DNA of 64,000 nucleotides from Spartobacteria bacterium (GTDB taxonomy: Bacteria; Verrucomicrobiota; Verrucomicrobiia; Chthoniobacterales; UBA10450), in NCBI GenBank assembly GCA_003169695.1, contig PNAS01000076.1, forward strand, positions 1-64,000, written 5' to 3'. Numbering within the stretch: position 1 is the stretch's first letter; every line of letters begins with the position of its first letter. Shown here one piece after another: positions 1-64,000 of this stretch. A program made the position numbers and the translations under genes. Under the pieces are notes generated by a model that had not been told where the DNA came from, did not search any database, and saw only the letters and a program-made list of their open reading frames with translations.

Positions 1-711
<711 letters not shown>

Positions 712-887
712 CTACGGGCGACCTCGCCGTCCGCCAGGCTTTGGGTAAATTTCTTCGCTGGTTCACGCTGGCGGCACCGATTCTCTCCCACAGCCCGGTC
801 CGGAAAAAACCTCGACCGCCTTGCGTCACCAAATAGGATGCGTCATCGGCGGATGACTGCCGCCATTTCAAGCCAGGAGACCACGAG

Positions 888-1961
888 ATGAACTCACCAA
901 AACTCAATGTCGACGAAGCGAAGCTGAACGAATTCATGGGAAAAGCCCTGGCGGATATGGGCGCGGCCATGAACACGAGCCTTATTCTCATCGGTGATCG
1001 CCTCGGGTTATACAAGGCGATGGCTGGAGCGGGTCCTATGACTTCGCAGGAGGTGGCTTCGAAGACTGGCACCTCCGAGCGGTACGTGAGGGAATGGCTC
1101 TCCGCGCAAGCGGCGGGCGGATATGTCTCCTTCGATGCAGCGTCGGGCAAGTTTACCTTGCCGGACGAACAGGCTATGGCCTTGGCAGTGGACAACAGTC
1201 CGGCATTCATTCCCGGAGCGTACCAGATAATCGCGTCGACCGTCCTGGATGAACCGACGGTGCGCGCAGCATTCAAATCCGGCGATGGCGTGGGCTGGCA
1301 CGAACACAATTGCAACCTGTTTGAAGGCACCCAGCGTTTTTTCCGGCCCAGCTACGCCGCTCATTTGATCAACGAATGGATTCCGACGCTTGATGGAGTC
1401 GAGGCGAAACTGAAGGCGGGAGGAACGGTGGCCGATGTCGGCTGCGGTTATGGCGCCTCCACGATTCTTATGGCGCAGGCTTATCCGAAATCGAAATTCT
1501 TCGGGTTCGACTATCACGCTCCGTCGATCGAATGGGCCCGAGCGTCAGCGGCCAAAGCGGGAGTGAGCGATCGCGTCACATTCGAGGTTGTTTCGTCGAA
1601 AGCATTTCCGGGAAAAGGCTATGACATGGTGGCGTTTTTCGATTGCCTGCACGACATGGGCGACCCAGTCGGCGCGTCCACGCACGTGCGCGAAACGCTG
1701 AAGCCTGATGGCACGTGGATGATTGTCGAGCCGTTCGCCAACGACAAGCTGGAGGACAATTTGAACCTGGTCGGACGCATCTTTTACGCGGCGTCCACCT
1801 TGGTTTGCACGCCAGCGTCGCTCTCCCAGGAAGTCGCGCTCGGGCTCGGCGCGCAAGCGGGCGAAGCGCGTTTGCGAGACGTCGTGACCAAAGGCGGCTT
1901 CACGCGGTTTCGTCGAGCCACGGAGACTCCGTTTAACCTGATCCTGGAAGCGCGGCCGTAA
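888..1961 (+). CDS. class I SAM-dependent methyltransferase with N-terminal winged helix
   Basis: A 357-residue protein. Residues about 35-100 form a winged-helix dimerisation domain like that of Rv2258c-type and O-methyltransferase-like enzymes (MTSQEVASKTGTSERYVREW). The Rossmann methyltransferase domain begins with motif I, VADVGCGYGAST (181-192), followed by the acidic residue D208 in FFGFD and the later FFDCLHDMGDP segment. AGGAGA stands 7 bases before the ATG, one of the clearest Shine-Dalgarno sites in the window. It should transfer a methyl group from S-adenosylmethionine to a small molecule, but the substrate cannot be read from sequence. It stands alone, divergent from nifJ. Confidence 0.9.
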   Translation: MNSPKLNVDEAKLNEFMGKALADMGAAMNTSLILIGDRLGLYKAMAGAGPMTSQEVASKTGTSERYVREWLSAQAAGGYVSFDAASGKFTLPDEQAMALAVDNSPAFIPGAYQIIASTVLDEPTVRAAFKSGDGVGWHEHNCNLFEGTQRFFRPSYAAHLINEWIPTLDGVEAKLKAGGTVADVGCGYGASTILMAQAYPKSKFFGFDYHAPSIEWARASAAKAGVSDRVTFEVVSSKAFPGKGYDMVAFFDCLHDMGDPVGASTHVRETLKPDGTWMIVEPFANDKLEDNLNLVGRIFYAASTLVCTPASLSQEVALGLGAQAGEARLRDVVTKGGFTRFRRATETPFNLILEARP

Positions 1962-2077
1962 GTCACGACGAACCAGTCGGCGCGACGGTGAAATTACGGG
2001 CGAGAGACCTGACGCGCCAGCATTCTGCCCACTCATAAGCTTGACGGCGCGGATCGCGTTGAGGAAGAATCCGCCTT

Positions 2078-2767
2078 ATGAAAAAACGAATCGTCAGAAC
2101 TGCAACCTTATCAGTGACCGTCCTTTTCGCGGCTGCATCCATCTCACTCGCGCAAGGCCCGGACACAACACCAACGTCTAGCTCCGCCGCGGTGAGCACA
2201 AGCGTCTCCAACCCGGCGACAACAAGTGCGCAGCCGACCGACGCCGAGATGATGAAGCAAATGATGGAGATGGCGAAGTTGAACGAGAATCACAAGCTAA
2301 TCGCGAGCACGGCCGGCACCTGGACCTACAACGTCACGATGTGGATGGCGCCCGGCGCACCGCCGACCAAATCCACCGGCACCGCTGTCAGAAAGGCGAT
2401 GATGGACGGTCGCTATTTTAGCCTGGAGGTCGCCGGCAAAATGACGATGCCCGGGGCCGACGGCAAGATGAAGGACATGCAATTCAAGGGCATGGGGATT
2501 GAAGGCTACGACAACGTAAAGAAAAAATTCATCGGCTCCTGGATCGATAACATGGGCACCGGCATTATGATGTCGGAAGGGACCTACGATCCCGCTACGA
2601 AAACCTTCACCTACACCTCGGACGAAGAGATGATGCCGGGGATGAAAACCAAAATTCGCGAGCTGGTAAAGATCATCGATCCGAACCACCACACGATGGA
2701 ATGGTATGAGGACCACGGCACCGGCGAAGCAAAGACCATGGAAATTAATTACACTCGGAAAAAATAG
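2078..2767 (+). CDS. secreted DUF1579 family protein
   Basis: 229 residues with a clear signal peptide (KKR, then a hydrophobic stretch ending SISLAQG near residue 26), so it is exported. A Ser/Thr/Ala-rich linker (about 27-55) precedes the DUF1579 domain: the region after NENHKLIASTAGTWTYNV, with the MDGRYFSLEVAGKM and GIEGYDNVKKKFIGSWIDNM segments, is typical of the family. DUF1579 members are beta-barrel-like proteins of unknown function; the Met-rich character (MMKQMMEMAK, MMPGMK) is notable. GAGGAAG upstream supports the start. Confidence 0.85.
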   Translation: MKKRIVRTATLSVTVLFAAASISLAQGPDTTPTSSSAAVSTSVSNPATTSAQPTDAEMMKQMMEMAKLNENHKLIASTAGTWTYNVTMWMAPGAPPTKSTGTAVRKAMMDGRYFSLEVAGKMTMPGADGKMKDMQFKGMGIEGYDNVKKKFIGSWIDNMGTGIMMSEGTYDPATKTFTYTSDEEMMPGMKTKIRELVKIIDPNHHTMEWYEDHGTGEAKTMEINYTRKK

Positions 2768-2852
2768 CGACAATTACGTCCCGCTGACTTTGGCTCGCCA
2801 CGCCGTAGCCTCTCGTCGCGCCGTAACTTTGTTGAAGGAGGATGGTAGAGGC

Positions 2853-2963
2853 GGGAGATCAGCTACACCTGAAAGGAGTAGCGCCGGCCGAACCTCCCGG
2901 TTCTTTAAGTGTAACTCTGCCCGCTGTCGGTCGCTGCGGCGACCGGCGGCGGGCTTTTGCTTT
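2853..2963 (+). ncRNA. candidate structured RNA ending in a terminator (unassigned)
   Basis: In the gap after the DUF1579 gene, GGGAG (2853-2857) can pair with CTCCC (2894-2898), enclosing a second hairpin formed by CTAC (2863-2866) with GTAG (2878-2881) and CC with GG around TGAAA. A strong terminator follows 20 bases later. This looks like a small RNA or a cis-regulatory leader rather than coding sequence. I could not match it to a riboswitch or small-RNA family by eye. The folding is read from the sequence; a function is inference. Confidence 0.35.
2919..2963 (+). terminator. strong rho-independent terminator
   Basis: GCCCGC (2919-2924) pairs with GCGGGC (2949-2954). The inner arms 2925-2934 and 2939-2948 pair throughout with G-T wobbles, giving a 16-bp stem with a TGCG loop. 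TTTTGCTTT follows. It lies 150 bases past the DUF1579 stop, so it may end that transcript or the RNA-like element just upstream. Confidence 0.85.
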
Positions 2964-3205
2964 CGTCGCCCGGGCAGCTAGATGACCGGAGTAATCACCG
3001 CGTTCAACCGAAGCGGTTCGGCCTCGGGTCTAGGTGACTGAGAAACTCGACCGGTTTAAGCCGTCAAGTTTCCAAAAATAAAAAATGGAGCGGCGGGCAT
3101 TGAGCGCGAATGCCTCCAAGGAAGGCGCCTGGCTTCCAAATTGCGCCGCGTTACGGAATTCAGTCGTCGCCGTGGTAAAAAAACGGCATCATCGTGCCGC
3201 CTGGC
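2964..3205. other. intergenic, nothing recognised
   Basis: No ORF with family resemblance and no clear repeat. The segment from 3085 is open in another frame, but that frame runs through the Lnt-like gene and looks like its shadow. The whole gap 2768-3205 also contains, near 2790-2815, a Cys/Gly-codon-free GC-rich repeat (GCCACGCCGTAGC) that recurs in variant form at about 15004 and 16738. Confidence 0.5.
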
Positions 3206-4630
3206 ATGGATTCAATTTTCGATCGACGGATAGCGCGAATCGCGGCGGCACTGCTCTCGGGCGTGCTGCTCTATTTCACGCTCTCGCTTACGCCGTGCTG
3301 GCCGCTGGCCTGGATCGCGCCGGTGCCGCTGTTGCTGGCATCGTTCCATTCGTCACGCGGAGAAACGCGATTCCTCTGCGCCATCGCTGCTCTCATCGGA
3401 CTAACGAGCAATTTCGGTTACTACAAGATGGTTTCGGGTTGGGTGGGAACTGTGGTACTCGTGCTCCTGCAAGTGCTCGCATGGGGCTTCCTCATCAACT
3501 ACACGCGCGTTATCGTACGCAGGTCGAATCATTGGCTGACGGTCTTCGCGTATCCGTTGGTCTGGGCTGGGCTCGATACGTTGATCTCGGCTTTCTCGCC
3601 GCACAGCACGTTCGGCAGCCTTGCCTACACGCAGATGAATGCCTTACCGGTCATTCAAATCGCCTCGCTCACGGGAACACCCGGTGTTGTTTTTGTGATA
3701 ACTCTCTTCGCTTCGATTCTCGCGCTGGCTTTGTATCGGACGAATCAAAGAGCGCGGCCGGTGCTGGCCTATGGTGTGCCGCTATTGATCTTGATGGCGG
3801 TGGTCGCGTTCGGGGCGGTGCGCCTAACAAGAAGTCATCCGGCGACAGCGAAGATGGCGATCGGCTTGGTCGCGATCGATGATTTTCTCGGCCCGGAAGT
3901 TCCCCGCGAGAAAGCGGATGCGATTTGGAAAGCATACGACGAAGCCGTCGCGCATTTGGCGGCCCAAGGCGCGCGGATCGTCGTGCTCCCGGAAAAGATC
4001 GACGTGAAGGAATTGGCGGCCGCGCAACGCCGCGAGGCGCTCGCGGACCTTGCGCGCCGGAATGCCATTTACCTCGTCGTTGGCATTGGCTTGCCGACCG
4101 ACGCCGGCTGGAAGAACCGCGCCTGGCTCTTTGGCCCGAACGGAGATCTGCTGGCAGAGTACGACAAGCAGCATCTGGTTCCGGGACTGGAAAAGGACAT
4201 GGCGCAGGGGCATGAGGACGTCGCGCGCGAAATCGACGGACATCGCTTCGGGATCGCGATCTGCAAGGACATGCACTTCGCATCGCTCGGTCGCAGTTAT
4301 GGAAAAGAGAAGGTCGCCGTGGTGCTCGAGCCGGCGTGGGATTTTTATCGCGACGCGTGGATGTCTGCGCGTATCGCCGCTTTGCGCGGAGTGGAGAATG
4401 GCTACGCGGTCGTGCACTCGGCGCGCGAAAGCCTTCTCTCGGCCAGCGATCGCTATGGGCGTTTTGTCGCCGAGACGCGCAGCGGCCCGCTGCCCGGAGT
4501 TTCTGTAATCGCCCAAGTGCCGATCGGTTCGGGGGCGCCCACGCCGTACGCGCGCTTCGGCGATTGGTTTGGCTGGATCTGCGTGGGTCTTGCCGTGATC
4601 GCGCGATTCAGTCACCGTAATTATTCTTGA
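3206..4630 (+). CDS. apolipoprotein N-acyltransferase-like nitrilase-fold membrane protein
   Basis: About 474 residues. The N-terminal half holds six or so transmembrane segments (ALLSGVLLYFTLSL, WIAPVPLLLASF, VVLVLLQVLAWGFLI and others). The C-terminal half is a carbon-nitrogen hydrolase domain with the catalytic triad visible: Glu in VLPEK, Lys in YDKQHLVPG and Cys in AICKDMHF (numbered from the upstream GTG at 3194: E267, K325, C357). This architecture is that of Lnt, which N-acylates the N-terminal Cys of lipoproteins in the inner membrane; lipoproteins are indeed encoded nearby. The active-site neighbourhood differs from E. coli Lnt (CKDM rather than CYE), so it could be an Lnt paralogue. 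The ATG at 3206 is preferred over the GTG at 3194; neither has a good Shine-Dalgarno site. Confidence 0.8.
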   Translation: MDSIFDRRIARIAAALLSGVLLYFTLSLTPCWPLAWIAPVPLLLASFHSSRGETRFLCAIAALIGLTSNFGYYKMVSGWVGTVVLVLLQVLAWGFLINYTRVIVRRSNHWLTVFAYPLVWAGLDTLISAFSPHSTFGSLAYTQMNALPVIQIASLTGTPGVVFVITLFASILALALYRTNQRARPVLAYGVPLLILMAVVAFGAVRLTRSHPATAKMAIGLVAIDDFLGPEVPREKADAIWKAYDEAVAHLAAQGARIVVLPEKIDVKELAAAQRREALADLARRNAIYLVVGIGLPTDAGWKNRAWLFGPNGDLLAEYDKQHLVPGLEKDMAQGHEDVAREIDGHRFGIAICKDMHFASLGRSYGKEKVAVVLEPAWDFYRDAWMSARIAALRGVENGYAVVHSARESLLSASDRYGRFVAETRSGPLPGVSVIAQVPIGSGAPTPYARFGDWFGWICVGLAVIARFSHRNYS

Positions 4631-4686
4631 ATCCAAATCCGCGATGCGTTGCATCACATAAGTAACCACCCGAGAAGAACACGGCC

Positions 4687-5415
4687 ATGACAAGCGACGC
4701 TTCGAATTTGCCGAAGCCGATTCCGACGCTTCCGGTCGAAGCGCGAACTGTACCACCGTCTGACGATCCCCTCGCCGCGCACTTGCGCGGATTCGGGCCG
4801 GTTGGACTTCTCGCGATTCTCGTCATCGTCCTGACCTCTGCCATCAAGCCTCTCAGCGGCCTTCTGGTGCTGCTATGGGCCTGGCGGTCGCATACGCCAT
4901 GGCGCGAGATCGGCTACGTGCGCCCCAAGAGCTGGCTTGGCAGTCTGGCTGTCGGCATCGTTTTCGGCTGCGCGTTTAAGCTCCTGATGAAAGCGATCGT
5001 GATGCCTCTGCTCGGCGCCCCTGCCATTAATCCCGCCTACCATTACCTGGTGGGAAACGGGGCGGCGCTCCCCGGATTGGTGTTCACGATGATTGTCGGC
5101 GCGGGCTTCGGAGAAGAAACCATCTTCCGAGGGTACCTATTCGAGCGCCTCGGCAAGCTTTTTGGGACTGGGGCCGGCGCAAAAGTATCCATCGTCCTGC
5201 TCACCTCCGTGGCGTTTGCCCTGGGCCATTACGCCAACCTGGGGCTTCCTGGCGTCGAACAGGCGATGATCACGGGTCTCGTCTTCGGGACGATCTTCGC
5301 AGTCACGGGCCGGATCTGGATGGTGATGTGTGCGCATGCTGCGTTCGATCTGGCGTCGATCGCGATAATCTATTGGAATTTAGAAGCCGCCGTGGCTCAC
5401 CTCGTGTTCAATTAA
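4687..5415 (+). CDS. CPBP family intramembrane metalloprotease
   Basis: 242 residues, multi-pass. The three motifs of the CPBP (CAAX protease / Abi) family are all present: EETIFR (E143, E144, R148), FALGH (178-181 with H181) and HAAFD (H217). These residues line an intramembrane active site in Rce1-like glutamate proteases. Bacterial members act in membrane protein processing, bacteriocin maturation or self-immunity; the specific target is not evident. GAAGAA upstream is a plausible ribosome site. It follows the Lnt-like gene by 56 bases on the same strand. Confidence 0.88.
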   Translation: MTSDASNLPKPIPTLPVEARTVPPSDDPLAAHLRGFGPVGLLAILVIVLTSAIKPLSGLLVLLWAWRSHTPWREIGYVRPKSWLGSLAVGIVFGCAFKLLMKAIVMPLLGAPAINPAYHYLVGNGAALPGLVFTMIVGAGFGEETIFRGYLFERLGKLFGTGAGAKVSIVLLTSVAFALGHYANLGLPGVEQAMITGLVFGTIFAVTGRIWMVMCAHAAFDLASIAIIYWNLEAAVAHLVFN

Positions 5416-5498
5416 CCGACTTGCCCAGCAACGCACTCTCGCTGCCTCTAAAACACTGGTGGGACGAGCTATTTCCCGGATCGGTGCTATGTTTATCG

Positions 5499-5855
5499 AT
5501 GTCTAAACCAACTGGCTCCTCCTTCACGCGTCGTATGCCCGATAACATTACCGAGGAGTTGGTGGCGGTGCTTTCCTCCCGGGCCTCGTTTGAATTCAAG
5601 CCGTTGTTCAACATTATCCTGCTCAATCTCCGGGAGCGAAACGCGGCCAGTGGAGGCGAAGAGATGCTGCGCTTGCGCGCCTATGAAAAGCTTCAGGGTC
5701 TGGTCAGCCAGGGCGTGGTCAACCGAACCGTCAACGGGATCACTAAGAAATATAAAGGCGTCACTGCACGACTGCTCGTGCTCAGCGCCGAGATGAAAGT
5801 CTTGCGCGCCGATTGGGATCAGCGCGCCCTCGCCAAGGCTGCCGCGGCGAATTAA
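5499..5855 (+). CDS. conserved-looking hypothetical protein
   Basis: 118 residues from the ATG at 5499. The sequence is not low-complexity and looks like a small globular helical protein (NITEELVAVLSSRASFEFK, FNIILLNLRER, LRLRAYEKLQGLVSQG, then KKYKGVTARLLVLSAEM). The frame is open back to a GTG at 5328 inside the CPBP gene, but that part is not protein-like. An ATG at 5535 is also possible. I do not recognise the family. Confidence 0.55.
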   Translation: MSKPTGSSFTRRMPDNITEELVAVLSSRASFEFKPLFNIILLNLRERNAASGGEEMLRLRAYEKLQGLVSQGVVNRTVNGITKKYKGVTARLLVLSAEMKVLRADWDQRALAKAAAAN

Positions 5856-6215
5856 TCGGCCGGACTACGAGTGTAATGGGACCACTTTAGGCCACCGCAG
5901 ATCCAGGGCGAAGTTACGGTTCCACTTTTCGAGCACGTCAGCGTGAGATGCGGCTAGCCGTTCAATCAGTGATGGCGGAATCGACGGTTGTGCGGGAATT
6001 GGATGATCGTCGGAACTACGCACGGTCGAAGGAATCCCCAGTTTCTGGGTGTTCATGCTTATCTATTAAGCATTAAACGTGCGGCGATCCGGGAGATTAT
6101 TACGGAACGGTTGATTCTCTCTCCGTTCGCCTATATTTCAGAACTTCGCCCCCGGATATTCGTAGAAGGTTGTAACATGACGACGCGAGCTCTAACCTTT
6201 TAACAACCCTCTCAA
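5856..6215. other. intergenic, no supported gene
   Basis: 360 bases with rather lower GC in 6040-6215. A 63-codon ORF on the minus strand (5865-6056) has no recognisable motif, no ribosome site and overlaps a similar plus-strand ORF, so neither is called. Confidence 0.5.
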
Positions 6216-6785
6216 ATGCCAGAACCAGAAAGTATCATTCCATCTTCCGAACCAGCGGCTCTCGCGGTCCCTGCGGGTGCATCGCCTCGGCTCGCCCCCG
6301 CGACGGCGTTAACATTCAGGCCCGGGGTTTCTGAGGCGGATTTTCTTCAGTGCTTTCCGCTACCGTACAAAGTGCAAGCTGTGACGATCTACGAAGCGGC
6401 CAGGCAAGGCTGGGCCACAGACAGGAGCTACTGGCAATTTCTTGATTCTTTTCAGTATGTCTCCGCCATGTGGGGACCGATCGACATCCCAAAAGACTTT
6501 TACACTGACTTCGCCAGCGTTCCGCCGAAACTCCATTCCATTATCGACGACGATTCGCCGATCATTCTGTTCCCCTCAGCGCCACACGATTTTCTATTTA
6601 CAAAGCGCAAGAGCGACGGAACTCGCGGATGGTTGCCGAGCGGCAAACAACTTAGCTTAACCGAAGTAAACCGGGTCTTGACCGAAGCGATGAGTATTTG
6701 TGGAGCAGATCTGCTCACTCGAGAGCTTGTCTTTTCCGCCGTAGAGGTTGCGAATCAAGGTATCCGTCACGAGTTTGCGCCGTAG
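6216..6785 (+). CDS. DUF1353 family protein
   Basis: 189 residues. After a Pro/Ala-rich N-terminus (1-40) the core reads IPKDFYTDFASVPPKLHSI, then ILFPSAPHDFLF, followed by a C-terminal helical part. TDFASVP followed by a conserved HDFL/HDWLY is the signature of DUF1353, a small family common in phages and their relics, of unknown function. It is normally about 110-150 residues, so this copy has an N-terminal addition. No other phage gene flanks it. Confidence 0.75.
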   Translation: MPEPESIIPSSEPAALAVPAGASPRLAPATALTFRPGVSEADFLQCFPLPYKVQAVTIYEAARQGWATDRSYWQFLDSFQYVSAMWGPIDIPKDFYTDFASVPPKLHSIIDDDSPIILFPSAPHDFLFTKRKSDGTRGWLPSGKQLSLTEVNRVLTEAMSICGADLLTRELVFSAVEVANQGIRHEFAP

Positions 6786-7006
6786 CCTGCGGATTCACCA
6801 CAAGCCGGTCTTCGGCAGGCCGCAGCCCATGCTGCTTTAGCGAAGGAGGCTATGATTCCCGACAGAGCTCTTGCGCCATCCTCTGGGCAAACTCCTCTGC
6901 GCGTTCGACAAAAGGAATTCGGAAAAGATCAAGGGCTGACTCAGCGCGCCCGCGACGCAGACGAATTAAGACTCCCGAGGGAGGCGCCCGCCATTTCCTA
7001 GTTGTC

Positions 7007-8512
7007 CTACTGCGATCCGTTTGTGACAAACGGCGGCGGAAGAACTCGTTCCACGCACGCCGTATCCAAGTCCCTGGCGTTACCCTTCGACAAGAATTCC
7101 AGCATCAACTTATCCAGACACTCCACGTGCGTCAGCCCTTCCGTCCCATGAGCGCCATGAGAGATGATGACGTGCTTGCTGTTGGGCAAATGGCGCGCGA
7201 CTTCCTCGCCCAGCTCCGGTGGCGTTATTGGGTCCATATAGCCCGAAAAGATCAGGACCGGAATATTGGAGCTCACGGGCTCGTGGTAACCGTCTGGTAT
7301 TTTTCCTTGCGGCCACATGCTGCAGGCGCGCGTCTGCTGGACGACCCTGTAGTTACCAAACGGGTTTCCCGCATTTGCCCTTGCGGCTTCATCCTGATCA
7401 ATGAATGGCGTATCTTCCGCGCAGGTAACGCATAGGTACATCCCATCGGCTATGAAGTCAGGGACAGATCTATCCGCAGGTATCACCTCTTTGAGAAAGG
7501 GAGCGAAGTCGCCTTGGGCGGCCTGATGGATGATAAAGGGAATCCGTCGAGCGCTGTCGCGCGAATACATGCGATTGCGCAATTTTTCCGTGAAGATATC
7601 ACGTTGAATTTCCACGGTGACCGTTGCGCTCTTGTCGGGCCGCGAATATTCAACCCGAGCCGGTTCGCGCCCCAATCGCCCAAGCACCTCTTCCCACTCG
7701 TGCTGGATTTGCGGGAACGCTTGATGACAGGCGGCATCGCCGGCGCATTCCCCCAGGAGCAACTCCATGGCACGCCTGGCCGCGCGGGCATGGTAGAGAG
7801 GCATCTTGAGATAGGTCGGCGCCACACCCATCAGGATGGCGCTGCGCACCCGATCGGAATGTTGTCGCATGTAGACTAAGACTGCTCGCGTCCCATACGA
7901 GAGGCCGAAGAGGTTGATGCGCTCATAACCGAGCCACGCGCGCACGTCATCGAGATCGTCCATCGCGATGGAGGTGGTGTATTGCGTTAGATCAGCTCTT
8001 TTTTCCAACGCTTGACGCAGGGCCTTCACATATTCCACCGGATACATCTCGGTGAGATAATCCTGCGGACTCCTGTTCCTCGGAGCCGCGGTCAATGGAT
8101 TTGAGTTGCCCGTGCCTCGTTGATCCACCAGGACTACGTCTCGATGCCGGCGATATTCCTTTCCTTCCTTCGCATAGAAGTCCGCGGCGCCGGTCGAGGC
8201 CACTCCCGGGCCACCAGCCAGGTCGAAGAGTGGCTGCTCTATCCGACTGGGATCGAGGGCTGGCAAGACGACAATGTTCAAATCAATCGTCCGTCCCGAA
8301 CGGGTTTCGCGATTCTCAAAGACCGTCAGCTTCCCGCATAAGAGCTCTCCATCAATGCCCGCCAGTTTGCATGGCTTCAACGGGCCGGAAGTTGTGAGCC
8401 GATTCGCAGAACTGGCTGGCTTATGGCAGGCGGTACCGCAAAACGCAAAAAGGAAAACCACACCGGCGAGCGCCCTGAGGCTGGCTTGGCAAAAGCAGCG
8501 CCGTCCGGACAT
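7007..8512 (-). CDS. lipoprotein alpha/beta hydrolase with TAP-like C-terminus
   Basis: 501 residues from the ATG at 8512. The N-terminus is a lipoprotein signal (hydrophobic AGVVFLFAFCGTAC, lipidated Cys at about 29). The hydrolase fold shows the oxyanion segment LAGGPGVAS, VVLVDQRGTGNSNP, the nucleophile elbow GLSYGTRA (Ser about 205), and C-terminal IPVLIFSGYMDPITPP with the His in SHGAHG. This matches the tripeptidyl-aminopeptidase / proline iminopeptidase-like family (TAP-like domain at the C-terminus). It probably cleaves short peptides at the cell surface. A GTG 45 bases upstream (8557) keeps the frame but would spoil the signal peptide. Confidence 0.85.
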   Translation of the reverse strand: MSGRRCFCQASLRALAGVVFLFAFCGTACHKPASSANRLTTSGPLKPCKLAGIDGELLCGKLTVFENRETRSGRTIDLNIVVLPALDPSRIEQPLFDLAGGPGVASTGAADFYAKEGKEYRRHRDVVLVDQRGTGNSNPLTAAPRNRSPQDYLTEMYPVEYVKALRQALEKRADLTQYTTSIAMDDLDDVRAWLGYERINLFGLSYGTRAVLVYMRQHSDRVRSAILMGVAPTYLKMPLYHARAARRAMELLLGECAGDAACHQAFPQIQHEWEEVLGRLGREPARVEYSRPDKSATVTVEIQRDIFTEKLRNRMYSRDSARRIPFIIHQAAQGDFAPFLKEVIPADRSVPDFIADGMYLCVTCAEDTPFIDQDEAARANAGNPFGNYRVVQQTRACSMWPQGKIPDGYHEPVSSNIPVLIFSGYMDPITPPELGEEVARHLPNSKHVIISHGAHGTEGLTHVECLDKLMLEFLSKGNARDLDTACVERVLPPPFVTNGSQ

Positions 8513-8729
8513 GTGCGACGCTATCCGCGGCGGCTGGGAGAAACAATTCGAAATCACTCTGTCTGCACAATCCCGTCCGACGTCAGCTCAAAAACCCATC
8601 CGATGGGGGACGCCACCATTTCCTAATTTTTAATTCCTACTTCTTAATTTCCACATCTCCCGACCACAGCGTACGCGACCTGTGCTCATTTTCGGATGGC
8701 AATCGCCGCCTGTTTCAGTAATTTGGGAT

Positions 8730-8912
8730 ATGCCATCGGCCAATTATCGCCCAATCCCAGACGTGCAGCGGAACGGAACCGTGTCAAAAACTGCCATTAG
8801 ACAAGCAGTAAAAAAGATTGCGGATTTGAGGCAAACGAACCCCTCTCAATACAACGCGAAAATCCGGTCGGGATCGGGAAAATCCATTCATTTGGTCTTC
8901 AAGCATACTTAA
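8730..8912 (+). CDS. small hypothetical protein paired with the next gene
   Basis: 60 residues from the ATG at 8730 (an upstream in-frame start at 8682 adds 16 unlikely residues). It begins PSANYRPIPDVQRNG, then a basic helix (SKTAIRQAVKKIADLRQ) and a strand-rich tail SGKSIHLVFKHT. Only 6 bases separate its stop from the following ATG, so the two are probably cotranscribed. The basic helix could bind nucleic acid or the partner protein; this is inference. I do not recognise a named family. Confidence 0.5.
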   Translation: MPSANYRPIPDVQRNGTVSKTAIRQAVKKIADLRQTNPSQYNAKIRSGSGKSIHLVFKHT

Positions 8913-8918
8913 GCCGAA

Positions 8919-9533
8919 ATGCCGGCGTCCCCCAGCGCGAGCGTGTTTATCAACTGTCCGTTTGATGAACAGTACCAGCCGCTGTTCGAGGCGATCGTTT
9001 TCTGTGTTGCGGCCTGCGGATTTGTCCCGCGCTGCACTTTAGAGCTTACCGATGCAGGCGAAGTCCGAATTGAGAACATTTATCGTTTGATCGCCCAATG
9101 CAATCACGGCATTCATGACATTTCCCGAACGGAGGTTGAAGGTCAGCCACATCAGTTGCCCCGCTTCAATATGCCTTTGGAACTCGGAATCTTTCTCGGC
9201 GCGAAGCGATTTGGAGGTCGCTCCTCACAAAAACGCTGTCTAGTTCTGGATCGAGCCCCATATCGATATAAACGCTTTATTTCCGATATCGGCGGCCAGG
9301 ATATCAAAGCACACAACAAAAGTCCGGCGAATGCGATTCGCCATGTTCGCGACTGGCTTCAATCCGCTCCGGGCAAGGCTGCAATTCCGGGTGGTGCGAT
9401 GATCTGGAAAAAATATGGCCGGTTTCGGCGAGAACTGCCTTTGATTGCAGAAGAAGCTCAACTTGATCCCGGTCAACTGACATTTCTCGACTACCTTCAG
9501 CTTGTCATCAATTGGTTGAAGGAGCATCGGTGA
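8919..9533 (+). CDS. uncharacterised TIR/deoxyribosyltransferase-like Rossmannoid protein
   Basis: 204 residues. It begins SVFINCPFDEQYQPLFEAIV, followed by CGFVPRCTLELTDAGEVRI, GIHDISRTE, FNMPLELGIFLGAKRFG and LVLDRAPYRYKRFISDIGG. I recognise this as a widespread bacterial hypothetical family with a strand-helix-strand start. The pattern (VFINCPF as first strand, GIHDISR as third strand, Glu in PLELGIFLGA) resembles nucleoside 2-deoxyribosyltransferase and TIR folds, where that Glu attacks an N-glycosidic bond. An NAD- or nucleoside-cleaving effector function is therefore an inference, not established. The neighbouring 60-residue gene is a candidate regulator or antitoxin. Confidence 0.65.
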   Translation: MPASPSASVFINCPFDEQYQPLFEAIVFCVAACGFVPRCTLELTDAGEVRIENIYRLIAQCNHGIHDISRTEVEGQPHQLPRFNMPLELGIFLGAKRFGGRSSQKRCLVLDRAPYRYKRFISDIGGQDIKAHNKSPANAIRHVRDWLQSAPGKAAIPGGAMIWKKYGRFRRELPLIAEEAQLDPGQLTFLDYLQLVINWLKEHR

Positions 9534-9646
9534 GGTTAGTTGCCTGCGACTTCGATGTGCAACTGAACCTCTCAATTCTCGACCTTTTCAACCGCTGGTG
9601 ACGGAGTGGTCGGATTGAGGCATCCTCAACCGGTGTGGACGCATGA

Positions 9647-9907
9647 ATCGAATTCCAGAACCTGTTGCGGAGCGACGATCCCATCCTCACCCTCGCGCTG
9701 ATGCAGGATGTCACGGACCTCCCGTTCCTGCGCTTGATCAGCGGCTACGGAAACGCGGACGTTTACTTCACCGAATACTTCCGGGTCCTGCCCGACCCGC
9801 GACTCGATCCGCAAATCCTCACCTCCATCACGCAAAACCCCACCGGCCGCCCGGTCATCGCGCAGATGAGCGACGCGACCGCTGGACGACTCGACGTCTA
9901 TCTCTGA
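9647..9907 (+). pseudogene. remnant of tRNA-dihydrouridine synthase (N-terminal end)
   Basis: The frame reads NLLRSDDPILTLALMQDVTD, then LRLISGYGNADVYFTEYFRV and ILTSITQNPTGRPVIAQM, the conserved FMN-barrel start of Dus (normally LAPMQDVTD...YFRVH...NPTGRPVIAQ). Resemblance stops at IAQM and the frame ends 12 residues later, so the catalytic Cys region and tRNA-binding domain are missing. A stop lies just before the fragment and no start is convincing. It is a fragment left beside the convergent ABC permease gene. Confidence 0.8.
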
Positions 9908-9971
9908 ACAGGGAGGCTTTTGCCACGACAGAAGTGCTGAGTCCAGTCTGCGGGCGGCTCCAGCGAGAAAA

Positions 9972-12566
9972 CTATTCGGTCCGGAGCGCGGCCATCGGAC
10001 TAATGCGGGTCGCACGCCGAGCCGGTAACCACGTCGCGATCAGGGTTGCCACGCCAAGCAACAGAGGCGCGGTCAGGAAGGCGATCGGATCGAGCGCGCC
10101 CACTTGATACAATATGCCCGAGAGCAATCTGCCCGTAGCCACGGCTAGCAGCAGGCCGATCGCCACGCCGCCCGCCAGCATCAAAGTCCCTTCGCGCACG
10201 ATCATCCACTGCACGCTCTGCGGACGCGCGCCGAGCGCGATGCGGATCCCGATTTCGCGCGTGCGACGCGCGACCGAATATGCTTTCACGCCGTAAACGC
10301 CGACAATCGCGAGCACCAACGCCAGTCCGCCAAAGACGGAGAAGAGCGTAGCACCCGAGCGCACAGCCCATAATTCCATATTCGAATCCAGGTGTTGCGA
10401 GAATGTTTTCAGCGAAAGGATCGGCAAAATGGGATCGGTCTCGCGTACCGAACGGCGCACGGCCTCAGCCATGTTTGGAACGGTCGCTTTATTCAACGAC
10501 GCGAACTGAATGAAGAAAAACGCGTTGCTTTCAAAGCCGCGTGCGAACGGCACGTAGATCGTGCCGCGGGGCGCCTTCTCGAACATATCGCTCCGCGAGG
10601 TAGCGGCGATCCCGATAACCTCGATTGGTTCTTCAGGTTTGATGTTGCCCTTGCCGCTCTGCTGAATGCCCATGTTCCCACCGCCATCATCCCGTTTCGC
10701 GCGCGGCGCATCGTCTGATGCAATCTGAATCCGCTGACCAAGGGCATCGCCATCCGGCCAGAGTTTCTTCGCGAGAGCTTCGTCAATGATCGCCACCGCC
10801 GCGCTGTTCGGCTGCGTCGCTTCGATCGGAGTGAAATTGCGGCCGCGCAAAAGTGGCAGACCGACCGCTGAGAAGTAGTCGCCGCCAACGCTGTTGTAGC
10901 GCGAACTGAACGCCACCCCTTCCGCCGCCGTGGCGGGCTTCTCGTCTTTGCCGGGATGCATTCCGGCCCGCTGAATGGCCCGGCCGAGAGAGAGCATTCC
11001 GAATGGTGCGGTCGCCGAGATGCTCACGTGCTGCACTCCGGGAAGCGCCGCGAGTCGATCCGTCAACGTTCGATAAAGCTGTTCGGCGCGCGGCTGATCC
11101 ACCCCGCCGAGGCTCGCGTCCACCTCGAGGAGCAAATCATTATCGACCCGCAATCCAGTGTCGAGCGACGCTGCCTTGTTTGCGCCGCGGATGAACAACG
11201 CGGCCGCGGTGAGCAGCGCGAGCGAGAACGCAATCTGCGCCACGACCAACGGATTGCGCGGGAGAAAACGCCAGCGGCGCCGCACCACGTCTTCACCGGC
11301 ATGTTCCTTCAAATCGCCGATCACACTGTTGCGCGATAACTTCAACGCGGGCCCCAGCGCGAAGGCCAGCGTGCCGAACAGGCTAAAGGCGAACGTCATC
11401 GCGAGAATCGGCAGATTCGGTCCCGCATTCCACACCATCTCGAGCGGCATCAAGTCACGCATCGACCCCGCCAGGAGCGAGGAAGACCACAGGCCCACCA
11501 CCAGACCCGCGGCTCCGCCGAGGAGCGCGAGCAAAAATCCTTCGGTAAGCAACTGGCGCACAACGCGCCACCGGCTGCTGCCAAGCGCGAGACGAATCGC
11601 AATCTCTTTCCGCCGGGCCGTGCCCCGTGCCAGCAGCATGTTCGCGAGATTCAGGCACGCCACCAGCAGCACCACCGCGGCCATCGCGATCAGCAATGGC
11701 GCGATCGCCGCAATCTGACTGTCGTCCGGGGGAGAATCGCTCAGCGAAAAGCGCGACACCGGCCGGATGGTGAACGTCTGGTCTTTCTGCTCAACTGGAA
11801 ATGCTTTCTCCAGATTCGTCGCCAGCGTTTTCATTGCCGCTTCGGCTGTCGGTGCAGTCACGCCTCCCTTGAAACGGCCAATCAACATCAACTGTTGGCC
11901 GGTGCGGCTCGACAATGTTTCGTGCGAATCGCTCCCGAAGTCGTTGATCACAGCCTCATACGCGCTCAGCGGCACCCAGATTTCCGGCGATAGAACTGGC
12001 AGCATGCCGGAAAAGGTGCGCGGCAACACACCGATCACGGTAAAAGAACGACCGTTGATCTGGATTTGCGAGCCGAGCACGGACGCGTCGCGATTATGCC
12101 GGGTCCAATAGCCGTAGCTCACAATCGCAACCGACGCCGCGTGGCCCGGCTGCTCTTCCTCGAGCGTAAACGTCCGGCCCATGATCGGCGCCACGCCGAG
12201 CACATCGAAATAGTTTGCCGTCACGATATCGGCGAAGGTGCGCCGCGTGTTGTTTTTCTCGCCGATGCCGACCATCGCGACGTTATGCCCGGCCACGCCG
12301 GAGAAGGCCGCATTCTGCTCGCGAATATCGGTCAGCGTCGGATACGAAAAGGCGCGGAACATTTTCGGATTCTTCACGTCCTGTGAAAAAATCTGGACCA
12401 GCTCGTTCGGCCGCTCGTAGCCTGGCGGCGCGAACAACATCGTGTGGACGAGACTGAAGATGGCGGTGTTGGCGCCGATACCGAGGGCAAGCACCAGAAC
12501 GGCCGTAACCGTGAAGCCCGGTGCCTTGAATAACTGCCGGACCGCGAAACGAAGATCATGGATCAT
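9972..12566 (-). CDS. ABC transporter permease, duplicated MacB/FtsX orphan (ADOP) family
   Basis: About 864 residues from the ATG at 12566, starting IHDLRFAVRQLFKAPGFT, the typical start of acidobacterial-type duplicated orphan permeases. There are two repeats of the MacB periplasmic domain plus FtsX membrane domain. The first has a TM near VLVLALGIGANTAIFS, a periplasmic domain, and a three-TM block with LANMLLARGTARRKEIAIRLALG. The second half ends with VYGVKAYSVARRTREIGIRIALG and more TMs. No cognate ATPase is encoded nearby, as is usual for this family. It may export or transduce a signal; the substrate is unknown. The frame is open to 12713, but the extra 49 residues do not fit the family. 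Confidence 0.9.
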   Translation of the reverse strand: MIHDLRFAVRQLFKAPGFTVTAVLVLALGIGANTAIFSLVHTMLFAPPGYERPNELVQIFSQDVKNPKMFRAFSYPTLTDIREQNAAFSGVAGHNVAMVGIGEKNNTRRTFADIVTANYFDVLGVAPIMGRTFTLEEEQPGHAASVAIVSYGYWTRHNRDASVLGSQIQINGRSFTVIGVLPRTFSGMLPVLSPEIWVPLSAYEAVINDFGSDSHETLSSRTGQQLMLIGRFKGGVTAPTAEAAMKTLATNLEKAFPVEQKDQTFTIRPVSRFSLSDSPPDDSQIAAIAPLLIAMAAVVLLVACLNLANMLLARGTARRKEIAIRLALGSSRWRVVRQLLTEGFLLALLGGAAGLVVGLWSSSLLAGSMRDLMPLEMVWNAGPNLPILAMTFAFSLFGTLAFALGPALKLSRNSVIGDLKEHAGEDVVRRRWRFLPRNPLVVAQIAFSLALLTAAALFIRGANKAASLDTGLRVDNDLLLEVDASLGGVDQPRAEQLYRTLTDRLAALPGVQHVSISATAPFGMLSLGRAIQRAGMHPGKDEKPATAAEGVAFSSRYNSVGGDYFSAVGLPLLRGRNFTPIEATQPNSAAVAIIDEALAKKLWPDGDALGQRIQIASDDAPRAKRDDGGGNMGIQQSGKGNIKPEEPIEVIGIAATSRSDMFEKAPRGTIYVPFARGFESNAFFFIQFASLNKATVPNMAEAVRRSVRETDPILPILSLKTFSQHLDSNMELWAVRSGATLFSVFGGLALVLAIVGVYGVKAYSVARRTREIGIRIALGARPQSVQWMIVREGTLMLAGGVAIGLLLAVATGRLLSGILYQVGALDPIAFLTAPLLLGVATLIATWLPARRATRISPMAALRTE

Positions 12567-12772
12567 CTGGCAGTGAGATGCACAGAGCCGCATCTTTGGA
12601 TTCAAACTTCTCCGCCAGATTCGGGAGCAGCAGCGCGGCAACCCCACTCTGACCCCTTTCCTGCCCAACAAACAGGATTTTCCCCCACCCTCCGGCGAGA
12701 GCGCGTAATTCATCTTCGCACTTCGCGATCGCTTACAGGCACTCGCTACGCCTCTGGCAAGTGCGCGAGGCG

Positions 12773-14845
12773 TTACTGCTTCGGACTCGCTCCGATCTCA
12801 GCCGCGCGTCTGGCGTGAGCATCCGCCTCTGACGTCCGGCCAAGCGCGCGCAAAGCGAATGCCAGATTCTTGTGCGCCACGATGGAATTCGGATTGAGCT
12901 CGAGCCCGCGCTCATATTCCTCGATCGCCTCCTCCGGTCGTTCGCTTTGCAGCAAAGTGTTTGCAAGATTGACATGCGCCGCAGCGTAAGCGGGACGGAT
13001 CTGCAAGGCCGCGCGGTATTCGGTGATCGCTTCCGTGAATCGACCCAGCTGCGACAACGCGGTTGCGTAGTTGTAATGTGTCTCCGCATCTTCCGGCGCG
13101 AGCTGCGTGGCGCTACGTAGATAAGCCAGCGCCTCCGCCAGCTCCCCCGCGTTCGCTAAAGCCAACCCGACGCGGCTTTGCAAGTCCGCGTTTTTCGGAT
13201 CGGTCTCCAGCGCGCGTTTCTTATCCTCGATCGTTTCCTGCGTTTCTTTTGATCGCGCCCGAATATCGCCTAACGATTGCTCCATGGCCGCATCTCGCAG
13301 GCCCAGGGCCAGCGCTTGCTGCAAATGCCCCATCGCTTCGTCGGTCCGTCCCAGTTTGAGAAGGACGGTAGCGACGTTGGCGTGCGCCTGCGCCAGCCGC
13401 GGATGCAGAGCGATGGCTTTCTCATATTCACTCACGGCTTCATCGCGCCGGCCAAGGCGCGCGTAAGTGTTCGCCAGATTGTTATGCGCTTCGGCATACT
13501 CGGGATCGAGTTCGACCGCTCGCTGGTATTCAGAAAGCGATTCGTCGATTCGGCCCGACAGCGCCAAAAGAATCCCGAGATTGTTGTGCGCCAGCCAACT
13601 GTTCGGATTAGTCCCGAGCGTGGCGCGCCAAAGCGTTTCTTCATCGGCGTAGATCGCTCCCTGCCGCCAGGTGCGCGCGCCTAACGAAAACAAGAGCGCG
13701 GCCCCGCCGATCGTCACCGTCCAGGTCGCGATACGTCCAAACTTCTTCGAAGCCAGGTCGAGGCCCGCCGCCGCCAAAGCGAGCGGCCCCAGGCAGGCGA
13801 GGTATTGATAATGATCCGCCGTCCAGGAATAGCGAAAGGTGTAGAGCATGATGAAGCCGAGCATCGGGCTGAGGGTCGCGACGAAAAAGAGGAACGCGAC
13901 CTCCACACTTCGTCCCGCATAACGCCGCAGAAACCAAATGAGAAGGGCGGACGCGATCGTGCCGCCGGCCCAGATGTAGTCGATCGGATTTGCCAGCGAG
14001 ACCGGCCAGCGCGGATAACTGAAAGATAACTCGTTAGGCCAAGCCAGCTTTTCCAGGTAAAACCAAAGCGCGCGATTCGCGATCAAAATTCGCTCGCCGA
14101 AACCAATCGCGAACACCTGCCCCTGCGTCCCTTGCTGGTGGCGTTCCCACCAAATGGAAACCAGGCCCATCCCGATTCCGAAAATCACAAATGGCGCGAC
14201 CTGAGCGATGCGCGCGAGAGTGATGGGCTTTCTCTTCAACCAAAGCAGCAAGAGCAGCGCAGCCGGAATCGTACAAGCGGTCGTCTTGCTCGCGAGCGCC
14301 AGCAGATAAAGAAACAGCGCCAACGTGTAAAACCACCAGCGTCCGCGCTGCTCTTTCCCAATAAATCGCGCCCAGGAGAGAAGTGAGAGAAGGAAGAAAA
14401 ATGCCATCAGAACATTCTTTCGTTCCGTGATCCAGGCGACCGACTCCACCTGCACTGGATGCAAGGCGAAGAACGCTCCGGCCAGCCACGCGCCCGGGAT
14501 TCGCAACGCACGCAGAAGAATCCAGACGAGAACTGCGTTGGTCGCGTGCAACGAAATATTCACCCAATGGTAACCGGCCGGGCTTAATCCCCAGAGCGCG
14601 TGCTCGAGACGAAAGGTCGTGTAAACGAGCGGGAAATATTGCGAAGGCGAATCCAGCGACAGCCAGATGCGTTTCAATCCATCCGGCGCGGTCAGGAGCG
14701 GATTGGCCGTGACGTAAACGTCGTCGTCCCAAATGAAGCCCGCGTGCCAAACCGTTTGGTAGACGGCGATAGTGATCGCGACCAGAAAGAAGCCGAGGAA
14801 AAGATCGGCCATCCAGTTTTCGTTTTTCTTTTGCGTTCGCGTCAT
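12773..14845 (-). CDS. TMTC-like membrane protein with C-terminal TPR repeats
   Basis: 690 residues. Residues about 15-415 contain some ten transmembrane segments of a GT-C glycosyltransferase-like fold, with the acidic cluster WDDDVYVTANPL (D40-D42) in the first loop where GT-C enzymes place catalytic acids. From about 425 to 685 there are roughly eight tetratricopeptide repeats (for example EYQRAVELDPEYAEAHNNLA and EYERGLELNPNSIVAHKNLA). This is the layout of TMTC-type O-mannosyltransferases and of a large bacterial family of membrane TPR proteins common in Verrucomicrobia and Planctomycetes. Protein glycosylation is plausible but not shown. Confidence 0.85.
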   Translation of the reverse strand: MTRTQKKNENWMADLFLGFFLVAITIAVYQTVWHAGFIWDDDVYVTANPLLTAPDGLKRIWLSLDSPSQYFPLVYTTFRLEHALWGLSPAGYHWVNISLHATNAVLVWILLRALRIPGAWLAGAFFALHPVQVESVAWITERKNVLMAFFFLLSLLSWARFIGKEQRGRWWFYTLALFLYLLALASKTTACTIPAALLLLLWLKRKPITLARIAQVAPFVIFGIGMGLVSIWWERHQQGTQGQVFAIGFGERILIANRALWFYLEKLAWPNELSFSYPRWPVSLANPIDYIWAGGTIASALLIWFLRRYAGRSVEVAFLFFVATLSPMLGFIMLYTFRYSWTADHYQYLACLGPLALAAAGLDLASKKFGRIATWTVTIGGAALLFSLGARTWRQGAIYADEETLWRATLGTNPNSWLAHNNLGILLALSGRIDESLSEYQRAVELDPEYAEAHNNLANTYARLGRRDEAVSEYEKAIALHPRLAQAHANVATVLLKLGRTDEAMGHLQQALALGLRDAAMEQSLGDIRARSKETQETIEDKKRALETDPKNADLQSRVGLALANAGELAEALAYLRSATQLAPEDAETHYNYATALSQLGRFTEAITEYRAALQIRPAYAAAHVNLANTLLQSERPEEAIEEYERGLELNPNSIVAHKNLAFALRALGRTSEADAHARRAAEIGASPKQ

Positions 14846-14910
14846 AATGCAGGCAACAGAGAAAACGGAGTTGTAGCCGCGTTTGTGTCAAACGCCGAAT
14901 CAAAACCAAC

Positions 14911-14931
14911 AGGCGCTTGGCACAAGCGCCT
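14911..14931. repeat. AGGCGCTTG/CAAGCGCCT palindrome, copy 1
   Basis: Nine-base arms AGGCGCTTG and CAAGCGCCT around GCA, followed by CTACA. The same GGCGCTTG-N3-CAAGCGCCTCTACA sequence recurs at 47055 and, with CTCGCC in the arm, at 50689. Confidence 0.85.
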
Positions 14932-14951
14932 CTACAACCGGAGAATTGTAG

Positions 14952-14970
14952 GGCAGGCGCGTCGCCTGCC
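14952..14970. repeat. GGCAGGCG hairpin repeat, copy 1
   Basis: GGCAGGCG-cgt-CGCCTGCC preceded by TTGTAG; near-identical to the hairpin at 15054. Confidence 0.8.
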
Positions 14971-15053
14971 GGTCACTTAGGTTCCCGCCTCTGCCCGGGA
15001 CGGGCTACGCCGTGGCGGGCGATATTCGAATTTCGGATCTCCGCCCTTTGTAG

Positions 15054-15072
15054 GGCAGGTGCATCGCCTGCC
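15054..15072. repeat. GGCAGGTG hairpin repeat, copy 2
   Basis: GGCAGGTG-cat-CGCCTGCC, preceded by TTTGTAG; differs from the copy at 14952 at two positions. Confidence 0.8.
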
Positions 15073-15108
15073 ACCCCATTGAATAGAGGCATCGCACGAC
15101 ATGATCAA

Positions 15109-15246
15109 GGTGGATCGGCCGCTCCGTCGGACGATGACAAACAGGTCTCCGCTCTGTTAATGCCCGTGCGGCTCGCACCGATGCCAAACAAGTCTCGGCT
15201 CCGCCGACATCATTCTTGGCATCGAGCGCGGAGCGCTCGATCCACC
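15109..15246. repeat. inverted-repeat (REP/MITE-like) element, copy A, 138 bp
   Basis: It begins GGTGGATCGGCCGCTCCGTC and ends with the inverted version (GGAGCGCTCGATCCACC). The inner part, 15184-15219, carries AAACAAGTCTCGGCTCC and GCCGACAT, found inverted in copy B at 27212-27247. A further ~47 bp (15137-15183) resembles a diverged duplicate of that inner part. No transposase is encoded. Confidence 0.85.
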
Positions 15247-15350
15247 ATCGTCAGCCCCAATCCGAATTCCCCATTCCGCATTCGATTCGGCTGCTGCTCC
15301 GACCCCTATCCGGTTTCCGAGCGCAGTTTTGCAGCGAACGGTGTGCTTAC

Positions 15351-15647
15351 CTAGTTGTGAAACGTCGGGGACCGACGCGCTCCATGCCAGAAATGAAGGA
15401 TCGTTACGGCCGCAGCCTTCTCGTCACACAGATAAAAGATGAGGAATGGTGAAATCGGCATCTTCCGAATCCCACGCACCTTGTCGTGAAACGGGAAACG
15501 CTCTGGCCGCTTATGCAAACTCAGCGCGCAATCGATAAGCTTGTCGCCCAAACGGATTGCCGCGTTGCGATCATCCTGTGCGACGAATTCGACGATCCCC
15601 TGCAGGTCTGCGAGTGCGCTGTCAGCGATCAGGACTTGGAAGTCCAT
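15351..15647 (-). CDS. RelE/ParE superfamily toxin
   Basis: 98 residues. The fold pattern is typical of ParE/RelE: FQVLIADSALADLQGIVEFV, a second helix, RPERFPFHD and the final strands ISPFLIFYLCDE and AVTILHFWHGARR. The ending HFWHGARR is close to the usual HVRHGRR. ParE-type toxins inhibit gyrase, RelE-type cleave mRNA on the ribosome; which applies here is not clear. Its start overlaps the end of the upstream antitoxin by 19 bases, the usual order for this pair (antitoxin first). Confidence 0.88.
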   Translation of the reverse strand: MDFQVLIADSALADLQGIVEFVAQDDRNAAIRLGDKLIDCALSLHKRPERFPFHDKVRGIRKMPISPFLIFYLCDEKAAAVTILHFWHGARRSPTFHN

Positions 15648-15844
15648 TGGGGGATCAATGTCCTCGCCTCCTCAAGAGGACGGACGCGGCCGGCTTCGAC
15701 ATCTTCCAATCCGCGCTTCAAGGCAGCTTCCAACGCGACATCATTCGGCTCGGAATTCAGCGCGAATAATTCCGCGACGAGCAGGGCCTTGTCGCTTTCC
15801 GCCAAGCCCGCAATCGCCATCTTAATTTCTTGAAGGGAGCTCAT
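15629..15844 (-). CDS. antitoxin of the RelE/ParE-type module
   Basis: 71 residues, acidic, mostly helical (LQEIKMAIAGLAESDKALLVAEL, then EAALKRGLEDVEAGRVRPLEEA). The C-terminal half resembles antitoxins that pair with ParE/RelE toxins. Its 3' end overlaps the toxin start, so translation is probably coupled. It likely neutralises the toxin and may repress the pair. Confidence 0.8.
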   Translation of the reverse strand: MSSLQEIKMAIAGLAESDKALLVAELFALNSEPNDVALEAALKRGLEDVEAGRVRPLEEARTLIPQWTSKS

Positions 15845-15901
15845 GCCAACGCTTCGATCATAACAGACGGGCTGGCCTCACTCAAGCCCCTAGCCTGCAA
15901 C

Positions 15902-15922
15902 CATCGTAAGCCGGTTACGATG
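15902..15922. repeat. CATCGTAA-N5-TTACGATG palindrome, copy 1
   Basis: Perfect 8-bp arms around GCCGG. Two near-identical copies are at 16558 and 17672; all three fall within 1.8 kb of the toxin-antitoxin genes. Confidence 0.85.
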
Positions 15923-15958
15923 CATGAATTTCAAAGGGGCGGAAAATAACGCGCCGAA

Positions 15959-16177
15959 TCATTGCGGCTTCAGCCGCTGCATGACCGACTCTTTCAGTTC
16001 ATCCGCATTAATCCCCGACGTTTCCTCCGGCCGGAAATCTTTCAGCCGCTGGTCGAGGATCGCCTGCTCCTCAGGTGGGAGTTCCTCGTCTTCCACCTCG
16101 ATTGCGCGCCGCACCAATTGCTGTCGCTCCGCAAACGACAACTGAGGAATCGCGGCCAAGATTTCGGTCAAGCTCAT
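15959..16177 (-). CDS. putative addiction-module antitoxin
   Basis: 72 residues: LTEILAAIPQLSFAERQQLVRRAI, an acidic middle (EVEDEELPPEEQAILDQRL) and FRPEETSGINADELKESVM. The pattern (leading helix with PxLSxxERxxL, then EExxxLDxRL) matches the addiction-module component family that normally pairs with a RelE/ParE toxin. Its ATG overlaps the stop of the DUF433 gene by four bases (ATGA), so the two are cotranscribed. No toxin follows. Confidence 0.75.
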   Translation of the reverse strand: MSLTEILAAIPQLSFAERQQLVRRAIEVEDEELPPEEQAILDQRLKDFRPEETSGINADELKESVMQRLKPQ

Positions 16178-16422
16178 TGCGCGTGCTCTTCTCTCACTGG
16201 GAGTGCGGTGGGTGCGGGATTTCCTTCCTCAAGAAAGGCGATCACTTGTTCACGCGACACGCTCGGGAAGCCATCAAGGAATTCTTCGATCGAATCTCCC
16301 CCCTCCAGGTAATCGATAAGATTCTGGATGGGCACGCGAGTCCCGGCAAAACAGGACGCGCCGCTCATGATCTCCCGGTCCACTTTGACAACCGACTGGT
16401 TCACGTCCGCAGTTTCCGGCAA
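16174..16422 (-). CDS. DUF433 family antitoxin-like protein
   Basis: 82 residues. It contains GASCFAGTRVPIQNLIDYLEG followed by SIEEFLDGFPSVSREQVIAFLE, the DUF433 signature (G-x-x-x-x-x-GTR-IPV...DY). DUF433 proteins have a winged-helix-like fold and usually precede a DUF5615 PIN-like toxin. Here the next gene is instead another antitoxin-type protein. The start is a TTG at 16422 with GGAG five bases upstream; a GTG at 16404 is the alternative. Confidence 0.8.
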   Translation of the reverse strand: MPETADVNQSVVKVDREIMSGASCFAGTRVPIQNLIDYLEGGDSIEEFLDGFPSVSREQVIAFLEEGNPAPTALPVREEHAQ

Positions 16423-16557
16423 AGCGACTCCGCCAGCAACTCGAGACTTGTGCGGCGGCCTTCACTCACAGCCAAATCGATTGTGGACAGCTAGTCTGCG
16501 TCTGCGTGTCTATCCCAGATCGCCCGCCAGACCACTCGTAATCAATCAACATCCGTC

Positions 16558-16578
16558 CATCGTAAGCCGCTTACGATG
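16558..16578. repeat. CATCGTAA-N5-TTACGATG palindrome, copy 2
   Basis: Perfect 8-bp arms around GCCGC; three bases later the 65-bp inverted repeat begins. Confidence 0.85.
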
Positions 16579-16580
16579 CA

Positions 16581-16645
16581 ATTGTAGGGCCTTTCTGTGA
16601 AACGCCGTTCCGAAAGAATTGGCGTCTGCACAGACGCCCTACAAT
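16581..16645. repeat. 65-bp inverted repeat with nested hairpin
   Basis: ATTGTAGGGC (16581-16590) is the exact inverse of GCCCTACAAT (16636-16645). Inside, GGCGTCTG-CA-CAGACGCC (16621-16638) forms a second perfect hairpin. The TTGTAGGGC end is shared with the repeats at 14946 and 15049. Confidence 0.8.
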
Positions 16646-16938
16646 CTTGCGTTCAGCCTCACGTTATTGAATGAATGGGATCCTCATCTGGTAACGATAG
16701 AAAACGACGCTGACCTAATCGCGTGCTGCTCCGCCTGCCACGCCATAGCCTCTGCGAAGGCGGGAACCTCATCCACAATCCGCATTCCACATTCCGAAAT
16801 CATTCCGCCTTAAGCGGGACACCAATCCAATCTCTCAGGAAATCAGTCCGAGCGTCAAGATTCGGGTTGGCATCCCAGCCATCATTTATGAATCGGAGTG
16901 TAAATAGGCGGCTCTGACCCCTCTGGCCCCCGCTGACC

Positions 16939-17064
16939 ATGACCATGCGCTTCGCTTCCGGCGCCGAACGCGACGCAGCGCTGGAAACCGGCATGGCCGA
17001 CGGCGTAGCCGTAAGTTACTACCGACTCGATGAGATTCTGGCATCCGCCGCCTCTCGAAAATAA
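16939..17064 (+). pseudogene. C-terminal remnant of an SRPBCC (AHSA1-type) protein
   Basis: The frame reads TMTMRFASGAERDAALETGM followed by ADGVAVSYYRLDEILASA and a stop. This is the final strand and long C-terminal helix of AHSA1-like SRPBCC domain proteins (usual pattern TMRFxSxExRDAALxTGM...SYDRLxEYL). About 100 residues that should precede it are missing. Confidence 0.7.
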
Positions 17065-17123
17065 TTGACCCGGTCTCCTCTGACGTGTGAGGTCCGGATT
17101 ACGGCAGGCGGCGCGAGCGCCAG

Positions 17124-17156
17124 GTGATGCTATACGTGAATCACGTATAGCATCAC
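17124..17156. promoter_or_regulatory. 33-bp near-perfect palindrome over the GNAT leader
   Basis: GTGATGCTATACGTGA and its exact inverse TCACGTATAGCATCAC flank a single central A. It ends eight bases before the GNAT start codon, covering the position where a ribosome site would be. It could be an operator for a dimeric regulator or an RNA hairpin blocking translation. Confidence 0.7.
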
Positions 17157-17164
17157 AGACCCCG

Positions 17165-17629
17165 ATGAAGACAAAGATCCAATTGCGGAATGTCGAAGCG
17201 GACGACTTGCCGCTGTTTTTCGAGCACCAGCGCGATCCGATCGCGGTGGCCATGGTCGCATTCAATTCGCGCGACCGGGCTGCGTTCGACCAGCATTGGG
17301 CGAAGCTCCTGGCCGACGACTCGCTTCTGAAAAAGACGGTGATCGTTGACGGTGAGGTAGCCGGAAACATTGGCAGTTGGACGACGGAGGGGAAGCGAGA
17401 GGTCGGCTATTGGATCGACCGCGCCTTTTGGGGCCGCGGCGTGGCCACCGAGGCGCTCTCCGCTTTCCTCTGCCTGGAACAGACCCGGCCGCTTCACGCG
17501 GGGGTGGCGAAGCATAACGTGGCCTCGATCCGCGTCCTGCAAAAATGCGGGTTCAAGTTATCCCACTCCGCGGAGGAAGCATCCAATGACGCGGACGCTT
17601 CGCACGTTCTTTTGACGCTAACAGCTTGA
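17165..17629 (+). CDS. GNAT family N-acetyltransferase
   Basis: 154 residues from the ATG at 17165. It starts with IQLRNVEADDLPLFFEHQRD, then VIVDGEVAGNIGSW and the acetyl-CoA pyrophosphate-binding motif A, GYWIDRAFWGRGVATEAL (RGVATE about 91-96), and ends with motif B, NVASIRVLQKCGF. This is the RimJ/RimL-like acetyltransferase pattern; the acceptor cannot be predicted. The frame is open upstream to 17087, but that would translate the palindrome, so the ATG after it is preferred. No clear Shine-Dalgarno is visible because the palindrome occupies the leader. Confidence 0.88.
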   Translation: MKTKIQLRNVEADDLPLFFEHQRDPIAVAMVAFNSRDRAAFDQHWAKLLADDSLLKKTVIVDGEVAGNIGSWTTEGKREVGYWIDRAFWGRGVATEALSAFLCLEQTRPLHAGVAKHNVASIRVLQKCGFKLSHSAEEASNDADASHVLLTLTA

Positions 17630-17671
17630 TCTTCCAATGCGCTGGAAGCGCCTCTCAACTCAGTGAATACC

Positions 17672-17692
17672 TATCGTAAGCCACTTACGATG
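17672..17692. repeat. CATCGTAA-type palindrome, copy 3
   Basis: TATCGTAA-GCCAC-TTACGATG: one mismatch at the outermost pair relative to the copies at 15902 and 16558. Confidence 0.8.
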
Positions 17693-17941
17693 CCGAGCGC
17701 CAAGATTCGGGGCAGGTGGGCCAATGCGAATTAACGAGATTCACAGACTTCCCCGCCGACTCCGCCACGGCGGGCAATCCGAAATCGCGATTTGGCCGAT
17801 GCCTCTCGAGCGCTCCCGATCGCCCTGAACCTAACTGAGGTAACGACTGGCACGACGCGGTGATTTCGGCGTAACAGCCCGGATCTCGCAGATGAATAAT
17901 ATTTGCGCTGGGCGTTAACTCGTGAACCATAGAGTTCGGAA

Positions 17942-17953
17942 ACACAGCTGTGT
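17942..17953. promoter_or_regulatory. 12-bp palindrome upstream of hamA
   Basis: ACACAGCTGTGT, a perfect dyad 31 bases before the hamA start codon. Position fits an operator near a promoter, but no promoter elements are convincing, so this is tentative. Confidence 0.3.
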
Positions 17954-17984
17954 GTTCGTAAACTGAACATCCCCCGGATACTAC

Positions 17985-18905
17985 ATGACGACGTCATTAG
18001 ACGAAGCTCTCGACCTTTCGAATTACCTTGAGGTATCGACCGAGCACTACGAGGCCTGTCTCGACTGTCTGGACGCGGATGAGAACTGGGACTCCCCGGA
18101 AGCGATCTTGCACTTCCAGCACCTCCGATTCGATGGGAACGGAGAGCCGAAGTTCAAGGATCTCGCTGAAGCGCTCGCAGACCACATTATCGAGTATTGC
18201 TTCGCGGCTCGTCGACGAGGGAAACCAGCGAAACCCCACGAATATTCTCGGCTGAGTCGAGAAGGCAGAGCGTACCTCCGAAAGATCGGCACCAGCGGGG
18301 AAGCCGGAGAGATGCTTCTGTACTTTCTCCTTGAGGCAGTGCTTCGCGCTCCGCAGATGGTGGCAAAAATGGAGTTAAAAACGAACCCGCGGATGGAGAC
18401 CCATGGGTCGGATGGCATCCATATGAGGTGGCATGAAACAGACGGAAAGCTGGATCTGTTCTTCGGCGAAGCAAAGCTGGAACAAACGATCTACTCAGCG
18501 CTAGATAACATGATCGAAAGTCTTCAGAGTTTTCACTCCGAAGGACTTCTTGAACACGAGTTCGGTGTCGTCACGAGCCACTATAAACATGCCGATGAGA
18601 AGATGAGGGAGGAGATCATGAGGCTTCTAGATCGCAAAAAACCCGGCGGAGACTGCCGTATCAATCACGCATGTCTCGTTGGCTATAATTGGGACGAGTA
18701 CAAAAAACTCACCGCTGTTAGCAGCCATGAGTTGGCAGACACGTTCCGACAACGGTACATCTCTGACTTGCCGCGTCTGAAAAAGCTGCTTGCTGGCCGA
18801 TTCGCCTGTTTCGCGAATCGGCGCCTGCGATTCGAAATCTTTGTATTGCCGTTCCGGACGGTTCAAGAGTTTCGCACCGCTTTTAATCACGCTGTCGCGA
18901 GTTAA
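17985..18905 (+). CDS. hamA: Hachiman defence protein HamA (DUF1837 nuclease)
   Basis: 306 residues. The C-terminal half carries the DUF1837 signature: GEAGEMLLYFLLEAVL (107-120), then GSDGIHMRW (141-149) and LDLFFGEAKLEQ (157-167). D143, E162 and K164 fit a PD-(D/E)XK nuclease core. In Hachiman systems HamA is the effector nuclease and HamB a helicase that senses DNA and releases it; HamA pairing with a large helicase encoded immediately downstream is diagnostic. The hamB start is two bases past this stop, so the two are cotranscribed. The N-terminal ~100 residues are family-variable. Confidence 0.92.
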   Translation: MTTSLDEALDLSNYLEVSTEHYEACLDCLDADENWDSPEAILHFQHLRFDGNGEPKFKDLAEALADHIIEYCFAARRRGKPAKPHEYSRLSREGRAYLRKIGTSGEAGEMLLYFLLEAVLRAPQMVAKMELKTNPRMETHGSDGIHMRWHETDGKLDLFFGEAKLEQTIYSALDNMIESLQSFHSEGLLEHEFGVVTSHYKHADEKMREEIMRLLDRKKPGGDCRINHACLVGYNWDEYKKLTAVSSHELADTFRQRYISDLPRLKKLLAGRFACFANRRLRFEIFVLPFRTVQEFRTAFNHAVAS

Positions 18906-18907
18906 TC

Positions 18908-21445
18908 ATGCCCGCGCCTTTTTCTGAGGGACTGACACGTCTCTACAGAAAATTGCTCATCGCGGACATGCAACGCCGGCTACCCGGGCCGGAGTCATCC
19001 GACGCTGAAACGATCGCCGATGAAGACCTCGGTCGGCTTATTAGCAGCGCCTCCATTCTCGCATTGTCGATCAACGCAGAAGATCGAACCGTCGCGTACG
19101 AAATTGCAACACGTACGGCAAACCTACGGAACAACTTGCCGCCTGCGCTGTTAAAGGCGGCCGATTTACTGCTTTCACGACTCGGAAATTTTCCAGGCCG
19201 CCAGTTACTCCGAGAGCGTTACGGCAACGGGTTCTCAGAGACAGCCATCGCTCCATACCTCGACCTTGAAGTCGTCGCCCGAGAGATTGAAAATACGATC
19301 GAAGATCCGGCCAGCGACGCAAAACCTCTTACCGACTTCCAAGTGGGAATGCTCGAAGCGTTCAGCGAATCCCCGGCAGTCAGTGTCTCGGCTCCGACGT
19401 CGGCGGGTAAGTCGTTCATCCTCTCACTTGAAGTTATTCGAAATCTCACACAGCAGTCGCAAGCGTCAGTCGTGTATCTCGTGCCGACGCGCGCGCTAAT
19501 ACGTCAGGTGATTCTCACTCTCCGCCGCGACTTGAAGAAGTCCCAGTTGGGAAATGTACCGTTAAGGTCTGTGCCAACCCCTATTACTCGCGACGCCGCG
19601 CCGTCGGGTGTGGTGTATGTGTTAACGCAAGAACGGCTCCTCAGTTTGCTTCACTCCGATGAGGCTGATGTGTGGATCACGACTCTCATCGTTGACGAGG
19701 CTCAGGGCATTGGCGATGGCGCGAGAGGAGTTCTACTATTCGGCGCGATCGACGCCGTCCTTGAAAGATTCCCTGAAGCGAAAGTGTTCTTCGCAAGTCC
19801 GCTAGCGCGCAATCCTGAGTATCTGCTCAAGTTATTTCATCGCGATGGCTTGCCTTTTCTGGAGCAACATTCGCCGGTTTCCCAGAATCTAGTCCTCGTT
19901 GGTCCGGGCGGTGGCGGTGCAACGTTCGCAACTTTCCAGCTGATTCTTCCAGGCGAACGAGTGGACCTCGGAGAACGAGATCTCGGTTTCTCACTGCGCC
20001 AGGTCGGGGTTCTCTCTAGACGAGCTAAGCTCGCGCTAGCGGTCCAAGGTGCGCGTAGCTGCTGTATCGTTTACGCGAACGGCGCCCGGGATGCGGAAAA
20101 GATTGCTGCGGAGATCGCCTCCGCCATTCCGTCGGCTCCGACTCAAGATCAGGAGGTGACCGAGTTTATCACCTTCTTGGAGGAGCAAGTGCATAAGGAA
20201 TACGGCTTGATCGAGGCTCTTAGGAAAAAGGTCGGGTTCCACTACAGCAACATGCCGGGCAGTGTTCGGGCCGGCGTCGAAGAGTTGTGTGCGCGGAACA
20301 AACTGAAGTTCATCTGCTGCACAAGCACGCTGCTACAGGGCGTGAATCTCCCAGCGAGGGATATCGTAATCGAAAACCCAAAGCGGGGAATGGGAAAGCC
20401 GATGCGGCGCGGTGACTTCGTGAATCTCGCCGGACGTGCAGGGCGTCTGCTACGAGAATTCCACGGAAACGTGTGGTGTTTGCGCCCCGATCTGTGGGAA
20501 GAGCCATCTTATGAGGGTGAGTCCCTTCACGAGATAGAATCCGCGTTCGCAAAAACACTCGAAGACGGTGGTAAAACAATTCGCCAGGTGCTTGACGACG
20601 ATGGCGGGCTCGATGATCGCAATCGGGACACGGCGATTGCAGCGTTAACACGCGTTTACACTGAGTTCACGCTTTCTGGCAAGTCGCTGTCGGATTCGGA
20701 GTATCACACACCGGAGAATGAGGCATCACTCATCGAAACAGCTGAGCGGCTAAGAAATCTTGAGACAAGCCTTCCGCCAGAGTTGTTCGGCCGTAACTAC
20801 GGAGTTCTTCCAATGCGGTTGGAAGCGCTGCGGCAATATTTTTCGCGGGTTGATGATCCGCTCGGGTTAATTCCAATTGCGCCGTTCATCCCGAAAACCA
20901 ATGGCCGATTGTTCGAAATATTCCACACGGTGGAACGAGAACTTCAACATGACTCCACTGAGCGCTACCGATACTACTGGCGGCTCGCAAAACAGTGGAT
21001 ACACCAACGCCCATTGCGCCAGATAATCGACGAAAGGATTCAGTTCCTACGCACTCGGGACCCTGACGTCAACATCAGGAACGTCATCTACGAAATCGTC
21101 GAGGATATCGAGACAGTTTTACGGTACCGATTTGTGAAACACCTTCGCGCCTACAATGACGTCCTCGCGGTCGTTTTGAGAGAGCGCGGCTTTCCGCAGC
21201 AAGCGGAGAGTCTTCCGCCAATGCACTTGTATCTCGAATGCGGCGCGGCTGACATCGTTGCGATTAGTTTGATTTCGCTCGGCCTTTCACGAGTAGCAGC
21301 CTTGTTTCTGAAGGGGCGAATTGACTTACCGCGGGATGCGACACCCGAGGATTGCTTGAAAAAACTTCGGTCGCTCCCACTCGATGCGATGCCGCTTCCA
21401 GTATATTGTCGGCGAGAGCTCAGCGCATTGGGCTTTGGACGCTGA
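18908..21445 (+). CDS. hamB: Hachiman defence helicase HamB
   Basis: 845 residues, superfamily 2 helicase. Walker A SAPTSAGKS (161-169), motif Ia VPTRALIRQ (192-200), Walker B DEAQ (263-266), FHYSNMPGSVRAGVEEL (444-460), motif V TSTLLQGVNLPARD (472-485) and motif VI NLAGRAGR (506-513) are all intact and in order. The long C-terminus (about 530-845) is helical and typical for HamB. It is the sensor/motor partner of HamA in this anti-phage system. All catalytic motifs look complete, so the system is probably functional. It ends 58 bases from the convergent frameshifted nuclease gene. Confidence 0.92.
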   Translation: MPAPFSEGLTRLYRKLLIADMQRRLPGPESSDAETIADEDLGRLISSASILALSINAEDRTVAYEIATRTANLRNNLPPALLKAADLLLSRLGNFPGRQLLRERYGNGFSETAIAPYLDLEVVAREIENTIEDPASDAKPLTDFQVGMLEAFSESPAVSVSAPTSAGKSFILSLEVIRNLTQQSQASVVYLVPTRALIRQVILTLRRDLKKSQLGNVPLRSVPTPITRDAAPSGVVYVLTQERLLSLLHSDEADVWITTLIVDEAQGIGDGARGVLLFGAIDAVLERFPEAKVFFASPLARNPEYLLKLFHRDGLPFLEQHSPVSQNLVLVGPGGGGATFATFQLILPGERVDLGERDLGFSLRQVGVLSRRAKLALAVQGARSCCIVYANGARDAEKIAAEIASAIPSAPTQDQEVTEFITFLEEQVHKEYGLIEALRKKVGFHYSNMPGSVRAGVEELCARNKLKFICCTSTLLQGVNLPARDIVIENPKRGMGKPMRRGDFVNLAGRAGRLLREFHGNVWCLRPDLWEEPSYEGESLHEIESAFAKTLEDGGKTIRQVLDDDGGLDDRNRDTAIAALTRVYTEFTLSGKSLSDSEYHTPENEASLIETAERLRNLETSLPPELFGRNYGVLPMRLEALRQYFSRVDDPLGLIPIAPFIPKTNGRLFEIFHTVERELQHDSTERYRYYWRLAKQWIHQRPLRQIIDERIQFLRTRDPDVNIRNVIYEIVEDIETVLRYRFVKHLRAYNDVLAVVLRERGFPQQAESLPPMHLYLECGAADIVAISLISLGLSRVAALFLKGRIDLPRDATPEDCLKKLRSLPLDAMPLPVYCRRELSALGFGR

Positions 21446-21502
21446 CTTCCCCACTTTCAGCGGGCCAGGCGTATTGGGATTACCCTCCAACCAAATGCTT
21501 TT

Positions 21503-22257
21503 CTAGAGGTCGATTTCCCCCTCCTTCAACCCGGTCTCTATCAAAGGACTAAGAGCAAGGATCTTGGGCGGTACCAGAGTTCTGTCCTTCTCATCGTCGA
21601 TCCAGCAGATTAGAAGATCCACATCCTCTTTCTTATGATTCGTTTTGAAATCGGAGGAGTACATTTTGAACTCGCCATCAAGTATTGATTTGTTGCCCGG
21701 TCAATCACAATGGCATCTGGCTTTGATTCGCTTATATAGCCCAACTGCGCCAGCAATTCCTTACTCGCGCCGCAACAATATCGATAATCGGTCAACTGGT
21801 AATCCGAAAGCGTTCCGAACACCAAATACACGTCAGTTTCCGTGCGCGGCGTCCACGTCTTGATCGAAGCATGTCGGAACGGCTCAATCAGCAAATGCTT
21901 AAGGTTATTCCGTCCGAACACTGTTTCGTCGGCTGGGCTCTGAGGCGCGACGGCAATCGCAAGAGGTCCAGCCGGAACAGGGGGAGTTGCTGGCGGCGTC
22001 AAGATGATTGTCCCATCGGCAAAATCGAGTTCAATCGTGTCGTCGAGCTTTACATCGAAAACTCGATACATACGCGCAAGCCCGCCAATGAAGTTGGCGG
22101 TCGTTAAGGTGCCTGACAGATCGGTTGCATCGAGACCTTGCACTCGAAGAGGATACTCCTGCTTCGCCTTGAGATTATGAGCGGCAATGAAAGCCGCCGG
22201 CAAATAAACGCCCCTAAGGGCAATGTGACTCTGCTTTATCGTAGTCGGTATCGGCAT
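21503..22257 (-). pseudogene. PD-(D/E)XK restriction-like nuclease gene with a frameshift at the active site
   Basis: The first frame (22257 down to about 21674) encodes 195 residues ending ESKPDAIVIDRATNQYLMA; after that it turns into nonsense. One base skipped there, the other frame continues with EFKMYSSDFKTNHKKEDVDL, then LLICWIDDEK and KILALSPLIETGLKEGEIDL before a stop at 21503. Joined, this gives PD-x13-E-x-K, a textbook nuclease core (D181, then Glu and Lys), in a ~251-residue protein. Residues 10-90 look like a small beta-barrel, possibly DNA-binding. Whether the missing base is real decay, phase variation or an assembly error cannot be decided from one sequence. Confidence 0.8.
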
Positions 22258-22386
22258 TTCGCTGTGCGTTTATATTTCCGTCATCCGATGCGGACACACT
22301 TCATTGGGTCAAATTTCCTGGAGTAGATGGAGGTTGGACGGATTGGCTAATTTATTTCTAGTCTGATCAATCCACGTGTTTCGGCA

Positions 22387-23158
22387 TTAGAAATGGGGGC
22401 CTGACCGCGAGTCCTCCATGAACCTATTGAATGCGTTCGGAAAGGTCATTGCCAAAACCCCAGCAACAATGAAGACGCCAGCATTCGTCCATAAGCCATA
22501 CAGCCACGTGAGGTCGGTGAGCTTCACCCCGAAAAGCACGAGAATTATCCAAACAATCCACGATACCCCAGCGATAGTACTTCCAATCCAAAACAGGAAC
22601 TTTCCGAACGCCACTCCGGTCAACTGCAATTCTTTGATGTCTACGACTCCAGCAATCCTTCCATCAACCGTGATCGGGGCATCGAAATCCGCGGCCAAAA
22701 TCTTTAGCGTCATCGAATCTCTCGGATTCAGCAGCACGGGAGAAAGGATGACGGATTCTCCTTCCTTGTTGGACGGTGACATTAAGACTACTTGGAAAAA
22801 CCTCGGTGATGCCAGCAGTTAGAATTCGCACGCCCTTATTCAAGACTACTCTCACAGGCCGTTCATAGTCAGTGAAAATTATTGGCAGGTTGCCGGAATT
22901 CGTAAACTTCACCAATAGAAGCTGCGCGTCGTTAGCTGGCTCCAAGTCAAAAAGGATTTGAACTCTGCCCCCAATGTCATCCTTAATCGCTGCTAACGGT
23001 GTTACGGATAATATTTCATACGTGAGAAGCTTGCGACGCCTAGCTAAGTAGAGGGTAACGACCCCCAGGACTAAAGTAATTACCCCAAATCCGACAGCCG
23101 CTAACACACCGAGCGATTGCCAGATTGGGTCGCGCCAAAGATCCGCTGCGGTGGTCAT
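22387..23158 (-). pseudogene. membrane protein gene with an internal frameshift
   Basis: From the ATG at 23158 the product has one TM helix (GVLAAVGFGVITLVLGVVTLYLA), then TYEILSVTPLAAIKDDIGGR, FDLEPANDAQLLLVKFTNSG and DYERPVRVVLNKG. Near 22755-22775 the frame must shift to continue with SNKEGESVILSPVLLNPRDS, LKILAADFDAPITVDGRIAG and two more TM helices to the stop at 22387. I recognise a common family of bacterial membrane proteins of unknown function with this layout (TYEILS...YERPI...LNPGD). The two halves overlap in different frames for about 120 bases. It lies 129 bases upstream of the frameshifted nuclease on the same strand. Confidence 0.7.
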
Positions 23159-23656
23159 TTCAATCGTTCCAACTGACTTTGCCAAGCTACCTTCGCAAGG
23201 CTTCGGCGAGCCAGGGAACGCGAGTGCTGTCGCCAGAAAGTTGATGGTTGAGAGTTGATTGTTGGGGGTTGGCGGTTTTCAAAGAGGGGTTTCTATATCT
23301 GCTTCGCCATCGCCGCAGGCCGGACTCTGCCGATGATGTCATCTCCACGAATCGTGTAAACAATTTTCCATCATCGGAAGAGGAGAGGGAGAATTGGGGG
23401 TCAGGCAACAAATCTTGACAAGTCTCCGCTGACGAACTGACGCGACGGTTTTTCGCTCCTGGCATCATGGGCGGTTTGACATCGACCGGGGCGGCGAGCG
23501 AGAGCGTAAAGCTCCGTTGGAGCCACGCCCTCTAGAGCGTAAAGCTTCGATTGAGCCACGCCCCTCTGCGGAATTGAGGATCGAGTGAGCTCACCAGTAG
23601 ACACGTTCCGTCGGAGGTCTTGACATTGTTTAGGGTCGCAGCCCAAATGGCGGGCG
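23159..23656. other. gene-free stretch with tandem repeat
   Basis: 498 bases without a credible gene; includes a G/T-rich low-complexity patch (about 23235-23280) and the 33-bp tandem duplication at 23502-23567. Confidence 0.6.
23502..23567. repeat. two tandem 33-bp units
   Basis: Both units start GAGCGTAAAGCT and contain GAGCCACGCC; they differ at a handful of positions. Such GCGTAAAGCTYC sequence looks like a dispersed intergenic repeat, although no other copy is evident in this window. Confidence 0.75.
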
Positions 23657-25162
23657 ATGAATTCGCCCAAACACGGTTTCTCCGCGGCTCCGGAGGGAAC
23701 GGCCGTGCTGTTCTTCATTCAAATCTTCGCGACGCTCGGCTTCGCCGTCCTCTACTCGACGCTGGTCCTCTACGCGACGAAGCACCTTCAGCTCTCGGTG
23801 AAAGTGGCCACGACGTTGATGGGCGTGTTTGGCGCCTTCAATTACGGCCTCCATCTCTTCGGCGGCTACCTCGGCGGCCGCTTTCTCTCGAACCGGAATC
23901 TCTTCGTCGGCGGCATGGCCGTGCAGGTCATCGGTTGCGGATGCATTGCGGGTGGCACGGCCGCGCTGTTCTACATCGGCCTCGCTTTCTTCCTCACCGG
24001 CAGCGGACTCAACGTCACCTGCATCAACATGATGCTGACGCAGCGTTTCACTCCGGAGGATCCGCGTCGCGAAGGAGCCTTCCTCTGGAACTACGCCGGC
24101 ATGAACGTCGGATTCTTCGTCGGGTTCGCCGTCGCCGGCTACTTCCAGGGGACCCAGAGCTATTCGAGCCTTTTTATCTTCGCGACGCTCGGCAACTTTG
24201 TCGCCATCGTCCTCGCCCTGCTGTCGTGGAGGACGCTGGTCGACCGCAACACACCGCTGCTCGAGGCGAAGTCGAAGCAGTTCCGGCTGCGCCTGCTCGG
24301 CGGCATCGGCATTCTCATCGGCCTCATTCCGGTTGTGTGGTTGATGCTACAGCGGCCCGGCATGACCGAAACGCTGATCAAGGGCATCTGCGCCGCGGTC
24401 GCGTTGACGCTGATCTACCTCACGCTGCGCCACCCGGATCGCCGCGAGAGGCGGAACATGACGGCGTACCTGATTTTGACGGTCGGCTCGCTGGCCTTCT
24501 GGTCGCTGTATCAGATGGCACCGAGCGGCCTGCAACTGTTCGCGGTCAACAACGTCAACCTGATGATCGGTAAGGTGGAGATTCAGCCGCAGTGGATTCA
24601 GAACATCAACACCGTCTGCATCGTGCTCGGCGGGCCGCTGCTTGCGTCGGCGTTTACCCGCATGCGCGCGGGCGGATGGAGGATCGACATCCCGAAGCAG
24701 TTTGCGACATCGCTTATCTTGATGGCGCTGGGCTTTCTCATTCTCCCGCTGGGCATCAAGCTGGCCGGCGTGGACGGCAAGAGTGCGTTCGTGTGGCTGT
24801 TCATGAGTTATGTGCTGCAGAGCGTCGGTGAGTTGCTCATCTCTCCCATCGGCTACGCGATGATCGGCAAGCTCGCGCCGAAGCAATATCAGGGGGTGAT
24901 GATGGGTAGCTGGATGCTCGTAACGGGCCTCGCGTCACTCTTCGCGGGCGACTTCTCGGGCATGATCCCCGAGCCGAACGGCACCACCGCGGTCGCGACC
25001 AACCCCGAGTATGTGAAGCTCTTCGGCGCGCTCGGCGCGGGCAGCCTCGTGGTCGGCGTCGCGCTGGTCGTGCTCATTCCGTTCCTGCGCAGGTTGATCA
25101 GCGACAAGGCCGAGGTACCGCCTGAGGAAATGGAGATGGCGACGGTGGTTCCTGTCGCGTGA
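23657..25162 (+). CDS. POT-family proton-dependent oligopeptide transporter
   Basis: 501 residues with about 13-14 TM helices. The N-terminal signature LYATKHLQLSVKVATTLMG and GGYLGGRFLSNRN, the GSGLNVTCINMMLTQ region, the mid-protein FWSLYQMAPSGLQLFAVNNV and the C-terminal QSVGELLISPIGYAMIGKLA are characteristic of DtpA/DtpB-type peptide:H+ symporters in the inner membrane. The coding sequence is more GC-rich and less AT-variable than its neighbours, hinting at a different history. The start (ATG at 23657) lacks a good ribosome site. Confidence 0.9.
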   Translation: MNSPKHGFSAAPEGTAVLFFIQIFATLGFAVLYSTLVLYATKHLQLSVKVATTLMGVFGAFNYGLHLFGGYLGGRFLSNRNLFVGGMAVQVIGCGCIAGGTAALFYIGLAFFLTGSGLNVTCINMMLTQRFTPEDPRREGAFLWNYAGMNVGFFVGFAVAGYFQGTQSYSSLFIFATLGNFVAIVLALLSWRTLVDRNTPLLEAKSKQFRLRLLGGIGILIGLIPVVWLMLQRPGMTETLIKGICAAVALTLIYLTLRHPDRRERRNMTAYLILTVGSLAFWSLYQMAPSGLQLFAVNNVNLMIGKVEIQPQWIQNINTVCIVLGGPLLASAFTRMRAGGWRIDIPKQFATSLILMALGFLILPLGIKLAGVDGKSAFVWLFMSYVLQSVGELLISPIGYAMIGKLAPKQYQGVMMGSWMLVTGLASLFAGDFSGMIPEPNGTTAVATNPEYVKLFGALGAGSLVVGVALVVLIPFLRRLISDKAEVPPEEMEMATVVPVA

Positions 25163-25318
25163 TCCAAAGAATGTGACGAGTGACCCACCACGGCGGATTC
25201 GTCCGTTGGCGAACATGTGACCGGTGACGAGTTGGAAGACTGTAGATTCAAGAAGCCTGGCGGAAAAATTTCTCGTTCGCCGGACGCCTCGGATTTGATA
25301 GAGTGCAGGACTGTGAGC

Positions 25319-25576
25319 GTGGAACAACTGGAAAACGCGATTCTTGGCCTGACACCTGAAGAACGACAGCGGCTGGCGGTCTGGTTTGAGGAAAATCGAC
25401 GAGAATTGCTCGGCGATGAGCCGGACGAACTCGACGAAGAGCAAAAGGCTGAGATCGTTCGCCGCCGCGAGCTGGCTCTGGCACATCCCGAATTACTGGA
25501 ACCTTGGGATGGCACGATCGAGCGCGTCCGCGAGCAGCTTCATCCGCCTCCGCTTAGCTGCGGCGCGACAGGTTAG
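25319..25576 (+). CDS. orphan addiction-module antitoxin-like protein
   Basis: 85 residues from a GTG at 25319 with AGGA eight bases upstream; another GTG lies two codons earlier. The sequence EQLENAILGLTPEERQRLAVW, a strongly acidic middle and ELLEPWDGTIERVREQLH matches the family of antitoxins that partner RelE/ParE toxins (LxxxERxxLxxWF). No toxin follows; the next genes run the other way. It may be a solitary antitoxin left after toxin loss. Confidence 0.7.
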   Translation: MEQLENAILGLTPEERQRLAVWFEENRRELLGDEPDELDEEQKAEIVRRRELALAHPELLEPWDGTIERVREQLHPPPLSCGATG

Positions 25577-25623
25577 TTTGGTCGCCAGAAAACTTCCGCT
25601 GGCTGAGCAAGACATTCGAAGAT

Positions 25624-25830
25624 TTACGTGCCGACGCCTTCCAACTCGACGCTGCGCATGGTTTCGCTGTCGCCGAAGCGCTTTTGCGCATCGAGGATCT
25701 CCAAGCCGGCCAGTCTGCCTTCGGCGTCGTAATCAGCGGCGATGCCTTCACCCAAATGTTTGGTTGTGACCGTGGCCTCGCGGAAGGTGATGCTCAACGC
25801 GTCCACTTCTGGGTCATAGCTGATTTTCAT
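25624..25830 (-). CDS. DUF2283 family protein
   Basis: 68 residues: MKISYDPEVDALSITFREAT, then GIAADYDAEGRLAGLEILDA and a short tail. KxxYDPExDALYI...D.G.LVGIEILDA is the DUF2283 signature. These small beta-rich proteins often sit next to DUF4258 genes in toxin-antitoxin-like pairs, as here: the upstream DUF4258 stop is four bases away. Confidence 0.88.
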   Translation of the reverse strand: MKISYDPEVDALSITFREATVTTKHLGEGIAADYDAEGRLAGLEILDAQKRFGDSETMRSVELEGVGT

Positions 25831-25834
25831 GCGC

Positions 25835-26092
25835 TCAAAAGTAGTAGGTGTAGACCGTTATCACAACTATTTGTCCGCCTTCCTCCACGAACACGGGCCG
25901 AACTTGTTTTGTTGCATAGACTTTGCCATTCCATTCCTTGGCGTAAGGAAAATCTTTTCGGCAATCGAGCCGCCCGAGTTCCGCCGCGCCCCACGGATTC
26001 GTGCGAATGGCTTCTTCGACTTCGGCGGCCGTGAAACCGCGCTTGCTCATGTAACGCAACGCGTGACTGGAGAGTCGAACTGGTTTCATCAT
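25835..26092 (-). CDS. DUF4258 family protein (toxin-like)
   Basis: About 85 residues from the ATG at 26092 (a second ATG follows directly). It reads SSHALRYMSKRGFTAAEVEE, AIRTNPWGAAELGRLDCRKD, then YATKQVRPVFVEEGGQIVVI and TVYTYYF. H...R-G-I-S...EVE-x-AI at the start and final strand VVITVYT are the DUF4258 pattern, a BECR/RelE-like fold suggested to be an RNase. It is the likely toxin of the pair with the downstream DUF2283 gene. Confidence 0.85.
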   Translation of the reverse strand: MMKPVRLSSHALRYMSKRGFTAAEVEEAIRTNPWGAAELGRLDCRKDFPYAKEWNGKVYATKQVRPVFVEEGGQIVVITVYTYYF

Positions 26093-26186
26093 TGCCAGCG
26101 GTGACGGGGGAAATAGGGAAAGGATTTCGACGGTCACAGACCGCCGCTACAGCTCTGACCAAGTCGCCGCGGCGACCGCTACCCAA

Positions 26187-27167
26187 TCATTTCATTCGGT
26201 CGAACGTCTTCTGGAGCAGCTGGAGATCGGTCGGGTGGCCGAGTTTTTCACGGGTTGTGTCGATCCACTTCTTTTCCAACGCATTTTTTGTCGGGCGATC
26301 GCTTTCGTAGAAGACGCCGAAGACGCCCGGAAACGGGAGCTGCGCCAGCTTGTACGCTGCAAGCTCGTCGGTGACGTCGTGGCGGAGTTCGTCCTCGGGG
26401 GTGTTGTCCCATTTTTTCTCGTCGATCAGGGCGAAGGCGCCGCCTTTGCGCGGATTCGCCGGATCGAAGGCGCCGGGGAAAAATTCGACGCATTCACTCA
26501 GGCATTCGATGACGGAGAAGCCCTGGTGATCCATCGCGCGCTCGATCATCTGGATCATGTGGTTGACCTGCGTGGCGTGCGTGCGCGCGATAAAGGTGGC
26601 GCCGGCGCAGATGAGTTGCTTCATCGGATTGACCGGCTGGTCGATCGCGCCAGTCGGGTCGGTCTTCGATTTGAAACCAATCGGCGACGTCGGCGAGGTC
26701 TGCTTTTTCGTCAGCCCATAGACAAAATTGTCCATGATGAAATAGGTCATGTTGATGTTCTTGCGCGCGCCGTGATTGAGATGGTTGCCGCCGATGGAGA
26801 AGCCGTCGCCGTCGCCGCCAAAGAGAAAGACGTTCAGGTCCGGCCGGGCCAGGCTGATGCCGGACGCGAGCGGGACGGCGCGGCCGTGAATGAAATGCGC
26901 GCCGTAGCTGTTCACGAAGTACGGGAAGCGCGATGAACAACCGATCCCGGCGAGGGTGACGATCTTCTCGTGATCGAGCTGCCGTTTCTCGATGACTTTG
27001 TAATAGGAAGCGAGCACGGCGAAGTCGCCGCAGCCGGGACACCAGGTCGGGTGGTCGGCGGTGACGGCTTTTTTCGTGAGTTTCTCGCGCACGAAATCCA
27101 GCGTGGCGTCAGGCGGAGGTGCGGTGGCGGTGGTGGAACCGTTGGTGGGTGTGTCGTTGGTGCTCAT
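26187..27167 (-). CDS. korB: 2-oxoacid:ferredoxin oxidoreductase, beta subunit
   Basis: 326 residues. A Thr/Pro-rich N-terminus is followed by TWCPGCGDFAVLASYYKVI (CPGCG 43-47), GIGCSSRFPYFVNSYGAHFI, and the thiamine diphosphate/Mg site GGDGDGFSIGGNH (117-129) with KNINMTYFIMDN. This is the KorB/PorB-type subunit. With KorA it converts 2-oxoglutarate (or another 2-oxoacid) and CoA to the acyl-CoA, reducing ferredoxin. No Fe-S cluster motifs beyond the conserved Cys residues are seen. It follows korA across a 122-base gap holding an inverted-repeat element. Confidence 0.92.
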   Translation of the reverse strand: MSTNDTPTNGSTTATAPPPDATLDFVREKLTKKAVTADHPTWCPGCGDFAVLASYYKVIEKRQLDHEKIVTLAGIGCSSRFPYFVNSYGAHFIHGRAVPLASGISLARPDLNVFLFGGDGDGFSIGGNHLNHGARKNINMTYFIMDNFVYGLTKKQTSPTSPIGFKSKTDPTGAIDQPVNPMKQLICAGATFIARTHATQVNHMIQMIERAMDHQGFSVIECLSECVEFFPGAFDPANPRKGGAFALIDEKKWDNTPEDELRHDVTDELAAYKLAQLPFPGVFGVFYESDRPTKNALEKKWIDTTREKLGHPTDLQLLQKTFDRMK

Positions 27168-27183
27168 AGGAAATTATGTCCGA

Positions 27184-27275
27184 GGTGGATCGAGCGCTCC
27201 GTCGCTCGATGTTAAAAGTAATGTCGGCGGAGCCGAGACTTGCTTGCCATCGCCCGACGGAGCGGCCGATCCACC
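27184..27275. repeat. inverted-repeat (REP/MITE-like) element, copy B, 92 bp
   Basis: Begins GGTGGATCGAGCGCTCCGTC, ends with CGGAGCGGCCGATCCACC. The right end inverted differs from the left end of copy A at one position, and the inner part matches copy A inverted. It occupies almost the entire space between korA and korB. Confidence 0.88.
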
Positions 27276-27289
27276 TTGAATGCGTTTCA

Positions 27290-29239
27290 TTAGCCGACTC
27301 CTTGCGGGACGACCTCTTTCAAGGATTTCACATTCTCAGGCGCGGTGCCCGAGTGAACGATGGGGAGGCCTTCGCGCGGAATTTTCCGGGCGGCAAACGA
27401 GCGTCCTTCGAAAACGCGTTCGAGAATCTCTTTCACGCGGAAGGTGAGACCGTCAGTCTTGGTGGCGCTCTCGATTTTCGGTTCGCAGAAACGGGCGCGG
27501 AGAATGGTGGCAAGCTGGCCGAAACCGTAGAGGCCCTGGTCGTTCATTTCGACAACGACGATGCGGTTGAACCTGGCGAAGATTTTTTCGAGGCCGTTCG
27601 GCAATGGGTGGACGTGCCGCAAATGCAGCGCGCCAGCTCTCTCGCCATTTTCGCGCGCAAGTTTCACCGCGTCGTGGATCGGCCCGTAAGTGGAACCCCA
27701 GCCGACGAGCAGCGTGCCACCCTCCTGATCGCCATAGACCTCGGGCACCGGGATTTCCTCGGCGAGATGGCGCAATTTGTTGCGGCGTTTCGCCGTCATG
27801 GCCATGTGCAACTTCGGGCTGCCGGTCGGATGACCCATCTCGTCGTGCTCGAGTCCGGAGACGAGCGGATATTTCCCGTCGAGCATGCGCGCGCCGGGCG
27901 GAACATGCTGCGTGATCTGATCAACCGCATAGGGCTTGAAGCCAGCCGCGCGCGGCGAAAGATCCAGTTTCGGGTCAATCATCAAAGCCTGCAGCTCCGG
28001 TTCGTCGAAGGCCTCTATCCGCGTCGCGAGCGAGGTGTCGCTCAAAACAAAAACCGGCGTGCTGTATTTGCGCGCGATGCGAGCAGCTTCGATCGCAATG
28101 TAGAAACAATCTTCCACCGTTGACGCGGCCAGGACGACACGCGGGCTGTCTCCGTGCCCGCCGTAAATGGCTTGAAAGAGATCGCTCTGCTCGACGTTCG
28201 TCGGCAGGCCCGTACTCGGTCCACCGCGCTGCACGTTGATAATGATGAGCGGCATCTCCGACATGGAAGCCCATCCGATTGCTTCGGTCTTGAGCGAGAT
28301 TCCCGGACCTGCGCTGCCTGTGACGGCGAGATATCCTGAAAAGGAAAAGCCGAGCGCCAACGAGACTGCGCCGAGTTCGTCTTCGGCCTGCACAAAGAGG
28401 CCGCCGTATTTAGGCAGCTCGCCCCGCAAAATCTCCATGACTGACGACCACGGCGTGATGGGATAACCGGCGCCGTAACGCACACCCGCCGCGATCAAGC
28501 CGTAGGCAAGCGCCTGGTTGCCATCCATCGTGATTTGCGCGCGTTCGCCCTCTTTCGCCACGTGCGGCTCAAACCGATACTGCTTAGTGAGGACGTTGCC
28601 GACCGGATACCCGTAGCCAGCCTGGAAGGCCATCAACGCGGTGTTGACGATGCTCTCGTCTTTCCCCGCGAATTTTTCCGTGATGAGGGTTTTCAGTTTG
28701 TCGACATCGAGATGAAAAATTTTTGAGATCAGACCGAGGATGAAAATGTTTTTGCCTTTGTCCTTCGCCGTTCCGCCGAGCGCTTCGACGGTGAGTCCCG
28801 TGATCGGCACGCCGACGTAAACGAAACGTTTGTCGTCAAGGTTCGGCTCGACGTTGTCCGAATCGTAAAGCAGCACGCCACCTTCTTTCAAAAAGCCGAT
28901 GTGGTCCTGGTAACTATGCTGATAAAACGCGACGAGGAAGTCGGCTTCATCACCTGCGGAGAGAACTTCACCGGTGCCCATGCGGACCTGGAAGATCGAC
29001 GGTCCGCCGGAGATGGTGGCAGGGATCGTCATGTAGGTCATGACTTCTTGAGCGCTGCGCCCGGCCAGGCGCGCGAGGAAAGCTCCGGCGCTTTGAATGC
29101 CATCCTGCGAATCTCCCGCGAGGCGGATTACGGCGTCATTGATACTCTCGGGCCGAAGATCGGCACGGTCCGATGCCGGACTGGGAGCAGCGGCCGGAGT
29201 GGTGCCGGCAGCGCCGTTTGCGGTATCGGTTTCGGGCAT
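27290..29239 (-). CDS. korA: 2-oxoacid:ferredoxin oxidoreductase, fused gamma-alpha subunit
   Basis: 649 residues from the ATG at 29239. The N-terminal ~200 residues are the gamma domain (RLAGDSQDGIQSAGAFLARL, YMTIPATISGGPSIFQVRMG, then LLYDSDNVEP). The alpha part begins DGNQALAYGLIAAGVRYGAG and YPITPWSSVMEILRGELPKY, and includes GFSFSGYLAVTGSAGPGISL and IINVQRGGPSTGLPTNVEQS. This matches KorA of the two-subunit 2-oxoglutarate type found in aerobes and reductive-TCA organisms. The frame extends to a TTG at 29317, but MPETD at 29239 is the natural start. A second such enzyme, NifJ, begins at the left edge of the window. Confidence 0.92.
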   Translation of the reverse strand: MPETDTANGAAGTTPAAAPSPASDRADLRPESINDAVIRLAGDSQDGIQSAGAFLARLAGRSAQEVMTYMTIPATISGGPSIFQVRMGTGEVLSAGDEADFLVAFYQHSYQDHIGFLKEGGVLLYDSDNVEPNLDDKRFVYVGVPITGLTVEALGGTAKDKGKNIFILGLISKIFHLDVDKLKTLITEKFAGKDESIVNTALMAFQAGYGYPVGNVLTKQYRFEPHVAKEGERAQITMDGNQALAYGLIAAGVRYGAGYPITPWSSVMEILRGELPKYGGLFVQAEDELGAVSLALGFSFSGYLAVTGSAGPGISLKTEAIGWASMSEMPLIIINVQRGGPSTGLPTNVEQSDLFQAIYGGHGDSPRVVLAASTVEDCFYIAIEAARIARKYSTPVFVLSDTSLATRIEAFDEPELQALMIDPKLDLSPRAAGFKPYAVDQITQHVPPGARMLDGKYPLVSGLEHDEMGHPTGSPKLHMAMTAKRRNKLRHLAEEIPVPEVYGDQEGGTLLVGWGSTYGPIHDAVKLARENGERAGALHLRHVHPLPNGLEKIFARFNRIVVVEMNDQGLYGFGQLATILRARFCEPKIESATKTDGLTFRVKEILERVFEGRSFAARKIPREGLPIVHSGTAPENVKSLKEVVPQGVG

Positions 29240-29430
29240 GACAGGAGGCGGATTCACGTGATGGCACCATATCAAAAGTGCGGCGCGAATCCACCGACAA
29301 TATTCCGCCTTCGCCAAAGCTACAGCGTGACAGCGCGGAGATCGCGGCGGGAAGTTCGGCAGTCATAGACCGCCGCTAAGTGGCGCAAGAAATGACGAAT
29401 GTCGAATCTGGGGACCGGCGCAGATTCGCG

Positions 29431-29682
29431 TTACGGTTTCGCGGGCGTCACGGCGGGCGCGACAAAGCGTTCCGGGACGTCGCCCGCACCACTGGCGGTG
29501 ACCATGTGGAGCTGTCCGGTCACGCGATCCATTCTTGTCACGGTGCCGTCCGCGCCGACGTGCATTTCGTAGCGCACGAATTCAGGCGGTGCGCTTTTGG
29601 TCAGTTCGCTCCAACGCGCGCCGGCGAGAAACGCTGCCACGATCAAGAACGCACCCAACATTCCGCCGGCCACAGCTTTCAC
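29431..29682 (-). CDS. small hypothetical membrane-anchored protein
   Basis: About 83 residues from a GTG at 29682: KAVAGGMLGAFLIVAAFLAG forms one N-terminal TM helix, then ARWSELTKSAPPEFVRYEMH, and a soluble tail with GTVTRMDRVTGQLHMVTASG ending in a Pro/Ala tail. The TM plus 'D-x-x-TG' pattern resembles many small verrucomicrobial membrane-anchored proteins, but no family is recognised. The frame is open further upstream (to 29949); that part is not protein-like. Confidence 0.5.
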   Translation of the reverse strand: MKAVAGGMLGAFLIVAAFLAGARWSELTKSAPPEFVRYEMHVGADGTVTRMDRVTGQLHMVTASGAGDVPERFVAPAVTPAKP

Positions 29683-29812
29683 GGCCGTGAGCCTATCGTC
29701 GGTTGATGGTGCGCAACAAGCCGAAATGACATTTGAGACCGCGGCACACTCTGGCAGAGCGGGACTTGGTATTTGCGGGCGAGTGCAATAGTTGCTCGAT
29801 TGGCGAACACCA

Positions 29813-30955
29813 ATGCAGCTGCGTAACAAAAAGGCAGATCCCTCGGCGGTGCCGATCGAATTTCCCATCCTGAACGCGGCGCGAGCTTTCGCGGCGCTTT
29901 GGGTCCTGACCGCGCATGTCACGCTGATCGGCGCCAAACCTGTTTTCATTCTCAGCCAGGGCTATCTGGCGGTGGAATGCTTTATTTTCATCTCGGGCTT
30001 TTTGATGATGCTTCTGCTCTGCCGCGAGCGTTCCCTCAATCTCTCGAGCGCCCTGCGCTTTTATGTTCGACGCTTCTTCCGGATCGCCCCCTCATTTTAT
30101 TTCGCGATTGCGCTCTATGTGATCTTCCGCGGGTTTTATGTCGAGAGTCTGGCTCGGTGCTCCGACGTTTTCGGATCGGTTTCCGCGATCCCCGGACTCG
30201 GCGCCGAGGTCGGGTGGCGTTCGGTTCTCTGGAACCTGCTCCTTGTCCACGGCTTCTGGCCGGATGAAGCGACGAAAATATTCGGGCCGGCCTGGAGCTT
30301 GAGTCTCGAGATGCAGTTCTATCTCGTCGCTCCGATCTGGGCTTGGTTCCTGAGGAGGCGACCATATCTCGCGATCGGCGCTTATTTCGCGGTGAACGCG
30401 ATCGCGAACGTGTTATGGAGCGTTTATTATGGCCGCGGTCTTCTCGCTAGTTTTCCATTTCCTTCGTTCCTCCCGAACCGGCTCTTTTTGTTTTGCTGGG
30501 GCGGCGCATGCTGCCTCTTCGTCGTTGAGCGAACGCCTCATCGTCGCCATCTCTTTGCGCTGGCTTCGGTCGGCGCGGCCATTCTCCTACCGTGGAAATC
30601 GCTGATGATCTGCTTGATTCTGGTTGGGGGAGTTCTTTTCGCCGTTTTCTCTCCCAAGAGTTACCACCGCTGGGGAGGCCGCATCGCGGAATCGCGCGTG
30701 GTGACCTGGCTGGCAGAGTTTTCCTACGGCGTATACCTCTATCACGTTTTCTGCCTGGCGATCGCCGGCTGGCTTCTGATCCGCCTGGGTATCTTGTCGC
30801 GGCAGCAACCATTCGCGCTGCCGATTTATTTCACCACCGTCATTGCGGTCACGTTCCTGGTTTCGGCTACGATATATTTTTGTGTGGAGAAACCGGCGCG
30901 GAATTGGGGGAAACGGCTCAGCCGCCGGCGACTCGATGCACCGCCGATGGCGTGA
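29813..30955 (+). CDS. acyltransferase 3 (OafA/NolL-type) membrane protein
   Basis: 380 residues from the ATG at 29813 (a TTG at 29792 is in frame). It has about ten TM helices. It starts with FPILNAARAFAALWVLTAHV, the family signature (LDxxRGxAAxxVxxxH, with the conserved His near residue 34), followed by RRFFRIAPSFYFAIAL (the R-R-x-x-R-I-x-P motif) and FGPAWSLSLEMQFYLVAPIW (W-S-L-x-x-E). These enzymes O-acetylate cell-surface polysaccharides or lipids in the inner membrane. Confidence 0.9.
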   Translation: MQLRNKKADPSAVPIEFPILNAARAFAALWVLTAHVTLIGAKPVFILSQGYLAVECFIFISGFLMMLLLCRERSLNLSSALRFYVRRFFRIAPSFYFAIALYVIFRGFYVESLARCSDVFGSVSAIPGLGAEVGWRSVLWNLLLVHGFWPDEATKIFGPAWSLSLEMQFYLVAPIWAWFLRRRPYLAIGAYFAVNAIANVLWSVYYGRGLLASFPFPSFLPNRLFLFCWGGACCLFVVERTPHRRHLFALASVGAAILLPWKSLMICLILVGGVLFAVFSPKSYHRWGGRIAESRVVTWLAEFSYGVYLYHVFCLAIAGWLLIRLGILSRQQPFALPIYFTTVIAVTFLVSATIYFCVEKPARNWGKRLSRRRLDAPPMA

Positions 30956-31026
30956 TCATAACGACGGTGATCCTCCTTCGCCGAGCTACGGCGGAGACAC
31001 TAGACCGCCGCTACAGAAGGAAGGAT

Positions 31027-32106
31027 TTAGTCGCCGAAGGATATCTCCACGTCACGAGCCGTTTGAACCATCTCACCATCGATCGGGACCAGTCTCAAGC
31101 GATTGACGGCCTCGGCGATTGGCACGTGTCGCACCTGGTAGTTTTGATAACTCACCATCGAACCGAATTGCTTTTCGTTGATTAATTTCACCGCCTTCAC
31201 CCCGAAGCGTGTGCCGAGAATGCGGTCGAGCGTGGTGGGCGCGCCGCCGCGCTGCAAATGGCCGAGGACTGTGCAACGAGTTTCCTTGCCGGTGTGCGCG
31301 GCGATCTCGCGCGCGACGATGTCGCCGATTCCGCCAAGGCGATATTCGCCTTCTTGATTCGGACGCATCACGATCTGGCCATCTCGCGGGCATGCTCCCT
31401 CCGCGACGACGACAATGGCAGAGAGACTGCCTCGATCGGCGCGCGCGTTTATGGCAGCGGCAATCTTGTCGTAATCGAACGGAATCTCTGGAATTAGAAT
31501 AATGTGCGCGCCGCCGGCGATGCCACCGTGCAACGCAATCCAGCCCGCGTGACGTCCCATTACTTCGAGCACCATGACGCGCTTGTGACTCGTCGCCGTC
31601 GTATGCAGGCGATCGAGCGCATCCATGACAGTGGCGACAGCGGAATCAAAACCGAACGTCATCGCGGTCGCTTCCAAATCGTTGTCGATCGTCTTGGGAA
31701 CACCGATGCAGTTGATGCCGGCTTCCTGAAGCTGAAGCGCCGTCACCATCGAGCCATCGCCGCCGACGATGATCAGGGCCTCGACGCGCAGTTCTTTCAA
31801 GACTTCGCGGGCATCGGCGATCACTTCTTCAGCGACAACGGTGCGATCGCCTGCTCCCACTTTCGCGACGAAATGGCCGCGGTTCGTGGTGCCGATGATC
31901 GTGCCGCCACGCGGCATGATGCCGGCCGTGCGGGGGCGATCGAGCAGCATGTAATTTCCGGGTGGAAGCAAGCCTTCGAAGCCATCGAGAAACCCGAGAA
32001 CTTCCCAGCCCAACTTTTCGGCCGCGAGAACGACGCCGCGAAGCACCGCGTTCAAGCCAGGACAATCGCCGCCGCTCGTCAGCACGCCGATACGGGGCTT
32101 CGTCAT
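31027..32106 (-). CDS. pfkA: 6-phosphofructokinase (group III type)
   Basis: 359 residues from the ATG at 32106. KPRIGVLTSGGDCPGLNAVL starts the Rossmann fold; GGDGS is at 115-119, PKTIDND at 137-143 and MGRHAGW at 183-189. The enzyme phosphorylates fructose 6-phosphate in glycolysis. The residue pattern is mixed: Gly in GGDGS as in ATP enzymes, Lys in PKTIDND as in PPi enzymes (ATP enzymes usually have PGTIDND). The phosphate donor is therefore uncertain. It lies 16 bases downstream of the carboxypeptidase gene, so the two may form an operon. Confidence 0.92.
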   Translation of the reverse strand: MTKPRIGVLTSGGDCPGLNAVLRGVVLAAEKLGWEVLGFLDGFEGLLPPGNYMLLDRPRTAGIMPRGGTIIGTTNRGHFVAKVGAGDRTVVAEEVIADAREVLKELRVEALIIVGGDGSMVTALQLQEAGINCIGVPKTIDNDLEATAMTFGFDSAVATVMDALDRLHTTATSHKRVMVLEVMGRHAGWIALHGGIAGGAHIILIPEIPFDYDKIAAAINARADRGSLSAIVVVAEGACPRDGQIVMRPNQEGEYRLGGIGDIVAREIAAHTGKETRCTVLGHLQRGGAPTTLDRILGTRFGVKAVKLINEKQFGSMVSYQNYQVRHVPIAEAVNRLRLVPIDGEMVQTARDVEISFGD

Positions 32107-32122
32107 TTGCGCGGCCGAAGAA

Positions 32123-33097
32123 TCAAAGAGTTTTCTTCGGATCCACCATGCGTCCGCCGGCGGCCCACTGATCGTAAAGCTGCCAGCCGCGTGCGAGGAG
32201 TTGCGCGCCTTCACCAAAACGGTCGGTGCTGCCGAGAATGACAATGACGAGATGGCGCGGGACCACCGCCGTCCTCGGGCCTTCCTTGATGACTTGGGAT
32301 TCTCGATTCGCTGAGAGAATCAGGCAATCGCCCGCGCGCGCGGTACGTCCCGTCTTCACCCCGTCGACCCCATCCCTGCCGAGCAACTCATTTGTGTTCC
32401 GCAGCATGTAACCGTGGTTTTTACCGCCACGGCTGAAGGAAATTTGTCGTTCCTTTTGCGAAACGTAAAAGCGAAAACCGGCTTTGTTTACGGCGTAACG
32501 GGTCAGCCGCGCCAGATCCGTTGCCGTCGAGTATGGGAGAGATGGCGCGTTGTCATCGATGCCGTGTGGATTCACAAAATGCGTTCGCTCCATCCTGAGA
32601 CTTTTCGCCAGCGCATTCATCTGGCCGACGAAAATCGCTACCGGAGTTCCGCCCCCGGAAGGCGCCGCGGGAACGATTGATTGCAGCGCGACGCCGACAT
32701 GGTTCGCCAGCGCGTAGGCCGCGACGTTGTCCGATTGGACGAGGGCCGCGTAAAGCAAATCGCGCAATGTGATCCTATCGCCCGGCTGGAAACCAATGAG
32801 GTTTTCGCCCGTGCCGACGAACGCTTCAGGCGGAATTGTCGTCGTTTGGTTGAGGTCGCCCGATTTTTTCTCGGCCCAATCGAGCACGACCATGGCTGTC
32901 GCGACTTTGGTCAGGCTTCCAACCTGGCGTTTCTGTTTTGGTTCCTGTTGGTCCAGAACAAAACCAGTCTGCGAATCCACGATTGCGAAGGCGCGCGCCG
33001 CGTGCAAAGCGCGGGCTGCGGGCAGGCAAAGCGCGAGAGAAAAAAAAGCTGTGAAAAAGCGACGGGGAATTGTCACGGCAACGTAAAACCGCTGCAC
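32123..33097 (-). CDS. D-alanyl-D-alanine carboxypeptidase (S11 family)
   Basis: 324 residues from a GTG at 33097; a second GTG at 33076 gives a cleaner signal peptide (RRFFTAFFSLALCLPAARAL). The penicillin-binding motifs are complete: SLTK (61-64), SDN (122-124) and KTG (248-250). Together with NPHGIDD these define a low-molecular-weight PBP that trims the terminal D-Ala from peptidoglycan stem peptides in the periplasm. There is no obvious C-terminal amphipathic anchor. It appears to be cotranscribed with pfkA. Confidence 0.9.
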   Translation of the reverse strand: MQRFYVAVTIPRRFFTAFFSLALCLPAARALHAARAFAIVDSQTGFVLDQQEPKQKRQVGSLTKVATAMVVLDWAEKKSGDLNQTTTIPPEAFVGTGENLIGFQPGDRITLRDLLYAALVQSDNVAAYALANHVGVALQSIVPAAPSGGGTPVAIFVGQMNALAKSLRMERTHFVNPHGIDDNAPSLPYSTATDLARLTRYAVNKAGFRFYVSQKERQISFSRGGKNHGYMLRNTNELLGRDGVDGVKTGRTARAGDCLILSANRESQVIKEGPRTAVVPRHLVIVILGSTDRFGEGAQLLARGWQLYDQWAAGGRMVDPKKTL

Positions 33098-33145
33098 CTT
33101 AATCGTCGCGGCTTGGTTGGCAACCCCGCAATCGAGATCTGGGAT

Positions 33146-33844
33146 TTAAGGGCCAGCCGAGCCGGTCGACTTAATTTCTGTGATTTCCTCCAGAGCGGCT
33201 AACTCAGCGAGAAATTCGCGATGGTGCTTGTGGCGATCACAATAGGTGATGGAAAGACGCGAGCCGTCTGGCGCAGACGTTTCGACTGCAAGTTTATTTC
33301 GAGTCCAGGGGACGTTATACTCGTCAAGGATCTCCTCGATTTTTACGATCGTTTTCCCTCCATTCGGCTCGAAAAGTAAAGTAACAGTCACGTATTCGCA
33401 GCGTCCGAGGAAGCGTTGTTCTCCGGCGGAAATGACAGTGAGCACGGCCAGAATCAATACGCTAAGGCCAAGCCCTGCTGCCACATAACCTGCACCCACG
33501 ACCATACCCATGGCCGAGACAGCCCAGATCGTAGCTGCGCTCGTTAGGCCCGTGATACCAAATTTTCCGCGAATGATTGCTCCTGCTCCCAAGAATCCGA
33601 CTCCGGTAACGATCTGAGCGGCGATTCGAGCGTGATCGTTTTCTGCGCCGATTGCGAAGGAAAGCATCGTAAATATGGCGGAGCCGAGGGCTACGAGGGT
33701 AAGCGTGCGAGTACCGATCGGTTTCTCACGTTTTTCGCGCTCGGCGCCCACAATCGCGCCGCATACCACCGCGACAAGGGACAGCACAATGCTGAGCCAT
33801 GGCTCGGCGATGAAATCGCGCCAGGCATGTGTAAGCCAGTTCAT
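33146..33844 (-). CDS. MgtC/SapB family membrane protein
   Basis: 232 residues. Four to five TM helices: LSIVLSLVAVVCGAIVGAER, then the family motif EKREKPIGTRTLTLVALGSA and TGVGFLGAGAIIRGKFGITGL, a TAATIWAVSAMGMVVGAGY helix, and a cytoplasmic ACT-like C-terminal domain (150-232) that occurs in MgtC proper. MgtC-type proteins modulate P-type ATPases and growth at low Mg2+. It is upstream of, and codirectional with, the carboxypeptidase-pfkA pair (48-base gap). Confidence 0.9.
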   Translation of the reverse strand: MNWLTHAWRDFIAEPWLSIVLSLVAVVCGAIVGAEREKREKPIGTRTLTLVALGSAIFTMLSFAIGAENDHARIAAQIVTGVGFLGAGAIIRGKFGITGLTSAATIWAVSAMGMVVGAGYVAAGLGLSVLILAVLTVISAGEQRFLGRCEYVTVTLLFEPNGGKTIVKIEEILDEYNVPWTRNKLAVETSAPDGSRLSITYCDRHKHHREFLAELAALEEITEIKSTGSAGP

Positions 33845-33909
33845 CCGTCCTGCGTTTATCCTTCGATGCTTCGGGCCCCTGTCCAGCGCAAAAGTAGATT
33901 GGCGCAGAA

Positions 33910-34014
33910 TTACCGCGGCAACAGGTTGTTAATCTCGACGAGGCCCACGCCGGTCATGTTCTTGCTGCCGAGCACGATTGAGCGGGTGGTCGTCGTCGCG
34001 GGGCGACTGCAGCA
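33910..34014 (-). pseudogene. possible C-terminal protein remnant
   Basis: A minus-strand frame with no start reads ATTTTRSIVLGSKNMTGVGL followed by VEINNLLPR and a stop. TGVGLVEI(Y) is a recurrent ending of verrucomicrobial secreted beta-sandwich repeats. It lies directly after the DUF4410 gene and may be a leftover of a deleted neighbour. Short, so only suggestive. Confidence 0.3.
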
Positions 34015-34027
34015 ATGGCCGCGAGAA

Positions 34028-34711
34028 TTAGTGCAGCGCTACGTTCCCGCGTGCGCCGTAACGGAAAGCATTGGGCTCGAGCACGAGGTAGATGCGTTCA
34101 GCCGCATTTACGAGATCGAATGGGGTGGCGCGTCCAAGTCCGCTCGCGCGGAGCGTGCCGTGTCTGCCCTGGTTGTGACTTCCGCCGGCCATATCAAATT
34201 CGTAAACTGTGATACCCTTATCCACGTCCGTCACTTTGACGTGCAGGGCCAGGAATGAACGACCCACGCCAAAAGTTCCGAGGAAGAAACGGCCGGTCGG
34301 ACTGCCACCGTCGACCATCGTAAATTCGCCTTCCACCAGCCAGCCAGTCCGCGGAGTTTCGCCGTCTTTAAGAATGCGGGCGGGGGCGAGCAGCTCGAGC
34401 TGCTCCTTCAAGTCGCCGGCAAATTCGATTGGTGTGAGCGCTTTGCGTATGGGCATTTCGCCATCCGAAGCGGCCTCGTCGCCCTTGAAGACGGCGGTAT
34501 CGATGCAAAACGGACGGATGTAAATGGCCCTGGGCTCGCTCGCGCCGACGCCACAGTTGGTCACCATGCGCACGCCGTTCTTCGCGTCGTAATCCTTGGC
34601 ATCGCTCGAGGCGGTGCGGGTGCTGGAACCGGCGACGTCTGTCTTTGTGACATACATGTCCGCGCAGGAACAAAAGAGGAAACTGGAAAGTAAGGCGATC
34701 AAAGGTTTCAT
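34028..34711 (-). CDS. DUF4410-like lipoprotein
   Basis: 227 residues. The signal KPLIALLSSFLFCSC fits a lipoprotein signal with the Cys at 16. The body has IYIRPFCIDTAVF, an ELLAPARIL helix, TGWLVEGEFTMVDGGSPTGR (the 'G-x-x-x-V-x-G-x-F' seen in DUF4410), FLGTFGVGRSFLALHVKVTD and VYEFDMAGGSHNQGRHG. DUF4410 proteins are periplasmic or surface lipoproteins of unknown function. Confidence 0.65.
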   Translation of the reverse strand: MKPLIALLSSFLFCSCADMYVTKTDVAGSSTRTASSDAKDYDAKNGVRMVTNCGVGASEPRAIYIRPFCIDTAVFKGDEAASDGEMPIRKALTPIEFAGDLKEQLELLAPARILKDGETPRTGWLVEGEFTMVDGGSPTGRFFLGTFGVGRSFLALHVKVTDVDKGITVYEFDMAGGSHNQGRHGTLRASGLGRATPFDLVNAAERIYLVLEPNAFRYGARGNVALH

Positions 34712-34929
34712 AATTCGTAATCAATCATCCACGCTGGCCGGCTACACGACGGACCAAGGCGGTTTATTGCCCGTTTATGATGCAACTCCCGTGCCTACGA
34801 CCCAGAAAAAATGCCGCTACTCTTATGGCCTTTGACGATGGAATGAGCGGCGAAGCCGCTTGCGGTAATGGGATAAGATGAGCAGCCGGCCCCTGGGGAA
34901 TGCCGGCTGCCGGGGGGCGCTGCGGAGAT
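34712..34929. other. intergenic with a hairpin
   Basis: Contains GCAGCCGGC (34882-34890) and its inverse GCCGGCTGC (34902-34910). It follows the aldo/keto reductase gene (minus strand) by 20 bases and may end that transcript, though the T-run is poor. Confidence 0.45.
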
Positions 34930-35913
34930 TCAGCGTGCCATCCCGGTCACGGGGTGCGGGACGTAAGCTTCTTCGAGAGTTGTGATCGCCTCCGTAGTCA
35001 GTTGAACCCTGAGAGCCGCCAGCGCATCGTCGAGATGTTGTGGCTTTGACGCGCCGACAATAGGCGCGACTACTCCCGATTTTTGCAGAAGCCAGGCGAG
35101 AGCAACCCGCACGGGAGCGACGCCTTGCTCCACTGCCACCGCTTCAACGCGCTCAATAACGCTTGCATCCGCACCGCCAATCTTTTCACCATAAATTTGC
35201 TTTCCGTAGGTGTCGGTTCTTGACCGGATTGTTTCTGCCCTGCGCTTTCCCGCCAGGAGTCCGCGCGCGAGCGGACTCCACGGGATGACACCAATCCCCT
35301 CCTCCAGACATAGCGGGATCATCTCCCGTTCTTCCTCGCGATAGATGAGATTGTAATGGTTCTGCATCGTGGCAAAACGCGTCCACCCATTCGCATCGGC
35401 CGTGTAGAGCATTTTCGCGAACTGCCACGCGGCCATCGAGGAAGCGCCAAGGTAAAGCGCCTTCCCCGCGCGCACCACGTCGTGCAGCGCCTGGATCGTT
35501 TCCTCGATCGGTGTCTCCGGATCGAACCGATGGATCTGGTAAAGATCGACGTAATCAGTTCCGAGCCGTCGCAAACTGTCATCGATCGCGTGCATGATGT
35601 GTTTGCGCGAAAGTCCGCGTTGATTAGGGTCGTCGCCCACTGGATAAAAAACCTTCGTGGCGATCACGACCTGATCGCGCTTTGGGCCGAAATCCTTCAA
35701 CGCGCGACCGAGCACTTCTTCGCTCTCGCCTAACGAGTACATGTCGGCGGTGTCGAAAAAGTTGATGCCTGCTTCCAGCGCGTGCCTGATGAGAGGCCGG
35801 CTGGCCTCTTCATCGAGCACCCACTCGCGCCATTTGCTCGACCCATAGGTCATCGTGCCGAGGCAAATTCGCGACACTTTCAAGCCGGTCGCGCCAAGGT
35901 TTACGTAATCCAT
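34930..35913 (-). CDS. aldo/keto reductase
   Basis: 327 residues. The catalytic tetrad is visible: D54 in NFFDTADMY, Y59, K87 in VVIATKVF and H128 in DLYQIHRFD. The barrel core (LGTMTYGSSKWREW, YVDLYQIHR, YLGASSMAAWQFAK) and the NADPH-binding end (VAPIVGASKPQHLDDAL) are complete. It should reduce carbonyl compounds with NADPH in the cytoplasm. The family is close to the 1-deoxyxylulose/ general stress AKR11-12 subgroup; substrate unknown. Confidence 0.9.
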   Translation of the reverse strand: MDYVNLGATGLKVSRICLGTMTYGSSKWREWVLDEEASRPLIRHALEAGINFFDTADMYSLGESEEVLGRALKDFGPKRDQVVIATKVFYPVGDDPNQRGLSRKHIMHAIDDSLRRLGTDYVDLYQIHRFDPETPIEETIQALHDVVRAGKALYLGASSMAAWQFAKMLYTADANGWTRFATMQNHYNLIYREEEREMIPLCLEEGIGVIPWSPLARGLLAGKRRAETIRSRTDTYGKQIYGEKIGGADASVIERVEAVAVEQGVAPVRVALAWLLQKSGVVAPIVGASKPQHLDDALAALRVQLTTEAITTLEEAYVPHPVTGMAR

Positions 35914-35996
35914 GGTTCAAACTCCTGAGAGCCGCTCGGTGCCCGTCCTGCGCGCAAAACCGTTGCCTGCCGGCAGATTCCCAGCGCGAAATGCGG

Positions 35997-36167
35997 TCAG
36001 CGCCCGGCCGTCTGCGTCGCGGGCACCGATTCCGGCGGACGCTTATCGCGCGCGGGCCTCAACTCCACCGGGCTGGAAGTCGTGCACTCCTCGCACCAAT
36101 GACGTTGCGCGCTGTCGAGGCGCTTTCTCGCGCCGCAGTGATCGCAGACAAATATTTCTTTTCTCAC
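35997..36167 (-). CDS. zinc-ribbon microprotein
   Basis: 56 residues from a GTG at 36167, too short to appear in usual ORF scans and read by hand. It begins RKEIFVCDHCGARKRLDSAQ and continues RHWCEECTT, then a Pro/Arg-rich tail. The two Cys pairs (C8/C11 and C25/C28, spaced CxxC-x13-CxxC) form a rubredoxin-like zinc knuckle. No Shine-Dalgarno is obvious. It lies between the aldo/keto reductase and CsbD genes, all on the minus strand. Function unknown. Confidence 0.5.
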   Translation of the reverse strand: MRKEIFVCDHCGARKRLDSAQRHWCEECTTSSPVELRPARDKRPPESVPATQTAGR

Positions 36168-36227
36168 TGGACCAGTTGATACGTGAGTCCCAGTCCGTTG
36201 CCAAGCGCGGTTTTCGACGGGGCAAGC

Positions 36228-36407
36228 TTATTTCCCGAAGACTGTTTTCACGTCTCCTATTTTCTTCTGAATCGTGCCTCCCACCTTTTCGGCTGTGCCA
36301 CGGTCCTGCAAGTCGGCATCGCCGCTCGCCTTGCCCGCCTTTTCTTTGATCGCCCCTTTAACCTGGTGGACGCTCCCTTTTATCTTGTCCTTCGTGCTCG
36401 ACTTCAT
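36228..36407 (-). CDS. CsbD family stress protein
   Basis: 59 residues: KSSTKDKIKGSVHQVKGAIK, then KAGKASGDADLQDRGTAEKV and GGTIQKKIGDVKTVFGK. The repeated KGxxxxxKGKxKExxGKxxGD pattern is CsbD. These small, charged, helical proteins accumulate under general stress (in Bacillus under sigma-B). It is one of the few genes here for which the whole sequence is signature. It starts 132 bases from the divergent icd gene. Confidence 0.92.
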   Translation of the reverse strand: MKSSTKDKIKGSVHQVKGAIKEKAGKASGDADLQDRGTAEKVGGTIQKKIGDVKTVFGK

Positions 36408-36539
36408 GCAATAGAATCGGACGTGGCCCCGTCGCCGGACGGAGTCGACCAGGAATCCTTCCCATTCCTCTGTTTCTGATTCGGTCACGTCTGCGATTGG
36501 ATTTGCCGCTGAGACGCCGGGTATTACAGTGCCAATCTT

Positions 36540-37853
36540 ATGCCGTACAAAAACATTACTCCGCCGGCGGGCGACAAGATTTCGACTTCTCAGGGAAAAC
36601 TGAATGTGCCGGATCGGCCGGTGATTCCATTCATCCGTGGCGATGGGACCGGACCGGATATCTGGGCCGCGAGCGTGCGCGTCTTCGATGCGGCGATCGA
36701 AAAAGCCTACGGCGGACAGAAGAAAGTTTCGTGGTTCGAAGTTTTCGCGGGACAGACCGCGCAGGATAAATTTGATGAATGGCTGCCGGACGACACGGTC
36801 GAGGCGTTTCGCGAATATCTCGTTGGCATTAAGGGGCCGCTGACGACGCCGGTCGGCGGCGGGATCAGCTCGCTCAACGTGGCGCTGCGACAAATGCTCG
36901 ACCTGTTCGTCTGCCTGCGCCCGGTCCAATATTTCACAGGCGTCCCCTCGCCCGTGAAACATCCGGAGAAGGTCGATATGGTAATCTTCCGCGAAAACAC
37001 GGAAGACATTTACGCCGGAATCGAGTACGCCCCGGGCAGTGATGGATCGAAGAAAATCCTCGAATTCCTCCAGAAAGAATTTCCGAAAGCGTTCGAGAAG
37101 ATCCGCTTCGGCACGAAGGAGAAGGCAGCGGAGTTTTGGAAAAGAGTCGGGGCGCCGGAGGGCGACGACGTTCTCGTGGGGATCGGCATCAAGCCGGTCA
37201 GCCGCGCTGGCAGCGTTCGCCTGATTCACAGCGCGATCAGCTACGCGATCACATTCCAGCGGAAGAGCGTGACCATGGTGCACAAAGGAAACATCATGAA
37301 GTTTACCGAAGGGGCGTTTCGTGATTGGGGTTACGAGATCGCGAAGCAATACTTCGGCGCGGAAGAAATTGACGGTGGCCCATGGTGCAAGATCCCCATG
37401 GGCAAACCGGGCGCGGGCCTTGTGATCAAGGACGCTATCGCGGACATCACGCTCCAGCAGGTCCTCACGCGACCGGAGGATTTCGACGTGATCGCGACGT
37501 TGAATCTGAACGGCGATTACCTGAGCGACGCGCTGGCGGCGCAAGTGGGCGGCATCGGGATTGCACCGGGCGGGAACATCAATTACATCACCGGTCACGC
37601 CGTGTTTGAAGCGACCCACGGCACTGCGCCGAAGTACGCGAACCAGGATAAAGTGAATCCAGGATCATTGATTCTTTCCGGCGAGATGATGTTTCGCTAC
37701 ATCGGCTGGAACGACGTGGCTGATCTGATCGTGAAGGGTTTGAACGGCGCGATCGCAAGTAAGCGCGTCACGTATGATTTCGCGCGCCTCATGGAGGGCG
37801 CGACCGAAATCAAATGCTCCGAGTTCGGCGATAACGTAATCGCGAACATGTGA
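36540..37853 (+). CDS. icd: NADP-dependent isocitrate dehydrogenase
   Basis: 437 residues. [20 protein letters not shown] starts the Rossmann-like core; substrate loop [20 protein letters not shown], then [12 protein letters not shown], the catalytic [19 protein letters not shown] and the cofactor segment [22 protein letters not shown] after HGTAP matches the NADP-specific E. coli type (K344, Y345). It oxidatively decarboxylates isocitrate to 2-oxoglutarate in the TCA cycle, feeding KorAB encoded upstream. Confidence 0.96.
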
Positions 37854-38148
37854 GGGGGACCGTCTCTCTACCTACAGGAACTGACGCGCTTGGCCTGCAC
37901 GAACCCAGGCTCTTGCAGGCGGATTTGTTCAACTCTGCTAGTTGATATTGCAGATTTCCCCGGACCGTTGCTGATCCTCCATGCGAGCCTTTGACGATGT
38001 AGACGCGTTCGTCGCGGGGGAGCGCCTAGCCTCACTGCAACTAATAAATCTAGATCTCGGCTCTGGGGGCAATGCCTCCCGGGCGTGTCTGCCCCTGATC
38101 GAATGAGGCAGACACAACGCGGTGGACGATCTGATCTGAAACTATCCG

Positions 38149-41100
38149 CTACGGCGGTGTTGTAGCGCTTGCAATGTTCGAGTTTAGAGAGAACCCGCAA
38201 CCATTAAACGACCCCACTCGATAATAATAGGTCGTTCCCGGTGTCCGCCCGTTATCCGTATAGGTGGTGGTGTTGGGAGGTAGATTACCAGGGATGAAGG
38301 CAAAGCTCACGCCGTTGAGAGATCGTTGAACCCGATAACCAGTCTCGTTAGTTGCATTGTCAGTCCATGTCAGAGAAATCTGCGTGGATGAGTTCGCGGT
38401 CGCGACAAGATTTGTCGCCGTAGCGGGTGTCTGACAAGGGGTGGGTGTTGGAGTCCCTGCCGGTGTCGGTGTAGGTGTCGGCGTCGCTGCCGGCGTGGGC
38501 GTTGGAGTAGGTGTCGTTGCCGGTGTAGGCGTTGGCGTCGCTGCTGGCGTAGGCGTCGCTGCTGGCGTAGGCGTTGGAGTTGGGGTACCGGCCGGTAGTG
38601 TTATAGCGCTTGCCACGTTGGACGATGCAGAGTTCCCGCAAGCATTAAACGCCCCCACTCGATAATAATAGGTCGTTGCCGGCGTCCGCCCATTATCCGT
38701 GTAGGCGGTGACGTTCGAACCAAGAGTAGCAATGAAGGTAAAGCTTATGCCATTGGTAGATCTTTGAATCCGAAAACCAGTCTCGTTATTTGAATTGTCA
38801 GCCCACGAGAGAGCAATCTTGCTGGATGAGATTGCAGTTGCCGAAAGATTTGTTGGCGCAGCGGGTGTCTGACAAGGGGTAGGCGTTGGAGTCCCTGCCG
38901 GTGTTGGTGTGGGTGTTGCCGTCGGCGTGGGTGTTGGAGAGGGATCAACGTCAATGTTGACTCCAGCGGCGTTTTCACTCGGCTTGCCACGGGAGTCCGT
39001 AACACGAACGGTCGCCCGGTACGAGCCCGGACTATTATAAGTGTGCTGAATCGTAGGAGTCGACTGCGTGACCGGTGGTGTGCCATCTCCGAAATCGAAA
39101 GTGAAGGAGGCGATGGTATCCGGTGGTGGGTCGGTATCGGGATCCGACGACCCAGAAGCATCAAAGTTGACCACCAGCGGGGCGACACCGGACAGCGGGC
39201 TGGCGGTTAGTGCGGCCACCGGCGCTGTGTTGGGCCGGCAGAACGGATTGTTGCCCACCAAGGTATAGCTACCGGAGGGCGCGAGGTTGTCCGGCATATT
39301 GTCTGGGGTAATAGTGGCAGCAACCACATCGGCCGTAATCCGTATCAGAAATCCCGTAAGATTCTGTCCCGGCGTAGGATTACCAATGGCGCTCGTGGGC
39401 ACTACAATCGTAATCGTCCCATCGGAACTGAATGTGCTCGCTGGATCGGCGGCGACAAATGGTCCGGCGGTTGGTCCAACTTGAAAGATAGGTTGAGTGG
39501 TAGCTCCGTCCGTGGGTACGTTGGTCATGCGCACGGTGTAATTAACACTGTCCGGAGCGGTGAACGTGACCGGCCAGCGAGTGCTCGGAGGTACTGTCGT
39601 AAGATCTTCCATCTTGAGAGTAAAGACGACCTTGCTGGGCGCGAAGCTAAATGGCTCTGCAATCGAGAGACTCCGAATGTCCCAGCCCGGATTTGCAGTC
39701 ACGCCGGTGGGGACGATCAGGTCGCCCGCTGGGTCCGTGAGAATTTCACATCCCGGCAACAAGCACTTATCGCATGGAGCTGCCGCCACCCCAATTGGCA
39801 ACTCACTACAGTTCACGCTCTCCCCGATGAGATTCGTCGCTGTCACTTTGTAGAAGTAGGATGTGTCGGGAAGGGTTGTCGCGTCGTCGTAGGTTGTCTT
39901 ACAGGCGGGGCAACCAATGGTTACCGTCGCCAGCGGAGAGCCATAGGTGCCCGGATCTGTGCGTCTGTAAATTTTATAACCCGTGAGCGGCGAGCCGCCG
40001 TTGTCCGGCTCCGACCAATCGAGGTGCACAACGCTGCCGGCAGCTCCGGTAACGCTGTTGAGGCGCGGCGCCGCGGGAACAGCGGGCTCTGCTGGGTTTG
40101 GATCAAACGCCGCGAGCAATCGCGGGCCACCAGATTGCCGAATGATGGATGAGAGTGCGCTGCGCGAGGCCGTGTACCCGTTGGTCGGATCCGGCGGATC
40201 ATTTGCTGTCGCTTCGCTACAACCCGGAGCAACACAGCCGTCCGCAAAAGCGGCCAAAACGCGACCTTCTTTGTCGATCTGCAGATCATTAAAGTCGAGC
40301 AGGTTGCGGTCGGCCCCGCAGGTGGTGCCGCCAGTACAGATCGAACCGATTTGCACGGGATCATGCCCAGTGGCGTTGACCAAAGTATAGGTTTGCCCTC
40401 GATCGAAAGTCGTCGCGATGTAAAAGTACCACACGCCGCGGAAGCTGCCTATACCCCCGCCGCTACAACAATCTCCAGTTCCTGTGGAGGTGCCGAGAAA
40501 ACCGAAAGAAGCGCGATCACCGTCACCGGCCACGACTTCCGGGAAAACAGCGTGCGCAATGACGCCCTGGCTGACATCTACGTCGGACCAGGTATCGCCG
40601 TGGTTGGTCGAAACTGCGATATGAGGATGGCCGTCGTTATTTTCGTAGCCGAGATAAAGAGTATTGTCCGTTCCGATCCCGATGGAGGGATCGGTGGAAC
40701 CGGAACCGCTGCCGGGAATGGTCTTAACCGTCCAGGTCAAGCCGTTATCGGTCGAGACCGCCACGCCCGTTCCAGAGCCGCAACTCTTATTGGGAACGTA
40801 AACGGTTCCGTCCGGACCAACCTTGATGTGGCCGTGCAAGCCGCCACACTGCGAAACGTTCCACATCGGGACACCGGGCCCGAAGGTCAGCCCGCCATCA
40901 TCACTGCGGGCGGCGAAAGCCGTGCCGATATCTTGTGAGGCGTAGTAAACTTGGTTCAGATAGAGCGGATGGACTGGTGGTGGGATTGCGTTTTCGTTGA
41001 AAGGCCCACCTCCTACCGTCTCGTGGTCCACGCCCGCCGGCTGACCCGAACCCTGGGATTGCGTCCAGGTTCCGCCGTCATCATCCGAAAAGGACATGAT

Positions 41101-41991
41101 GCTTGTAGCGCCGGCTAATTGCGATTGAAACACGCGCCCGGTTTGGTGATCGACATAGCCGATGGGATCGAGCGTCTCCACGCCCTCAGTTGCATTCGTC
41201 ACATCTTCCCAAAGCGGCGCATTACTAAACGCACCACTGGGAGGATTCGGGTTCTTGGCCGGTGAAGAGCAATCATCAAAGCTGACCCGAAACTCGTTCA
41301 GGTTCGCCGTGAAGAACGTGACGCCCGCCAGATTGACTTTATCGTGCTTAAGAGCTGGAACGTTGGGATTCCAATCAATTCCGATCGAAGGCTCGCCCGC
41401 GGAGCCAGCCCCAGCGAGATCGCTCGGGTTGGGCGAATAGTTTTGGTATCTCGGCGCGGGGCCAGTAGCCGGCGGTGGGGCCGGCGGAATATTTTCTAAA
41501 GTGACCGTAGCCGTGTAGGTCTGTCCCGCCGGCGCGAAAGGTACCACTCGAATAGTATAAGTGGCCGAGACCGCCGGTAGAACGACCACTTCGGGATCGG
41601 CGGAGGAAGCCGCCGTGGCGACAGTGGTAGCACCTTGCAGAATATAAACATCAAAATCGGCTGACGAGATCGGCCAGCCGACGCTGATCTTTACCTGTTT
41701 GGTCGGATCGGGGTCGGGACCCCCTGCCATGCTCACCGTCAAAACAAAATCATCGCAAGACATTGGCACGGTACAGACCGGAGCACCGGCTTGCGCCGTG
41801 GGGTTAGATGCGACGAAAGGTCCACCCATATATGTCAACGTCGGGTTCGCCAGGGAAACCATCCCGGGTGACGATGGATTCGTATCAGCAAAACTGAACA
41901 TAGCCAGCAATACGCCAGCGGAGCAGAGCGCGATCGCGAGTGATATGCGCGGATTGAACAGTCCGGATTCGGGAGCGGTATTTTTTCGCAT
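38149..41991 (-). CDS. giant secreted protein with BNR-type, PKD and fibronectin-III domains
   Basis: 1280 residues. After a signal peptide (ISLAIALCSAGVLLAMFSFA) there is a proregion (40-170), then a BNR/sialidase-like propeller with Asp-box segments (SFSDDDGGTWTQS, RSDDGGLTFGPGV, VSTDNGLTWTVK, VSTNHGDTWSDV). It continues with a fibronectin-III domain, a lipocalin/discoidin-like segment, a PKD domain (GVAPLVVNFDASGSSDPDTD) and two further FN3 domains separated by Thr-Pro linkers. It is probably a cell-surface or secreted protein binding or degrading a large substrate. The two C-terminal FN3 modules are nearly identical. Confidence 0.85.
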   Translation of the reverse strand: MRKNTAPESGLFNPRISLAIALCSAGVLLAMFSFADTNPSSPGMVSLANPTLTYMGGPFVASNPTAQAGAPVCTVPMSCDDFVLTVSMAGGPDPDPTKQVKISVGWPISSADFDVYILQGATTVATAASSADPEVVVLPAVSATYTIRVVPFAPAGQTYTATVTLENIPPAPPPATGPAPRYQNYSPNPSDLAGAGSAGEPSIGIDWNPNVPALKHDKVNLAGVTFFTANLNEFRVSFDDCSSPAKNPNPPSGAFSNAPLWEDVTNATEGVETLDPIGYVDHQTGRVFQSQLAGATSIMSFSDDDGGTWTQSQGSGQPAGVDHETVGGGPFNENAIPPPVHPLYLNQVYYASQDIGTAFAARSDDGGLTFGPGVPMWNVSQCGGLHGHIKVGPDGTVYVPNKSCGSGTGVAVSTDNGLTWTVKTIPGSGSGSTDPSIGIGTDNTLYLGYENNDGHPHIAVSTNHGDTWSDVDVSQGVIAHAVFPEVVAGDGDRASFGFLGTSTGTGDCCSGGGIGSFRGVWYFYIATTFDRGQTYTLVNATGHDPVQIGSICTGGTTCGADRNLLDFNDLQIDKEGRVLAAFADGCVAPGCSEATANDPPDPTNGYTASRSALSSIIRQSGGPRLLAAFDPNPAEPAVPAAPRLNSVTGAAGSVVHLDWSEPDNGGSPLTGYKIYRRTDPGTYGSPLATVTIGCPACKTTYDDATTLPDTSYFYKVTATNLIGESVNCSELPIGVAAAPCDKCLLPGCEILTDPAGDLIVPTGVTANPGWDIRSLSIAEPFSFAPSKVVFTLKMEDLTTVPPSTRWPVTFTAPDSVNYTVRMTNVPTDGATTQPIFQVGPTAGPFVAADPASTFSSDGTITIVVPTSAIGNPTPGQNLTGFLIRITADVVAATITPDNMPDNLAPSGSYTLVGNNPFCRPNTAPVAALTASPLSGVAPLVVNFDASGSSDPDTDPPPDTIASFTFDFGDGTPPVTQSTPTIQHTYNSPGSYRATVRVTDSRGKPSENAAGVNIDVDPSPTPTPTATPTPTPAGTPTPTPCQTPAAPTNLSATAISSSKIALSWADNSNNETGFRIQRSTNGISFTFIATLGSNVTAYTDNGRTPATTYYYRVGAFNACGNSASSNVASAITLPAGTPTPTPTPAATPTPAATPTPTPATTPTPTPTPAATPTPTPTPAGTPTPTPCQTPATATNLVATANSSTQISLTWTDNATNETGYRVQRSLNGVSFAFIPGNLPPNTTTYTDNGRTPGTTYYYRVGSFNGCGFSLNSNIASATTPP
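38441..38600. repeat. coding minisatellite for Thr-Pro linker
   Basis: Imperfect GGTGTWGGCG units on the plus strand, encoding repeated ATPTPTP on the minus strand between FN3 modules. A second, shorter block is at about 38870-38940. Such tracts expand and shrink by slippage. Confidence 0.85.
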
Positions 41992-42376
41992 GAGGTTGTA
42001 TTGTGTTAGGGTTGGCGCGGACGGGTTTTAGAACACCTGGAGATTGGCGCGTGTGCATTGAGGGTTCGAAGCATCTGGGTCCGAACGGATGTAGATTTTT
42101 GTAGAATTAGTGGTTTGAAAAAATGTCGAAAATACATAAAAAAATCGAGTGTCATCTCCTATCATTACGACAATGTAATGTTCAAATCGCCGCGCGGGGT
42201 TTGGAAGCTCAGGCAGTTCGTAGTGTGGGGAGATTTCGCGTTGGTTGGCGGTAAACACACACGATCGTTTGGTGCCTAAGCCAAGTGCGTTGCCCTACCT
42301 TGGCTTGCTCCACACCATTTGCCGCGAGAGACTTTCAACTTTATCCCTCGACCGAACTGAGTGATAGAACGCTGCG
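41992..42376. other. AT-rich divergent intergenic region
   Basis: 385 bases between the giant protein gene and the divergent lipoprotein gene. 42065-42190 is strikingly AT-rich (runs such as GAAAAAATGTCG and ATACATAAAAAAATC). This is the likely promoter region of the giant gene, but no -10/-35 pair is clear enough to call. Confidence 0.5.
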
Positions 42377-42970
42377 ATGCGTGCCTGTTTACTCTGGTTG
42401 GCCTTTTGTCTGATATTTGCCATTGCCGGCTGCTCGAAGCCGGAAACGGCTCGGGCGCCGACTAGCCCGCAGTTGGCGAACGCGCCTGAAGCTGGCCAGG
42501 GAGCGACGAATGTGATCGACGCGTGTTCTTTGCTAACGAGCAAAGAAATCGAGGCGATTCAGGGCGCGGCTTTAAAGGACACTAAGCCGAGTGCTAACTC
42601 TCAAGGGGGCCTCGCCGTTTCGCAGTGCTACTTCCTCCTCCCGTCCGCAGCCGATTCAATCGTTCTTACCGTGACACAAAGAGCCGCCGGCTCTAACTCG
42701 CGCGATCCGAAAGAATCGTGGGACGAAATGTTCCATGGCAACAAAGAAAATGCGAGCACACGCGAAGAAGGAGAGAAGGAATCGGTAGGTCCGCAGATGA
42801 TTATCAGTCTTGGAGACGAGGCGTTCTGGGCACCCCAGCGCTTCGGCGGCGCGATGTATGCCCTCAAGGGTAACATCTATATCAGCATAAGCGTCGGGGG
42901 TCCTGGCGATCAGCCGACCAAGATCCAAAAATCGAAGGCTCTCGCTGAAATTGTATTGAAGCGTTTGTAA
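42377..42970 (+). CDS. hypothetical lipoprotein
   Basis: 197 residues. Signal WLAFCLIFAIAGCSKPE gives a lipidated Cys at 19. The body has VIDACSLLTSKEIEAIQGA and later EAFWAPQRFGGAMYALKGNI, a pattern (DACSLLTxxEV..LG, then V..G.DA.....) shared by small surface proteins that look like the DUF3558-type lipoproteins. No further function can be stated. Confidence 0.6.
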   Translation: MRACLLWLAFCLIFAIAGCSKPETARAPTSPQLANAPEAGQGATNVIDACSLLTSKEIEAIQGAALKDTKPSANSQGGLAVSQCYFLLPSAADSIVLTVTQRAAGSNSRDPKESWDEMFHGNKENASTREEGEKESVGPQMIISLGDEAFWAPQRFGGAMYALKGNIYISISVGGPGDQPTKIQKSKALAEIVLKRL

Positions 42971-43055
42971 GCCGCGGCGGATAGCGGTGCACTTGCTCTG
43001 AGCGTGGAAAATAATCGTATTCCAATCGGTGCGGCGTTTCTGTTACACACACGGA

Positions 43056-44633
43056 ATGGCTTCCACGTCTCTCTGGCCGCGGTTTCAGAAATATTTCCTG
43101 CGTTATGACGATCTCGACTTCTCGATCGACATAAGCCGGATGCGATTTGCGGATGATTTCTTCGGAAAAATGCAAGCACGCATCGAAAAAGCGTTCGCCG
43201 CCATGCGCGAACTTGAAGCGGGCGCGATCGCGAACCCGGACGAGCAGCGAATGGTCGGACATTATTGGCTCCGCGATTCAAAACTCGCGCCGAACGCGGA
43301 GCTCCGCGCGGACATCGATGAAACCAACGCCGGCATTAAACGATTCGCCGCCGACGTGCACAGCAAGAAAGTCGCACCGCAAAATGGAGCGCGCTTCAAG
43401 CATATCCTGCTGATCGGCATCGGCGGCTCGGCGCTCGGCCCTCAATTCATCGCCGACGCTCTCGGCCGCGCCGGCGATCCGCTCGATATTTATTTCCTCG
43501 ATAACACGGACCCCGACGGATTCGATCGCGCCTTCAACAAGATCGGCGATCATCTCGCCCACACGCTCACAGTGGTGATCTCGAAATCCGGCGGCACGAA
43601 AGAGACGCGCAATGGAATGTTGGAAGCCGCCGCGCGTTACGAGCAAGCCGGCCTCGATTTTGGAAAACATGCTGTCGCGGTCACGGGCGTGGGGAGCGAC
43701 CTGGACAAGCACGCGGAAAAGAACGGATGGCTGACGCGGTTTCCGATGCACGATTGGGTCGGTGGCCGCACTTCGATCATGAGCGCGGTCGGCCTTGTGC
43801 CGGCAGCGCTGGAAGGTTTTGACATCGACAATTTTCTCGCGGGCGCCGCGGCGATGGATGCGAAAACACGCGCGCCGGAGGCAGAGCGGAACGCGGCGAT
43901 GCTGCTGGCATTGATGTGGTTTTACGCGGGAAATGGCCGCGGAGAAAAGGACATGGTGATCCTGCCCTACAAGGACAGGCTGATGTTATTCAGCAAATAC
44001 CTCCAGCAACTGGTGATGGAGTCGTTAGGCAAGGAAAAAGATCTCGATGGCAACATCGTCCATCAGGGTATCGCCGTTTACGGAAACAAGGGATCGACGG
44101 ATCAACACGCGTATGTGCAGCAATTGCGCGACGGTGTCTTGAATTTCTTCATCACGTTTGTCGAAGTGCGCAAAGACCGTGCGGCACAACGGTTCGAGGT
44201 CGAGGACGGCGTGACGAGCGGCGATTATTTACAGGGATTCCTGCGCGGGACCCGCTCCGCACTTTACGAAAGCGGACGCGAATCCATCACGATCACCATT
44301 CCGGAAGTGAACGCCTTCAACGTTGGTGCGCTCATTGCCTTGTATGAGCGCGCGGTCGGATTCTATGCCAGTCTTGTGAACATCAACGCCTATCATCAAC
44401 CGGGCGTTGAAGCCGGTAAAAAGGCAGCAACGCAGGTGTTGCAACTTCAGGGTCGGGTTCGGGAAAGTCTGGGCGCCGAGCCCGGGAAAACCGCGGAGGA
44501 AATTGCCCGGTCGCTGAACGCAGATGCCGAAGATGTCTTTCACATTCTGCGACATCTCGCGGCGAACGATCCGGCGCTCCGCGTCTCCGGCGGTGATGCG
44601 ATTGGGTCGCAGAGATATTCTTGGGCTAAGTAG
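43056..44633 (+). CDS. pgi: glucose-6-phosphate isomerase
   Basis: 525 residues from the ATG at 43056 (a GTG at 43029 is in frame). [20 protein letters not shown] marks the sugar-phosphate isomerase domain, followed by [35 protein letters not shown] and [20 protein letters not shown] with the conserved catalytic Glu/His set, and KSAL-type C-terminal helices. It interconverts glucose 6-phosphate and fructose 6-phosphate. Its stop codon touches the inverted-repeat element at 44633. Confidence 0.95.
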
Positions 44634-44724
44634 GCGGATCGCGCGCTCCGTCGCGCGATGTTTATTTGGCCCTGAAAGCTTTCGGGGGACTACGTGTCAT
44701 CGAGCGCGGAGCGCTCGATCCACC
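44633..44724. repeat. inverted-repeat (REP/MITE-like) element, copy C, 92 bp
   Basis: Begins GGCGGATCGCGCGCTCCGTC right at the pgi stop codon and ends GGAGCGCTCGATCCACC, the same right end as copy A. The inner 36 bp differ from copies A and B. Confidence 0.85.
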
Positions 44725-44788
44725 AATCTGGGGCTGGCCGCTGGCACTGAACGACGGTTGCGCTAGGGTTTTCGTCTTCCCTTTCGTC

Positions 44789-45502
44789 ATGTCTGCATCT
44801 GCTGAACCAAATTCAACCCCGAACCCGGACATCCAGGTTCCGATGCCAGACGTGGTGAAGTTCATGCGACAGCTCGGTCACGATCTGCGCAATCATCTCA
44901 ACGGGGCCGAACTGCAATCGGCTTACATCGCCGAGATCGCGGAGGATCCGGAGCTGAAAGACGAGATCAAACGTTTGCGCGCGATGATTTCCGAAGTGGG
45001 AGCAGGTTTGCAACGCGTCACCTCAGCGCTCAGCGCGGCGAGATTGACGCTGATGCCATATGACGGGACCGATTTGGTGGACGATTTGCGTCAGACGCTG
45101 GCGACCGACTATCCGGACGAAAGTGCGAAGATAGAATGGAGCGTGCAGGTGGACAACGTCACCTTGCAGATCGATCCGCAATCATTGCAGCCGGCTCTGA
45201 TGGAATTGTTCGCGAACGCCTTCCGGCACGATCGCGCAGAAGGCGTCATTTCGGTGGAGGCGCGGATTGAAAACGATCGTTTCGTGCTCACCATCCGGGA
45301 ACCGAAGCGGAGCTTTGACCGCTCGACCGAAAACTGGGGACGCGAGCCGTTGCGGGCGATCGGCCAAGGTCATTATGGTCTTGGCCTTCATCGGTCGAGG
45401 GATATCATCGAGGCGCACCGCGGCCAACTAAACGCGCGCTATGACAACGCGGCATCTTCGCTCATCACGACGGTTGCGCTCCCCCTGGCCGAGTCGGCCT
45501 AA
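44789..45502 (+). CDS. soluble sensor histidine kinase, degenerate ATP lid
   Basis: 237 residues from the ATG at 44789; the first 20 are polar and there is no TM or sensor domain. H31 in LGHDLRNHLNG is the phosphorylation box. N143 in LMELFANAFRHDRA is the N-box. The G2 box GQGHYGLGL (192-200) is present, but the usual D-x-G-x-G1 is replaced by REPKRSFDRS. It is followed 121 bases later by an NtrC-type regulator, its probable partner. The absence of a sensor domain suggests signals arrive through a partner protein. Confidence 0.8.
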   Translation: MSASAEPNSTPNPDIQVPMPDVVKFMRQLGHDLRNHLNGAELQSAYIAEIAEDPELKDEIKRLRAMISEVGAGLQRVTSALSAARLTLMPYDGTDLVDDLRQTLATDYPDESAKIEWSVQVDNVTLQIDPQSLQPALMELFANAFRHDRAEGVISVEARIENDRFVLTIREPKRSFDRSTENWGREPLRAIGQGHYGLGLHRSRDIIEAHRGQLNARYDNAASSLITTVALPLAESA

Positions 45503-45623
45503 GAGCGACCGGCTTGCGATCGTTGTGCTTCGTGGAGTGAATGAAATCGCAAAACGCACGTCGATTGCTCTTTCTGTTTCTTCTTCGCGTCGCGTAGAAT
45601 GAATGCGGGACTAATGCAAGACC

Positions 45624-47018
45624 ATGACCGCTGAAAACCGACGCATCCTGATCATCGACGATGAGCGGCCCATCCTGCTCACGTTGGAGGCGCTCCTTGG
45701 CCGTCACGGCTATCAACCCGAAACCGCGGCGACCGCGTCGTATGGGCTGCGGGTGTTGCAGAACAATCCGCCCGCCGTGGTCTTGCTCGATCTGCAACTG
45801 CCGGACGCAGACGGCTTGCAAATGCTCGATCAGATCAAGCAGGAGCATCCGGAGACGCAGGTAATCATTTTGACGGCGCACGATTCGCTGAGTAACGCGA
45901 TCGAGTCGATCAAACGCGGCGCTTATCATTTTATCAGCAAGCCGTACGCGCCCGAGGAACTGCTCAGCCTTATCGAGAAAGCGCTCGAGAAGCAATCGCT
46001 CCTCCGCGAAACGGAACAGCTTCGGGAGAAGACGCAACAGCTCGAGAAACGCCTCGAAATCGCGGAGACGCGGCTGGCCCCCGTGGTCAAAAGCAAGGCC
46101 ATGCAGGAGATTCAGGAATTGATCGAAGCGATGGCGCCGTCAGAAGCCAATGTGTTGATCACGGGTGAAAGCGGCGTTGGCAAGGAAGTCATCGCGAATG
46201 TGATCCACAGCCGCAGCCGGCGCGCCGCCAAACCGATGGTGAAACTAAACTGCGCGGCCTTTCCGCAGGCGATGATCGAGGGGGAATTATTCGGCTACGT
46301 GAAAGGAGCATTCACCGGAGCGATGAATGATTTTGCCGGCATGATCGCAGCAGCCAGCGGGAGCACGTTGTTTCTCGACGAGATTTCCGAGATGCCCCCA
46401 GATTTGCAGACTCGCTTTTTACGGGTGCTGCAAGAACGCGAGTACCGGCCCCTCGGAAGCACGCGCACACTGAAAGCGGACTTCCGTGTCGTGGCGGCAA
46501 CGAACCGCCCGATTGCCAGCGCGCTGGCCGAGAATCGATTGCGCGCCGATCTCTATTACCGGCTCAACACCTTTCAAATCGAGATCCCGCCTTTACGAGA
46601 ACGGAAGGAAGATATTCCGCCGCTGGTGGCTACGTTTCTGAAGCGATTCGCGCAAGAGCTCGGCAAGTCGGAACCTGAAATTGCTCCGGAAGCCTTTCAA
46701 AAACTGCTCGACTACTCGTGGCCGGGGAACGTTCGCGAACTGCAGAACGCAATGGAATACGCGGTCGTCCTCGCGCGCCAAAACAAAATCGGCGTAAAAG
46801 AACTTCCGGCGGAAGTGCAGTTACCGGCTGCTCTTCAACAAACGGAGCGCCACAACAACGGTGGCACCGGCGTTCAGAATCTCGATGACATGGAGCGGAA
46901 CGCGATCATCCAAGCGCTTGCCCAATGCCACGGGAACAAAAAAAAGGCCGCGCAGGTTCTCGGCATTCAGCGTCCGACGCTTTACAATAAGATGAAGCGA
47001 TACGCGATCGAGCTCTGA
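45624..47018 (+). CDS. NtrC-family sigma-54-dependent response regulator
   Basis: 464 residues. Receiver (1-120): acidic D12, D13, phospho-acceptor D56 in LLDLQLP, T in ILTAHD and K in SKPYAP. A coiled-coil linker (125-150) is followed by the AAA domain with Walker A GESGVGKE (181-188), the sigma-54 contact loop GAFTGA (228-233), and FLDEISEMP. The C-terminus is a Fis-type helix-turn-helix (NKKKAAQVLGIQRPTLYNKM). It activates sigma-54 promoters when phosphorylated. Neighbouring glnD makes a nitrogen link likely. Confidence 0.93.
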   Translation: MTAENRRILIIDDERPILLTLEALLGRHGYQPETAATASYGLRVLQNNPPAVVLLDLQLPDADGLQMLDQIKQEHPETQVIILTAHDSLSNAIESIKRGAYHFISKPYAPEELLSLIEKALEKQSLLRETEQLREKTQQLEKRLEIAETRLAPVVKSKAMQEIQELIEAMAPSEANVLITGESGVGKEVIANVIHSRSRRAAKPMVKLNCAAFPQAMIEGELFGYVKGAFTGAMNDFAGMIAAASGSTLFLDEISEMPPDLQTRFLRVLQEREYRPLGSTRTLKADFRVVAATNRPIASALAENRLRADLYYRLNTFQIEIPPLRERKEDIPPLVATFLKRFAQELGKSEPEIAPEAFQKLLDYSWPGNVRELQNAMEYAVVLARQNKIGVKELPAEVQLPAALQQTERHNNGGTGVQNLDDMERNAIIQALAQCHGNKKKAAQVLGIQRPTLYNKMKRYAIEL

Positions 47019-47021
47019 CGG

Positions 47022-47075
47022 AGGCGTTTGGGGCAAGCGCCTGCTGTTGTGGGTAGGCGCTTGGCCCAAGCGCCT
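47022..47075. repeat. two AGGCGCTTG-type palindromes in the glnD leader
   Basis: AGGCGTTTG-GGG-CAAGCGCCT (47022-47042) and AGGCGCTTG-GCC-CAAGCGCCT (47055-47075), followed by CTACA. They fill the space between the regulator stop and glnD and match the palindrome at 14911. Confidence 0.85.
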
Positions 47076-47096
47076 CTACATTAGTCAGAATCCCGA

Positions 47097-49862
47097 ATGG
47101 CCATCTCCCGTCATCTCGAAAAAGTTCTGGCGCATGCTGAGCGTGAACTTGCCTCACCGGGCACGAGGCGACCGGCGGAAACTCTGCCGCTTTACAAGAA
47201 GTTCCTAAAGATCGAGGAGCACCGGCTCCGCTTAGATCATCAATCCGGAGGAGGAGGCCGGGAAATTTGCGCGCTCCGCGTCGAGCTGATTGACGTCTTG
47301 TTGCGCCACATCTTCGCGGCGGCCGGGAGCTTCGCCCAGCAAGACAAAGGCGCCTCCCCCACCCCACTCACGGTGGTGGCGCTCGGTGGTTACGGTCGCG
47401 GGGAACTTAATCCCTTCAGCGACGTGGACGTAATGTTCCTCCACGATAAAAACGGATCGGCCATCTCGCCGTATGCAGCGCAGGTGGTCGAACAAATCCT
47501 CTACCTCCTCTGGGATATTGGACTCAAAGTCGGCCATTCCACACGTTCGATTTCCGAAGCGATCAGCCTGGCGAACAAGGACATGCTCACAAAAACCGCG
47601 ATGCTGGAATCGCGTCAATTGGCCGGCGATCCAAACCTGGCGCGCATCTTTCGCAAACAGTTTCGAGAAAACTGCGTGCGGGGCCGTGTGCGGGAATATG
47701 TGGAGCTTCGCATGCAGGACCAAGCGGCGCGGCACGCGAAATTTGGCGACAGCGTTTATGTGCAAGAGCCAAACCTGAAGAGCGGCTGCGGCGGGCTGCG
47801 TGATTACCAGAATCTTCTTTGGATGACATTCTTCAAAGAGGGCGCGCTCACCACTACGCATCTCGTCGGCAGAGATTGGCTGAGTGAGGCGGATCGCAAG
47901 CGGATCGAAGCAGCCTACGATTTTCTCCTTCGCCTCCGCACCGACCTTCATTACGCAACGGGCCGCGCGACGGACACATTGCATTTCAACGTCCAGGACC
48001 AGCTCGCGGAGCGGCTTGGTTATCCCCAAAAGCGGGGCACTCTCCGGAACGAAGCGTTGATGAAAGATTATTACGAACACACGCGAAACATTTTTCGCGT
48101 GACGGAGCGGATCACGGAGCAGTTTGCCAGCGGCCGGTCTTCACGCACGACGCGCTCACTTTTCGGCTTTCTGCCCATGCTGAAAACACGGGAGGAGCGG
48201 GTTGATTATTTTCGCATTCGCAACCGGCAGCTCTTTCCGCAACGCCGAACCGATTTTGTGAAAGATCCGGAAGCGATGATGCGGGCTTTTCAGCTAGCGC
48301 AAGAACGGCAATTGGATTTGAGCCCGGACCTCGCCGATCTCTTCACGCGCAATCTGGGCGTGGTGACGCGCGGGTTTCGCAACGCAAAAGGATCACGGGA
48401 GAAATTCAGGGCCATCCTTTCCCGCAAAGGCGAAGTCGGACGCGTGCTCCGGATGATGCACCGCATCGACTTTCTCGGCCGTTACGTTCCGGAGTTTGGG
48501 CAGCTCACCTGCCTCGTGCAGCATGAGTTTTTCCATCGCTACACCGCGGACGAACACACGCTGGTTTGCATCGACAAGCTGGACCAGGTCGTGCAGACGG
48601 AGGATCCGAAATTGAGATCGTATCGCGAGCTATTTGAAAAACTCGAGGAACCTTTTGTCCTCTATCTCGCCCTTCTCTTACATGATACCGGCAGAGCAGT
48701 GGGGGCGCGCCCGCATTCCGAGGCCAGCGCACTTTTCGCGCAAGGCGCTGCGATCCGCCTCCAGCTTTCGCCCGCCCAACGGCGCTCGCTCATTCTTCTC
48801 GTGGACCATCACCTGACTCTCTCGAATATGGCCCAGCAGAGAAATCTCGATGACCCCGAGACCGCGGTGGAGTTTGCGCGCATCGTGAAAGACCAGAAGA
48901 ATCTCGATGCCTTGATGCTGCTAACGCTCGCCGATGGGCAGGGCACGAGCGCGGACGCCTGGTCGGATTGGAAAGAGTCGCTCGTCTGGCAACTCTATCA
49001 CGCGACTTCGCGATACCTTTCCGATCAGGAGGCATTCTTCGAGCAGACGAAAATCGAGCGCGAGCTTTCACAGAAGCAGGTGACGGAAAACCTCGGGGCT
49101 GATTACGCGGAGGAAGTGGACGCGCACTTCGAGTTCATGCCGGACAATTATTTCCGGGCGTTTGAGGTCGACGGGATCGTTTCGCATTTGAGGCTCTTCC
49201 GCCGCTTCCTGGAAAATTTGTATTTGCGCGATGAACCACCCCTGGCCCCGGCGATGGCCTGGGAGGAATTCCCGCAACAAGGCCACAGCATCGCTTCATT
49301 CTGCGCCTGGGATGGTCAGGAGCTTCTCGCCAAAATCGCCGGTTCTTTCGCCGTGGTTCCAATCAACATCCTTAGCGCGGATATTTACACACGCGGCGAC
49401 AACGTCGTTCTGGACATTTTTCGAGTGTGCGACACGAAATTTCGCGCGGTAACGGACAAGCGCGACCATGCCCTTGTGGAAACAACTCTTCGCAGCGCGC
49501 TCGCCAATGAGAACTTTGATTTCGCACCGCTCCTCGATCGGGCGCGACGGAAGATCGTCAAGCGGGCCAGCCGCGGCGAGATGGATTTCCCGACTCGCGT
49601 GACAGTCGAAAACAAAGCGCATCCCACGTACACCCTCATTCAAATTCAAACGCCGGATCGGCTGGGATTGCTTTATGAATTGCTCTCCGCCTTTGGACAG
49701 GAACGCGTCTCGATCGCGCTCTCACGGATCAGCACTGAGAAAGGCGCGGCGATAGATACTTTCTATGTCGCCGATCGAGCAACGCGCGGGAAAATCACCG
49801 ATCCATCCCGTATTGCCGCGTTACAAGAACGGCTGCATCGGGCCGCCCTCGGGGCCGTCTAG
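47097..49862 (+). CDS. glnD: [protein-PII] uridylyltransferase / uridylyl-removing enzyme
   Basis: 921 residues. Nucleotidyltransferase site GGYGRGELNPFSDVDVMFLH (97-116; DVD metal ligands), the GlnD family helical part, the HD domain with LLLHDTGRAVGARPHSEASA, and two C-terminal ACT domains (YTRGDNVVLDIFRVCDT and TLIQIQTPDRLGLLYELLSA). It uridylylates PII proteins when glutamine is low and removes UMP when glutamine is high, via the HD domain. PII is not encoded in this window. Confidence 0.94.
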   Translation: MAISRHLEKVLAHAERELASPGTRRPAETLPLYKKFLKIEEHRLRLDHQSGGGGREICALRVELIDVLLRHIFAAAGSFAQQDKGASPTPLTVVALGGYGRGELNPFSDVDVMFLHDKNGSAISPYAAQVVEQILYLLWDIGLKVGHSTRSISEAISLANKDMLTKTAMLESRQLAGDPNLARIFRKQFRENCVRGRVREYVELRMQDQAARHAKFGDSVYVQEPNLKSGCGGLRDYQNLLWMTFFKEGALTTTHLVGRDWLSEADRKRIEAAYDFLLRLRTDLHYATGRATDTLHFNVQDQLAERLGYPQKRGTLRNEALMKDYYEHTRNIFRVTERITEQFASGRSSRTTRSLFGFLPMLKTREERVDYFRIRNRQLFPQRRTDFVKDPEAMMRAFQLAQERQLDLSPDLADLFTRNLGVVTRGFRNAKGSREKFRAILSRKGEVGRVLRMMHRIDFLGRYVPEFGQLTCLVQHEFFHRYTADEHTLVCIDKLDQVVQTEDPKLRSYRELFEKLEEPFVLYLALLLHDTGRAVGARPHSEASALFAQGAAIRLQLSPAQRRSLILLVDHHLTLSNMAQQRNLDDPETAVEFARIVKDQKNLDALMLLTLADGQGTSADAWSDWKESLVWQLYHATSRYLSDQEAFFEQTKIERELSQKQVTENLGADYAEEVDAHFEFMPDNYFRAFEVDGIVSHLRLFRRFLENLYLRDEPPLAPAMAWEEFPQQGHSIASFCAWDGQELLAKIAGSFAVVPINILSADIYTRGDNVVLDIFRVCDTKFRAVTDKRDHALVETTLRSALANENFDFAPLLDRARRKIVKRASRGEMDFPTRVTVENKAHPTYTLIQIQTPDRLGLLYELLSAFGQERVSIALSRISTEKGAAIDTFYVADRATRGKITDPSRIAALQERLHRAALGAV

Positions 49863-49925
49863 GGTCGATCCGAACGCAAATCACACTGGTTCGCGGGAGC
49901 TTTCCGCCTAATCTCGATTTCCACC

Positions 49926-50684
49926 ATGAATGCCCTGATTCTCGCCGCGGGTTACGCCACACGCCTCCATCCGCTCACGCTTCATAAAGCGAAGCCGCTC
50001 CTTGAGGTGGCGGGCAAACCGATGATCGAGTGGGTGCTCGACAATCTCGCGCCTATCCCCGATCTGGAGACGGTTTACGTGGTCACGAACAATAAGTTCG
50101 TGAAGGATTTTCGAATGTGGGCGGATCGTTACCGCAAACGGCAATCCAGGCTCGCGCTCAAAATTATCGATGACGGATCGACCGACGACTCGGATAAACT
50201 CGGTGCGATCGGCGATATTAACCTTGTCCTGATGCGTGAAGAAGAGTTGGCGAAGAACGATTTGATCATCGTCGCGGGCGACAATCTCTTTAGCGAGCCG
50301 CTCGTGGATTTTGCGAAATGTGCAAGAGACTCCGAAGCGACGTTGGCGACTTACGACGTCGGTGATCTCGAGGCGATCAAGAAATATAGCAGCATCACGA
50401 TTGATTCTGCCGGTATCATCACCCAATTCGAAGAGAAACCTGCCGAGCCGAAAAGCACGCTAACCGGGATTGCTCTCTATTATTTTTCGCGGGAGGTCGT
50501 GCCGCTTTTTCGAACGTATCTCGCCGCGGGAAATAATCCGGACCAGCCGGGACGATTCATCCAGTGGCTCCACACTCGCAAGCCAGTGAAAACCCATCAA
50601 ATCGGAGGCACTTGGTTTGATATTGGGAGCAAGGAGACGCTCGAAGAAGCGAATAAGATTTTCGCGAAGTTCGCGCGCGGCTAA
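49926..50684 (+). CDS. sugar nucleotidyltransferase
   Basis: 252 residues. The N-terminal signature [20 protein letters not shown] followed by [20 protein letters not shown] is that of glucose-1-phosphate thymidylyl/uridylyl-type transferases. [10 protein letters not shown] contains the Mg-binding Asp. It couples NTP with a sugar 1-phosphate to give an NDP-sugar for cell-surface polymers. Product and NTP cannot be assigned. Lacks the long C-terminal hexapeptide domain of GlmU. Confidence 0.9.
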
Positions 50685-50688
50685 ATGC

Positions 50689-50724
50689 ATGTAGAGGCGC
50701 TCGCCGCGGCGAGCGCCTCTACAT
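50689..50724. terminator. 36-bp perfect palindrome between convergent genes
   Basis: The arms ATGTAGAGGCGCTCGCCG and CGGCGAGCGCCTCTACAT are exact inverses (18 bp each, no loop). It begins four bases past the nucleotidyltransferase stop and ends one base before the stop codon of the opposing DUF5069 gene. The position fits a bidirectional terminator. It shares the GTAGAGGCGC end with the repeats at 14911 and 47055. Confidence 0.75.
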
Positions 50725-51144
50725 TTACTTCAATCGCCCTTCGTCGAACTCGATGAGATCGAAGTAGGTCCGAATGTCTTTGCGACCTTCGCCGCCAGCC
50801 TCCTTGAGAAAATGGAGAAAGCGCGCCTTTTTTGCGGCAGTATCCGGCCGGCGGGAAATCATCGTCTCATTCCAATACTCGATCGAATCCGGTGAATGCA
50901 ACGCGCAATTCTTTTGGACCCAGTCGAGGATGGCGGCATCGTCATCGAGCCGATGAGCGGCTTCTTCAAACGCATCTGGGTTCAACTTCAAAAAGGCCAG
51001 GAGATGTTTATCGAAGCCGACGGTTTTGTAATTGTATCCGTCGAGCAGCCCCTTCCGATGAAGCTTGGCCTTGTCAATCAGTCGCGGCAAATGCACGTAG
51101 CCACCCAGTCGATCGTACGGACTGCGTGGAAGCAGTTTTTGCAT
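50725..51144 (-). CDS. DUF5069 family protein
   Basis: 139 residues starting QKLLPRSPYDRLGGYVHLPR, then LIDKAKLHRKGLLDGYNYK and FDKHLLAFLKLNPDAFEEAA, ending with the conserved helix and FDLIEFDEGRLK. The LPRSPxDxLGGYVHLPRxIDK signature is DUF5069, a family well represented in Verrucomicrobia and Opitutales. It is cytoplasmic; the function is unknown. Confidence 0.9.
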   Translation of the reverse strand: MQKLLPRSPYDRLGGYVHLPRLIDKAKLHRKGLLDGYNYKTVGFDKHLLAFLKLNPDAFEEAAHRLDDDAAILDWVQKNCALHSPDSIEYWNETMISRRPDTAAKKARFLHFLKEAGGEGRKDIRTYFDLIEFDEGRLK

Positions 51145-51153
51145 TGAGCCCGG

Positions 51154-52002
51154 CTAGGTCGCTGGCAGAGGATGTGGCACCACCGCCGGCGGGATCGCCT
51201 CCGGCGCCGCGGTGACCGCTGGCTTTAACTCGGGCAGCAACTCAGCTTGAGTTAGCCCCGCACTCCCGATAATCAGCTGACCGCAAAAGATTCCGCCTTT
51301 CTCCACTGAAATAGATTTCGCGGTCACGTTGCCGTCGAGCATGGCGTTGCGATGAATAATGACGGCTGCTTCCGCGACGATTTCGCCGGTCATTCGACCG
51401 CGGATTTCGATGCTTTTGACCCGGACCCTTCGGAAAAATTGCACCACTGATTTCCGCTCCACCAAAACGTGTTCCGCTGTAAGGCGTCCGGGGATCTTGC
51501 CGGTGAAATTGATCGTGGCCGTTCCGAGACAAACTAGATTGCCGCGCAATTTACCTTCGATCAACGCGGAGCGGCAGGTCACGCTGCTGCTGCTGAGATC
51601 ACCTTTTGCGGTCAGATGTATTTCGCCGTGTGTTCGAATCGAGCGGCTGAAGCTCGTCGTGATCTTATAATCGCGCAGGTCAATGTGCTTGCTGCATTTG
51701 GGGCAAATCGTCGAGGTCGCGGCAGAACTGATTTCTTGCGTGGCCTTGCAATCAAAACACTCGATGATCGAGCTGTGGTGTTTGGTCCAAAAGCCCTCCA
51801 TTTTTCGGAAAAGCGACGGATCGGCAACGGGCCCGACCGGTTCGTTTTTCGGGCGGAGCCGCACTTCCACCTTCGGAGCCGAAGGCACGAAATGCGCGCC
51901 GCATTGGCGACACATCGTGCTCTTCGCCGCCGCATATTCCATCTGCTTAAAGCCACAGTGCGGACAATCCACACTGACTTTAGCAGGCGACAGCTTTGCC
52001 AC
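51154..52002 (-). CDS. bactofilin with two N-terminal zinc ribbons
   Basis: 282 residues. Two zinc ribbons come first: C13/C16/C31/C34 (CPHCGF...CRQCGAHF) and C82/C85/C100/C103 (CFDCKA...CPKCSKHID). Residues about 115-250 are a bactofilin beta-helix (GEIHLTAKGDLSSSSVTCRS, KLRGNLVCLGTATINFTGKI, GEIVAEAAVIIHRNAMLDGN, KSISVEKGGIFCGQL). Bactofilins polymerise without nucleotide into cytoskeletal filaments at the membrane. It is 27 bases after the second bactofilin gene. Confidence 0.85.
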   Translation of the reverse strand: MAKLSPAKVSVDCPHCGFKQMEYAAAKSTMCRQCGAHFVPSAPKVEVRLRPKNEPVGPVADPSLFRKMEGFWTKHHSSIIECFDCKATQEISSAATSTICPKCSKHIDLRDYKITTSFSRSIRTHGEIHLTAKGDLSSSSVTCRSALIEGKLRGNLVCLGTATINFTGKIPGRLTAEHVLVERKSVVQFFRRVRVKSIEIRGRMTGEIVAEAAVIIHRNAMLDGNVTAKSISVEKGGIFCGQLIIGSAGLTQAELLPELKPAVTAAPEAIPPAVVPHPLPAT

Positions 52003-52029
52003 GGGTCGCGGTCGCGAAAGGGTGGCTGC

Positions 52030-52566
52030 TTAGACGCGGGCGCCGAAAGCCGTCTTGGCTGGAGGCGTCGCCGGCTCTTCATTCCGCACGATCTCCGGTC
52101 TCGCCGCGGGGGTAGCACCTTTGTGCGCTCCCCCGCTGGTCACCTCGGACTTGCCGATAAAGGTGGCGCCCTCTTCAATGACGAGCCGCGCCGCTTTCAG
52201 GTCGCCTTGGAGCGTGCAACGGGATTTCAGTTCGCAACGCTCGCCCACGGTGATGTTGCCCTGGACTTTGCCGTAAACGGTAATCGATTTCGTTTTGATC
52301 TCGCCGCGGATATCCGCGTTCTCACCGATCGTCAGTACGCCGTCGGAATTGATTTCACCTTCGACTTTGCCGTCGATGAGCAACTCCTTTTGAAATTTGA
52401 TCGAGCCTTTGATCTCGACGTCGCTCGAAAGAATGTCTTTGCCAGAATGTTCAGCCATATATTTTTTGGGATCGATTGTTGATGGTGGTGTCCTTGGTTC
52501 TTCGCGCTGAGCGAGACGGTTCTCCTCAGTGCCCGCGCTTAACGATCCTTCTCCGATCGACGACAT
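52030..52566 (-). CDS. bactofilin (polymer-forming cytoskeletal protein)
   Basis: About 178 residues from the ATG at 52566 (a GTG at 52596 is in frame). After a disordered N-terminus it contains the canonical bactofilin core: ILSSDVEIKGSIKFQKELLI, DGKVEGEINSDGVLTIGENA, RGEIKTKSITVYGKVQGNIT, then GERCELKSRCTLQGDLKAAR. It likely forms filaments, perhaps co-assembling with the downstream zinc-ribbon bactofilin; the two genes are adjacent and codirectional. Confidence 0.9.
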   Translation of the reverse strand: MSSIGEGSLSAGTEENRLAQREEPRTPPSTIDPKKYMAEHSGKDILSSDVEIKGSIKFQKELLIDGKVEGEINSDGVLTIGENADIRGEIKTKSITVYGKVQGNITVGERCELKSRCTLQGDLKAARLVIEEGATFIGKSEVTSGGAHKGATPAARPEIVRNEEPATPPAKTAFGARV

Positions 52567-52791
52567 GGGCCTTTGCGGAATGAATTTCTTCAGCACGTCG
52601 CATTATGGTAATACTCGATGGCGCTGTCAATGGATTACCGAGGGAAATTATCTTTTTCACCGGAAATTTGAATCCGAAAAGACTTTGCAGCGCCAATGGA
52701 CGGAGAAATGAGCCCAACACTTCTGCAATCTGATCTTCGATTCCCGCTCATCCCTTTCCGACATTCGCCAATCGAAATCGGAAATTGCCAT

Positions 52792-52864
<73 letters not shown>

Positions 52865-52956
52865 GTTTTCATAGGTGATTGCGACACGAACAAAATCTCT
52901 TGCTTAATATTTTCACGGTTATTTTCTACGGTCGCTGTGCAAAGCGATACTAAACC

Positions 52957-54096
52957 ATGAAAACCTCCGAGAAAACAAAGTCCGTTAAGACGTGGGAAAA
53001 GACCAGCCAGCAAAACTTGGTGCGCCATAAGTCCGGCCGCTATTATGCCCGGACATTCGGCAACAACAAAGAAATTTGGAAGAGCCTGCGCACTTCGCAT
53101 TTCTCGGTAGCGAAAGTGCGGCTTGCGGAATTTCTGCGCGAGCATCGCGAGAAGCAGGTTGCCGGAGTAAGTGATGCCGCAGCGAAAATGACGTTCGCGG
53201 AAGCGCTCAAGATCCATCAACAAAACCAAGCCGGCGACGTAACGATCAAGCCGAGCACTCGGCATTACTGGAATCAAATCTTTGTCGCGTTGCTCAAGAG
53301 TTGGCCCGTTCTCGCCGATTGGGAATTGCGACGAATCACGAAAACGGACTGCATTGAATGGGCGCGCAAGTTCCGGAAGCGCTCCTCTCCTACTCGCTAC
53401 AACAACACGATCGCCGGTCTGCGCCATGTCTTCGGCGTAGCAATTGAGGCGGGCATCATTTACGGCAACCCAGCCGCGAAACTGGAGCGTCTGCCTGTGC
53501 GCGCGAAACAACTGACGCTCCCGAACGCCGGCGAGTTTTTGCAGCTGGTTGAGACGATCAGAACGGCGGGCGCATGGTGTTCGCGGGATTGTGCAGACTT
53601 CGTTGAGGGCTTGGCTGTGACCGGTGCCCGCAAAGCGGAAGCCGGCGGTATCGAGTGGCGGGATTTAGATTTCAAAGCAGGCCAGATTGTCATTCGCGGC
53701 GACGTGGAAACCGGGACCAAAAACTGGACGATTCTGCGTGTGCCAATGATCCCCAGGGCTCGAGAGTTGTTCCAAAAAATGCGAGCCGATCGCGCAAAGG
53801 AACCACTGACCGCTAAAGTCTTTCGGGTGCGTGAAGCTCAGAAAGCTATCAATGCGGCCTGCAAAAAACTCCGCATCCCGCGAATCACGCATCATGACTT
53901 GCGGCATTTGTTCGCCACGGTTTGCATTGAAAGCGGCGTGGATATTCCAACCGTCTCGCGCTGGCTGAATCATAAAGACGGCGGCGCGCTGGCGATGAAA
54001 ACCTACGGCCACCTCCACCGGGGGCACAGTGTCGCTCAGGCGTTGAAGGTCAGTTTTGCGCCTAATGACACACCGAGCGCCGATGTAAGATCCTAG
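52957..54096 (+). CDS. tyrosine recombinase / phage-type integrase
   Basis: 379 residues. A SAM-like DNA-binding domain (80-180) is followed by the catalytic domain with R225 (TGARKAEA), the H-x-x-R box THHDLRHLF (H313, R316), H339 in WLNHKDGGA and nucleophile Y350 in MKTYGHL. All catalytic residues are intact. The divergent tRNA-Ile2 gene starts 93 bases upstream, on the 5' side of the tRNA, whereas genomic islands usually integrate at the 3' end of a tRNA. The gene seems to be an orphan: no other mobile-element genes flank it. Confidence 0.9.
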   Translation: MKTSEKTKSVKTWEKTSQQNLVRHKSGRYYARTFGNNKEIWKSLRTSHFSVAKVRLAEFLREHREKQVAGVSDAAAKMTFAEALKIHQQNQAGDVTIKPSTRHYWNQIFVALLKSWPVLADWELRRITKTDCIEWARKFRKRSSPTRYNNTIAGLRHVFGVAIEAGIIYGNPAAKLERLPVRAKQLTLPNAGEFLQLVETIRTAGAWCSRDCADFVEGLAVTGARKAEAGGIEWRDLDFKAGQIVIRGDVETGTKNWTILRVPMIPRARELFQKMRADRAKEPLTAKVFRVREAQKAINAACKKLRIPRITHHDLRHLFATVCIESGVDIPTVSRWLNHKDGGALAMKTYGHLHRGHSVAQALKVSFAPNDTPSADVRS

Positions 54097-54560
54097 CCCA
54101 TGTCGATAAGTGGCTTTCGGAACAGCGTAAAAGAATTCGACAAATTCTCGCGCAAGCCTCCCTTAGCAAGCTCCGATTAGGTTCGATTAACCAAGTTTCG
54201 CAAATGCGCTCACGAACACCTTTCAACCTCAAGGAACACTGTCAGCTATTCGTCCGATCGCACGACGTAGCGTTTGCCATCGTCGCGGTGAGCATCAACA
54301 ACAAAAACCCTGCATTCCTCGCCACTGACGACGGAAACGCATCCCCAGCTCCAACCGGACTTGCTCAGACGATCCGCGATGATTTCCCAATATTTCCTTT
54401 CCAGATTGACAGGTGACTGCTGGAGGAATAAATCTCAGCCCTCCACGTGAGTCCCACTGCCAACCCGACGCTGCTCAGTCCCTGACTGACTGGCATTCGA
54501 CAGTCATGTTTTGCGGCCACGTCACTCATCAAAGGAAAGAACAAGGAAAGGTCATCTATT
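54097..54560. other. gene-free stretch after the integrase
   Basis: 464 bases. A 70-codon ORF (54204-54416) has no recognisable signature and is not called. No repeat of the tRNA 3' end, expected for an attachment site, is visible here. Confidence 0.5.
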
Positions 54561-56048
54561 ATGCTAAGAAAAATATATCTGGCCGTGACCGTATTTGTGC
54601 TTGCGCTCACCAGCGTCTCGCTCGCCCAGACGCTTCGGACTCTCGTTCACCAGCCTCCGAATGGGGCCTTTCTGGGTTTTCTGTTGACCGATGGCACTGT
54701 GATGTTCCAAGGGAACAACACGGCCACTTGGTCGAAGCTCACACCCGACAGCTTCGGGAGCTACCTTAACGGAACCTGGTCGCAACTGGCCAGTCTGCCC
54801 TCCGGATACTCACCCGACGCTTTCGCTTCATCGGTCCTGGCCAACGGCCGGGTGGTGATTATAGGCGGCGAATACAATTTCGGTAACTTTGTGCTCACCA
54901 ATCTAGGCGCGATTTACGATCCAGTAGCAAATACATGGACCTCGCTACCGCCCCCGGCTGGCTGGGATTTTATCGGAGACTCACCGGCTGTCGTGCTCCC
55001 GGATGGCAAATTTTTAATTGGAAATAAACTTGATAAGCGCATGGCAGAGTTGGATCCCACTACGCTTACCTGGACGCCGATGGGCACGGGTCTTCAAGTC
55101 TCCACGGGCAAGAGCGATTTCAACGCCGAAGAGGGCTGGACGCTTCTGCCCGGCGGTACGGTTTTGACCTGCGATGTGCAAAACGCTCCGCACTCCGAGA
55201 AGTTCATCTATTCTCGGCTGAGCCACCGTGATGTGCACCAAACGTGGGTGAGCGCAGGCAGCACGATTGTAGACTTGCATTCGCCTTCCCCATTCGGGTG
55301 CCTGCCCTACGGAGATCACGGCCAATTTTGTTATTTCCCGCCGGGGGAGATAGGCCCCGCTATTCTCCGGCCTGACGGCACAGTCTTTGCCACCGGCTCC
55401 AATTCCACCGCTGGCCCCGGACACACCGCTATCTATACTCCTCCGACCGTTCCCACCGACCCCGGCACCTGGACTCCCGGCCCCGACTTCCCCAATGGCG
55501 ATAACGCGGGCGATTCCTTTGCCGCGCTACTGCCTAACGGTAACGTGCTGGTGTTGGGTAACTCGGGAGAACTTTATGAGTTCGATGGCGTAAACCTCAT
55601 CCCCGAACTAAACGCTTCAGGTGCTTTGCTCGTGCTGCCCACTGGTGAGGTGATCGTGGCCGCCAACACCGTCAGCCTCTACACTCCCTCCAACGCAACA
55701 TATTCGCCTTCGTGGGCCCCGACTATCACCACTTATCCAGGGACCGTCTTCCGCGGCTCCACTTACCAAATCTTCGGCAAGCAGCTCAATGGCTTGTCGC
55801 AAGCGGCCGCGTTTGGTGACGAGTACGAAACCGCGACGAACTACCCCTTGGTGCGGATCACGAATCAATCCACCGGTCATGTTTTCTACGCCAGGACACA
55901 CGGCCATAGCACCATGGCTGTCGCCACCGGCAATGCCACCGTTTCCACCAACTTCGACGTCCCTGCGGGGATGGAGACGGGAGCCAGTTCCCTCCAGGTA
56001 GTGGCCAACGGCATTCCCTCCCCGGCGGTGGCGATAACGGTTTTTTAA
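54561..56048 (+). CDS. secreted Kelch-repeat protein
   Basis: 495 residues with a signal peptide (YLAVTVFVLALTSVSLAQ). Repeated motifs such as LANGRVVIIGGEYN, YDPVANTWTSLPPP, LLPGGTVLTCDV, RPDGTVFATGS and LLPNGNVLVLG are Kelch/galactose-oxidase-type blades; a C-terminal immunoglobulin-like domain follows (PGTVFRGSTYQIFGKQLNGL). The layout resembles the galactose oxidase propeller plus early-set domain, but the copper ligands cannot be confirmed. It is probably an extracellular protein. AGGAAAGG 10-12 bases upstream supports the start. Confidence 0.85.
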   Translation: MLRKIYLAVTVFVLALTSVSLAQTLRTLVHQPPNGAFLGFLLTDGTVMFQGNNTATWSKLTPDSFGSYLNGTWSQLASLPSGYSPDAFASSVLANGRVVIIGGEYNFGNFVLTNLGAIYDPVANTWTSLPPPAGWDFIGDSPAVVLPDGKFLIGNKLDKRMAELDPTTLTWTPMGTGLQVSTGKSDFNAEEGWTLLPGGTVLTCDVQNAPHSEKFIYSRLSHRDVHQTWVSAGSTIVDLHSPSPFGCLPYGDHGQFCYFPPGEIGPAILRPDGTVFATGSNSTAGPGHTAIYTPPTVPTDPGTWTPGPDFPNGDNAGDSFAALLPNGNVLVLGNSGELYEFDGVNLIPELNASGALLVLPTGEVIVAANTVSLYTPSNATYSPSWAPTITTYPGTVFRGSTYQIFGKQLNGLSQAAAFGDEYETATNYPLVRITNQSTGHVFYARTHGHSTMAVATGNATVSTNFDVPAGMETGASSLQVVANGIPSPAVAITVF

Positions 56049-56255
56049 GCGCGCTGGCCGTAAGTTTCCCGCTTCCAACGAGTCGATAATCTTGCCGCCG
56101 AACGGCACCCATAGCTCATTGAGTGCTGCGGCCAACGAGTCGAATTTTCCTTGTAGTGGAGGTTGACCATAAATCTCGGCTACTTCGCTGGCAGCCGATA
56201 AATTCAAACTGACCACTACCAAATATTGCTGGCGGTTCCGCGCATGGTTGGCGAG

Positions 56256-57767
56256 CTAACCTGGTTCACGCCAGCTGTGCCATCCCTCGGTGAGTTCCAA
56301 CCAAATCCATTTGGCCATTGCCTTAACCAGCAATCCGACGTCGGTCGCTTTCAGGGTGAAGCCGGGAATGAGGCAGCGCCGGCCCCGATTTCTCTTCCCG
56401 ATCGTCCCTAGACGCCGGCGACGGCGGGCAATCTGGGCGAACCGGCGATTGTAAGCGCGGATCAAATAAAAGAACGGGCGGGAGGCCCAGTCCGAGAAGG
56501 GCGGCACGAGCAGCGCTCTTATTCCCATTTTGAAAGGTTGTGAGGCAATACCCAGGTAGTAGAAGCCGAGATCTAAAGTGAAGGCGATACTCATCAAATC
56601 GAACTCGCCCATGTATTCATATTTGTCTTTGTAGACTGCCTCGAACCAGCGTCGGTGGCTGTTGGCGAAATCACGGTTGTGGCGCTCGACCCGTTCCTGC
56701 ATCGGTTCACCGCGCCGTTGTGCTGCGATCAGTTCCGCGGCGCTGGTGGCCGTGAACGAAATCCAGTCCATCCCCGGACTGTAGAAGGGGTCCATGAACG
56801 CGGCGGCGTCACCCACAAGGACAAAGCCATCGCCGGCAAAGGTAGTGCTGTAGTAGGCGAGATTCTTTCGCCAGTGGAGGTCGGCGGCGTCGAACTCCGC
56901 GTCAGCGAGCATCTCGCGCCCGACTGGGTGTTCCATCAGGAAAGCTTTCAACCGATCGCCGATCCCACGGTCATCCTGCGGCCACTCAACCAGCCGTTGA
57001 TCGAAGACGACGCCGACACTCACGTCGCCGCCCTTCAGCGGGATCCACCAGCTCCACCAGCCGTCGCCGATGACGTGGTTGGTAGCCGTGCCTCGAATGC
57101 TGTAAACCGCCGAGGCCCATTTTGGGAATTTCTCGGCAAGCTCCCGTCCATCCCAATCCTTCACCCCTTTCCAACGCGACCAGGCGGCCGCGGTGGGATG
57201 GGCGGTGTTAGATTTCCACCAACCCTCTTTGCGCGCCAATAACGCGCCCACGCCGGAAGCATCGACGACCCAGCGCGCACGGATTGTTTTCGATCCTTCC
57301 CCATTCTTAAGGGTGATTGTCTGGTCCTGGCCGGACGAAAGCTGCACGTTCATCACACTCGCGGGGCGCAGCAGATCGGCGCCGGCCGCACAAGCCCGGC
57401 GGAGCACTTCCTCGTCGAACGTAGCCCGGTCGAGTTGGTACGAGGGCAGCCGGACTTGGTATTGTCCGCCGAGCTCGCTCGCTTCCTCAAGGTTTTTCAC
57501 TTCGTCGCTAGTAAACCAGAATCGAAGTCCCTGTTTCACGAGATGGTGCTCGTTCAGATACTGAGTCAGGCCCAGGATGCGCCCCATGAAGTATGCGCTC
57601 ACTTCAACGGTCGCCTCCCCAACCCGCCGCGTGAGTTGCGCCGATTTTTCCACGATCAAGACGCGAACTCCGGGATTTTGCCGGAGCAGCAGCGTGGCGG
57701 TGGCTGCTCCGGAAAGAGCTCCACCGACAATCACCACGTCGTAAGAGCGTTCGTCGTCAATCGTCAT
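56256..57767 (-). CDS. flavin-dependent halogenase-like FAD oxidoreductase
   Basis: 503 residues from the ATG at 57767. FAD site DVVIVGGALSGAATATLLLR, then EKSAQLTRRVGEATVEVSA, VVDASGVGALLAR and GFVLVGDAAAFMDPFYSPGM. The sequence GWWSWWIPL (236-244) contains the WxWxIP motif (W238, W240, I242, P243) of flavin-dependent halogenases, and K78 in LVKQGLRFWF stands where halogenases carry their catalytic Lys. Related geranylgeranyl-reductase-type enzymes share the fold but normally lack WxWxIP. No flavin reductase or biosynthetic cluster is next to it, so the substrate is unknown. Confidence 0.8.
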   Translation of the reverse strand: MTIDDERSYDVVIVGGALSGAATATLLLRQNPGVRVLIVEKSAQLTRRVGEATVEVSAYFMGRILGLTQYLNEHHLVKQGLRFWFTSDEVKNLEEASELGGQYQVRLPSYQLDRATFDEEVLRRACAAGADLLRPASVMNVQLSSGQDQTITLKNGEGSKTIRARWVVDASGVGALLARKEGWWKSNTAHPTAAAWSRWKGVKDWDGRELAEKFPKWASAVYSIRGTATNHVIGDGWWSWWIPLKGGDVSVGVVFDQRLVEWPQDDRGIGDRLKAFLMEHPVGREMLADAEFDAADLHWRKNLAYYSTTFAGDGFVLVGDAAAFMDPFYSPGMDWISFTATSAAELIAAQRRGEPMQERVERHNRDFANSHRRWFEAVYKDKYEYMGEFDLMSIAFTLDLGFYYLGIASQPFKMGIRALLVPPFSDWASRPFFYLIRAYNRRFAQIARRRRRLGTIGKRNRGRRCLIPGFTLKATDVGLLVKAMAKWIWLELTEGWHSWREPG

Positions 57768-57915
57768 GGAAGTCTTTTCTGACGCTCCTTTGGGCTCGCT
57801 GCAAATGCAATCGCGTGGTGCGGGCTTATTAGCCGCGGCCGCGGCGACCGTTACGGAATAAGATCGGCGGGTCGCCGCAGCATCTGATTCCGGCAGTCCG
57901 GCCGCCAGCGTCCGA

Positions 57916-58301
57916 CTACACTCGTACGTTTTCGAGATGCAAATGCGCCTCACGAAGTTCCAGACTGCGTGCGCGCAGGGCGTCTTCCAACGTCGCGCGT
58001 TGCGGATCAAGCTGGATGTGGAGACGCCGCATCTCTAGGAGATGGGCGATGCCGGAGAAGAACTTCCAGGTGGTCGAGGGACTTGAGCAAAGAATCGGTC
58101 GCACCTCCGCCAAGCGCCGCGCGCTTGGTTTCCTCGTTCGCATCGGCGGTCAGCACAATGACCGGTAGAAAGACTTCATCGCCGGCGGAGCGAAGGGAGT
58201 GGAGGATCGCAAACCCATCCACGGGCGGCATCGTCAAATCGAGCGGAATCAAGTCCGGAGCGCGACATTGATAGGCTCGTCATCGATGATGAGAATTTTC
58301 A
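57916..58301 (-). pseudogene. broken response regulator
   Basis: From the ATG at 58301 the frame reads MKILIIDDEPINVA and then stops. A second frame takes up APDLIPLDLTMPPVDGFAIL and PVIVLTADANEETKRAALGG, missing about 35 codons (the alpha1-beta3 part of the receiver). A third frame takes up HLLEMRRLHIQLD and a coiled-coil tail to 57916. The receiver, with DDE and a phospho-acceptor-like D, is thus scattered over three frames. It sits immediately downstream of the hybrid kinase gene, probably its former partner. Confidence 0.8.
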
Positions 58302-58386
58302 TCTTGCCGAACGTCCTTGTCTCGCCGTGCCAGCCGTTCTGCATTCTGGCATTCTGGTGTTCGAGGAGCTTGCCATTGTTTCGCTC

Positions 58387-60960
58387 CTAGGCTGCGACCG
58401 AATCTTCCGCCCGCCGCGGAGCACATATTTCGTCTATGACGCGGAAGAACTCCCGCATATCGAGCGGCTTGGTGAGGTAAGCACGAGCGCCTGCCGCCAT
58501 AAGCCGCTTTCTCTGACGCGACGTAGCGTCAGCGCTGATGATTACGACCGGGATCTCGCGCGTGGCGTCGTGACGCTGCAAGCGCGAGAGGACTTCCCAG
58601 CCGGGTAAATCGGGCAGGTGCAGATCGAGCAGGATGAGATCGGGTGAATGTCGGCGTGCCAGCTCGATTCCCAACTGGCCTTGCATCGCGGTGATGAGCT
58701 GGATGTGAGGCTGCTCGGCCAGCATTTGCTCGATGAGCGTGAGGTTGGAGAGGTTATCCTCTAGGTAGAGGATGGTGAGCTTTTCCGCGCCTGATCCGTT
58801 GGGAGACGGAGATGCGTTGCGTTTCGCCGAGGCCACTCGCTCGAGCGGAGAATCGGCGCAAGCCAGCTCCACCCAGAAGGTGCTACCCTGCCCGAGAGTG
58901 CTGTTGACTCCGATAGACCCTTGCATTGCCTGCATGAGACGCTGACAAAGCGCCAGCCCAAGGCCTGTCCCTTCCACTGGGGTCTGCTCCGCGCCCAGGC
59001 GATCGAAAGGGGTAAACAACCGGACCAGTTTTTCTGACGAAATGCCAGCTCCGGTATCGCTGACGACGATGCGCATGGCACCGCTTCCGGTCGCGCTGGA
59101 AGAAACCCTAACTTTGCCGTCAAGCGGCGAATACTTAATGGCGTTTGTCAGCAAGTTTAGCAGCACCTGTTTAAACCGCTGCCGATCGGCCATGACATAA
59201 CAGCTTTGATCCAGAGGAGCCGGCGTTAGCAGCTCGGTGCCACGCTCTGCGGCGAGCGGGCGCATGAGGCTCAGCGCTTCTTCCAAAGCCTCCGCTACGC
59301 GGACCGGCTCTAGGGACAATCGTAAATTACCGGTTTCGACGCGGCTGATATCGAGCACCTCGTTAATGAGATTAAGCAGGTGACGACCGGCACTGATGAT
59401 ATGACCGACACGAGTGCGCTGGGTCTCCGTCGGATTCTGTCTCTCGAGGAGTTGACCAAATCCAAGAATCGCGTTCAGCGGCGTCCGCAACTCATGGCTT
59501 ATGCGGGAAAGAAATTCGCTCTTGGCATGATTGGCGCGGTCCGCCTCATCCTTCGCCTCGCGGAGAGCCTTCTCGATCCGGGCGCGGTCGGTTACATCGT
59601 GCGCCACACAGAACATGATCTTGTCCGTCTCCGACCACGACGCTGACCAAAGCACGTCGATCAACGTTCCATCCTTCCGCGTGTAACGATTAACGAAGTC
59701 CGTGATCTTTCCGTCCAGTCGCAGGACTTCCAAGACCTGATTAGTCATCGCTTTGTCTTCGGGCCAAACGAGGTCGATGTGGAAACGCCCAAGTAGTTCG
59801 GCCGAGGTATAGCCCCACAATTGCTCGCAAGCTGCGCTGACGCTAACAAAGCGGCCCCATTCATCCATCGTGCAAATCACGTCCTGAGAGTTATCCATGA
59901 TAAGTTGGTTGGCGTGGTGAGCGGCTTCCAGCTCGCGTTTGCTTTCGCACAACGCCTTCTCAGCCAGCTTCCGCTCGGAAATGTCTTCCACCATGATCAG
60001 GAAGTTGCGCGGGTGGCCGTCTACGTCTCGCATGAGGCAAGCTGTGCGGGTCATCCAGAGAACTTCGCCATTCTTTCGGATATACCGTCGCTCCACCGAA
60101 GAGCGCGGGCCTCCGGTCAGCAACTCTTCCGCATTTTGCTTCCCCTGCGGGATATCGTCCTCGCACGTGATGTCCATAGTGGTGCGTTGCGTAAGGTCGC
60201 TCTCCGAATATCCCACCATCTGGCAGAGCGTCGTGTTTACCCGGTTGAAGCTTTCGTCGAGGCCTACCACAGCCATTCCAATGGGCGCTTCCTCGAAGAT
60301 CTGGCGGAAGCCCTGCTCACTCGCCTCGAGGGCGGCAGTCCGGTTCGCGATCGAACGCATCTCACGAATGCTGCGGAGGCATGAAATGACGAGAAAAACA
60401 TCTTCGAAAATGACCCAGCCGGCGTGCTCGATGGATCGAAGCGGGCTGGCTGCGAGCACGCCGTAGACGGAATAGGGCAAGTAAATTCCGCGCACGAAAT
60501 GGTCGAGCGCCACGACGATGGTCGCGGGAATGAGCACTCGCCAATCGCGGTAGAAGGAGAGAATGACGAGCGAGCCGAAGACATGGAAATGCGTTTCGAT
60601 TCGTCCGCCCGTCAGCGCGATCAACAAAGCCGACATGAGCATTTGGGCGACGGAAATAACGTAGCGGGTCACCGCGGCGCCGGGCCAAATGCGCGTCAGC
60701 CAAATGGGAAAGATACTTATGGCGCCGCCCAAAAAGATGGCTGCCCAGACATGAATGTGGATCTGGCTCGATTGGCCCGCCCACGTCAAAGGCGCGACAA
60801 AAAACGCTATGAGAATTCCAGCAAGCCATTGGAAGAACATCACCTTCGCGAACAAACGATCCGTGCTTCGCAAGATTTCCTGCCGATGTTGCTCGAAGAG
60901 CTCATCGGCGCGCTCAACAGAATAGTTGCCGCCGCTGGCGCCGAGACTCATTTCAAACAT
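58387..60960 (-). CDS. hybrid sensor histidine kinase with PAS domains
   Basis: 857 residues. About six TM helices (WLAGILIAFFVAPLTWAG to VLIPATIVVALDHFVRGIYL) with the conserved GGRIETHFHVFGSLVILSFY segment, then two PAS domains (230-345, 350-465), HisKA with H in FLSRISHELRTPLNAILGFG, HATPase N/G boxes (VLLNLLTNAIKYSP, VSDTGAGIS, GTGLGLAL), and a C-terminal receiver with D in LILLDLHLPDL and the K in LTKPLDM. It senses an unknown signal at the membrane. Its start overlaps the stop of the upstream RedB-like gene by 13 bases. Confidence 0.93.
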   Translation of the reverse strand: MFEMSLGASGGNYSVERADELFEQHRQEILRSTDRLFAKVMFFQWLAGILIAFFVAPLTWAGQSSQIHIHVWAAIFLGGAISIFPIWLTRIWPGAAVTRYVISVAQMLMSALLIALTGGRIETHFHVFGSLVILSFYRDWRVLIPATIVVALDHFVRGIYLPYSVYGVLAASPLRSIEHAGWVIFEDVFLVISCLRSIREMRSIANRTAALEASEQGFRQIFEEAPIGMAVVGLDESFNRVNTTLCQMVGYSESDLTQRTTMDITCEDDIPQGKQNAEELLTGGPRSSVERRYIRKNGEVLWMTRTACLMRDVDGHPRNFLIMVEDISERKLAEKALCESKRELEAAHHANQLIMDNSQDVICTMDEWGRFVSVSAACEQLWGYTSAELLGRFHIDLVWPEDKAMTNQVLEVLRLDGKITDFVNRYTRKDGTLIDVLWSASWSETDKIMFCVAHDVTDRARIEKALREAKDEADRANHAKSEFLSRISHELRTPLNAILGFGQLLERQNPTETQRTRVGHIISAGRHLLNLINEVLDISRVETGNLRLSLEPVRVAEALEEALSLMRPLAAERGTELLTPAPLDQSCYVMADRQRFKQVLLNLLTNAIKYSPLDGKVRVSSSATGSGAMRIVVSDTGAGISSEKLVRLFTPFDRLGAEQTPVEGTGLGLALCQRLMQAMQGSIGVNSTLGQGSTFWVELACADSPLERVASAKRNASPSPNGSGAEKLTILYLEDNLSNLTLIEQMLAEQPHIQLITAMQGQLGIELARRHSPDLILLDLHLPDLPGWEVLSRLQRHDATREIPVVIISADATSRQRKRLMAAGARAYLTKPLDMREFFRVIDEICAPRRAEDSVAA

Positions 60961-61574
60961 AGCGCCGTCGGCCCCGTTTCGTTGCGGTTAGCCAGCGCGC
61001 AGCCGAAGACCAGCGTCTGAGTTCGTGCCGGCGTCTGGTTGTTCACGAGGGCAACAATCGCGCTCTCCCCGGCATTATCCCCGGCGTGCCCTCGTGATGC
61101 GGTGATCCCGCCACTAAAGAGCAAACGTCCATCCACGCTAAACAAGAGCGTGTGACCGGATGTTTCCGCGCCAAAGCGGCGGGCTTTCACACCATCGAGA
61201 TCAAAAACCACTTTTACGCCTGGAATTGCATCCGCACTGCGCCGAAGACTTGTGTCGTCCCAATCGCGGCCGGCCCCCTTCGGTTTAATGAAGAGAACGT
61301 AAGCCGCTACTCTCCCTTGAAGTCGCGCCATGATTTGCGCCAGCTCACCGACACTGGCGGCTGTGCATGGGCAATGTGGATGTGCCAGCATCACCAATGT
61401 CGGACGGTCAGTTGCCCGTTCGATTTGCGCGGCCGGCCAGGCCTGAGAGAGCGCGCCGACGCGTCCGGGCGTATTCTCATAATGGAACAAGATGCGCATG
61501 CCAAACACCACCGTCGCGATCCACGTGATCGCGAACAGTGACGTTGCTAAAATATGTTTCGTTCGTGGCTGCAA
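60948..61574 (-). CDS. RedB-like thioredoxin-fold protein
   Basis: 208 residues from a TTG with GGGAG five bases upstream. One N-terminal TM (FAITWIATVVFGMRILFHYE), then RPTLVMLAHPHCPCTAASVG, in which the CPC near residue 69 replaces the usual CxxC, and IMARLQGRVAAYVLFIKPKG. The C-terminal half reads KVVFDLDGVKARRFGAETSG and LFSVDGRLLFSGGITASRGH. I recognise this as a RedB-type family often encoded upstream of a hybrid histidine kinase. The overlap with the kinase gene suggests the two proteins act together, for instance as a redox sensor input; this is inference. Confidence 0.75.
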   Translation of the reverse strand: MQPRTKHILATSLFAITWIATVVFGMRILFHYENTPGRVGALSQAWPAAQIERATDRPTLVMLAHPHCPCTAASVGELAQIMARLQGRVAAYVLFIKPKGAGRDWDDTSLRRSADAIPGVKVVFDLDGVKARRFGAETSGHTLLFSVDGRLLFSGGITASRGHAGDNAGESAIVALVNNQTPARTQTLVFGCALANRNETGPTALCLK

Positions 61575-61732
61575 GAAGCTCCCGCGCTCCTGCTAAGCAA
61601 AGCGCATTCCACTGCGACGATAATTACCGGTCCTCTTTCCCCCGAACCGCGCGAGGATCATCTCAAGCTTCCGCGGCCTTCCACATGACCTTTTACTGGC
61701 CGATTGCCGGGTGTTTGTGATAACTTACCGCA

Positions 61733-62332
61733 ATGATGCGTTTGCTCGCATTCCCGCTCAGCATTTTTGTGGCGGCATCTTTGCTCGGGGAGGATGAGTT
61801 GCCCAAAGATCCTGGGGAATCGCTCGACATCGAACCGCCTTTGTTGATCCAGGAAATTCCGAGCCAGGGGCCGGTGCAGTCGACACCGGGAGTTGCCCCC
61901 GAACTCGATCCGGCACGCATCCAGATCACGCTGGAGAAAGCAAAGAAGAGCGCTGCGGCCGGGGAACGCCTCTACCGGAGTGGCGTGATCGCGAAAGTGG
62001 AAGCGGAGAATCGCGGCTTGAAAGTTATCCGGCTGGAAGCGGACCTTGCGAATGCCCAGCTGGAAGTTGCAAAACAAAATGTCGCGTCGCAGCAAAGCCT
62101 ATTCGATGCAGCGGAAATTCCGCAAAGCGAACTGGATCTCGCCAAGTCCGCGTTGATCGCCGCTACGAATGAAGCTGGTTCGGCTGCGGCGCAGCTGGAG
62201 AAAGCTGAGCTCGAGGCCGCACTTTTGAATTTGCGCCGACAGAAGAAACTTCTGGCTGTCGGAAGCGGAAGAAAATCCGAGGTCAGTCGCGCGGAGGAAA
62301 AAGTTGCCGCGCTCCAGCAGCAGAAGGATTGA
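61733..62332 (+). CDS. secreted coiled-coil protein
   Basis: 199 residues. A signal peptide (LLAFPLSIFVAASLLGED) is followed by a Pro-rich segment (20-60) and a long helical coiled coil (70-199; for example AGERLYRSGVIAKVEAENRG, LANAQLEVAKQNVASQQSLF, LDLAKSALIAATNEAGSAAA). The heptad pattern and the 'YRSGVIAKVEAEN' sequence resemble the alpha-hairpin of TolC-like or HlyD-type proteins. It is likely periplasmic. No transporter partner is adjacent. Confidence 0.7.
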   Translation: MMRLLAFPLSIFVAASLLGEDELPKDPGESLDIEPPLLIQEIPSQGPVQSTPGVAPELDPARIQITLEKAKKSAAAGERLYRSGVIAKVEAENRGLKVIRLEADLANAQLEVAKQNVASQQSLFDAAEIPQSELDLAKSALIAATNEAGSAAAQLEKAELEAALLNLRRQKKLLAVGSGRKSEVSRAEEKVAALQQQKD

Positions 62333-62482
62333 TGAGCTGCGAGCTTGCGGTTCGTCTCCACCGCGTCTACGGGAACGAGGCTACAGGGCTGGGTTCCAGT
62401 GCATTGCAACAAACTTGTGCTATACGTTTCGTCGATTTCTTGAGACACCCCTCTGGCATAGCAAACGCTGATTGAAGACCCC

Positions 62483-63007
62483 GTGAAGATTCCTGTTCGA
62501 AAACTTATTTTTTGCGCCGCGATTTTTGTATTTTCGGCGCCGTTCAGTTTTGCCAGTTCGTTTCCTTCGTCCGGACCAACCACCCCGGGAAATGAGGCGC
62601 GGCTTCGTGGCGAATTGGCGCTGGCGCCAGTAAACGCACCGCTCTCCGTCAAGCGCGCGATCTGGGCGGCAAATCAATTGCACACAAAACCCTATCGATA
62701 CGGCGGCGGCCATCGCTCCTTCAATGACAGCGGCTATGACTGCTCCGGCACTGTTTCGTACGCTTTGGCGGGCGCAGGCCTGGTTAGCGCCCCGTTGAGC
62801 TCGAACGATTTGCGCGCCTACGGTAGTCGCGGACGGGGGAAATGGATCACAGTGTATGCTAGAAACGGTCACGCTTTCGCCGTGATTGCCGGCCTTCGCC
62901 TGGATACTACTTCTTTGCACAATCCCTCCCGCCGTTGGGCGCCTCGCTGGCAAGCCGCCGAGCGTATGCCGTTTGGATTCGAAGTGAGACATCCCGCCGG
63001 CTTGTAA
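62483..63007 (+). CDS. NlpC/P60-like cysteine peptidase family protein
   Basis: 174 residues from a GTG at 62483. Signal peptide LIFCAAIFVFSAPFSFASS, then VKRAIWAANQLHTKPYRYGG and DSGYDCSGTVSYALAGAGLV with nucleophile C87, and NGHAFAVIAGLRLDTTS with H130. This Y-R-Y-GG...DCSGxVxYAL...GH pattern is the NlpC/P60 fold, which cuts peptidoglycan cross-link peptides. The protein is small, with no accessory binding domain. Some members of this subgroup lack the third catalytic residue. Confidence 0.8.
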   Translation: MKIPVRKLIFCAAIFVFSAPFSFASSFPSSGPTTPGNEARLRGELALAPVNAPLSVKRAIWAANQLHTKPYRYGGGHRSFNDSGYDCSGTVSYALAGAGLVSAPLSSNDLRAYGSRGRGKWITVYARNGHAFAVIAGLRLDTTSLHNPSRRWAPRWQAAERMPFGFEVRHPAGL

Positions 63008-63108
63008 CCGTCTTTTCCCGCCTCTTCCTCTTCCTCGCTCTCTTCTCACCTTTCTAGAGCGAGGAAATTTGTGGCAGTCGTGCATCTCCGTTCTAAGCTG
63101 CTCGACTC

Positions 63109-64000
63109 ATGGCTCATCCCATTTTTCGCTGTGCACTCGTCGCTTTCGCCATGATTTCAGCAGGTATCTCATCAGTCCTCGCGGACGAGGGAATGTGGCT
63201 TTTCAACAATCCACCCCTCCGGCAATTCAAAGAGAAATATCAGTTCGAGCCGACGCCGCAGTGGCTCGAGCATCTGCAGAAATCGAGCGTCCGGTTCAAT
63301 TCTGGTGGGAGCGGCTCATTCGTTTCCGCAAACGGCCTCGTCATCACAAACCATCACGTCGGCCTCGATACGCTGCAGAAAATCAGCAGCGAGAAAAACA
63401 ATTACGTGCGCGATGGATTCTACGCCAAAACCCAGGCGGAGGAACAACGCGCAACCGATCTCGAGCTCAACGTGCTCGTGTCCATCGAAGACGTCACGGC
63501 GCGCGTGAATGCGGGGTTGAAGCCCGGATTGAACGCGGAGCAATCTGCGGCCGCGCGTCAGAATGCAATCGCGGCGATTGAAAAAGAGAGCAAAGAAACG
63601 ACCGGACTGCGTTCGGATGTCGTGACGCTCTACCAGGGTGGCGTGTATCACCTTTATCGTTTCAAACGCTACGACGACGTGCGCATTGTTTTTGCCCCCG
63701 AGCAGCAAATCGCCTTTTATGGCGGCGATCCAGACAACTTCGAATACCCGCGTTTCGACCTCGATGTCTGCATTTTCCGTGCATACGAAAACGGCCAGCC
63801 GGCGAAGGTCGAGCACTTCTTGAAGTGGAATGCGGAAGGACCGCAAGAGGGCGAGCTGACGTTCGTGAGCGGACATCCCGGAAAAACGGACCGGCAGCTT
63901 ACCACCGACGAGCTCGCGCATATGCGTGACCACGAGGCGCCGTTCCTCCTCAATATGTTCAATCGGCGCGAAGTTTTTTTTACCGCCTTCGCCGCGCGCA
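63109..64000 (+). CDS. S46 family dipeptidyl peptidase, N-terminal part, runs off the right edge
   Basis: 297 codons of an open frame. Signal peptide (LVAFAMISAGISSVLADEG), then GMWLFNNPPLRQFKEKYQFE, SGSFVSANGLVITNHHVGLD with the catalytic His region (H82/H83), YFRFKRYDDVRIVFAPEQQI and FYGGDPDNFEYPRFDLDVCI with the conserved Asp, ending near TTDELAHMR. This is the start of DPP7/DPP11-type exopeptidases that remove dipeptides in the periplasm; the catalytic Ser region would follow beyond the window. Confidence 0.9.
   Translation, partial: MAHPIFRCALVAFAMISAGISSVLADEGMWLFNNPPLRQFKEKYQFEPTPQWLEHLQKSSVRFNSGGSGSFVSANGLVITNHHVGLDTLQKISSEKNNYVRDGFYAKTQAEEQRATDLELNVLVSIEDVTARVNAGLKPGLNAEQSAAARQNAIAAIEKESKETTGLRSDVVTLYQGGVYHLYRFKRYDDVRIVFAPEQQIAFYGGDPDNFEYPRFDLDVCIFRAYENGQPAKVEHFLKWNAEGPQEGELTFVSGHPGKTDRQLTTDELAHMRDHEAPFLLNMFNRREVFFTAFAAR

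Follow-up and report, generated by a model that had tools for sequence, protein, structure and literature searches.

The window, by which we mean the whole stretch of 64,000 nucleotides that was analysed, comes from an uncultured member of the Verrucomicrobiota and carries on its minus strand a nuclease gene that is convergent with the two genes of a Hachiman system (Table 1). Both hamA and hamB were found and appear complete, and the D...GEAK motif found in the hamA product is the one required by active HamA (PMC12799240); the Hachiman neighbour named in the initial annotation is thus indeed in place. These genes lie in an interval, about 5.7 kb long here, that is bounded by a GNAT acetyltransferase gene and by a POT/MFS transporter gene and is occupied by unrelated DNA in sister species. 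In G007, the cargo there is a reverse transcriptase gene (retron-like) together with nucleoside-deoxyribosyltransferase-like and HNH genes; G002 has a SIR2-like gene, and G004 carries genes for CARF, ORC-CDC6-like, PRTase-CE and C5-methyltransferase proteins. Elsewhere in the window, a ParE-family toxin gene (Pfam match) was found at 15351-15844 (-), with a small gene of the usual antitoxin size upstream of it. Short dispersed elements of about 93 and 55 bases, which look REP-type, occur at 27183-27277 and 30962-31019 and also at 15105-15246, with dozens of copies, often on both strands, in this and the sister genomes.

Table 1 Coordinates of the features at the nuclease locus, as positions in the window.
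Feature	Position	Strand	Description
Defence hotspot, GNAT acetyltransferase gene to POT/MFS transporter gene	17087..23657		Other defence genes here in sister species
hamA (Hachiman nuclease)	17985..18905	+	D...GEAK motif present
hamB (Hachiman DEAD-box helicase)	18908..21445	+	Intact, convergent with the nuclease gene
ORF actually present	21610..22257	-	215 aa, last 20 residues non-homologous
In-frame nuclease part	21673..22257	-	Start codon, predicted B3-like domain (residues ~1-90), linker, first PD-(D/E)XK half to PDAIVIDRATNQYLMA
One-base frame break	21670..21679	-	Directly before the catalytic Glu codon
Out-of-frame remainder (EFKMYSS...GEIDL)	21503..21673	-	56 codons and stop; catalytic E-x-K, next helix, last core strand

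We examined the reading frames of the nuclease gene around the break. Frame A opens with the ATG at 22257 on the minus strand and runs for 195 codons up to PDAIVIDRATNQYLMA, after which it adds 20 non-homologous codons and stops, giving an ORF (22257..21610) of 215 residues. Frame B, one base out of step, reads EFKMYSSDFKTNHKKEDVDLLICWIDDEKDRTLVPPKILALSPLIETGLKEGEIDL from the codon overlapping the last base at 21673; the continuation after the shift at about 21673 opens with EFKMYSSDFKTNHKKEDVDLLICWIDD and proceeds to the stop codon at 21503-21505 (-), in agreement with the earlier claim that the downstream frame is intact to a natural end. In the wrong frame, the position of the Lys codon at the break still encodes a Lys (ASSK) by coincidence, and the Glu is lost. 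A codon-usage model that had learned from 275 kb of long frames of the same genome also called, without prior knowledge of the finding, a frame switch at 21674. The 26 candidate switches that this model called without homology were set aside, because overlapping genes yield an identical signal.

Homologues of the nuclease were searched for in 388 genomes of the phylum and in a collection of 84,980 species, and four other copies were found (L004/L010, L011, L012 and L005/L013). Three of them are full-length, two from Verrucomicrobiota and one from Candidatus Cloacimonadota: the L004/L010 protein (genome G267) has 248 residues, the L011 protein 243 and the Cloacimonadota protein (L012) 248 counting from the first Met, all three being intact. 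The fourth, from an Opitutus-like genome (L005/L013/L036), retains only the nuclease half, with an in-frame stop just upstream, and is possibly a remnant itself. Frame A aligned with residues 17-196 of the L004 homologue (39% identity, E 6e-40) and frame B with residues 194-234 (56%, E 2e-16), the two meeting exactly at the E-x-K motif, as they also do on the Cloacimonadota homologue. Since they match contiguous stretches of an intact protein, the two frames are two halves of one gene. All four copies cross the break site in a single frame (VMGEWKKKSS, VMGEWKKKSS, LIAEFKIRSR and VIAEFKMHSS), and because the three full-length homologues are read through in this way, the shift is, as far as the sequences compared go, private to this genome. 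In these homologues, a single residue separates the Glu from the hydrophobic strand before it (VMGEWK, LIAEFK, VIAEFK), and only the loss of one base, not the gain of two, preserves the length around the site. The initial annotation, which had described one missing base and proposed a comparison with intact homologues, was right about the former, and the comparison showed no homologue sharing the shift.

No close relative was found among the plasmids, phages, viral contigs and same-order genomes searched. No model of Pfam, NCBIfam or PADLOC covers the protein of the window, nor does any of Pfam or NCBIfam cover its homologues, and a sequence search against solved structures returned weak or implausible matches only (a designed protein, MazE). 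Distant nuclease-like proteins fused to a DUF5655-like domain are encoded at L066:1321-2136(+) and L068:1024-1866(-); they share a PD...E-F-x...H...CDxIxCW pattern in which Glu replaces the Lys of E-x-K.

The fold was then approached through structure prediction. AlphaFold applied to the intact L011 protein gave an N-terminal block with pLDDT of 67-88 over residues 1-100, the remainder being poor (full-length pLDDT 59.9). The structural matches of residues 1-100 were almost all to B3-type domains, and the top 19 were all B3 or B3-like (Z 8.5 to 6.8). They included the plant B3 domains of FUS3 (Z 8.5), VAL1 (8.3) and NGA1 (all three within 8.5-8.1) and the bacterial domain LlaJI.R1-N (6c5d, 8.0); EcoRII-N (5.7), NgoAVII (5.4) and BfiI (5.3) followed with lower scores. 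The C-terminal half was modelled alone from an eight-row alignment, and the best model reached a mean pLDDT of 79.6 and a pTM of 0.74, the other four being poor. Its matches were in their great majority PD-(D/E)XK enzymes, with EndoMS at the top (5gke, Z 6.2) together with VRR-NUC (4qbn, Z 5.1), AgeI, MspJI, BstEII, BsaWI and FokI, the Z scores of this half all staying below 8 and those of the barrel going no higher than the 8s. Its predicted order of elements, helix-strand-helix-strand-strand(E-x-K)-helix-strand, corresponds to the restriction-endonuclease-like topology, with modest scores. Foldseek returned no match at E < 0.001 for either half, so that the fold call rests on the consistent top rows. 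All four nuclease domains that are unbroken have the motifs P-D-A-I and E-[FW]-K, and the Glu is gone from the translated frame of the window gene. Many matches of a single superfamily agree with one another and with where P-D and E-x-K lie, so that the C-terminal domain can, from motif and predicted fold, be solidly assigned to the PD-(D/E)XK nucleases. The N-terminal domain is predicted to be a B3-like DNA-binding barrel, which gives a fold to the barrel that the initial annotation had suspected there, and it is complete in the window gene despite the break. From its sequence and predicted fold, the gene belongs, in broken form, to a rare and unnamed family of B3-PD-(D/E)XK nucleases, of a known kind.

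The nature of the break was examined from several sides. It is probable, in our view, that it is a real and recent mutation. The competing reading, a sequencing or assembly error that would leave the nuclease of the living bacterium intact, is a serious possibility that we nevertheless hold to be somewhat doubtful. It is favoured by the downstream frame, which is clean and conserved without a second lesion, and by the genome itself, which resembles an assembly binned from a metagenome (85 contigs, 94% complete); a local error in the consensus would give the identical sequence. A neighbouring gene also seems broken at a T5 homopolymer about 1.1 kb off, a typical site of indel errors that could signal a locally poor consensus, whereas the break in the nuclease lies outside any homopolymer and the adjoining hamA and hamB are intact over 3.5 kb. 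We also compared sister-species proteins with 380 kb of the same assembly, and over the ~57 kb of conserved coding sequence covered, no other isolated single-base break was found, which argues that the assembly is not generally indel-ridden. Split frames at L015:4811 were dropped, as they look antisense to a gene.

The neighbouring gene, at 22387-23185 (-) upstream of the nuclease, shows its apparent frame change at the T5 run near 22796-22800 (ITEVF / FQVVLMSPSNKEG). Its product is predicted to be a membrane protein with three hydrophobic stretches, one N-terminal and two C-terminal, and no homologue was found in 289 genomes. A response-regulator receiver pseudogene lies at about 57950-58400 (-) in the window; set against an intact copy in G002 (L051), it is shorter by about 90 bases after KILIIDDEPINVAL and shifts frame again before LLEMRRLHIQL. 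With such a deletion and such frame changes, this pseudogene indicates that genuine gene decay occurs in the genome.

The initial annotation had also raised a phase switch, in which slippage would turn the frame on and off, and had proposed looking for a homopolymer or repeat context. The position of the break exactly at the active site could suit such a switch, and as solitary nucleases are costly, switching would be sensible, an argument from reasoning only. The site itself speaks against it: it has no tandem or simple repeat, no run of more than 2 bases and no slippery heptamer, no run of 6 or more bases occurs in the gene, and the homologues are without a repeat-based switch at the same point. 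In addition, the RNA downstream of the break is no more stable than its shuffles (z -0.7). With no repeat, homopolymer, slippery site or special RNA fold, both phase switching and programmed frameshifting are unlikely. We consider the former very improbable, and the latter, by which the ribosome would join frames A and B, still more so; both frames do look coding, but slippery heptamer and stable downstream structure are missing and all homologues encode the protein in a single frame. Most likely, we are dealing with an ordinary defence gene that was disabled recently, or with an error in the consensus, and not with a switch.

The initial annotation had further suggested that the nuclease is an accessory restriction enzyme of Hachiman, a suggestion that found no support. 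The nuclease gene converges on hamB, so that the two do not form an operon, and no hamAB genes were found beside the nuclease homologues within the stretches read at the homologous loci. By eye, the L011 homologue stands alone among genes resembling a membrane hydrogenase or complex-I type operon and the L012 homologue among thiamine-synthesis-like genes; at the homologous locus L007, a HARE-domain protein is encoded beside it and a DUF1156-type methylase two genes away. The link between nuclease and Hachiman is one of location only, and the shared hotspot explains their proximity. That the truncated protein is kept as a DNA-binding repressor or decoy working with Hachiman is hardly credible, since its whole B3-like domain and the adjoining hamAB genes are set against a convergent orientation, a random tail of 20 residues, half a nuclease core and homologues with no Hachiman beside them in the stretches read.

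We thus return to a recently broken solitary B3-PD-(D/E)XK nuclease, lost by a one-base deletion, as the reading towards which we lean. The ancestor would have been a solitary nuclease, restriction-like and about 250 residues long, its N-terminal B3-like domain binding DNA and its C-terminal PD-(D/E)XK domain cutting it. Deletion of one base before the E-x-K codons would put the ribosome out of frame and yield the 215-residue product, made of the DNA-binding barrel and a nuclease core deprived of the catalytic Glu, the next helix and the last core strand. From the mechanism of the superfamily, such a product should be catalytically dead and unable to cut. As no other lesion is seen in 750 bases, the loss would be recent. 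It may represent a fresh mutation that inactivated a defence gene, non-essential and potentially toxic to its own host, within a turnover hotspot. The analysis shows the frame break, the homology to either side of it, the intact homologues, the predicted folds and the hotspot; we infer that the intact form cleaves DNA, that its role is in defence and that the deletion is real. The loss of a nuclease at its catalytic motif within such a hotspot would make a small case of defence-gene turnover.

We also considered the methyltransferases. A cognate methyltransferase beside the nuclease, as in type II restriction-modification, was not found: none is adjacent at the window, L011 or L012. This genome has no C5 cytosine methyltransferase (PF00145), and its one N6/N4 methyltransferase is on another contig. 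PF00145 is likewise absent from the genome with the truncated copy, and the three genomes in which the nuclease is intact have two to four each. As a hypothesis at most, methylation might protect the hosts of the intact nuclease, a correlation that rests on five genomes, with PF00145 also positive in 10 of 14 control genomes. By extension, compact (~250 aa) methyltransferase-less B3-PD-(D/E)XK nucleases could be stand-alone phage defences that are self-toxic without the right DNA methylation and hence lost there. This speculation, which we think improbable, stems from the intact copies occurring in three genomes with C5 methyltransferases and the frame-broken and truncated ones in the two without any. 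The wider family packs a B3-like domain for reading and a PD-(D/E)XK domain for cutting into a very short chain, a combination that renders its intact members readily testable as minimal single-protein restriction factors.

Compared with known systems, the nuclease is no component of the adjacent Hachiman (HamAB) locus with its canonical HamA (D...GEAK) and DEAD-box HamB, as it lies on the opposite strand, is convergent and is absent beside Hachiman elsewhere. EndoMS/NucS and VRR-NUC, the best structural matches of the C-terminal domain, have no detectable sequence relationship with it and differ in N-terminal domain and role. R.NgoAVII and BfiI, both restriction enzymes from bacteria, use a B3-like domain for recognition (Z about 5 to the barrel), but this domain is C-terminal in them and N-terminal in the present family, and their nuclease is of the phospholipase-D kind. 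R.NgoAVII moreover depends on a helicase as its partner and is accompanied by a methyltransferase (PMC4267653). The Type IIE restriction endonuclease EcoRII has, like the present family, an N-terminal B3-like domain (EcoRII-N, Z 5.7) and a C-terminal PD-(D/E)XK domain. It is an enzyme of about 400 residues paired with a cognate cytosine methyltransferase, whereas the present family, with which it has no sequence match, counts about 250 residues with no methyltransferase directly adjoining. The best bacterial structural match of the barrel is the N-terminal domain of LlaJI.R1 (McrB-like, B3 fold). In LlaJI.R1, the barrel is carried on an AAA+ GTPase and the nuclease is a separate subunit, whereas the present family unites barrel and nuclease in one short chain.
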